A DNA stretch of 38,126 nt from an uncultured Bacilli bacterium (GTDB lineage: Bacteria; Bacillota_I; Bacilli_A; RF39; UBA660). The translations under genes and the position numbers were made by a program. This document shows positions 1 through 38,126 of the stretch, piece after piece. The stretch covers positions 1 through 38,126 of the forward strand of contig CALVIC010000012.1 of assembly GCA_944329365.1 (NCBI GenBank). Reading direction: 5' to 3'. Position 1 is the first letter of the stretch; each line of letters begins with the position of its first letter. The notes under the pieces are model-generated. The model worked only from the letters and a program-made list of their open reading frames with translations, searched no databases and was not told where the DNA came from.

Positions 1-88
1 ATTTTGTCATTAATAAGTTTATAATATGTTTTTACTTTGATATTTTAACCTCCTTCATAGATAATCATAGTGTGTCAACCTTCAGATG

Positions 89-150
89 AGACTGCTGAAA
101 AAGTATACAAATATTACTGTAAGCTATATTAGTAGTCTTTTTATTTTTGG
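89..150 (+). terminator. Possible rho-independent terminator
   Basis: A 10-bp stem with two G-U pairs (89-98 with 129-138) is followed on the plus strand by a T-rich run at 136-147. The loop is long (30 nt), so this is a weak call. It would end a plus-strand transcript entering from the left. The rest of 1-149 holds no coding region I can support. Confidence 0.3.
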
Positions 151-586
151 AAAGTCCCTATAAAGGAGCTAAAGCTTATTTATCTGCAATAATTGATTTA
201 TATGATAGAAAAGTAGTTGCTTATAAAATATCTAAACACAATGATAACAAACTTATCATGGATACTTTAAACGAAGCTATATCAAAAAGAAAAGATATAC
301 ATGGATTAATCTTGCATTGAGACCAAGGATTCCAATATACATCTTATGAATACAAAGCTATCTGCGAGTCTAATGGCATATAGCTAGAAAAGGCACACCA
401 ATAGATGATTCGCTGATAGAGACCTGGCACTCTCTCCTTAAAAAGGAAAATTTGTACAATTATAATATCACATCTTCGAAAGAATACATAACTTTAGTTA
501 AAGAATAGATAGAATTCTATAATACGAAAAGGCTTAAGGGTAAGAAAAATTCCAAAAAAAAAATTTATTCTAACAATAACAAATAA
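150..586 (+). pseudogene. Decayed IS3-family (IS150-like) transposase OrfB, C-terminal part
   Basis: Translation from 150 gives the integrase-core segment typical of IS3-family OrfB: a region reading AYLSAIIDLYDRKVVAY, then the DQGFQYTS motif carrying the second catalytic Asp, then after a frame change IDDSLIETWHSLLKKE carrying the catalytic Glu. The gene is dead. An in-frame TGA at 318-320 replaces the Ser normally between His and Asp-Gln-Gly, a TAG lies at 381-383, the frame shifts near 384-386, and another TAG lies at 506-508. The N-terminal half, OrfA and recognisable terminal inverted repeats are missing. Family knowledge: these DDE enzymes move IS elements by copy-out/paste-in. The remnant marks the edge of the accessory repeat-protein cluster to its right. 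Confidence 0.85.
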
Positions 587-607
587 AGACAAGCTTTATT
601 TGTAAGC
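581..607 (+). terminator. Hairpin after the IS remnant
   Basis: An 8-bp perfect stem (581-588 with 594-601) starts at the final stop codon of the transposase remnant. It probably served as that gene's terminator. There is no long T-run, so efficiency is uncertain. Confidence 0.4.
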
Positions 608-678
608 ATATTATAACTATATAATAAAAATCAAGGATCGAGATAAAATCACTTCGTTCACCCTTGACTTTTAGTTAC

Positions 679-749
679 TATTCACAGCCATTTACCCTTT
701 ATTTATAATGCGTCAAACTTGGAATTTGGCTAAAAATAGGCTGTGAATA
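679..749. repeat. 11-bp inverted repeat pair between IS remnant and repeat-protein cluster
   Basis: TATTCACAGCC at 679-689 is exactly inverted as GGCTGTGAATA at 739-749, with 49 nt between the arms. A second, shorter inverted pair (TCAAGG 631-636, CCTTGA 662-667) lies just upstream. Neither is followed by a convincing T-run. The stretch 608-806 otherwise holds no gene I can support. It may be residual IS end sequence or a structured element of unknown role. Confidence 0.4.
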
Positions 750-806
750 CTTGCTCTAACATATATTTATAAAATTTGCTTTTTTTAGATGTCTCCTAAA
801 TGGGAT

Positions 807-1526
807 TCACATCATTTTTAATACTTTTTGTTTCATAACCCCATCCAATTTATCATAAGTGCTGTCTATAGGTAAACCATTATCACTTAAAATTTCTTTT
901 TTTACTTTTGCAAAATAATTTGGCTTAATCTTCTCAAGTTCACAAACAACAGCTTTAGCTAAATCATTTGTAAAACTAAGCTCATAAACCTCTCTTTTTT
1001 TATACCTAAACCAATTAAATAATGAACTATCATCAACTGTAAAATTTATATCTCTCTTGGCCGTAAGCAAAGCCCCTTTAGTTAAAAACAAATATATTTC
1101 ATATAATTTAAGTAAAAAAACTTCATTTTCTTCCATTTTCCAGCCGAGATTTTCACATATTTTTACTGCCTTATCATCAGTCATCTCGTCAATCTTGTCA
1201 AAATTATTTCTAAGCCACTCATAAACATTTGACCCATCACTAAAATGTAAATCTAATGACCTATAAATATTTCCATAACTAGTTATAAATACATAAGCCT
1301 GAAAAAGTTTATCTTCAAAACTAAGATTACTTTCCCACTGAACATTTACAATAAATAAAGCCTTTTCATCAGTCCTATTATACAATTTATCTTTGTTATA
1401 AACAAGAAACCTATGCATACTAACACCATTACTAAGACTATAATCATAATTTCTAGTTATCCTGCCATTTAACTTAATACATTCAAAGACTTCATCTAAA
1501 GCCTTATCAAATGATAGTCCCTTCAT
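807..1526 (-). CDS. FSDG-repeat protein A (3 repeat units)
   Basis: Unrecognised 239-aa soluble protein with no signal peptide or membrane segment. It has three diverged copies of a ~60-70-residue unit: an opening amphipathic helix of the type SFxDKLxELYxFI, then a short [FL]S[DN]G motif, then an aromatic and a basic helix (pattern xxMxxW[FL]xxNKxKI). The motifs are at residues 31-34 (LSNG), 95-98 (FSDG) and about 162-166 (degenerate). It is the last gene of a four-gene unit; its ATG overlaps the stop of the preceding gene as TAATG, implying coupled translation. The layout (Pro/DG/Trp spacing) recalls the bacterial helicase-associated (HA) repeat, a small helical nucleic-acid-binding module, but that is inference. 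No catalytic motif is visible. Confidence 0.85.
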   Translation of the reverse strand: MKGLSFDKALDEVFECIKLNGRITRNYDYSLSNGVSMHRFLVYNKDKLYNRTDEKALFIVNVQWESNLSFEDKLFQAYVFITSYGNIYRSLDLHFSDGSNVYEWLRNNFDKIDEMTDDKAVKICENLGWKMEENEVFLLKLYEIYLFLTKGALLTAKRDINFTVDDSSLFNWFRYKKREVYELSFTNDLAKAVVCELEKIKPNYFAKVKKEILSDNGLPIDSTYDKLDGVMKQKVLKMM

Positions 1527-3238
1527 TATTTAACCTTTCTTAAAGCCTTTCTACGCATTCTTTTTTCAATTCCTATTATAGTCACATCATAATAATGTGG
1601 CTCCATTTTCAAAATTCTTGCAGCAAGAGCCTGAGCCATTAAATTATCACTCTCATAAATCTTTGACTTAGAAAAATCCAAAAAGTTTCCCACATTTGTC
1701 CCATCGCTAAATCTAACATTATCGCCTCTTCTCGGAACATTATTCAAAGATTTTAAAATAACAAAAGCTTCATATAATTTAGCCTCATAATTTAGAAAAC
1801 ATTCTTTTTTAAATATATCATCACCATCACCATATTTTATATTACAGTAAACATCACAAACATCATCAGAAAAACGTTTACAAGTAATATCACGTTTTCT
1901 CTTACTAATCCACGTTTTCACAAGTGTTCCATTACTAAGCCTAATATTCTTTTCTTTCATTTCGGCAAAACTATACTTATTAAAAAGTGCGGTAACTTCT
2001 TTAATTCCTTGATCAAACGTTATATAGTTAGTAAGTAATTTGTGGGTAATCAAAACTAGTCTATCATCGAACTTTTGTCTAAGTATTATTGCATCCCCAT
2101 TATCATTTACCCATTTAATTAATTCTTTATCTAAAGTGCCGTTATTAATCGAAGAAAACACTTCACTAATCATATCTTCAAAATTAGACTTAAGACTAGC
2201 GTAGTAGCACCCCAAAATAAGTTTAACTCTACTATCATTATACCTTACATAATTATCTATTTTATTTCTATTAGATTTAAACCATTCAGAAAAAAGTTCA
2301 CCAGAATTTAAACTCATATCTTCAAACGGAAACTTATAATTATTCTTATCAAGATAATCACAAACCTCTTGGACAACTTCAGAAAAACTATCCGTATTTT
2401 TAAAATAATAATTCAAAACCTTATTAGACATCGCATTGTTAATTTCCGTAAGTTTAGATTCACTTTCCATAACCCATTCTTTCTTTTTAGTGCCATCATT
2501 AAACCTTATAGAACAATTATATCCATATTTTTCTGAATCAATAATATCATAATAAAGTTCTTGTAATCGCAAATCAAAAGTACTAACCTTTACATTTTTT
2601 TTAGGACTAGCCTTCTCTTGAATAATAGGAGAAGTATCTTCTATAATATCATCAGAAATTTCAACATCACTAAAAAAGGCAGGAGAAACATTTTGAATTG
2701 TCTTCTTTAACAAATCCAAATCCTTGCGATCTTTTTTATTTAAATATATCTTCTCTTTGTTTTTTACCAAAAAATATTTCATAGAAGTCTTACCATCACT
2801 AAAAAATTTATTTGTTCCTGGAAGTTCATTATAATGTTCAATATATGATGTTAACTCACGAACAAAATCAAAGAAATTTAACTTATGAACCTCTTTTTTA
2901 CGTTCCTTAACCACTATAGGTCTTCTATGATTATTAACATTTTTATCCTGATAACTTTTTTCAAAAGAACTAATCATATTACGAAAATTATCATCATATA
3001 TATCTTTTTTCTCTCTATAACCTAAAGAAAAAAATTCGCCATCGATATTTTTAATAAGACTAATTAAAAGATTAATCTCACCATCATTACCTTCATTCTT
3101 ATAGATTGTCTCTAGATTTTTTTTCAAAAAATCCTTCATTGAACTGCCATCTATAAACAAATCACCATCTTCTGGTAATCTATTATTTGTTAAAACAAAC
3201 ATAACTAAATCCTGTATATTTTCATTATTTATTGCCAT
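1526..3238 (-). CDS. FSDG-repeat protein B (six clear units plus one degenerate)
   Basis: Largest member of the cluster, 570 aa from the chosen start. DG-type motifs appear at about residues 28-31 (FIDG), 146-149 (FSDG), 246-249 (FNDG), 310-313 (LNSG), 434-437 (LSNG) and 510-513 (FSDG). A further unit around 350-405 has lost the motif. Repeats 1-2 and 2-3 are joined by charged linkers, and the protein ends in a strongly basic tail (KRMRRKALRKVK). The ATG at 3238 is chosen because a consensus AAGGAGG lies just ahead of it; an ATG nine codons upstream would put that ribosome site inside the gene. It overlaps the preceding gene's 3' end by 14 nt and the next gene by 1 nt. The many tandem modules with a basic tail fit a scaffold or nucleic-acid-binding role, which is inferred only. 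Confidence 0.85.
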   Translation of the reverse strand: MAINNENIQDLVMFVLTNNRLPEDGDLFIDGSSMKDFLKKNLETIYKNEGNDGEINLLISLIKNIDGEFFSLGYREKKDIYDDNFRNMISSFEKSYQDKNVNNHRRPIVVKERKKEVHKLNFFDFVRELTSYIEHYNELPGTNKFFSDGKTSMKYFLVKNKEKIYLNKKDRKDLDLLKKTIQNVSPAFFSDVEISDDIIEDTSPIIQEKASPKKNVKVSTFDLRLQELYYDIIDSEKYGYNCSIRFNDGTKKKEWVMESESKLTEINNAMSNKVLNYYFKNTDSFSEVVQEVCDYLDKNNYKFPFEDMSLNSGELFSEWFKSNRNKIDNYVRYNDSRVKLILGCYYASLKSNFEDMISEVFSSINNGTLDKELIKWVNDNGDAIILRQKFDDRLVLITHKLLTNYITFDQGIKEVTALFNKYSFAEMKEKNIRLSNGTLVKTWISKRKRDITCKRFSDDVCDVYCNIKYGDGDDIFKKECFLNYEAKLYEAFVILKSLNNVPRRGDNVRFSDGTNVGNFLDFSKSKIYESDNLMAQALAARILKMEPHYYDVTIIGIEKRMRRKALRKVK

Positions 3239-4094
3239 ATTTAACTCCTCCTTTATCTTTATCATCTAAATAATCAAAATAATTTGGCTTAAAACTTAAA
3301 ATTACATCAACAGTAAGTCTTGCCACCTCATCATTTTCACTAAGTAAATAAATTCTCTCACGATTATTGTAAAACCAATTATTCATTCGCACACCATCAC
3401 TAAAATCTTCGGTGCTAGGAAATTTCCTATTTTCGTTTATATAAATTAAAAACTCCTTAAGCTTGTTTTCAAAACTAAGAAAATTGGGAATTCTCTCTAA
3501 AATGTATTTAGATTCTGATGTGTCTAACGCTAAAAGTCTATCTTTAACTTTACTTACCCAAAATTTAACATCGACACCATCACTAAACTTATATTTACTT
3601 TTACGATCAAAAACATCATCATTTGCAATTAAAAGCTTATAAAGCTCTGTAACCTTTTCATCAAACGTCAAATACCTTCGATACTTTATACTCTTCCTTT
3701 TTTGATTATTATATATTTTAAGTAATAATGATGCCTCCTCATCTTTTTTTGTAGACAATTCTATTAATTTATCCTTATTTTTACGAAACCAATTTCCCAT
3801 TAAAGAGCCATCATAAAACCTTGCTTTTTTATCGTTTGAAGTCGGAAATTTTCCATATAAAACAAACCTTAACATTTCTTGTTTTTTTAGCTCAAAAGCT
3901 ATTTTTCTTCGGTTATTTAAAACGAAAAATACAAACTTTGCTGACTTATCCGTCCGCTTTGATAACTTCATCTTAATATGACTAAACCAGTCCTTAACTA
4001 AAACCCCGTCACTAAAATTAGTTGGGATAAACAATTCGTAATCCGTAAACACTATCTCATTGGCAAGCTCTTCTATTTTATCATCCGTTTGCAC
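3225..4094 (-). CDS. FSDG-repeat protein C (4 repeat units)
   Basis: 289-aa soluble protein and the most regular of the family. FSDG/FYDG motifs occur at residues 27-30, 93-96, 170-173 and 231-234. Each is followed by an aromatic-rich helix and a basic [NK]xx[KR][IL] stretch, then a helix rich in Ala/Leu, so each unit is about 65-70 aa. The start is a GTG at 4094, preceded by AGGTGAT five bases upstream and lying inside the 3' end of the preceding gene (22-nt overlap). This indicates translational coupling. No signal peptide, membrane segment or enzymatic signature is seen. Family assignment beyond the shared repeat is not possible from sequence alone. Confidence 0.85.
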   Translation of the reverse strand: MQTDDKIEELANEIVFTDYELFIPTNFSDGVLVKDWFSHIKMKLSKRTDKSAKFVFFVLNNRRKIAFELKKQEMLRFVLYGKFPTSNDKKARFYDGSLMGNWFRKNKDKLIELSTKKDEEASLLLKIYNNQKRKSIKYRRYLTFDEKVTELYKLLIANDDVFDRKSKYKFSDGVDVKFWVSKVKDRLLALDTSESKYILERIPNFLSFENKLKEFLIYINENRKFPSTEDFSDGVRMNNWFYNNRERIYLLSENDEVARLTVDVILSFKPNYFDYLDDKDKGGVKYGNK

Positions 4095-4726
4095 TCTTCA
4101 TCACCTACAAATCTATCGGCATTATGAACCAGCAAAGCAATACTGTTTTTATCCTTTACTAGCTTCATCCTCGAAGTTGGATTACCAAGCTTTTTGATAT
4201 TTAAATCTGTCTGTTCATCCAGCTCTCTAAGTTCTTGATATAAAGTTAAAACTTTTTGAATTAAACTTGCAAATTCCGTTTGTTTCATATTATATTTTTC
4301 AAGGCAAGATAACACTTCCTCATATTTTTCTTGTTCAATTCCCAGTAAATAATCGCTTATAAGCATACCTTCCTCATCACCAGTAAATGAACATTCAATC
4401 AACTTTTGCTTATTATCTCTAACAAAATTATACATATTAATCCCGTCCGCAAATGTATCACTTTTACTAGGAAGCCTATTATTTCGAATTACAAAATCAT
4501 ATAACTCTTTTTTTCTCACTTCAAACTTACCTTTTTTATTTTTATACCACTCCATAATCTTAGAAGCCTCAGAAGAAGATAATCCTCTTATTTTTTCTAA
4601 GTTATTGTAAAACCAAAAATACATTAAAACGCCATCGCTAAATTTATCTTTTCTAACAATATTTCCATTTTCCAAAATGAAATTATATAATTCGCTTAAT
4701 TTATCATCAAAACTAAGTTTTTTCAT
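4073..4726 (-). CDS. FSDG-repeat protein D (2 repeat units plus helical tail)
   Basis: First gene of the D-C-B-A unit, 217 aa. It has two repeat units with motifs at residues 29-32 (FSDG) and 92-95 (FADG), each preceded by the typical helix and a short Asn-Arg-Leu-Pro-type turn. Residues ~130-217 form a different, predominantly helical region rich in Glu, Lys and Leu, which could be an oligomerisation or partner-binding segment. A perfect-consensus promoter lies 30-57 nt upstream (4756-4783), and the ATG follows a GATGAGG ribosome site. Protein E has the same architecture of two repeats and a helical C-terminus, so D and E look like the ancestral short form. Confidence 0.85.
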   Translation of the reverse strand: MKKLSFDDKLSELYNFILENGNIVRKDKFSDGVLMYFWFYNNLEKIRGLSSSEASKIMEWYKNKKGKFEVRKKELYDFVIRNNRLPSKSDTFADGINMYNFVRDNKQKLIECSFTGDEEGMLISDYLLGIEQEKYEEVLSCLEKYNMKQTEFASLIQKVLTLYQELRELDEQTDLNIKKLGNPTSRMKLVKDKNSIALLVHNADRFVGDEECKRMIK

Positions 4727-4755
4727 AACCTCATCGCCCCTTTAAAACGTATGTT

Positions 4756-4794
4756 ATTATACTCAAAAACAAATATTTGTCAAATTTACACTAA
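4756..4794 (-). promoter_or_regulatory. Sigma-A promoter of the D-C-B-A unit with shared upstream block
   Basis: On the minus strand a consensus TTGACA (4778-4783) and TATAAT (4756-4761) are separated by 16 nt. The block 4772-4794, spanning the -35 and the bases upstream of it, is identical over 23 nt to 5523-5545 in front of gene E. The downstream spacer and leader differ, so the shared block is either recently duplicated or under selection, for example as a common regulator site. Confidence 0.85.
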
Positions 4795-4795
4795 C

Positions 4796-5479
4796 TTATT
4801 TTTTTATAAAAATCTTCTTAAAATTATCCGAAACTATTTCCCATAAATTATTTCTAATAATTGCCACATTAAATCTTCGTCTATCTAACTTCTTTTTAAA
4901 CTTATTATTACTAAAACCATCTAATAATTTTATAACATCGTTATCCTTAATTCGAAAACTATTTTCAAGTCTATTTAATTCCTGTAATTTTAGTAAAATT
5001 TCCTTTCTAATTTTCTTAAGTTCTTCAATTTCTTCTAAAACTTTAGCTTCTAAAGCCAAATCATCATCTGAAATAACATCTTTTTTATTATAACTATCTA
5101 CTATAAATTTAGCTTCTTCATCACCATTCAAAGCTATATCTTTAATTTTCTTTATATTACTTTGCAGCCATAATCCCATATTCGTCATATCTTTAAACCC
5201 AATATTATCTTTTACATCTGGATATTTATTTTCTCTTACATAAATAAAAGCCTCATGTAATTTAAAGTAAAAATAAAATAAATTTTTATCATTATTATAC
5301 ATATCAACATACTGAGCTTTTTTATTACCCGCATTGGCCTTTTTCTTAATTATCTCGTTATAACTAATTAAGAAAATATTCATATTAGTTCCATCACTAA
5401 ATAAAGTTCTTGTAGAAATCCTTTGACCATCCTTTAACATATTATAAATTTCATTTAATTTTTTTTCAAAATCAGACAT
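4796..5479 (-). CDS. FSDG-repeat protein E (2 repeat units plus coiled coil)
   Basis: 227-aa soluble protein. Repeat motifs are at residues 27-30 (FSDG) and 95-98 (FKDM, where Gly has become Met). Both are followed by the usual Asn-Met-x-x-[FW]-[LI] helix. Residues ~141-172 are a heptad-like Glu/Lys/Leu coiled coil, and the C-terminus is basic. The ATG at 5479 is chosen because GGTGAT lies five bases upstream; a start six codons earlier would overlap that site. It has its own promoter, so it is transcribed separately from the D-C-B-A unit, yet the two promoters share a 23-nt block. It lies directly downstream of dnaJ, separated from it by a terminator. Confidence 0.85.
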   Translation of the reverse strand: MSDFEKKLNEIYNMLKDGQRISTRTLFSDGTNMNIFLISYNEIIKKKANAGNKKAQYVDMYNNDKNLFYFYFKLHEAFIYVRENKYPDVKDNIGFKDMTNMGLWLQSNIKKIKDIALNGDEEAKFIVDSYNKKDVISDDDLALEAKVLEEIEELKKIRKEILLKLQELNRLENSFRIKDNDVIKLLDGFSNNKFKKKLDRRRFNVAIIRNNLWEIVSDNFKKIFIKK

Positions 5480-5506
5480 AAAAATCACCACTTTCAAACC
5501 TTAAAT

Positions 5507-5545
5507 ATTATATAAAAAAAGCAATATTTGTCAAATTTACACTAA
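5507..5545 (-). promoter_or_regulatory. Sigma-A promoter of gene E, same upstream block as gene D
   Basis: TTGACA at 5529-5534 and TATAAT at 5507-5512 on the minus strand have a 16-nt spacer. The positions 5523-5545 repeat 4772-4794 exactly. The upstream edge of the block touches the T-run of the dnaJ terminator. Confidence 0.85.
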
Positions 5546-5568
5546 AAAAGAATAGCCTAAACTATTCT
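5544..5568 (-). terminator. dnaJ rho-independent terminator
   Basis: A perfect 7-bp stem (5549-5555 with 5562-5568) with a 6-nt loop is followed on the minus strand by six U residues (5544-5549). The dnaJ stop codon (5567-5569) overlaps the start of the stem. It insulates the heat-shock operon from gene E. Confidence 0.8.
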
Positions 5569-6691
5569 ATTTTACATATCTTTTAATTCTATCAAATTCT
5601 GGTGCCTCATCTAAACCTGTATCCGCTAGTTTTTCAAATAGTTTCTTTTGTTCTCTAGAAAGTTTCTTTGGGACAACTACGTTAAGTACAACGTAAATGT
5701 CGCCTTTTCTTCCTGAATTAACATCGGCAATACCCTTCCCCTTAATTCTAAGCTTATCACCAGATTGACTACCAGCTGGAATACTAAGTTTCACAGATGA
5801 ATCCAAAGTCGGAATTTCCTTTTTGACACCTAAAGCAGCTTCCGTAATAGTAATCGGTAAATCCAAATAAACATCATTACCATCACGTTCAAATAAAGGA
5901 TGAGAAGCAACGACAAACTCTAAATAAATATCGCCATTTGGTCCACCATTAACCCCAGCTTCACCTTTACCAGCAATCCTAAGTTGATTACCTGTGTCAA
6001 CGCCAGCTGGAATATTAACTTCAATATCTTTATTTTCCCGAACTGTTCCTTTTCCTTTACACCTTGAACAAACATTCTTATATACTTTACCTTTGCCTTG
6101 ACACTTATCACAAGTAGTTCTTGTCATAAACGTTCCAAACAAAGTAGACTGATTAGCTGTCATCGTTCCACTTCCGTGACACTTATCACAAGTTGTAACT
6201 CCTGTACCGCCTTCACCATCACAAGCAGAACATCTTTCATTTAAAGTTAAATTAATTGTCTTTTTGCAGCCGAACACCGCTTCATCAAAACTAAGTTTAA
6301 CTCTGACAACCGTATCTTGTCCTTTTCTAGCTCTACTTCCTCTGGAACCTCCAAATCCTGAAAATCCAGAAAAACCTCCACCAAAAGAACTACCGAAAAT
6401 ATCACCAAATATATCTGAAAAATCAAAGTCAGAAAAGTCATACCCTGAAGCTCCACCAGCCCCGTTACCACTAAATGCCGCATGACCAAATTGATCATAT
6501 TGTCTTCTTTTATCCGCATCTGATAAAACAGCATAAGCTTCTTGAATTTCTTTAAACTTTTCTTCTGCATCAGGTTCTTTAGAAACATCTGGATGATATT
6601 TTTTTGCAAGCTTTCTAAACGCACTTTTTATCTCAGCTTCGCTTGCATCCTTACTGACTCCAAGGACCTCATAATAATCCTTCTTATTCAT
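5567..6691 (-). CDS. dnaJ: Chaperone DnaJ (Hsp40)
   Basis: Co-chaperone that delivers unfolded clients to DnaK and stimulates its ATPase. All four family parts are present in 374 aa. The J-domain is at residues 1-70 with the HPD tripeptide (YHPDVS). It is followed by a Gly/Phe-rich linker (~70-120) and a zinc-binding region with four CxxCxGxG motifs ([32 protein letters not shown]). The C-terminal beta-sandwich substrate domains run to the end. The ATG follows AGGTGAT by three bases. It is the last gene of the hrcA-grpE-dnaK-pepF-dnaJ operon, 8 bp after pepF, so it should be controlled by the CIRCE upstream of hrcA. Confidence 0.98.
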
Positions 6692-6699
6692 AAAATCAC

Positions 6700-8499
6700 C
6701 TACTTCTCACTATAAATTTTCTTAAACTCTTCTATCGTTTCTTTAAACATCTCTAAAGCATTCTCGATAACTTCTGGCTTACTTATATCGACTCCAGCTT
6801 CTTTAAGTTCTTCAGTAGGATCCATTGAACCACCTAAACTTAAAAACTTCAAATATTTCTCTAAAAATCCTTCTTTTTTATTTAAAATATTATTAGCTAT
6901 ATAGCAAGCTGAAGCTAAGCCTGTTGAATATTGATAAACATAAAAATCATAATAGAAATGAGGAATTCTTGCCCATTCATATCTAATCTCTTTATCACTT
7001 ATCATATTATGACCAGAGTATTTTTGATAAAGTTTATAATAATTGTCTGATAAAAAGTCACTTGTCAAAACAGTACCTTTAGCTTCTTCTTTGTGCATCA
7101 AATCCTCAAATTCAGCAAACATCGTCTGTCTAATTATTGAACCCTTAAATGTTTCCATCAAATTATCTAAAATGTAAAGTTTTTCATTCCTATCTGTACT
7201 TTTATTAAGTAAATACTTAGCTAGTAGTATCTCATTTACTTGACTAGCCACCTCAGCTACAAAAATCTCGTATTGATGATGTGCATAATCGTTATTCTTA
7301 TCAGAATAATATGAATGCATTGCATGACCAAGCTCATGAGCAATTGTACTTACATCATTAAACTTACCATTAAAATTGAGAAGTACATAAGGATGAACAT
7401 TATAGCATCCTCTCTCATAAGCTCCACCAGTCTTACCTTTATTCGGATAAATATCGATCCATCTTTCATCAAACGCTTTCTTCAAATTACTTACATAATC
7501 TTCACCTAAAACGCTTAAGGCTTCAAGAACCATGTTTTTAGCCTCATCAAAAGTGTACTTCTTATCAAAAGATGGAACAAGTCTACTATAAATATCGTAA
7601 ATATGAATTTCAGGTAAACCCATAACCTCTCGTTTCATCGCATAATAATCGTCCATAATGTCTAAATGTTTATTAACTGTTGAAATCAAATTATCGTAAA
7701 TCCTATTATCGACAAAATTACTATCTAAAGCCGCTTCTCGCGCACCTTTATAACCTCTTATTTTAGCCATTCGGTTGGCAAGGCTAACCTTACCTTGATA
7801 AGCTGACGCAAAAGTATGAATAAGCTCTTCATAAGATTTATATAAAGTTAAAAACGCACTCTTTCTTACTTCTCTATTCTTTGAAGTAATAAATCTCTCG
7901 TAATTAGTGTTTGTAAGTTCGACCTCATTACCATCTTCATCCTTAATAGATGAAAACTTCATATCGGCATCTCTTAAGTAACTAGATGCCTCTTCAGAAA
8001 CAGATAACGGCTTTTCTAAATTGGAAAGTAAACTTTCTTCTTTATCAGACAAAACATGTTTCTTTATCCTCAAAATACAATCAAAATCGTATTTATATTT
8101 TCTAAGTCCTTCCTCTTCAGTCATAAATTTCTCTATATCATTTTGAGATAATTTACATAGTTCCGGCATTACAAATGATGAAACAAGAGAAAATTCTGAA
8201 ATTAAATTATCTGCCCTTCCTTTAAGCTCTTGAAAATGTGTATTAGTTGTATCCTCGTCAAATTTTAAATAAGTATAAACGCATACATTTTCAAGTTTTA
8301 AATTAACCTCATTATTAAACTCAAAATATTTAAGTATATCCTTTGCGTTGTTAAGTTTACCTTTAAAATCATTAAATTTACCTATCAAACCTTTAAGTTC
8401 ATTATAATCTTTATTCCACTCATCTTCGGTTTTATAAAGACCCGTTAAATCCCATTTATCCTCTTCTTTAATCTCACTACGTAACCTTTCCTTTATCAT
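6700..8499 (-). CDS. pepF: Oligoendopeptidase F (M3B metallopeptidase)
   Basis: Cytoplasmic zinc peptidase that cuts oligopeptides of roughly 7-17 residues. The zinc site HELGH is seen at about residues 388-392, in context [12 protein letters not shown]. The third-ligand Glu lies in the downstream helix ([14 protein letters not shown]). The N-terminal helical domain and overall length (~599 aa) match the family. The start at 8499 is chosen because a GAGGG ribosome site precedes it; a start 14 codons upstream would lie in the hairpin after dnaK. Its position between dnaK and dnaJ is unusual and puts a peptide-degrading enzyme in the heat-shock operon, consistent with clearing peptides made by stress proteases (inference). 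Confidence 0.95.
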
Positions 8500-8528
8500 A
8501 TTACCCTCATTTCTCATTATCTTAAAGA

Positions 8529-8550
8529 AAGTTCTAGTCACCTAGAACTT
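8529..8550 (-). other. Intercistronic hairpin between dnaK and pepF
   Basis: A perfect 9-bp stem (8529-8537 with 8542-8550) with a 4-nt loop lies between the dnaK stop and the pepF start. Only a weak U-rich tail follows, so it is more likely a partial terminator or an mRNA-stabilising/processing structure that lowers pepF-dnaJ output relative to dnaK. Confidence 0.6.
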
Positions 8551-8555
8551 CTCTT

Positions 8556-10382
<1,827 letters not shown>

Positions 10383-10392
10383 TCATTCCTCT

Positions 10393-11046
10393 CTATTCAC
10401 TAACCTTGACCATTGCCGGTCTTATAACTTTATCTTTAAATAAATAACCCTTTTGCATAACTTCGATTACCATACCAGATTCCATACCATCGACTTTTTC
10501 AGTTAAAACTGCTTGATGATACTTTGGATCAAAAGGCTTATTCGCTCCGTCAATCGCCTTGACATCGTATTTATTCAAAATATCAACCAAATGACAATAA
10601 ATCATTTTAAAACCTTGTAAGAATTTTGAAAGCTCATCGTCTAGATTATCGTCATCTAAACTTATCGCTCTCTCGAAATTATCGACAACCGGTAAAATCT
10701 CTTTTACCAAATCTTCATTCGCATATTCAAGTCTTTTTGCAACTTCCTCATCCTTACGTTTGCGGTAGTTTACATTATCAGCTTGCGCCCGAAGTAAAGC
10801 TTCTTCTAAATCTTTAATCTTCTTTAAATTCTCCTCGTTTTGTTTTTCTAACTTATCATCATGATTTTTTTTATGCTCATCGTGTTTTTCATGTTTATCA
10901 TAATCATACTTATGACCATCGTGCTTATCATGTTTATGCTTGTCATAATCGTGTTTCTTATGATCATCGTGTTCTTTATAATGCTTATCTTTTTTATAAT
11001 CATCCTTGTCGTGATGTTTCTTTTCTTCTTCGCTCACACCTATCAC
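10393..11046 (-). CDS. grpE: Nucleotide exchange factor GrpE with His/Lys/Asp-rich N-terminus
   Basis: GrpE releases ADP from DnaK. The family core begins near residue 70: a long helix, a four-helix bundle region (YANEDLVKEILPVVDNFERA) and a beta domain with FDPKYHQAV and KDKVIRPAMVKV. Ahead of it lies a ~65-residue tail made almost only of His, Lys, Asp, Tyr and Glu, with about 20 His residues and repeats such as DKHKHDKHDGHK. GrpE N-termini are normally short, acidic and disordered, so this is unusual and could bind metal ions. The start is a GTG at 11046 forming a GTGA overlap with hrcA. A second GTG at 11037 has better spacing from AGGTGAT, so the true start may be three codons later. Confidence 0.95.
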   Translation of the reverse strand: MIGVSEEEKKHHDKDDYKKDKHYKEHDDHKKHDYDKHKHDKHDGHKYDYDKHEKHDEHKKNHDDKLEKQNEENLKKIKDLEEALLRAQADNVNYRKRKDEEVAKRLEYANEDLVKEILPVVDNFERAISLDDDNLDDELSKFLQGFKMIYCHLVDILNKYDVKAIDGANKPFDPKYHQAVLTEKVDGMESGMVIEVMQKGYLFKDKVIRPAMVKVSE

Positions 11047-12032
11047 CTGCCTATATTTTCTTTAATATAATTAAGCAAAGCTTCTGCTCGGCCATATTCC
11101 ATCCTCTTAGGACCAACTAAAGCAATAGTTCCTTCTTCACCATCTTTATAAAAATACGTCTTAATTACCGAAATATCATCATCTATCTGATTTTCACTGC
11201 CGATATAAACCTTAATTCCATCATCATCTTCTTTTATATTTCTAATAAAATCATGATCATCGAATTTATTAAGTATACTTCTTATTTTATCGACATCGTC
11301 AAACTCTGGTTCCTTAAGCAAATTACTAGTACCTCGAACCATCACGCTTTGTTTTGGTCCAAAATCACTAAACGCATTGTAAAACGCATTATATAAAGCT
11401 TCATGTTGTTTCACTGCCTTATCGATTACTGGCTTAACCTCAAATTCGAGAACTTTTGCCACATCGCTAAGTGAAACTCCGATAATCAATTTATCAATAA
11501 TTTCGATAACTCTTTTTACCTCATCTTTACTGATATTATCTGGAATTGTCACATTTCTGTTTTCAACATGACCCTTATCAGTAATAACAATCGCGATCAT
11601 TTTGTTATTATCGATTGGCACTACCTCAACCTTAGCAATCCTATTATCATCTGATGAACGACCCAAAACTATAGCCGTATAATTAGTAAGCTCAGATACA
11701 ATCTCCATACTCTTAGAAATTGCATCAGACAGTACCAAAGAATTATTTGAAAAAATCTGACCAAGTCTCATAACATCCTCATCACTAAGCTCCTCAGGCT
11801 TCATAATATTATCAACATAATATCTATAACCCTTATCGCTAGGAACCCTGCCTGAAGAAGTATGTGTCTTTTGTAAAAGTCCAAGTCCTTCAAGTGATGC
11901 CATCTCATTTCGAATCGTCGCACTTGAACACTTAAACCTCTTACATAAAGCTTTTGAACTGACTGGTCTTGCTGTTTTAATATAATTTTCCACAATCGTT
12001 TTCAAAAGCTTTTTCTGCCTATCTGTTATCAT
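11043..12032 (-). CDS. hrcA: Heat-inducible transcription repressor HrcA
   Basis: Represses class I heat-shock genes by binding CIRCE and is kept active by GroEL in studied Bacillota. Length is 329 aa. The N-terminal winged helix-turn-helix contains the family signature around residues 20-75 (ARPVSSKALC, SSATIRNEMASLE, THTSSGRVPSDKGYRYYVD). A GAF-like middle domain and a C-terminal dimerisation part follow. It is the first gene of the operon, its TGA stop overlaps the grpE GTG, and two CIRCE-type repeats precede it, so it is autoregulated. The ATG follows AAGGTGAAGGT. Confidence 0.97.
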   Translation of the reverse strand: MITDRQKKLLKTIVENYIKTARPVSSKALCKRFKCSSATIRNEMASLEGLGLLQKTHTSSGRVPSDKGYRYYVDNIMKPEELSDEDVMRLGQIFSNNSLVLSDAISKSMEIVSELTNYTAIVLGRSSDDNRIAKVEVVPIDNNKMIAIVITDKGHVENRNVTIPDNISKDEVKRVIEIIDKLIIGVSLSDVAKVLEFEVKPVIDKAVKQHEALYNAFYNAFSDFGPKQSVMVRGTSNLLKEPEFDDVDKIRSILNKFDDHDFIRNIKEDDDGIKVYIGSENQIDDDISVIKTYFYKDGEEGTIALVGPKRMEYGRAEALLNYIKENIGR

Positions 12033-12045
12033 ACCTTCACCTTCT

Positions 12046-12072
12046 TTAGCACTCTTTTTGCTTAACTGCTAT
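12046..12072. promoter_or_regulatory. Second, degenerate CIRCE-like element in the hrcA leader
   Basis: A perfect left arm TTAGCACTC (12046-12054), exactly nine bases, then AACTGCTAT (12064-12072), which matches the right arm GAGTGCTAA at six of nine positions. It lies just downstream of the -10, over the predicted transcription start. The exact 9-nt spacing favours a real HrcA site over chance. Confidence 0.6.
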
Positions 12073-12073
12073 A

Positions 12074-12102
12074 ATCTTACCACACCCATGTAGCACTGTC
12101 AA
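12074..12102 (-). promoter_or_regulatory. hrcA operon sigma-A promoter
   Basis: On the minus strand TTGACA (12097-12102) and TAAGAT (12074-12079) are separated by 17 nt. The -35 sits inside the main CIRCE element, so HrcA binding would directly block RNA polymerase. Confidence 0.85.
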
Positions 12103-12116
12103 TAGGATAGTGCTAA
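12090..12116. promoter_or_regulatory. CIRCE operator of the hrcA-grpE-dnaK-pepF-dnaJ operon
   Basis: Inverted arms TAGCACT (12091-12097) and AGTGCTA (12109-12115) are perfect and correctly spaced for the CIRCE consensus TTAGCACTC-N9-GAGTGCTAA, with three outer or inner positions off consensus. It overlaps the -35 hexamer. Confidence 0.92.
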
Positions 12117-12180
12117 AAAATTATATTTTTTTGAAACTAATTTATTCCTATTATAAACCCTAAATCAAAAATAAATTGTC

Positions 12181-12210
12181 AAAAAAAGATACTATCACTT
12201 TCTTAGTACC
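12181..12210 (-). terminator. Terminator of the leucine-rich-repeat gene
   Basis: A 7-bp stem with one G-U pair (12187/88-12194 with 12204-12210) is followed by seven U residues (12181-12187). The gene's stop codon lies at the edge of the loop. Confidence 0.75.
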
Positions 12211-13799
12211 TTTCTCTTATCAAAACTTTCAAACTCCTTATTACACCCATATCCTATACTTTCAATATTATCGGAAATAATCTTTTGCAAAACCGAATTT
12301 TTATAAAAACAAAAGTTCCCAACTTCTCTAAGATTTGGCGCGTCCAAAATCTCTACATTATCGTCAGAATACATAAAGTAATTTCCCATTTCTACCAAAT
12401 TAGGAAAATAAACTTTCTTAACAAAATTAAAGTTATAAAGGAAATAATCACTTACATTTTCTAGCAAACCAAAATCAAACCTTTCTATTTGCTCCGCACT
12501 AAACATAAAATACTTACCAGTCTCTTTAAGCTTCGGCATATAAGCTTTTTCTATATATTTGTTAAAATACATAAATTCATCATCCGCATTTTCAAGTGAT
12601 GGCAAAAAAACATCTTTAATCTCTAAATTATTGTATAAAAATTTCTTTCCAGCACACCTTAAATTTCTAAAATCATAATATTTAAGATTAGTATTATAAT
12701 ACAAAAATTCATCTCCTACTATTTGAATATTCGGTAAAATTAAACTTTCAATTGTTTCATCATAACTCAAAAATTCATTGCCTAAAACCGAATCCATATT
12801 ACTTTCAAGTCCTTTTAAATTGTTAAACTTATCTAATAAAAGAACTACATAATCACCACTATTAAGTTTTATTATAACATCTTTACTATCCTCGTGTTTA
12901 TAAACTGATATTTCAGAAATTTTTGAAATTTTTTCTTCAAAATCATCAGAAATACTTTTATCGTATAAATACATTTTCTTTTTTTCTAAATCCAAAACAA
13001 AATAATCGATAACCAAAAAATTATCACTGTTAAACTTCTTTACCTCAAAATTATCAATTATCACATTATCAGGACAATAATATATATTGTTTATCTCATA
13101 ATTATATTTATAATACTTACCATCATTTGCCAAAATATAGCCGTCCATTTTAAATAAATTCTCTTCAAATGTTTGAACCAAACCATATTTATGAGCAAAA
13201 GCATAAGTAAGACCTGGTATAATATTATCTAAATCATTGCCAAAAGTCGCATCGGGATTAATTACATGATGATTATATCTATTTGTTATCTTTAACGAAT
13301 TCGTGCCATCCTTAGTAAATTGAATACTTATAACTGACGTCCCATACTTATCATCTCTATATGCGCATGGAAAATCTTCTCTTTTAATATCAGAAACATT
13401 CTTTTTAACCGCAAAAAAAACTCTTGCTTTATTAAGTCTTCCACCATTAAAAGTACAAATTTCTTCACCTTCCGCATAATACTTTCTAAAACTTTGAATA
13501 TCTTCCTCTGTTTTACATTCATATAAATTATATCCAGCCATTTCTAACAGAACCTCCGGATCAAAATCACTCTCAACTTGATTATCCTTATAACTAACCA
13601 AACTATATACATACTCTTTAAACTCTAAAACTCTATCGTTATTTATAATATCTTCACCTAAATTACGGTTATAAGCAAAATGTTCCTCTAAAAGTTTCAA
13701 AAGCAAACCATCAGTTTCCAAAATAGTAGGAAATATTTTCCTGCACAAATGCATCATTACTTCCCCATACTTCTTTTTAATAATTCTAAGTTCATTCAT
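12195..13799 (-). CDS. Leucine-rich-repeat-like protein of unknown function
   Basis: 534 aa with no signal peptide or membrane segment. The N-terminal ~110 residues are helical. Residues ~115-200 contain a block (CTFNGGRLNKARVFFAV, then YGTSVISIQF and NPDATFGNDLDNIIPGL) that I recall from hypothetical proteins of gut Bacillota. The C-terminal third has seven or eight irregular ~23-residue repeats of the type 'FLYYN..i..v.LPNL...gdeFmY', resembling BspA-type LRR_5 repeats and forming a recognition surface. The start at 13799 is chosen because GGTGAC precedes it and a likely -10 (TATAAT, 13818-13823) would fall inside any longer ORF. Its terminator overlaps its stop codon. Function is unknown; protein-protein binding inside the cell is the best guess. 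Confidence 0.85.
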   Translation of the reverse strand: MNELRIIKKKYGEVMMHLCRKIFPTILETDGLLLKLLEEHFAYNRNLGEDIINNDRVLEFKEYVYSLVSYKDNQVESDFDPEVLLEMAGYNLYECKTEEDIQSFRKYYAEGEEICTFNGGRLNKARVFFAVKKNVSDIKREDFPCAYRDDKYGTSVISIQFTKDGTNSLKITNRYNHHVINPDATFGNDLDNIIPGLTYAFAHKYGLVQTFEENLFKMDGYILANDGKYYKYNYEINNIYYCPDNVIIDNFEVKKFNSDNFLVIDYFVLDLEKKKMYLYDKSISDDFEEKISKISEISVYKHEDSKDVIIKLNSGDYVVLLLDKFNNLKGLESNMDSVLGNEFLSYDETIESLILPNIQIVGDEFLYYNTNLKYYDFRNLRCAGKKFLYNNLEIKDVFLPSLENADDEFMYFNKYIEKAYMPKLKETGKYFMFSAEQIERFDFGLLENVSDYFLYNFNFVKKVYFPNLVEMGNYFMYSDDNVEILDAPNLREVGNFCFYKNSVLQKIISDNIESIGYGCNKEFESFDKRKVLRK

Positions 13800-13817
13800 A
13801 TAAGTCACCAGTTCCTT

Positions 13818-13845
13818 ATTATATAACAAAATATATTAAAAACAA
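13818..13845 (-). promoter_or_regulatory. Promoter of the leucine-rich-repeat gene
   Basis: TATAAT at 13818-13823 and a weak -35 TTGTTT at 13840-13845 on the minus strand have a 16-nt spacer. Its position rules out the longer reading of the downstream gene. Confidence 0.5.
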
Positions 13846-13849
13846 AATT

Positions 13850-15883
<2,034 letters not shown>

Positions 15884-15948
15884 TTAAAAACTAACTTTAC
15901 ACCCTTTACACATCAAAAAAAATAAATAGCTGAAAACTATACATACTG

Positions 15949-15957
15949 TGGTAAAAT
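15949..15957 (+). promoter_or_regulatory. Extended -10 promoter for small hydrophobic ORF
   Basis: TGGTAAAAT on the plus strand matches the extended -10 pattern TGnTATAAT with one mismatch. The -35 is poor (GCTGAA, 15929-15934). The predicted leader is ~28 nt. Confidence 0.5.
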
Positions 15958-15991
15958 TAATTTTGTCGCCCCTCAAAAAAGTAGTAAGGAG

Positions 15992-16099
15992 ATGATTAAA
16001 ATTATAGATAGCTTCACGATTTACGAATTACTAAGATTTATAATCGTTTTAATCATTATTATGTTGTTATTTATCATACATTTGATACTTAAAAACTAA
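15992..16099 (+). CDS. Small hydrophobic peptide, possible type I toxin-like
   Basis: A 35-aa ORF. The first ~15 residues include F-T-I-Y-E-L-L, then one continuous hydrophobic helix (about residues 16-33, almost only Ile, Leu, Val, Phe, Met), and a short Lys-Asn end. It has a strong AAGGAG but directly against the ATG, which is unusually close, so translation may be inefficient or regulated. The T-[IV]-[YF]-E-x-L ahead of a single membrane helix resembles the small 'holin-like' type I toxins of Bacillota (TxpA-like). That comparison is from memory. I see no convincing antisense promoter on the opposite strand, so a toxin role is only a hypothesis. A harmless small membrane protein is the alternative. 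Confidence 0.55.
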   Translation: MIKIIDSFTIYELLRFIIVLIIIMLLFIIHLILKN

Positions 16100-16100
16100 T

Positions 16101-16129
16101 TTTACAAAGAAAACTAAATATGTTATTAT
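16101..16129 (+). promoter_or_regulatory. Promoter of the transglutaminase-like gene
   Basis: TTTACA (16101-16106) and TATTAT (16124-16129) are separated by 17 nt, with a TG one base ahead of the -10. It begins immediately after the small hydrophobic ORF. Confidence 0.75.
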
Positions 16130-16152
16130 ATTCCCGCAAAGAAGGGGAAATT

Positions 16153-17202
16153 ATGAAAAATATATTTAATCAAATAAGTACAAACACATATGAAAAAACA
16201 AGAGATATATCTTTAATCGCACCCGTATTCATTACACTCACTAATTCATTTATGAATAACCAAATAATTCTTTTACTATCTCCACTATTAATCTCAGCTG
16301 AAATTCTTGGTAACTATCTAACTTATTCTAAAAACATTGAAAAAACTAAAAACATCGTTGAAATCAAAAACTTATACCAAGAATTTCTAAATAATTATAA
16401 TAAATTAAATCTCTTATTTGAATTTAAAACACCTCTAGAAGTATATGCCCTTTATGCACACCTTCTAAATGATGGTTACCTTTCTCAAAATCACAAACAA
16501 ATATTCAGTGATAAAAATGCCATAGATATTTCAGTAATAAGCGGAGCAAACGTCTTTACTGGCCAAAGTGTATGTCGCCATCAAGCACAATTACTTACAG
16601 ATATTTTAAATAATTACCAAATAGAGTCATATAGTATTGGGTGCTACGACAAACAATATGAAATAAATACCAAAGAAGAATTAACTGAAATTGATTATCA
16701 AACATATATTAAAACTAAACCCATAATAAATACCGAAACAAACGAATTTAAATACCAGTATTTCGATAAAATTCAAAATAAATATTTCTTAAGACACTTA
16801 AAATTTGAAAAAAAAGAGAAAAAAGAAAAAAATATTTTAAAACTAATAGGTAGAAATCACCGAATCTGTTTATCAAAACAAAATGGAAAAAACTATTTTC
16901 TAGACCCAACCCAATCCCGTATTTATCGTCTAAGTGTTTTTAATACAAAACTTCTTCAAGATAAAAAAGGCGACGTTATAATAAAACCTATTACAAGCGA
17001 TAAAGAAACCAAACAAGCTATAAAATCACTTGAACCAAATAATATTTCAGAAGATGAAGAAATAGAAACACTAATCAAAATAAAAAAACTATATTCTGAA
17101 AATAGTGATATATTCGAAATATTTTACAGTCAAAACAAAGAATTATACGAAGACATTTCAAATGAACTTATGAAAATTAAAAAGAAAAGATTTCACATTT
17201 AA
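16153..17202 (+). CDS. Membrane-anchored transglutaminase-like protein
   Basis: 349 aa. Two closely spaced N-terminal hydrophobic helices (~19-35 and 37-53) form a hairpin that should anchor it in the membrane. The central part has a papain-like transglutaminase core: Cys141 in GQSVCRHQAQLL, His236 in GRNHRICL, and Asp251 in YFLDPTQ, in the order and context of the Cys-His-Asp triad. A Lys/Glu-rich insert (~219-228) separates Cys and His. The substrate is unknown; family members are proteases, deamidases or crosslinkers. The start at 16153 follows GAAGGGG, and a longer reading would overlap the -10 box. It is a plus-strand gene among minus-strand neighbours, AT-rich in codon use, and it lacks a conserved partner here. 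Confidence 0.8.
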   Translation: MKNIFNQISTNTYEKTRDISLIAPVFITLTNSFMNNQIILLLSPLLISAEILGNYLTYSKNIEKTKNIVEIKNLYQEFLNNYNKLNLLFEFKTPLEVYALYAHLLNDGYLSQNHKQIFSDKNAIDISVISGANVFTGQSVCRHQAQLLTDILNNYQIESYSIGCYDKQYEINTKEELTEIDYQTYIKTKPIINTETNEFKYQYFDKIQNKYFLRHLKFEKKEKKEKNILKLIGRNHRICLSKQNGKNYFLDPTQSRIYRLSVFNTKLLQDKKGDVIIKPITSDKETKQAIKSLEPNNISEDEEIETLIKIKKLYSENSDIFEIFYSQNKELYEDISNELMKIKKKRFHI

Positions 17203-17240
17203 AAAAGTAATTCTAGAATTAAATCTAAAATTACTTTTTT
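17201..17240. terminator. Bidirectional terminator
   Basis: A perfect 12-bp stem (17201-17212 with 17229-17240) is flanked by six A on the left and six T on the right, so it works in both directions. It ends the transglutaminase-like gene, whose stop codon overlaps it, and the minus-strand pseudogene converging from the right. Confidence 0.85.
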
Positions 17241-17544
17241 AATTTATTCTGTATGGATTAGATTGTGTGCCACTTCCTAAAAATTTTACTGCAGAATTAA
17301 TATAAAATACAGGATAAGTATCTAAAGCATTATATGCCATATAATCATGTAAAGTAGCATTTTCTGATAAAACTTCACTTTGGATATCTGTGATTAATAC
17401 TTTCCATTCACTTGTTATATTACTTGTTCCATTAATTGTAAGTCTTGAACTAAATGCCGCATATCATGCAGCCATTATTAATAGAATAGTACATAAACCT
17501 AATATTATATAGTTTCTTTGTCTTGTATTAAATCTTTGCCTCAT
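17239..17544 (-). pseudogene. Remnant of SipW-dependent/pilin-like surface protein
   Basis: A 102-codon reading frame starts at an ATG with a GGGAG ribosome site. It has a basic N-terminus (MRQRFNTRQRNY), a hydrophobic helix ending MAA, then an in-frame TGA (17464-17466), then YAAFSSRLTINGTSNITSEW. From memory, family proteins continue '[GA]-YAAF...' at this point, so the TGA probably replaces a GGA Gly codon. The C-terminal end (GSGTQSNPYRIN) looks like the end of much longer repeat-bearing surface proteins. The gene therefore seems both internally deleted and nonsense-mutated. Intact homologues are exported by a signal-peptidase-processed helix and lie on the cell surface, which is family knowledge and not testable here. 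Confidence 0.65.
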
Positions 17545-17682
17545 ATAAAATGCTCCCTTCCTAGTATGTACAATTTCATCGCACACCCCCACAATAATGT
17601 CAACTTAAGAGGGGGTTAATTTGTTTTTTACATTTTTGACTTGTGTAAAATACACATAAATAATTTATAAAAAAAAATAAAA

Positions 17683-17704
17683 TGAACATAAAGCTCATTC
17701 TATT
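17683..17704 (-). terminator. Terminator of the pcrA small-ORF unit
   Basis: A 6-bp stem with one G-U pair (minus strand ATGAGC...GTTCAT) is followed on the minus strand by TTATTTTTTTTT. It sits just after the 52-aa gene. The interval 17545-17682 otherwise shows only AT-rich sequence. Confidence 0.55.
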
Positions 17705-17708
17705 TAAA

Positions 17709-17867
17709 TTACTTATCCTTGTTTAATGCGTCATAAGTAATCGCAAATATTGCTAAACCTACTAGTACTAAACCAGCCCATAAGAATGGATTATTATGAT
17801 TATTTTCAATCCATGTTCTAAATGGTTCAATCCATTCATTTAACTTATCAACAAAAGATAATATCAT
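17709..17867 (-). CDS. 52-aa single-pass membrane protein coupled to pcrA
   Basis: Unrecognised small protein. An amphipathic N-terminal half contains two Trp-Ile segments (NEWIEPFRTWIENN). One membrane helix follows (about residues 28-45, ending in FAITYDA), then a charged KDK tail. The ATG is one base after the pcrA TAA stop, and its ribosome site AAAGGTGG lies inside the last pcrA codons, so the two are translationally coupled. A hairpin with a U-run follows. The length, ribosome site and terminator make it a believable gene. Function is unknown. Confidence 0.75.
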   Translation of the reverse strand: MILSFVDKLNEWIEPFRTWIENNHNNPFLWAGLVLVGLAIFAITYDALNKDK

Positions 17868-17868
17868 T

Positions 17869-19950
17869 TTATTCCACCTTTCTTATACTTTTATGACCTT
17901 TCATAATTTTCTTAATTCCATAAGGATGACTAAAGGCAATTGTCAAAATATTTCCAATTCCAACGACAATACCTTCGCCATAGACACTGTGAACAACTTT
18001 ATCGCCGACACTATACGTCGCACTATCGTCAAACATATCTTCTTTATTAAATACCTCTGCCTCTTTATCAGGATCCTTTTCCAAGTATTTATCTTCTATT
18101 TCCGAAATAAACCTACTCGGCGCATTCACACTAGTATTACCATAAATCATTCTTCTTTTCGCATTAACTAAAGTTAATGTTTTTTTTGCTCTCGTCACTG
18201 CTACATAACATAGTCTTCTCTCTTCCTCAAGTTCATCGTCGTCATATAAACTGTTATTGTGTGGGAAAAGACCTTCTTCAAGACCAATTATAAATACATG
18301 ATCGAACTCTAAACCTTTAGCTGAATGAATAGTCATTAAAGTTACTACATCACTATTTTCATTATGTTCAGAAACATCAGCAACTAAACTAATTTCATCC
18401 AAAAATTCATCTAAAGCAATAATACCATTATTTTCTTCAAAATTTTTCGTAATAGACTTAAATTCTTCCAAGTTTTCAAGTCTAACTTCGGCCTCGATAG
18501 TCTTTGTCGCCTCGAGTTCCTGCCTCATACCCGATTTATCTAAAATCAAATCGACAAGTTCAGTTAAAGATAAATTTTCACTTTCACGTCTTATATCTTC
18601 GATTAAATTTTTAAATTGAAGCTCTTTACCAGAATCGATTGCCTCATATAAACTTGTTCCATTACTTACTGCCTTTACACTTAAATTCTCGATTGTTTTC
18701 GGACCTATCTGTCTCTTTGGAACATTTATTATTCTAAGCAAACTAACATCGTCATGTGGATTATATAAAAGCTTTAAATAACAAATTAAATCTTTAATTT
18801 CCTTTCGGTTATAGAAATAAAAACTTCCAACAACCTTATATGGAATACTATCTTTAAGCAAAGCCTCTTCCATATTTCTCGACTGAGCATTCGTTCTATA
18901 TAAAACTGCAATACTACTCTTCGGTTCCCCACTATCAATTAACTTTTGAATCTCATTCTTTACAAAATTAGCTTCATCTTTTTCATCATAAGCTCGGTGA
19001 TACCGAATTTTGGGTCCATCTTCATTTTGCGTCCATAAATTTTTCTCTTTCCTCTGCTTATTATTTTTTATAATATCGTTAGCTACATTTAAAATATTTC
19101 CAGTCGACCTGTAATTTTCTTCAAGTGGAACTATCTTAGCATCCGGATAATCTTTCTCAAAATTTAAAATATTTCTAAAATTAGCCCCCCTAAAACCATA
19201 TATTGACTGATCGATATCTCCAACTACACATATATTCTTATACTTAGCTGAAAGCATTTTAATCATCTTATACTGAGCCTCATTAGTATCCTGATACTCA
19301 TCGACTAAAATATATTTAAACCTCTCCTGATATTTTTTCAAAATATCGGGATTTTCTTTAAATAATTTTATCGGTAAAAGAAGCAAATCATCAAAATCTA
19401 AAGAGTTGTTTTTAGCTATCTTCTTTTCATATTTTCTAAACACTTCCAGCACAATCTCTTCGTATTCCGAATTAGCAAACCTACTGTAATAATTAGAATC
19501 CATAAGTTCGTTCTTCGCACTGCTTATCTTATTTCTTATTGCTCGTGGATTATAAACTTTTGGATCCAAATTCATATCTTTCAAAATTCTCTTAATAATA
19601 GTTAAAACATCATCACTATCTAAAATTGTAAAATTTTTGTCAAATCCAAGTTTATCATAATTTTCTTTTACAAGTAAAAGCCCAAAAGAATGGAAAGTTG
19701 ATATCTGTATTCTATAAGAATCAGAACCAAGCATTTTATGAACTCTCTCCTTCATTTCTTTGGCTGCTTTATTTGTAAACGTAATTGCCAAAATATTTTC
19801 CGGTAAAACATCTTTCTCTAAAACTAAATAAGCAACTTTAGTTGTTAAAACTCTTGTTTTACCACTACCTGCTCCCGCTAGAACAAGTATCGGACCATCA
19901 GTTTCCATGACTGCTTCTCGTTGTTTATCGTTAAGTTTACTTAAGTCCAT
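17869..19950 (-). CDS. pcrA: ATP-dependent DNA helicase PcrA/UvrD
   Basis: Superfamily 1A 3'-5' helicase acting in repair, replication restart and plasmid replication. In 693 aa it shows the Q-motif region (LNDKQREAV), Walker A AGAGSGKTRVLT (~25-36), motif Ia (AITFTNKAAKEMKERV), Walker B ILVDEYQDTNEAQY, motif III (VVGDIDQSIYGFRGA), motif V (VTLMTIHSAKGLEFDHVFI) and motif VI (EERRLCYVAVTRAK). The C-terminal ~45 residues (GDKVVHSVYGEG...) form the small Tudor-like domain that in PcrA homologues contacts RNA polymerase. An extended -10 precedes the gene. A 52-aa membrane protein is coupled at the 3' end. Confidence 0.97.
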   Translation of the reverse strand: MDLSKLNDKQREAVMETDGPILVLAGAGSGKTRVLTTKVAYLVLEKDVLPENILAITFTNKAAKEMKERVHKMLGSDSYRIQISTFHSFGLLLVKENYDKLGFDKNFTILDSDDVLTIIKRILKDMNLDPKVYNPRAIRNKISSAKNELMDSNYYSRFANSEYEEIVLEVFRKYEKKIAKNNSLDFDDLLLLPIKLFKENPDILKKYQERFKYILVDEYQDTNEAQYKMIKMLSAKYKNICVVGDIDQSIYGFRGANFRNILNFEKDYPDAKIVPLEENYRSTGNILNVANDIIKNNKQRKEKNLWTQNEDGPKIRYHRAYDEKDEANFVKNEIQKLIDSGEPKSSIAVLYRTNAQSRNMEEALLKDSIPYKVVGSFYFYNRKEIKDLICYLKLLYNPHDDVSLLRIINVPKRQIGPKTIENLSVKAVSNGTSLYEAIDSGKELQFKNLIEDIRRESENLSLTELVDLILDKSGMRQELEATKTIEAEVRLENLEEFKSITKNFEENNGIIALDEFLDEISLVADVSEHNENSDVVTLMTIHSAKGLEFDHVFIIGLEEGLFPHNNSLYDDDELEEERRLCYVAVTRAKKTLTLVNAKRRMIYGNTSVNAPSRFISEIEDKYLEKDPDKEAEVFNKEDMFDDSATYSVGDKVVHSVYGEGIVVGIGNILTIAFSHPYGIKKIMKGHKSIRKVE

Positions 19951-19968
19951 ATTACCACTCCTATGATA

Positions 19969-19977
19969 ATTATACCA
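19969..19977 (-). promoter_or_regulatory. Extended -10 promoter of pcrA
   Basis: TGGTATAAT on the minus strand is a perfect extended -10; the -35 region is not recognisable. The start codon of pcrA is 18 nt further on, after an AGGAG site. Confidence 0.65.
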
Positions 19978-20064
19978 TATTTTAAAATTTTTTCTCTAAA
20001 AAAAAGGAAATCGAAGATAAATGTACTATATATATCTATGAGGAGGTGATTTAAACAAATTTAA

Positions 20065-20826
20065 ATGTTGCAGCACGTTTTATCAAGTATGAATGAGGTA
20101 ATAAGCAATAACTATGACTCATCACATAAAGCTCTTGATATTGTAAGTGGTGATCGCAAGGAAGCTGACATTATATCTTTAGAAGATGGAATCGTTGAAA
20201 CCGTTGTCAACAACACCAAAGGTCCAAACCATAATTCCAAAGGCCTCGCAACCTATGGTAACTTTGTAAAAGTTAAACAAACAAATGGAAAAACAGCCCT
20301 TTATGCGCACCTTAAATATAACTCAATCAAAGTAAATAAAGGACAGTATATAAACAAAGGGACGGTTATTGGAACCATGGGTGAGACTGGCAACGCCTAC
20401 GGCCGACACCTTCACCTTGAAATAGCAAACGAAAATGGAACCAAAGAAAATCCAATCGTCTACTTACAAACCCCAAGTGAAGAGCAAGATGAACAACCAG
20501 AAGAAGCTAAACAAAGCTCTCAAACTCCTTCTCTTGAAAATACCGAAACAACCTCAACCACCCCACAAAACGTTGAAATTGATTCGAACTCCAATTCAAA
20601 AATTTCTACTTACCAAAATACAAACACTACCACAATCTATTTAAGCAATCAAAATTATAAACACGGATCAATTGTCGATGCTTTAAAACAAATCGGTATA
20701 AATAGTTCATATAGCTATCGAAAAAGTTTAGCTCAAAAAAATGGTATTGAAAATTACCACGGTTCATACTCACAAAATGTCAAAATGTTAAACCTTTTAA
20801 AACAAGGTAAACTAATAAAAGCCTAG
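20065..20826 (+). CDS. M23 peptidase, phage-lysin-like, without signal peptide
   Basis: 253 aa. The LytM/M23 zinc metallopeptidase domain fills residues ~5-135: ligands His21 and Asp25 in HKALDI, His82 in LYAHL, and His115/His117 in GRHLHLEI, with GxTGNAYG just before. A Ser/Thr/Gln/Pro-rich linker (~136-190) follows. The C-terminal ~60-residue module (SIVDALKQIG, YRKSLAQKNGI, QNVKMLNLLKQG) resembles a module I recall at the ends of phage endolysins. No signal peptide or membrane helix is present, as in endolysins released by holins. The strong AGGAGGTGA at 20041-20049 is ~16 nt from the ATG, with an in-frame TAA directly before the ATG, so no longer N-terminus exists. Likely a domesticated phage lysin. 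Confidence 0.85.
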   Translation: MLQHVLSSMNEVISNNYDSSHKALDIVSGDRKEADIISLEDGIVETVVNNTKGPNHNSKGLATYGNFVKVKQTNGKTALYAHLKYNSIKVNKGQYINKGTVIGTMGETGNAYGRHLHLEIANENGTKENPIVYLQTPSEEQDEQPEEAKQSSQTPSLENTETTSTTPQNVEIDSNSNSKISTYQNTNTTTIYLSNQNYKHGSIVDALKQIGINSSYSYRKSLAQKNGIENYHGSYSQNVKMLNLLKQGKLIKA

Positions 20827-20847
20827 AACTCAGGCTTTTATTTTTTT
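20815..20847. terminator. Convergent terminator between the M23 gene and the ASCH gene
   Basis: A perfect 10-bp stem (20815-20824 with 20832-20841) has a 7-nt loop and a T-run to 20847. Stop codons of both converging genes (20824-20826 and 20830-20832) lie within it. Confidence 0.85.
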
Positions 20848-21237
20848 AGAATTTATTATACAATCTGTCAGTTTTAAATACCTATCACTATAAGCATAAG
20901 CTTGAGGTGGATTAAAACCATAATCTTCCTTTAAAACTTTTAAAGGAATAAACTTATCTAACTTATAAACTTCTTTTATCTCATACGCATATTTGCTCTT
21001 TTTATTCCCTCTATTAAACTCATCATTTCCTACTCCCTTTTTTACTATTTTATTAGGGTATTTTATAATCTCACCTATCTTAATTACATACCTAAGCTCA
21101 CAAGTTGGAAAAGATTCGTAGACAAACAAAGTGTCAACTCCCTTTTTCGGAACGTAATTTCTAAACTCATAAGTCTTCTCACCCTTAATTATCTTATTTA
21201 AATGAGTAGGCTTAATACTAATATAGATTGCCTTCAT
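20830..21237 (-). CDS. ASCH/PUA-like domain protein
   Basis: 135 aa. The N-terminus (MKAIYISIKPTHLNKIIKGEKTYEFR) carries the ASCH-fold signature of a ligand-binding beta-barrel with 'GxKTxExR'. Later parts are KSKYAYEI and FNPPQAYAY. ASCH and PUA-like proteins bind RNA or modified nucleosides and are proposed to act in RNA metabolism or translation-linked regulation; no specific partner is evident here. The upstream neighbour, a coiled-coil protein, lies 9 bp away on the same strand, so they are likely co-transcribed. The stop codon lies in the convergent terminator. Confidence 0.8.
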   Translation of the reverse strand: MKAIYISIKPTHLNKIIKGEKTYEFRNYVPKKGVDTLFVYESFPTCELRYVIKIGEIIKYPNKIVKKGVGNDEFNRGNKKSKYAYEIKEVYKLDKFIPLKVLKEDYGFNPPQAYAYSDRYLKLTDCIINSKKIKA

Positions 21238-21246
21238 AAAACCACC

Positions 21247-21939
21247 CTATTTTAACTTTAACAACTTCTTAACCTTTTGAACATTTCTATTAACTAATTT
21301 AGATAATAAAGGTTCATCTGAAATAGCGCCTTTGTTATACTCATCTATTGCCTCTTTAATTATCAAATTATAATGCTCTTTAGCAGTATTAACTTTCATA
21401 TCACGATTTTGTCTTATTTCAGAAAAATCTCTATCTATCTCATCTTTAGCTTCTTTATACCTCTCAAAATAAGGTTTAACCTTATCATCATATTCCTTCT
21501 TTACCCGGGAAATCTTATCATTGTATTTTTTTCGTATTTCATTCATCTTACGTTTTCTCATAATATATATACTGTCTCTTAAGTAACTGTATTCTTGATG
21601 ATTCAAAACAAATTCAATTTTATTTTTAAAATATTCATCTGCATATTCTAAAACTTTTTCACGCAAATCATTTATGCGCCTACTTTTTTCAGATAAAGTC
21701 CTTCTCGCACATCTCTCCACCTTATAATATTCTCTTTCGAGAGGTTTTACCCTTCGAACATATTTCTCTATAAGTAACCTCTCTTTTTCTTTAAACTCCT
21801 TATCTGCCTCCGCACATGCCTTATCATAATCCTCTTTTGCTGAAGAAGAAGCACTTTCAAACCTGTTTTTCCTCATATCCATTTCCATTATACATTCCTC
21901 AAGTTCATTGTGAAACGTCGAACCATTATAATTTTCCAT
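21247..21939 (-). CDS. Coiled-coil protein of unknown function
   Basis: About 230 aa, almost entirely charged helix rich in Lys, Glu, Arg and Asp, with heptad-like stretches from residue ~20 to ~205 and a basic C-terminus (KLVNRNVQKVKKLLKLK). No signal peptide, membrane segment or catalytic motif is visible. The second ATG (21939) is preferred because the AAAGGA ribosome site is too close to the first (21945). It sits 9 bp upstream of the ASCH gene, and the two look like a pair. Function unknown. Confidence 0.75.
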   Translation of the reverse strand: MENYNGSTFHNELEECIMEMDMRKNRFESASSSAKEDYDKACAEADKEFKEKERLLIEKYVRRVKPLEREYYKVERCARRTLSEKSRRINDLREKVLEYADEYFKNKIEFVLNHQEYSYLRDSIYIMRKRKMNEIRKKYNDKISRVKKEYDDKVKPYFERYKEAKDEIDRDFSEIRQNRDMKVNTAKEHYNLIIKEAIDEYNKGAISDEPLLSKLVNRNVQKVKKLLKLK

Positions 21940-21998
21940 ATTCATTTCCTTTCTGAGTACCTTCTATTATATACCAAAACTGAAAAAATAAAAAATAA

Positions 21999-23039
21999 TT
22001 ATTTAACTGGACTTTCAGTAATAATTATTTTTTTACTATCTAAATTAACTAAAACCTTACATCCTATAGGTAAAATACACATAGGAGCAGTATGACCAAA
22101 ATTGACATTGTACAAAATTGGTAAATTCTTTTTTAAAGCTTCCAAAGCAATTACCCTTTTAAAAACTTCCTTATATTCCTCATAATATTTTTCGTTACTT
22201 GGCTTTCCAACAATAATCCCACTTATTTCATCGATAATCCCCTGAGCAACCAAATTTCTAAGTAAATACTTAACCGTATCAGGTTCTGGTTCATCTTCAC
22301 TAGTTTCTAAAAATAAAATTTTATTCTTCCACTCATCCTTTTTCGGCCAAACATCAGTACCTGCAATCATCTGAAAAACATCTATACATCCTCCGAGTAA
22401 TTCTCCGCTGAACTCTCCTTTTCCCTGCAAAACCTCAAAACCGTGTTCTTCAACATTCATGTTCCTTAAAATGTTATCATTTTCTTCATTTGACCAATCT
22501 AAAAATTCACTTGTCCACTCTGAACTAGATTCTATTGAAATATTATTTTTTCCTTCAAATAAAACTTCATTTATATACTTTACTGTATAATCGTGCATTT
22601 TATTATTTTCTCCAAATTCACTAAGAACAGCTGGACCATAATACGAAATAAGACCCGCTTTATACATCATAAAATGATTAACCGTTGTATCAGAATAACC
22701 CATAAATATTTTTGGATTATTTTTAATAACTTCATAATCGATATAAGGTAAAAGTCTAACCGTATCATCACCACCGATAATTGAAATAATTCCCTTAATT
22801 TCTTTATTTTTAAAAGCCTCCATCAAATCAGAAGCTCTTGCCTCTGGATGCTTATCTAAATATTCACTACCCTTTAATGCATTAGGCATAACTATAACCT
22901 TTAATCCAAAATCATTTTCTAATCTCGCCTTACCAAGTAAAAACTTATGTAGATATTCTTTATCTCCAGCCATTCCACTGGATAAACTCACAAGAGCAAT
23001 CGTATCACCTTTATTTAAACGCCTAGGTTTTATCATCAT
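21999..23039 (-). CDS. S66 serine peptidase, MccF-like (LD-carboxypeptidase family)
   Basis: 346 aa with the family's Ser-Glu-His triad: Ser116 in MGYSDTT, Glu245 in LFLETSED and His316 in NFGHTAP. The spacing is very close to that of E. coli MccF. The 'GGDDTVRLLPYID' block (~89-101) is also family-typical. A Trp in a middle loop (DWSNEEND, ~182) matches the position where MccF has a substrate-contacting Trp, as I recall it. MccF cleaves the aminoacyl-nucleotide amide of microcin C; relatives cleave tetrapeptides of recycled peptidoglycan. The ATG overlaps the stop of the upstream S51 gene (ATGA), so they are coupled. Both neighbours upstream are damaged while this gene is intact. Confidence 0.9.
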   Translation of the reverse strand: MMIKPRRLNKGDTIALVSLSSGMAGDKEYLHKFLLGKARLENDFGLKVIVMPNALKGSEYLDKHPEARASDLMEAFKNKEIKGIISIIGGDDTVRLLPYIDYEVIKNNPKIFMGYSDTTVNHFMMYKAGLISYYGPAVLSEFGENNKMHDYTVKYINEVLFEGKNNISIESSSEWTSEFLDWSNEENDNILRNMNVEEHGFEVLQGKGEFSGELLGGCIDVFQMIAGTDVWPKKDEWKNKILFLETSEDEPEPDTVKYLLRNLVAQGIIDEISGIIVGKPSNEKYYEEYKEVFKRVIALEALKKNLPILYNVNFGHTAPMCILPIGCKVLVNLDSKKIIITESPVK

Positions 23040-23712
23040 CTCACCTCAAACTTTCTAACCGGATTAAAAGTATCTAAAGATTTATTTTCTCTATTATAGA
23101 CAATAAGTCCACCATCGTATATCGCATAAACATCCTTTTTACATTCTAAAGCAACTTTCTCTAACTTATTTAAATAATTTTTATTGTTAATCGTATGAAC
23201 ATCGATATAAAAATTATCATCGATTAAACCAAAACCATCATAAAAAGCAAAATATTTATAATAATTATTTTTAGCCGTAATAAAATATCTTCTAAGTTGC
23301 AGTTCACATCCCGCACTTTCACCAATAACTATCTTTTTAGTGTATTTTAATACATAAAGTAAATCCTTATCGTGAACCACCTTACTAAACATCATTTCAG
23401 GATTTCCACCCGGTAAAAATATAACATCCACATCTTCTAAAATTTTTAAAAGTTCATCTCTAGACTCTCTATAACAATTACAAATTATAATATTCTCATC
23501 TCTTATATCAAGCATCTTTACGCGCCAATATATCTTTGATATCTATTAGTATCTTTTGAAAAATATTCATTATCAAACCTTTCTGCATCAAGTTCAGTAG
23601 GAAAAGCCCAAGGTAAAATAGCAACCTTATAATCATCCTTAATATATTTCTTTATTACATCTTTGTGATTATCAACACCTTTTGGAAAATCACTAAAAAG
23701 TAAACTATACAT
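23036..23712 (-). pseudogene. Frameshifted S51-family peptidase (peptidase E-like)
   Basis: Two adjacent frames make one S51 protein. Codons from 23712 give MYSLLFSDFPKGV... to YQRYIGA and then TAA (23518-23520). From 23515 the other frame continues MLDIRDEN..., FLPGGNPE, the nucleophile elbow IGESAGC (Ser68 of this part) and a His in IDVHT. At the join the sequence GGCGCGTAAAG would read IG-VK-MLDI if one 'GC' were removed, so a 2-bp duplication explains the break. Alternatively the second part is restarted at the ATG two bases after the stop, but it would lack the N-terminal strand of the fold. An intact S51 relative lies at 25462-26130. Family members cleave Asp-dipeptides or, in cyanophycinases, beta-Asp-Arg polymer. 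Confidence 0.75.
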
Positions 23713-23721
23713 AAATCACCT

Positions 23722-25389
23722 CTACATTTTTTCTACTGTTTTAACTCCCAAAATACCAAGTCCATTAGTAATTACTGTTCTTAAACATTTAAGTAATCTA
23801 ATTCTAGATTTTCTTAAATCATCATCTTTCTCTTTAATTATATTAACATGATCATAAAACTTAGAAAACTCCTGTGCTAAATTGAATAAATATTTAGTCA
23901 AATGAGCTGGCTCTTTAGTTTTTAATAATGATTCAATAAGTTCTGGGAATTCATACATTTTTTTAATCAAGTGTCTTTCAATATCATTTTCGAATTTTAT
24001 ATCATTATCTAAAGATTCATTGCAATTTCTAAGTAACGAATTAATTCTAACCAAACTGTATAAAATATATATTCCAGACTCTCCTGTAAAACTAACAGCC
24101 TTATTTAAATTAAAATTAACAATCTTTCCTCTAGAAACATTAAGCATTGTAAATTTAATACAGGCATTTCTTAAAATTTTTAAATTTTCTAATGAAATTT
24201 CACTTTTTCTCTTTAAAAGTTCTTCATTTAATGTGTTTGTAACCTCACGCATAAAATCAGTAACCAAAACAACTGTCCCATTAGAAGTACTCATCTTATC
24301 TCCTTCTAAAAGCACATATGAATAACTTACAAGTTCTGGTGCTTTATATCCTAAAATATCCATTACAGCCGCAATTTGACTCATATAAACAGCTTGATCT
24401 TCTCCCAGTACAATAATATTGTTTTCAGAATTTTCTTTCATCTTATAAATTGTATAAGCAATATCCTTAATTGGATATAAAGATGTATTATTTGAACGTG
24501 TTAAAACTAAAACTGGATTTTTAGTTGGAATATCGTAACCAGATAAATCAACATAACATCTGCCAAGCTCATCTTTATGAAGTTTTCCCTTTTTATCAAT
24601 TAATTTTAATATTTCAGATAAATAATGACCATAAACATAATCAGATTCATGTGTAAAAAAATCAAAATGAATATCTAACTCGTCAAATATTTTCATCTGT
24701 CCACCAACACATTTGTCCGTTATATCTTTAAACATCTTAATTGTCTCTTCGTCACCTGATTCAGCCTTTTCAAGCAAATCAAATGCCTCTTGCTCAGTTA
24801 ATTCATCTTCCTTAGCTTGCTTTGAAATTTTCACATATGTATCAAGCACTGATGAAAAACTATCATCTTTTAATCCGTATCTTGAAACACCAATTACAAG
24901 TAAAGCTATTTTTTTACCTAAGTCATTTATAAAATAATGTCGCTTAACATTATACCCAACAAAATCATATAACCTATATATAAAATCACCTATCAAACTG
25001 TTTCTTATTCTCCCAATATGTGGTTAAGCATTTGGATTAATTGAAGTATGTTCAATAAGTAATGACTTCCCTGCACCCTGATTAAATGAACCATATTTTT
25101 TTTGTTTATCTTCTATTTCCAAAATTACATTTTTTGTAAACCTATCATAATTTAAATAAAAATTTACATATGGACCAACAACTTTAATATCAGAAAAAAG
25201 ATTGTCCTTATCATCAAAATTATCCTTAATATAATCAGCAATCTGAATTGGATTTTTATAATTATTATCTCTTAAATTAGAGCACTGTACACAATAATCA
25301 CCAAGTTCCATCTTTGGTGATTCCATAACAATGACATTCTTGTTTGTATCAAATAATTCTTTTATTCCACTTTCAATATAATCTTTCAT
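23722..25389 (-). pseudogene. argS: Arginyl-tRNA synthetase interrupted by an in-frame stop
   Basis: One continuous frame of 555 codons spells an ArgRS. The N-terminal additional domain occupies residues 1-105, then LLIEHTSINPNA, then TAA at 25024-25026, then PHIGRIRNSLIGDF, the class I HIGH-type motif. Next come the catalytic fold (FINDLGKKIALLV; NNTSLYPIKDIAYTI), EGDKMSTSNGTVV (KMSTS loop), and the all-helical anticodon-binding domain to the end (FSKFYDHVNII). In intact ArgRS the stop position carries a Lys or similar (NPNKPxHIGH), so one A-to-T change of AAA is enough. Everything else reads intact. The two halves would need separate translation from a TTG at 24996, which would lack HIGH. 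ArgRS is essential, so this is either a second copy, a sequencing error or a very recent mutation. Confidence 0.85.
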
Positions 25390-25461
25390 CTCTAAAACTC
25401 CTCTAGAAAAAAATCATAACAATTTTTAATATTAATAAAAACACAAATTAATTTTTTTTGA

Positions 25462-26130
25462 TTACTCATTGATTATATCAACTTTCCCATCAACAAACTT
25501 ATAACATGTATTCACATAACGAATATCTTCATTACATATTCTAATAGCCGAATTGTTTGGAACTCCTATTATTTCATGACCTTTTGAATTTGTAAGTGCT
25601 TCATTAATTTGTTCACTATTATTTATATCAAAATGAGGATCAATAGTAATATTTGTAATTCCAAGTCCATCATAAAATAATGACTTATCATAATCATCGT
25701 CTTTTGAATAATATGATATTTTTCCTAAATTCATCGCTCCCGCACTAGTGCCTAAAATAATTCCGTTGAACTCTTTTAACAACTTATCATATCCATTATT
25801 ATTAATATATTTAATTTGTTCAAAAGGATCACCGCCTAGAAAATATAATACATCTGAAGACTGTATAAATTTACTTCCAGTTTCTATATCTACGCGGTTA
25901 TCCAAAATATTAAACGTTTCTATTTCAGAAATCTCTCTTAAAAAATTTTTCACTCCTATAACTTGTCCGTTACCATTTATATACATATCATTTTTGGCAA
26001 ACGAATCTGGTGAAGAAACAATAAATGTTAAACTTTTAGTACCCTTTAAATCATTTTTCAACTCGTTTCTAATTTTTTCATCAAATCCATTTACTTTATC
26101 AGGTCCACTCATTAGATATATTATTTTCAT
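25462..26130 (-). CDS. S51-family peptidase (peptidase E/cyanophycinase-like), intact
   Basis: 222 aa. It has a Rossmann-like N-terminus, the FLGGDPFEQ loop (~97-105), the nucleophile elbow ILGTSAGAMN (Ser129), and His166 in IDPHF, where this family places its catalytic His. Peptidase E members hydrolyse N-terminal Asp-dipeptides; cyanophycinases and other relatives act on different amides, so the substrate is open. The ATG follows AAGGAG, and the gene has its own promoter. It lies 72 bp upstream of the broken argS, and a second, frameshifted member of the same family lies on the other side. Confidence 0.85.
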   Translation of the reverse strand: MKIIYLMSGPDKVNGFDEKIRNELKNDLKGTKSLTFIVSSPDSFAKNDMYINGNGQVIGVKNFLREISEIETFNILDNRVDIETGSKFIQSSDVLYFLGGDPFEQIKYINNNGYDKLLKEFNGIILGTSAGAMNLGKISYYSKDDDYDKSLFYDGLGITNITIDPHFDINNSEQINEALTNSKGHEIIGVPNNSAIRICNEDIRYVNTCYKFVDGKVDIINE

Positions 26131-26144
26131 ATTTTGCTCCTTGT

Positions 26145-26173
26145 ATAATATATTCAGTAATAAAATCTTACAA
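26145..26173 (-). promoter_or_regulatory. Promoter of the S51 peptidase gene
   Basis: TTGTAA (26168-26173) and TATTAT (26145-26150) on the minus strand have a 17-nt spacer. The ribosome site follows about 10 nt later, giving a short leader. Confidence 0.65.
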
Positions 26174-26210
26174 TTTATTTATATTTTATAGTATATATTC
26201 ATGACTTAAA

Positions 26211-27650
26211 TCACCTACTATATTTTTTTATAAGTTTCTTTGCTTTAACCGTTTTAACTTTATCTCTCCACTCGTCATTTGGTAAAGATTTATCATTTGT
26301 AATTATTTTAACTCTATCTCTATTTTGTAAAATTGTATCCACTGGAACATATGCATCGTTAACCGTCGCACTTACAATAGTATTTCCAATATCTGCTCCC
26401 AGTTTATACGCAAAATCGATTGGCGTACTTCCGGCTGGAAGTTCAACTACATCACCCTTATAAGTATAAACATAAATCGTCTTATTAAAAAGTTCTCTTT
26501 TGACGTTTTTTACAAACTCCGCATTATCGTTAGTTAAATAATCAATATCCTTAATAGTTTGGAAAAACGGCAGTTTATTTTTAAGATCCTCCTGCATCTC
26601 GTATTTCGCATTGTGTTTTTTAATATCCCAGTAAGCCGTAAGTCCATAATTATCTATTTTTTCCATATCGTAAGTTCTTATTTGAAACTGAACTAAATGT
26701 CCCTCATATCCAAAAACTGTCGTATGAAGTGACCGATACATATTAGTTTTAGGAAGCCCAATATAATCTCTAAATTTACTATTAAGCGGGGCAAATTCAT
26801 TATGCACAAAACCTAATGTCCTATAACAATCATCCACACTGTCTGTCATTATTTTAATCGCAAGTAAATCGTGAATATCGCTCATTTTCTTACCCTTAGA
26901 AAGCTTTTTATAAATTCCATAAATACTCTTTATTCTTGTCATATAATCAAACGGAATACCATGTTTATTTAAAATAGCAGTCATATCTGAAGCCATCTCT
27001 TTAGTAATCTCTGTCGCCTCAGGATTCATCTCACTAATCTTATCCTCAATACTCACATAAGCATCATTTTTTAAATAATACAAAGCCAAATCTTCAAGCT
27101 CTGATTTTATCTTATAAGCTCCCAAATTATAAGCAAGTGGAACAAATATTTCCATCGTCTCTAAAGCATTCTCTTTCTGTTTAAATTCGCTTTTATATTC
27201 TAAAGTTCGCATATTATGAAGTCTATCAGCAAGCTTAATAATTACAATTCTCACATCTTCCTGAAGACTTGTAATAATCTTTCGCGTATTAGTCGCAACT
27301 TGTTCTTCTCTAGAAGAAAAATTCATTTTACTTATCTTAGTAACCCCATCTACTAACTTTGCGATAGTCTCGTTAAAATCAGCCGCAATTTTTTCCTTGC
27401 TCATACTAGTATCCTCAATCGTATCGTGTAAAAGACCCGCACATATCGTATCTGCATCAGCCTTCATTTCCGATAAAATAAAAGCGACAGAAAGCGGATG
27501 GACAATATAATCCTCACCACTCTGACGCTTTTGACCAGCATGAAACTTATTCGCACAGAAAAATGCCTTAGATATAAGTTCTAAAGATTCATCATCGTTT
27601 ATATAACTCTTAACGTTATCCATTAAATCTTCATAAGTAACCTCTCTCAT
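26211..27650 (-). CDS. Rel/SpoT family (p)ppGpp hydrolase, C-terminally truncated, synthetase site altered
   Basis: 479 aa. The HD hydrolase domain is complete: His51 (VHPLSV), LLHDTIEDT (His75, Asp76) and LADRLHNM (Asp142), the metal ligands of Rel hydrolases. The synthetase fold follows (RIKSIYGIYKK, HDLLAIK, FRDYIGLPKTNMYRSLHTTV), but the catalytic Glu of the E-x-Q-I-R-T motif is Gln (VQFQIRT, Gln321), and AAHW is TAYW. The TGS domain (~391-454) is followed directly by the stop, so the helical, zinc-finger/RIS and ACT domains (~240 aa) of ribosome-regulated Rel are missing. It is probably a hydrolase that cannot sense the ribosome (inference). The start at 27650 follows GGAGAGGGCGAG; a longer reading overlaps the leader. 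Confidence 0.9.
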   Translation of the reverse strand: MREVTYEDLMDNVKSYINDDESLELISKAFFCANKFHAGQKRQSGEDYIVHPLSVAFILSEMKADADTICAGLLHDTIEDTSMSKEKIAADFNETIAKLVDGVTKISKMNFSSREEQVATNTRKIITSLQEDVRIVIIKLADRLHNMRTLEYKSEFKQKENALETMEIFVPLAYNLGAYKIKSELEDLALYYLKNDAYVSIEDKISEMNPEATEITKEMASDMTAILNKHGIPFDYMTRIKSIYGIYKKLSKGKKMSDIHDLLAIKIMTDSVDDCYRTLGFVHNEFAPLNSKFRDYIGLPKTNMYRSLHTTVFGYEGHLVQFQIRTYDMEKIDNYGLTAYWDIKKHNAKYEMQEDLKNKLPFFQTIKDIDYLTNDNAEFVKNVKRELFNKTIYVYTYKGDVVELPAGSTPIDFAYKLGADIGNTIVSATVNDAYVPVDTILQNRDRVKIITNDKSLPNDEWRDKVKTVKAKKLIKKYSR

Positions 27651-27744
27651 AATCTCGCCCTCTCCCCTAAGTATATTAATCATAAGTTTACTCTTTTTTT
27701 ATTCTGAATTCAAGAGATTATGATAAAATTACAATCATTTCATT

Positions 27745-28941
27745 CTATTCTTCAAGTAACCAGTCGATAACATTTTTATGAATTATACCATCACGTGACA
27801 AGTCAAATTTATCCATCGTAAGTACATATTTCGGAAAATTATCCTCAATTTTTTTATAAACACCAAACTCTCTATCGATAACCCTTTCATCAGAAAGTAC
27901 ATAAGCCACTTGAATATAAATCTTCTCATTAAAACGTGTTGCCACAAAATCAACTTCAGCATTTTCTGCATTACCAATATTTACATTATAACCTCTTGCC
28001 AAAAGTTCGTTGTAAACGATATTTTCCAAATAAGCACCTATTTGTTCTCTTTTACCCTCACTCAGAATATTAGTAAAACCCAAATCAGTTAAATAATACT
28101 TATATTTACCTGTAAGAATTCTTTTTCCTCTTATATCATATCTTTCTGCCTTTGAAATTAAATTAGCTCTTATAATATAATCTAAATAATTATATAAAGT
28201 TTCTAAAGAAACATTTCTAGATTCACTTTCAAAGTATCTCTTTAAATTTTCAGGAGAAAAAGTCTGTGATGGAGTCGTCAAAATATATGTCACAATTCTA
28301 TTAAGTAAATCTATATCTTTAATATTAAATCTTTTTATAATATCCTTTATAACTATCGAATCATAAACATCTTTTAAATAAATTTTCCTAGACTCATCAT
28401 CAGTCTGCATAAACCTTTGAGGAAGCCCTCCCCATTTAATATAATCAGAAAACTCATTTTCTTGCCCTTGCCTATCACTGATATTTAAAAGTTCACAAGC
28501 CTCCTTAAACGTAAAAGGTGTAATTCTAAAACTTACGTATCTTCCAGCAATATGAGTTGCCAAATCACTAGAAAGCAAATCACTATTTGAGCCCGTAATA
28601 AAAATAGAAGTATTTTGTGTTGCTCTAAATGAATTAATAACTTTTTCCCACTTATCCACATTTTGAATTTCATCAAAGAACAAATAATATTTTTTACTAT
28701 CGATTATTTTTCCTTTTACATAATCATTTAATTTTTTAGGATCAGTATATTCATCATAATCAAAATCTTCAAAATTAATATAAATAATATGTTTATCATC
28801 AATTCCCTTTTCTCTAAGTTCATCGATAATCTGATTTAAAATTACCGATTTACCAGATCTCCTAATACCAATCAAAACCTTAATTAAATCTTGATCATAA
28901 AATGGTCTTATTTGTTTCAAATATCTTTCCCTTATTACCAC
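27745..28941 (-). CDS. DUF4143-type AAA+ ATPase
   Basis: 398 aa. Walker A is GIRRSGKS at ~25-32, Walker B is YYLFFDEIQN, and the sensor region is SIFITGSNSDLL. Then comes FRITPFTFKEA, a linker and winged-helix region, and the C-terminal nuclease-like DUF4143 part (GAYLENIVYNELLARGYNV ... EVDFVATR). These proteins are widespread, multi-copy ATPases of poorly known role. The NAEVDFV segment resembles the PD-(D/E)xK-like core seen in relatives, but no activity is established. The GTG start at 28941 lies between AAGGAG and an in-frame TGA upstream. It has its own consensus promoter. Confidence 0.92.
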   Translation of the reverse strand: MVIRERYLKQIRPFYDQDLIKVLIGIRRSGKSVILNQIIDELREKGIDDKHIIYINFEDFDYDEYTDPKKLNDYVKGKIIDSKKYYLFFDEIQNVDKWEKVINSFRATQNTSIFITGSNSDLLSSDLATHIAGRYVSFRITPFTFKEACELLNISDRQGQENEFSDYIKWGGLPQRFMQTDDESRKIYLKDVYDSIVIKDIIKRFNIKDIDLLNRIVTYILTTPSQTFSPENLKRYFESESRNVSLETLYNYLDYIIRANLISKAERYDIRGKRILTGKYKYYLTDLGFTNILSEGKREQIGAYLENIVYNELLARGYNVNIGNAENAEVDFVATRFNEKIYIQVAYVLSDERVIDREFGVYKKIEDNFPKYVLTMDKFDLSRDGIIHKNVIDWLLEE

Positions 28942-28965
28942 AAACCATCATCTCCTTGTGCCTAT

Positions 28966-28994
28966 ATTATAATATTATATTTTTAATTTGTCAA
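28966..28994 (-). promoter_or_regulatory. Consensus sigma-A promoter of the DUF4143 gene
   Basis: TTGACA (28989-28994) and TATAAT (28966-28971) on the minus strand have a 17-nt spacer. The -35 overlaps the U-run of the upstream terminator. Confidence 0.85.
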
Positions 28995-29020
28995 AAAATT
29001 ACGCCACACCGTAATTTTTT
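28993..29020 (-). terminator. Terminator of the CoA-transferase gene
   Basis: A perfect 11-bp stem (28993-29003 with 29010-29020) with a 6-nt loop ends in six U on the minus strand (28993-28998). It directly abuts the next promoter. Confidence 0.85.
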
Positions 29021-29059
29021 TTTATTTATTATAGAAAATTACGCTTAAAAAAAGAATAT

Positions 29060-30619
29060 TTAAATCTTAAGGCCCATTTTACCTTCTTTAAATATTCTTT
29101 CATCCATTAATTTCAAATCAGGAGAAACAAACGGTTTAAATTCCATTTGCTCTAAAATATCTTTTTCAAGATCTACTCCAGGCGCAATTTCGATAAGTTC
29201 TAAACCTAAACCAACTAGTCTAAACACCGCTCTTTCAGTTACATACAATATTTCTTGATTATTATCGTTCGCATTTTTAGCTGAAAAAGTAATTTGTTGA
29301 ACATTTTTTACAAACTTCTTTATCGTTCCCTCTTTAATAATATGAAGTTTCCCATCCTTAATCTCTTCTTCAAGTCCTCCAGCCGTAAATGTTCCCATAA
29401 ATATAACTTTTTTTGTATTTTGAGTAATATTTATAAAACCACCCGGCCCAGTAACTCGCGTTCCAAACTTGCTAACATTTACATCGCCATCTTCATCGGC
29501 CTGCGCAAGTCCAACAATACACATATCAAGACTACCACCATTATATGCATCGAATTGTTCCGCCGTCGGAATAACTGAATCAGGATTTATCGAACCACCA
29601 AAAGCAACACCACCAATAGGTACTCCTCCGGTTGGCCCAGACTCAACTGATAAATAAATATCTTCACTAATCCCTTCTTCCGCACAGGCATTAGCTACAG
29701 AATCAGGCATTCCAACACCTAAATTTACGACATAACCTTTCTTAAGTTCCATCGCACTTCTTCTACCACATATTTTTCTTTCATCAAGTGGCCTTATTGC
29801 AATCTCATCAAGAGCAATTTTTTTGTCTCCCGTCATCTCTGGTCTATAAACTGGTAAATTATAATCACCCAAAGAAGTATCCGGCTCAGCTACTAAAACA
29901 TAATCGACTAAAGAAGAATGAATTAAAACATCTCTTGCTCGAAGACCATCTTTCATCATTATCTTTTCAACTTGAACAATAACCTTACCTCCGCTATTAT
30001 GTGCGGCAATAGCCATATTGTATTGTTCACCAATAACAGCTTCATGCTCAAATGAAATATTACCATCTTCATCAGCATAAGTAGCCTTTATAATAGCCGC
30101 ATCTATTGGAAAAGATTTATATAAAAGCAAATCTTTACCTTCAATATTTACAAGCTTAACCAAAGGTTCTAAAGCTTTAGCCTTCTCATTTGCGCAGCAC
30201 CCTTCAACACGTGGATCGGCAAAAGTATTAAGACCAACCTTCGTTAAAACTCCTATTTCATGACCAGCTATTGCCCTATACAAATGATTTATAACTCCAA
30301 GAGGGACAGCCCATGCTGGAAATTGATTCTTACCAATCGCATTACCAAAAACTCTCCCCATTCCTAAATGGGCACATATAGCCTTGCCGACTAAACCTTC
30401 CTTTGCGAGCATATTCATTCCAACTTCATCATTAGTTAAATTACCAGGACTTATCCCACAAGTAACTGTCAAATTACAAGGATGCCCAGTCTTTACAAAG
30501 CTATCACTAATACCTCTAATTAGCTCTTCCGCAGACCCTGAACCACCAGAACCACTTATTGCAACCGTATCGCCGTCTTTTATAATTTTTCCTAAATCTT
30601 CCCTTTTTATTACTTTCAT
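29060..30619 (-). CDS. Acyl-CoA:carboxylate CoA-transferase (family I, Pct/YdiF-like)
   Basis: 519 aa, a fused alpha-beta CoA-transferase. The alpha half begins KVIKREDLGKIIKDGDTVAISGSGGSGSAEELI with the glycine-rich CoA-binding region. The beta half begins about residue 285 and carries the active-site Glu in LSVESGPTGGVP. GVAFGGSINPDSVIPTAEQFDAYNGG and VTGPGGFINITQNT follow. These enzymes move CoA between short-chain acids (acetate, propionate, lactate, 3-oxoacids) and typify fermentative gut bacteria; the exact acid cannot be read here. The ATG follows AGGTGAT five bases upstream. It is a single-gene unit with its own terminator. Confidence 0.93.
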   Translation of the reverse strand: MKVIKREDLGKIIKDGDTVAISGSGGSGSAEELIRGISDSFVKTGHPCNLTVTCGISPGNLTNDEVGMNMLAKEGLVGKAICAHLGMGRVFGNAIGKNQFPAWAVPLGVINHLYRAIAGHEIGVLTKVGLNTFADPRVEGCCANEKAKALEPLVKLVNIEGKDLLLYKSFPIDAAIIKATYADEDGNISFEHEAVIGEQYNMAIAAHNSGGKVIVQVEKIMMKDGLRARDVLIHSSLVDYVLVAEPDTSLGDYNLPVYRPEMTGDKKIALDEIAIRPLDERKICGRRSAMELKKGYVVNLGVGMPDSVANACAEEGISEDIYLSVESGPTGGVPIGGVAFGGSINPDSVIPTAEQFDAYNGGSLDMCIVGLAQADEDGDVNVSKFGTRVTGPGGFINITQNTKKVIFMGTFTAGGLEEEIKDGKLHIIKEGTIKKFVKNVQQITFSAKNANDNNQEILYVTERAVFRLVGLGLELIEIAPGVDLEKDILEQMEFKPFVSPDLKLMDERIFKEGKMGLKI

Positions 30620-30680
30620 ACAATCACCTATTATTTAATATAACACAAATTAACATCAAAAATAAAGATATTTTGGAAAG

Positions 30681-30710
30681 AAAAAACAAAGCATTTTAAC
30701 TTTGTTTTTT
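30681..30710 (-). terminator. Terminator of the acyltransferase gene
   Basis: An 11-bp perfect stem (30681-30691 with 30700-30710) ends in six U on the minus strand. The acyltransferase stop codon (30696-30698) lies in the loop. Confidence 0.8.
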
Positions 30711-31955
30711 AGCTTTTGGCTTTGATTCTATCTCTCTTGCTTCCTGTCTTTCATCCTTAATAATATCCATAACTGCTTTAAGAAATGCACTTAAAACTAT
30801 TGTTAATATTATTGTCGGAATATATACTTGCCAGAAAGAATAAGTAGTAGCTTTTGTATTAGGTCCAAACACTCTTAAAATAAGAATTGCAATTGGATAA
30901 TGTAACATATAAATATGTAATGAAATACTTCCTAAATAATTAAGTAAACCATTTGTATATTTATTGTTTAATAAACCAGTAATTTTATCCTTATTAAGTA
31001 AAGTTAAACCAATAACAGCCATACATAAGAATGCAACAGTCCATCTCTCTAAATTAAACCAAGTAGCTGGGTAAATTGTATACCATAGTAATAAACCACC
31101 ACAAACTAAATATAAAATAGTAAGTGCCCATTTACCACTATTTGTAAACTTGTGATCTTTAATCTTTTGAATTAAGTAATAAAGAATCACTCCCGCCAGC
31201 ATACCCATTAATACGAAGAGTAAACCATTGTTAAAACCTAAAATAGCTGTCGTATCAGTAGCTGAGCCACCAGTTCTATTAGTAGAAGCTGTCTGTAAAC
31301 CGATTGTTGACCAAGCAGTTTGTGAAGCTCTTGTACCAGTGAAACACCACCAACCACCTAAGAAAATTAAAGTGAATGGGGCAATAATACCAGCTAAAAG
31401 TTCTTCATTCTTACATAATAACCAATATAAGAAATAACCGACGATTATAATAGCTGAAATAAACCAAAGTGGCCCATTTAAATTAAAGAATTCATTACCT
31501 GAACTACGAAGACCAGCCGCATGGAAACCTAAAAATTCCCAAATACTGTTAACTGTCATCGTTAAAGTCTGTTGCAAATTATAATCAGGATAATAGAATT
31601 TAGTACATATAAATACACCTAAAACATATCCGATAATTAAAACTGGTAACAAAGACTTAATTCTTGACCAAGTATATTGCCATGCTCGCGCAGACGCACT
31701 TTGTTCTTTGTATTCTTTATCGGCCACTCTCTTCTTAAAGTGTGAAACCATAAAGAATCCAGCTGTAATCGTAAAAATCCATAAGACCTCACTTGATCCA
31801 AAGAACCAGTTTGATGATTCCAAATAATAACCATTTGAACCATTACAAGTATTGGCAATAATAAATCCGATATGGAATCCGACAATAGCTATAGCTATAA
31901 TAAAACGCCAAAACTCAATCGCACTATTTCTTTTACTAACAGTTTTTTCTGCCAT
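30696..31955 (-). CDS. Acyltransferase family 3 membrane protein (OafA/YrhL-type)
   Basis: 419 aa with about ten membrane helices. The family hallmark is at the start: the Arg in EFWRFIIAIAI and the His in VGFHIGF, the residues thought to handle acyl transfer from a cytoplasmic donor across the membrane. Such proteins O-acetylate cell-wall or surface polysaccharides. The start at 31955 follows AGGAGGAAAAGGCGG; the longer reading begins with a low-complexity Arg-rich stretch and is rejected. The C-terminus is charged and cytoplasmic. Codons are richer in GC than in the flanking genes, which may reflect a transferred cassette or just membrane-protein composition. Confidence 0.9.
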   Translation of the reverse strand: MAEKTVSKRNSAIEFWRFIIAIAIVGFHIGFIIANTCNGSNGYYLESSNWFFGSSEVLWIFTITAGFFMVSHFKKRVADKEYKEQSASARAWQYTWSRIKSLLPVLIIGYVLGVFICTKFYYPDYNLQQTLTMTVNSIWEFLGFHAAGLRSSGNEFFNLNGPLWFISAIIIVGYFLYWLLCKNEELLAGIIAPFTLIFLGGWWCFTGTRASQTAWSTIGLQTASTNRTGGSATDTTAILGFNNGLLFVLMGMLAGVILYYLIQKIKDHKFTNSGKWALTILYLVCGGLLLWYTIYPATWFNLERWTVAFLCMAVIGLTLLNKDKITGLLNNKYTNGLLNYLGSISLHIYMLHYPIAILILRVFGPNTKATTYSFWQVYIPTIILTIVLSAFLKAVMDIIKDERQEAREIESKPKAKKQS

Positions 31956-32051
31956 CCGCCTTTTCCTCCTTCTATGTAGTCTCCTACTATATATCATTTT
32001 AACACTATCGTCTAAAATACACAATATAATTTTTTGTAAAAAAAAATCACA

Positions 32052-32085
32052 AAATGAAAAGAAATAGAGGTAAATCTCTATTTCT
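32052..32085 (-). terminator. Terminator of the ABC importer operon
   Basis: A perfect 10-bp stem (32060-32069 with 32076-32085) with a 6-nt loop is followed on the minus strand by a modest U-rich tail. The permease stop codon (32078-32080) lies in the stem. Confidence 0.65.
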
Positions 32086-32863
32086 GGTATTTGTGTTCGA
32101 AAAAAACAATTAAATAATACATTAAACTTGCCATAATAGCTAAAATTATAATTCCTGTCATTACTAAATTCAAATTAAAAACTTGTGAACCATACATTAT
32201 TAAATATCCAACTCCGGCCTTTGACACCAAAAATTCTCCCATAATTACCCCGATAAAAACCAAACCTAAATTAACCTTAAAAGTACTTACCATATTTCTA
32301 AAATTACTCGGCCAAATCAATTTGAAAAATATTTGACTTTTTGTCGCTTTAAAACTTTCTAAAAGCTTGATCTTATTAGAATCGGTACTTATAAAAGCTT
32401 GATGAACATTTATAACCGTTACAATTACGGAAATAAATAAAGCCATTAAAATAATCGATTTAACTCCTGCTCCAGCAATAATTATAATCACCGGTCCTAA
32501 AGAAACTTTAGGCAAACTATTTAATATTGTCAAATATGGATCAACCACTCTTGATAAAAATTTAAACCGCCAAAGTATACTAGCCGTAACTACTCCGATA
32601 ATCGTTCCCAAAATAAAGCTTAAAATAACTTCGTAAAAAGTAACACCAATATGATGAAAAAGTGTTCCATCCTGATATAAATCTCCAATCGTTCCAAGAA
32701 TTGCCCTCGGACTTGAGTAGATAAACGTATTAATCCATTCATTATCGGCAGCTATCTGCCAAACTGCAATAATTGCCACAATAATTACTATTTGAACCGT
32801 ATGAACTAAAATACTTGTCGTTTTAATCTTCTTTAAAAACTTCTTATGTTCCAGACTGTACAT
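32078..32863 (-). CDS. ABC importer permease (SsuC/TauC/ThiX-type)
   Basis: 261 aa with about six membrane helices. The binding-protein-dependent permease domain contains the cytoplasmic loop EAFKATKSQIFFKLIWPSN, the EAA-like segment that docks on the ATPase. Good match to permeases of the nitrate/sulfonate/taurine/pyrimidine family. It overlaps the ATPase gene by 20 nt, so it is coupled. The start is the ATG at 32863; a TTG three codons upstream is possible. It works with the ATPase and the substrate-binding protein next to it. The substrate is unresolved. Confidence 0.9.
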   Translation of the reverse strand: MYSLEHKKFLKKIKTTSILVHTVQIVIIVAIIAVWQIAADNEWINTFIYSSPRAILGTIGDLYQDGTLFHHIGVTFYEVILSFILGTIIGVVTASILWRFKFLSRVVDPYLTILNSLPKVSLGPVIIIIAGAGVKSIILMALFISVIVTVINVHQAFISTDSNKIKLLESFKATKSQIFFKLIWPSNFRNMVSTFKVNLGLVFIGVIMGEFLVSKAGVGYLIMYGSQVFNLNLVMTGIIILAIMASLMYYLIVFFEHKYQK

Positions 32864-33611
32864 GATAACCAATATCCTTCCATATCAAATTATAATATTT
32901 TGCAAACTCTTTTGTCTGCCTATTTTCAATTGGATTTTTTCTATCTTCAATTTTTATTTCGTATATATTTTTTATCACACTCGGCCTATCCGATAAAACT
33001 ATAACCCTATCGGCCATACTAACCGCTTCTCCTATATCGTGTGTTACCATAATCGCACTCTTATTCTCTCGCTTTATTATCTTATAAACATCATCAGAAA
33101 CGGCAAGCCTTGTCTCCTGATCTAACGCCGAAAAAGGTTCATCTAAAAGTAATACATCTGGCTTAGTTGCCAAAGTTCTAATAAGCGAAACCCTTTGTCT
33201 CATCCCACCTGATAAATTAGATGGATAAGCGTTTTTAAACTCCTCAAGTCCATACGTTTTAAGTAACTTATTTACATAATCGAGATGTTCCTTATCTTTA
33301 AGACTTTTTATCTCTAACCCCAGCAAACAATTCTTATAAATCGTTCGCCATTCAAACAAATTATCGCTCTGAAGCATATATCCAAATTTTAAATTATCAT
33401 CCATTTCTATCGTTCCAGAAGATGCTTCTTCCAAACCACATAAAATTGATAAAATTGTACTTTTTCCACATCCACTCGGACCAACTATAGCTACGAACTC
33501 ACCATTTTTTAAATTAAAAGAAAAATTATCCACTGCTAAAATTTCATTCTTTTTAGTATGATAAGTTTTCTTGATATCTTTTATCTTTAAAATAATCTCA
33601 TTTTTCGGCAT
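32844..33611 (-). CDS. ABC importer ATPase (SsuB/TauB-type)
   Basis: 255 aa. Walker A is GPSGCGKST, the Q-loop region is MLQSDNLFEWRT, the ABC signature is LSGGMRQR, Walker B is VLLLDEPFSALD, and the H-loop His is in VTHDIGEA. It powers import through the membrane partner encoded just downstream. The start is the ATG at 33611, which overlaps the end of the substrate-binding-protein gene; upstream TTG is less likely. Closest to ATPases for sulfonates, taurine or thiamine-pyrimidine precursors; the family alone does not fix the substrate. Confidence 0.93.
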   Translation of the reverse strand: MPKNEIILKIKDIKKTYHTKKNEILAVDNFSFNLKNGEFVAIVGPSGCGKSTILSILCGLEEASSGTIEMDDNLKFGYMLQSDNLFEWRTIYKNCLLGLEIKSLKDKEHLDYVNKLLKTYGLEEFKNAYPSNLSGGMRQRVSLIRTLATKPDVLLLDEPFSALDQETRLAVSDDVYKIIKRENKSAIMVTHDIGEAVSMADRVIVLSDRPSVIKNIYEIKIEDRKNPIENRQTKEFAKYYNLIWKDIGYHVQSGT

Positions 33612-34584
33612 AAGTATTATCAACTAATTTATTGTAAGGTGCCTTCGCTTCAAGTTGTCCCGCATTATCTACAATCTCTTGAATATGATCGAAATCATCC
33701 TCGCTAATATATGTCGTGTCATACCACGAATCAATATCTTTATATCGCTGTACAATACTTACTAAATCATCCATATCCGTATCTGGGAAATAATCCTCGA
33801 TAACCTCTGCTATCTCTTCACTAGAATGCGTATGAACAAAATCTAAACCTTTTTGAATTGCTTTAGTAAAACCCTCTATTACTTCTGGGTTATCTTCGAT
33901 ATAACTCTTCTTCGCGTTATATGTTGTATAAGGAACATCACCACCAAGCTCACCAATAGAAGCTACAATATAACCATATCCCTCTTTTTCAAGCTCTGAA
34001 GCCGTTGGTTCGAAAAGGGCAACATAATCACCAGTACCACTCATAAAAGCCCCTGACATTGACGCAAAATCAATACTAGTATCGATATTTGTCTCATCAC
34101 TAGAAACGCCATTTTTATTTAAAGCATATTCCAAAGTCATAGCCGGCATACCACCCTCGCGACCTCCAATAATATGTTTACCTTTTAAATCATCTAATTT
34201 AAAATTATCGGTCTTTTCTCTAGCTACTAAAAAACTTCCATCCTTTTTAGTTAGACCAGCAAAACTAATTAAATAATCTTCTTGTTTCTGATTATAAACA
34301 TATATGGTTGATTCACTACCACAAAAACCAATTTGTACATCACCGCTAAGTACAGCTGACGTAACCTTATCCGCACCTGAAGTCAAAATAATTTCGACAT
34401 CTAAACCTTCATCTTCGAAATATCCCAGTGCATGTGCGGCATATTGTGGTGCGTAAAATATACTATGAGTAACTTCAGCTACTTTAACCTTCTTTAAACC
34501 AGTATCTTCCTCTTCTTTCCTAAAAACAAAGAAGCCTACAACTATCAGACAAACTATTATCAGTATAGCTATAATCTTTTTCAA
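33598..34584 (-). CDS. SsuA/THI5-like substrate-binding protein, membrane-anchored
   Basis: 328 aa from a TTG start at 34584, preceded by GGGAGAGG with 7-nt spacing; a longer reading has no ribosome site. The first ~25 residues are Lys-Lys followed by one hydrophobic helix, with no lipobox Cys after Ala/Gly. The Cys present sits inside the helix (IIVCLIVV), so it is probably held by an uncleaved anchor and not lipidated. The periplasmic-binding fold follows: AEVTHSIFYAPQYAAHALGYFEDEGLDV, GADKVTSAVLSGDVQIGFCG, LKGKHIIGGREGG. These are the family's first-strand and ligand-loop regions. It supplies ligand to the permease and ATPase genes downstream; no thiamine (TPP) riboswitch is seen in front. 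Confidence 0.88.
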   Translation of the reverse strand: MKKIIAILIIVCLIVVGFFVFRKEEEDTGLKKVKVAEVTHSIFYAPQYAAHALGYFEDEGLDVEIILTSGADKVTSAVLSGDVQIGFCGSESTIYVYNQKQEDYLISFAGLTKKDGSFLVAREKTDNFKLDDLKGKHIIGGREGGMPAMTLEYALNKNGVSSDETNIDTSIDFASMSGAFMSGTGDYVALFEPTASELEKEGYGYIVASIGELGGDVPYTTYNAKKSYIEDNPEVIEGFTKAIQKGLDFVHTHSSEEIAEVIEDYFPDTDMDDLVSIVQRYKDIDSWYDTTYISEDDFDHIQEIVDNAGQLEAKAPYNKLVDNTYAEK

Positions 34585-34661
34585 ACAAAACCTCTCCCTT
34601 CCACTGGTATTATATTCGTATAAATCCAAATGGTTAGAGAAAATCACCTAAAAAAATAGAC

Positions 34662-34683
34662 AAAAAAAGTGCCTACCGCACTT
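34662..34683 (-). terminator. tsa operon terminator
   Basis: A 6-bp perfect stem (34667-34672 with 34678-34683) with a 5-nt loop ends in seven U on the minus strand (34662-34668), just after the tsaD stop codon. Confidence 0.8.
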
Positions 34684-35679
34684 CTATTTTAATTCCTCAC
34701 TAGCTTCTGCATTCAAATCAAGCGAAGCTCTTCTACCTTTTTGATAAGCATAATATCCAGCCGCTCCGATCATAGCCGCGTTATCTGTACAATATTTTAT
34801 CTCTGGTAAAGTTAAATCGACCCCATACTTTTCACATTCGGAAATTAGTTTCGCTCTAAGTCCTTTATTAGCTGCCACTCCACCAGCCACAATCAAATTA
34901 TGCACATCGTATTCTTTTAATGCCTTCATTGTTTTTTTAACTAAAATCTCGGTAACTCTATTTTGGAAAGATGCCGCCACGTTTTCTGGTATCACCTCAT
35001 TGCCTCGTTGTTTTTCGTTATGTACCAAATTAACAACCGCACTCTTTAATCCACTAAAACTAAAATCATAACTATCATCATCTAGTGGAACCGGCAAATC
35101 ATAAACATCTTGACCAGCCGCTGCCAATTTATCAACTCTTGGACCCCCAGGATAAGGAAGACCAATAACCCTAGCTACTTTATCGTAAGCCTCGCCAACG
35201 GCATCGTCGAGTGTTCCTCCTAATTTCTTAAAGCTATAATTTTCCTTCATATATACAAGTTCTGTATGTCCACCACTTACAACAAGTGAAATAAGTGGAA
35301 ATTCAAGCTGCTTTACCAAATTATTTGCATATATATGTCCAGCAATATGATGAACTGGGATAAGTGGCTTATCATAAACAAAAGCAAGTGTTTTTGCAGC
35401 CATTAAACCTACAAGCAAAGAACCGATAAGTCCAGGTGCATAAGTTACCGCAATCGCATTGATATCATCCATTGTCAAGCCAGATTTATCTAAACATTCT
35501 TCCAAGACCATCGTTATATTTTCTATATGCATTCTACTGGCAATTTCTGGAACAACACCGCCAAAATTTGCATGAGTATCCATCTGTGACAAAACAACCG
35601 TTGAAATCTCTTCTTTTCCATCTTTTATAATACTCGCGCTAGTTTCATCACAACTAGATTCGATTGCTAAAATATACAT
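34684..35679 (-). CDS. tsaD: tRNA N6-adenosine threonylcarbamoyltransferase TsaD
   Basis: 331 aa. It transfers threonylcarbamoyl to A37 of ANN-reading tRNAs together with TsaB and TsaE. The N-terminal [12 protein letters not shown] is present. The metal-binding HHIAGH (HxxxH) lies about residue 110, followed by [11 protein letters not shown] and [11 protein letters not shown]-terminal [12 protein letters not shown] and the Asp of CTDNAAMIG are both conserved. The ATG follows AGGTGAT, three bases away. It is the last gene of the tsaE-tsaB-rimI-tsaD operon, 4 bp after rimI. Confidence 0.97.
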
Positions 35680-35683
35680 AAAA

Positions 35684-36070
35684 TCACCTTACTTCTTTAA
35701 CCATTAAATATCCACTCGTTGTCTCATAATAATTCTTTCTCACCGAGCAAATCTCAAAGCCGTTTCTTAAATAAAATTCAATCGCGCTATTATTATCGCA
35801 AGCGACCTCTAAACTTATAACCTCAAACCCATTAGTCGCATAAGCAAGTAAACTCTTGCCAATACCTTTTTTTTGAAAATCACTATCAACCGCAATATAA
35901 TTTATCTCTTCTCGCTCATAAATCTTACTCACACTTATAAGACCAATCAATTTATCACTCTCAAAATAACCATAAAAACATTCAAAAGGATCATAAGAAT
36001 TCTTATATTGTGGAAAAAATTTTTTAAAGAAAGAATATATTAATTTAAAATCATCGACTTCTCTAATCAT
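35684..36070 (-). CDS. rimI: GNAT N-acetyltransferase, RimI-like
   Basis: 128 aa. The acetyl-CoA-binding signature is [10 protein letters not shown] (Q/RxxGxG/A), with a preceding IAVDSDFQ strand and the C-terminal [13 protein letters not shown] typical of GNAT ribosomal alanine acetyltransferases. RimI is encoded beside TsaB/TsaD in many bacteria, which supports the name over general GNAT. It acetylates the N-terminal Ala of ribosomal protein S18 in E. coli; here the substrate is by analogy. Its start overlaps the tsaB 3' end by 8 nt. Confidence 0.88.
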
Positions 36071-36668
36071 TACTAACTAACTTTTCCTCAGCTTCTGTTC
36101 TCTTTAAATACTTCGGATTAAGTAAATGTGGGTTAACAGGTATATCATCCTTATGCTTAGAAATAATTTTTAAAACATCTAATTTGGGTTCTTTAACCTC
36201 AAAATCAAATAAATCATAACTTACTAAATTACCATCCAAACTTATATCATCTAAACTATCATATCTGTCTTCTAATATAACATTTAATTTATCATCATAA
36301 ATTCCGGCATATACAAAACCTCTACGGGCATTTATAAGTCCAACACTTTTTTTATCATCATAACCAGATACCATAACCTCCAAAGTTGAAATAGGTACAA
36401 CTGGAATCTTTAAAGACCATGCCATAGTTTTTGCTACTGTAAGACCTACTCTTATTCCTGTAAAAGAGCCAGGACCAGTAGTTGCCAAAATCATATCTAA
36501 ATTATTTGGTTTAATTCCCGCCTTATCAAACGCCTCGGCAATTACTGGCATAACCCTCTCGGACATTCTATGCCCCTCTTCTTCATTATATAAATAAACA
36601 AGTTTATCATCGATTACAATGCTGACGATTAAATAACTAGTTGCCGTATCAATTAATAGATATTTCAT
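36063..36668 (-). CDS. tsaB: tRNA threonylcarbamoyladenosine scaffold protein TsaB
   Basis: 201 aa, an ASKHA-fold partner of TsaD without its own catalysis. It shows LLIDTATSYL at the N-terminus, GPGSFTGIRVGL at ~65-76 (a hallmark of the family) and INARRGFVYAGIY. Its start overlaps the tsaE stop by 4 nt and its end overlaps rimI by 8 nt, so it is in a tightly coupled operon. Confidence 0.95.
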   Translation of the reverse strand: MKYLLIDTATSYLIVSIVIDDKLVYLYNEEEGHRMSERVMPVIAEAFDKAGIKPNNLDMILATTGPGSFTGIRVGLTVAKTMAWSLKIPVVPISTLEVMVSGYDDKKSVGLINARRGFVYAGIYDDKLNVILEDRYDSLDDISLDGNLVSYDLFDFEVKEPKLDVLKIISKHKDDIPVNPHLLNPKYLKRTEAEEKLVSND

Positions 36669-37114
36669 AAAACCGCCTCACATAAATCTTCATATTCCCT
36701 ACCATGAGGAACTATTATAAACACCCTTGAATTTTCTCCAGTAATTTTAATCTTAATATCAAGTCTATGTTCAGGTAAAATATCCTTAACCATATTCGCC
36801 CATTCGATAATAACAACACCACCTTTATTAAAATACTCTTCAATTAACGCATTGTCGCTATTACCTTCAAGGCGATAAACATCCATATGGTATAAAGGAA
36901 GTTCGCCGTCATACTCCTTAATAATATTAAAAGTTGGAGACGTAACACTCTCTTGAACACCAAGTGCATTTGCAAAAGCCTTCGTAAATAAAGTCTTCCC
37001 ACTTCCAAGGTCGCCATTCAAACAGATAATCATATTCGGAAATTTTTCAGACTCAAAATTTTGAGCAAGCTCGATAGTATCCATCACACTGCGCATAGTT
37101 AATTTGTATTCCAT
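36665..37114 (-). CDS. tsaE: tRNA threonylcarbamoyladenosine ATPase TsaE
   Basis: 149 aa from an ATG that follows GGTGATATT, with a Walker A at NGDLGSGKTLFTKA and the Walker-B-like VVIIEWAN. SPTFNIIKEYDG is typical of TsaE. It is the first gene of the operon. An upstream in-frame ATG at 37180 is disregarded because the promoter -10 (TATAAT, minus strand, ~37130-37135) would lie inside it. TsaE resets the TsaBD complex after each cycle. Confidence 0.95.
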   Translation of the reverse strand: MEYKLTMRSVMDTIELAQNFESEKFPNMIICLNGDLGSGKTLFTKAFANALGVQESVTSPTFNIIKEYDGELPLYHMDVYRLEGNSDNALIEEYFNKGGVVIIEWANMVKDILPEHRLDIKIKITGENSRVFIIVPHGREYEDLCEAVL

Positions 37115-37129
37115 AATATCACCAACATA

Positions 37130-37138
37130 ATTATAACA
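37130..37138 (-). promoter_or_regulatory. Extended -10 promoter of the tsa operon
   Basis: On the minus strand TGTTATAAT occurs ~16-24 nt before the tsaE start. It fits the TGnTATAAT extended -10. A good -35 is not seen. Confidence 0.6.
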
Positions 37139-37196
37139 TAAAAAAACAAAATATCTATTATAATTAATAAAAATAACCATTTAACTAACAAAACAG

Positions 37197-37212
37197 TATA
37201 TGTTAACATATA
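37197..37212. promoter_or_regulatory. 16-bp perfect palindrome between tsaE and the Xre gene
   Basis: TATATGTTAACATATA is a perfect palindrome in the 179-bp gap between divergent genes. It could be an operator for the adjacent Xre regulator, or AT-rich chance. A second AACATATAAC-like half follows it. Confidence 0.4.
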
Positions 37213-37293
37213 ACTAACAATATTAAAAGTGTAACGAACCATGACACCTTATAAATGGAAAAATATGGCAAAATATAAATAGATGGTGATAGT

Positions 37294-37545
37294 ATGCAGT
37301 TTGATCGTAATGATGAAAATTATGTTTATGATTTAGTCGGTAAAAATATTAGAAAATATCGAAAATTAAAAGGATGGACCCAAGCAGAATTGGCCGAAAA
37401 ATCTACATATTCAAAACAATTTATATCCAACATTGAAAACAATGTTCACCAAACGTTTTCTCTAGGAACACTTTGGCACTTATCTTTAGTTCTCGATGTT
37501 GAATTATATAAACTATGTATGGAAGAAGAGACAAGTAAAGTATAA
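37294..37545 (+). CDS. Xre-family transcriptional regulator (HTH_3)
   Basis: 83 aa, one Cro/C1-type helix-turn-helix filling residues ~15-75 (KNIRKYRKLKGWTQAELAEKS..., QFISNIENN, FSLGTLWHLSLVLDVELYKL). The ATG follows GGTGAT with three bases between. It is a plus-strand gene divergent from the tsa operon. Small Xre proteins like this repress neighbouring or own genes; the palindrome upstream is a candidate site. Confidence 0.88.
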   Translation: MQFDRNDENYVYDLVGKNIRKYRKLKGWTQAELAEKSTYSKQFISNIENNVHQTFSLGTLWHLSLVLDVELYKLCMEEETSKV

Positions 37546-37557
37546 ACTTGTTTTTTT
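37531..37557 (+). terminator. Terminator of the Xre gene
   Basis: A 6-bp stem (37531-37536 with 37546-37551) is followed by seven T on the plus strand. The Xre stop codon lies in the loop. Confidence 0.65.
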
Positions 37558-37562
37558 ATTAT

Positions 37563-37589
37563 AAAAAAGCCTTATTAACAAAATAAGGC
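37563..37589 (-). terminator. rRNA operon terminator after 5S
   Basis: A perfect 8-bp GC-containing stem (37569-37576 with 37582-37589) has a 5-nt loop and, on the minus strand, six U (37563-37568). It ends the rRNA operon. Confidence 0.85.
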
Positions 37590-37598
37590 AAAAAAAAA

Positions 37599-37704
37599 GA
37601 TTTGCAACCACCTATCTTCGCATACACTATTGTCGGCGCTGAAGTGCTTAACTTCTGTGTTCGGGATGGGAACAGGTGTATCCACTTCACTAACATCACA
37701 AATC
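37599..37704 (-). rRNA. rrf: 5S ribosomal RNA
   Basis: On the minus strand the conserved loop sequence TTCCCATCCCGAACACAGAA and the motifs CCGACAATAGT and GGTTGCAAATC are present. The closing helix GATTTG (37699-37704 read on minus) with CAAATC (37599-37604 region) sets the ends at ~106 nt. It lies 3' of 23S in the usual order. Confidence 0.93.
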
Positions 37705-37772
37705 AAAATTAGAGAAATAATTCTCTGAAAACATGGTAATGTGCGAATACTCTTAGAAGACAATCAATTTAA

Positions 37773-38126
<354 letters not shown>

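Follow-up and report, generated by a model that had tools for sequence, protein, structure and literature searches.

A five-gene repeat array directly follows dnaJ

The DNA analyzed here (the window) is a stretch of 38,126 nucleotides from an uncultured Bacilli bacterium of the gut. On its minus strand, between positions 807 and 5479, five adjacent paralogues (genes 1 to 5) were found to encode 3, 6 (plus 1 degenerate), 4, 2, and 2 copies, respectively, of an approximately 65-residue unit, termed the FSDG unit here; the cluster hrcA-grpE-dnaK-pepF-dnaJ directly precedes this array. Gene 5 (P0005; 4799 to 5479, ORF 4796 to 5497) has two units (5285 to 5473 and 5081 to 5278) and a charged tail that reads as coiled-coil-like from the sequence; its product has a pI of 9.35, and its start is probably the ATG at 5479, which corrects the ORF start. 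Gene 4 (P0004; 4076 to 4726, ORF 4073 to 4726) likewise has two units (4532 to 4717 and 4337 to 4528) followed by a coiled-coil-like tail. Gene 3 (P0003; 3228 to 4094, ORF 3225 to 4094) starts with GTG and encodes a protein of pI 9.3 with four units (3909 to 4085, 3699 to 3899, 3483 to 3671, and 3291 to 3479) that ends in the cap motif KPNYF. Gene 2 (P0002; 1529 to 3265, ORF 1526 to 3265) has six units (3044 to 3223, 2687 to 2881, 2396 to 2581, 2192 to 2389, 1835 to 2023, and 1604 to 1795), the degenerate copy at about 2027 to 2185, and a basic tail; its likely start is the ATG at 3238, which is preceded by AAAGGAGG. Gene 1 (P0001; 810 to 1526, ORF 807 to 1526) has three units (1329 to 1517, 1137 to 1325, and 924 to 1121), carries the cap motif KPNYF, and encodes a slightly acidic protein (pI 5.9). 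Based on the overlaps of 1 to 41 bases between neighbors, genes 4-3-2-1 probably form one operon. Two further unit-encoding loci were detected in the same genome, at C6 (beside uppP) and C8.

Promoter-like blocks were located on the minus strand 5′ of gene 5 (5507 to 5543; AGTGTAAATTTGACAAATATT, with TTGACA-16-TATAAT matching at 12 of 12 positions) and 5′ of gene 4 (4756 to 4792; the same block). A 21-mer within these regions is identical 5′ of both genes and has no exact copy elsewhere in the genome. A role of the duplicated block as an operator specific to the arrays was weighed and set aside: the block occurs at the two FSDG promoters alone, yet no binding site can be claimed from it. On the other side of the array, downstream of gene 1, positions 1 to 780 hold an IS-like remnant with broken frames. 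This remnant had been mentioned in the first-pass annotation as lying beside the array; it does so, is strain-specific (present in the syntenic locus L016, absent from L015), and was rejected as part of the array system.

The repeat unit is real and small, and its duplications are old

A hidden Markov model (HMM) was constructed from 19 hand-cut units, all from the window's own genome, and returned the unit counts given above, with the degenerate copy of gene 2 at 1.6 bits. Since such a profile contains the units that it finds, leave-one-gene-out profiles were used; these recovered 17 of 17 units, the best at 54.8 and the weakest at 15.2 bits. Shuffled versions of the proteins (300 per protein) scored at most 9.7, compared with 43 to 138 for the real whole proteins, and the same HMM detected 10 to 11 more units in a relative (G015) that had contributed nothing to the model. 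The five paralogues and their unit numbers, first read from the sequence alone, were thus confirmed. Pairwise identity among units is only about 20 to 45%, which indicates that the duplications are old.

In the predicted structure, each unit consists of helix 1, a proline-containing loop that closes with F-x-D-G, helix 2 (carrying [WF] and N-x-x-K), and helix 3; a single-unit model gave three helices at a pLDDT of 91.6. A C-terminal cap motif, I/M-x-P-x-Y-F, was present in 14 of 48 last units versus 4 of 151 inner units (P = 6 × 10−7, with related sequences counted separately), and this placement at array ends may be likened to that of organized repeat proteins. Searches of the window proteins against Pfam, NCBIfam, PHROGs, and PADLOC produced matches at chance level only.

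FSDG units are related to the helicase-associated repeat

Helicase-associated (HA) repeats (PF03457; solved example 2KTA) have long been known mainly as helicase tails with a guessed nucleic-acid role, and their binding of nucleic acid is a Pfam prediction. Our literature search found no functional study of HA repeats and none that tested their nucleic-acid binding. A resemblance of the FSDG unit to this repeat had been proposed from motif spacing, and it was borne out by profile alignment, by fold, and by helicase fusions in relatives, as described below.

When an FSDG profile of 89 rows was compared with HA units from the window's genus by hhalign, values of 77 to 85% (score 23 to 26) were obtained against at most 12.6 for 60 column-shuffled controls; these comparisons are pairwise, and their E-values carry no database calibration. 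A repeat with tool-made alignments gave 72.6%, and own-genome units alone gave just 18 to 31%; for the own-genome-only and wider profiles alike, 0 of 100 shuffles reached the real score. Both families are built of tandem three-helix units of about 65 residues, and their profiles align in register at Pro, [DN]G, W, and N/Q. They differ in that FSDG has F-x-D-G-x-x-[MI]-x-x-[WF] where HA has G-x-x-[LI]-G-x-W, has N-x-x-K in place of Q-R, lacks the final IGxxW of HA in its third helix, and adds the C-terminal cap motif and a sigma-70 fusion. None of the window proteins or units scored above the Pfam cut-off for PF03457, and the window proteins were therefore filed as a sister branch of HA instead of as members. 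The sole relative above that cut-off is a helicase-fused array (G233), which passes narrowly (29.0 versus 28.4 bits) and in which the best HA stretch is the FSDG unit.

The gene 3 product was modeled (pLDDT 81) only from window and near-relative sequences, and the model was used in an unfiltered search of the predicted viral proteins in BFVD. All of the top 10 matches were SF2 helicases or proteins with helicase-associated domains (best E-value 9.4 × 10−4, probability 0.95, compared at the whole-protein level). Whole-array TM-scores were low (about 0.2), and flexible arrays are expected to depress this score; the argument therefore rests on consistency of rank, with the low TM-score to HA proteins counted neither against homology nor as proof of it. 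Foldseek and VIA-align searches of the PDB yielded nothing useful, with generic helical repeats at Z ≤ 5.2 for the array and no match for the single unit; the only PDB chain matched by the HA profile, 2KTA, was absent from the Foldseek candidates. Overall, the profile homology and the modeled fold indicate that FSDG units form a sister branch, divergent and uncatalogued, of the HA three-helix repeat.

FSDG units are fused to helicases and sigma factors in relatives

In relatives from four genera (G233, G331, G864, and G160), two to seven FSDG units were found at the C-terminus of ResIII/DEAD helicases, as HA repeats are on SF2 helicases of this type. The helicase parts of G233 and G331 are 37 to 40% identical to the corresponding parts of helicases from the window's genus whose C-termini consist of six true HA repeats; as judged by these sequences, the FSDG unit occupies the place of HA on SF2 helicases. 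No helicase is attached to, or part of, the window array. Stand-alone HA arrays also occur in the window's genus, so helicase attachment is typical of HA but not required. Two species of the genus, for example, encode proteins of six true HA repeats alone (L125:3860-5599 and L126:4343-6055) between ftsH and parA/parB, a setting suggestive of a DNA-segregation neighborhood. Within the genus sample, genomes with HA repeats and genomes with FSDG units scarcely overlap (both were seen only in G331), which may reflect phylogeny. Part of the G233 helicase protein was also searched against plasmids, with no match.

The second type of fusion is to sigma-70 factors (PF04542, PF04539, and PF04545). In one relative (G236), the gene after dnaJ encodes a sigma-70 factor ending in an FSDG unit. 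In the genus of this relative (g89, distinct from that of the window), six species have a sigma-70 factor with regions 1.2, 2, 3, and 4 followed by one FSDG unit, which was recognized by the own-genome-only profile in all six (11.9 to 22.9 bits, shuffles ≤ 8.0); in four of the six, the gene is directly behind dnaJ. The likeness to the window proteins lies in the unit alone, together with this mostly dnaJ-linked place, as sigma regions 2 and 4 were searched for in the window proteins and neither was found. Among 30 dnaJ loci of the window's genus, a unit-free sigma-70 factor occupies the slot in five and FSDG arrays do so in four, with no locus having both; in other species of the genus the slot held unrelated genes, making it a variable locus. 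The window genome (assembly 94% complete) has no close copy of the slot sigma factor elsewhere; the best match, at 39%, is presumably its main sigma factor. From this gene order, one chromosomal slot appears to take three states, namely a sigma factor, a sigma factor fused to the unit, and a unit array, which fits either a common role in transcription or an origin of the arrays from a sigma-factor tail. A functional link to DnaJ/DnaK drawn from position alone was weakened, since the slot behind dnaJ varies within the genus. As a separate observation, some relatives (L234 and L235) encode several oversized sigma-70-like factors, three of them adjacent in G233, whose C-terminal extensions are devoid of the FSDG unit.

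Arrays vary in copy number and are under purifying selection

By profile search, the unit was found in 12 of the 44 genomes sampled from the window's genus. Across the family, positives numbered 23 among 338 genomes and 19 among 150 genera; in a 392-genome sample of the phylum it was detected in the window's own genome only. These counts are from samples that include incomplete metagenome-assembled genomes, and at this search sensitivity the unit seems restricted to a single family. Of two close relatives that were identified, one is Candidatus Coprosoma intestinipullorum, the genus of which corresponds to GTDB CAG-822 of the order RF39 (PMC8035907). In the syntenic loci (L015 and L016), the order is dnaK-pepF-dnaJ-gene5-gene3-gene2-gene1, with gene 4 missing. 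The divergence from these relatives is mosaic: protein identity is 95 to 98% for genes 1 and 2, 50% for gene 5, and 94% for dnaJ, and the DNA identity of gene 3 is about 65% up to the end of the first unit and about 95% beyond it. This pattern suggests recombination.

Compared with near relatives, the array genes had dN/dS values of 0.12 to 0.44, which argues that they are real genes whose proteins are selected; in the same comparisons dnaK, pepF, and dnaJ gave 0.01 to 0.08. The array genes are thus under purifying selection that is looser than that on these three neighbors.

The largest array seen was in G183 (L191; G183:C4:3000-22500), where nine adjacent FSDG genes with 2, 2, 6, 4, 5, 4, 11, 6, and 5 units (45 in all) share a common C-terminal domain. 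Among these units, pN/pS was about 0.05 at framework codons and about 1.0 at about 15 variable positions, with the highest variability at position 33, at the turn into helix 2, and position 39, within that helix; this variability is compatible with a reading face and also with simple surface drift. The first-pass annotation had proposed expansion by duplication and had suggested an HMM survey of relatives for copy number and neighbors. Copy number indeed varied, reaching 45 units in nine genes, and duplication is further supported by the promoter block copied together with the genes and by the lack of gene 4 in close relatives.

In several species of the genus, a protein of about 600 residues with seven units is conserved at one fixed location (L114 to L118), and its apparent orthologues have four units in L120 and three in L121. 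A second FSDG subtype (FPEELGG-x-LIG-x-WL) forms arrays that lie immediately upstream of the gene for a J-domain protein (L127, L129, and L128:6837-7538), and the unit at C8 of the window's own genome is similar to it.

Proposed function and alternative explanations

We consider it probable that the FSDG proteins of the window are stand-alone multivalent repeat proteins of the HA sister branch that bind DNA and act in transcription or as architectural proteins. Each unit would grip nucleic acid, most likely double-stranded DNA, through its helix-2 side, and tandem units in an extended chain would allow several weak contacts to sum to firm binding (avidity). On helicases and sigma factors, the unit may keep the substrate close to the motor or to region 4, respectively, and free arrays could coat or bridge DNA sites or compete for them. 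The window arrays would be expressed as such free proteins from the duplicated, predicted sigma-70-type promoters. The earlier suggestion of a regulatory locus gained unexpected support from the sigma-factor fusions, though the regulatory role, like the DNA contact, is one that we infer. A point against DNA binding is the pI of 5.9 for gene 1, which is unlike that of a generic DNA binder.

The same value would suit an HA-like fold that now serves as a protein-protein adaptor, with the arrays scaffolding RNA polymerase, sigma factors, or the DnaK/DnaJ system. We regard this as unlikely, while acknowledging that it would account for the neutral-to-acidic members, the coiled-coil-like tails of genes 4 and 5, and the repeated placement beside dnaJ or J-domain genes, and that a sigma fusion could equally signal contact with RNA polymerase. 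Against it, the fusion partners are enzymes that work on DNA and sigma factors joined at their DNA-binding end, and the unrelated genes that share the dnaJ slot in the genus mean that the chaperone link may be incidental. That the likeness to HA is instead convergence on a small helical repeat, with a function unrelated to helicases, would agree with the failure of the window units to match Pfam and with the missing PDB fold match; it is made very unlikely by an in-register profile match far above shuffles, by the relative that reaches the HA cut-off, by the uniformly helicase/HA character of the ten top BFVD matches, and by the presence of the unit in the same slot on the same type of helicase.

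The copy-number variation, the mosaic divergence (gene 5 at 50% against dnaJ at 94%), the expansion in G183, and one helicase fusion located behind a RhuM-like gene (by eye) are features that a diversifying defense or anti-mobile-element locus, with arrays recognizing foreign DNA, might display. Such a locus had been raised in the first-pass annotation and was not supported: neither the window proteins nor P0006 had a PADLOC match at E-values up to 1, no nuclease or other effector was found, the neighbors are mostly housekeeping genes, and several family members searched against phage and viral collections had no relatives there, for which reason no phage origin is claimed. We judge this explanation highly improbable.

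A bolder version of DNA binding, which we hold to be quite unlikely, is that FSDG arrays are modular sequence-specific readers in which a fixed framework presents a few variable residues, on the tryptophan-bearing helix 2 and its preceding loop, that pick the target; single units would confer specificity on an alternative, dnaJ-linked sigma factor, and arrays would serve as free regulators. The near-identical frameworks repeated in tandem, with variation at certain positions that is most evident among the 45 units of G183, are reminiscent of TAL effectors, Pumilio, and PPR proteins; there is, however, no sequence relation to these, binding by FSDG is a prediction, and the likeness is one of working principle and not of membership. 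A recognition code is put forward as a speculative case only.

The FSDG proteins extend the picture of HA repeats to a distant branch that occurs free, in arrays of as many as 45 units spread over nine genes, as well as on sigma factors beside the promoter-binding region. Being small and helicase-free, they offer a direct test bed for the function of the whole HA superfamily, and the near-identical units with variable positions form a natural set in which to seek a recognition code. The results also assign a probable function to gene families that occur in gut Bacilli of the order RF39 and lie outside the Pfam, NCBIfam, PHROG, and PADLOC models.

Other features of the window

An arginyl-tRNA synthetase gene at 23722 to 25389 is seemingly split into two ORFs (25024 to 25389 and 23722 to 24996), which may be due to a frameshift, a pseudogene, or an assembly error; a second argS-like gene was noted at L014:10346-12028. 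Beside hrcA, positions 12195 to 13829 encode a 544-residue protein with BspA-like leucine-rich repeats in its C-terminal part (by eye). GrpE (10393 to 11046) carries an unusual N-terminal extension, about 60 residues long and rich in His, Lys, and Asp, which is kept in relatives (L123 and L124).
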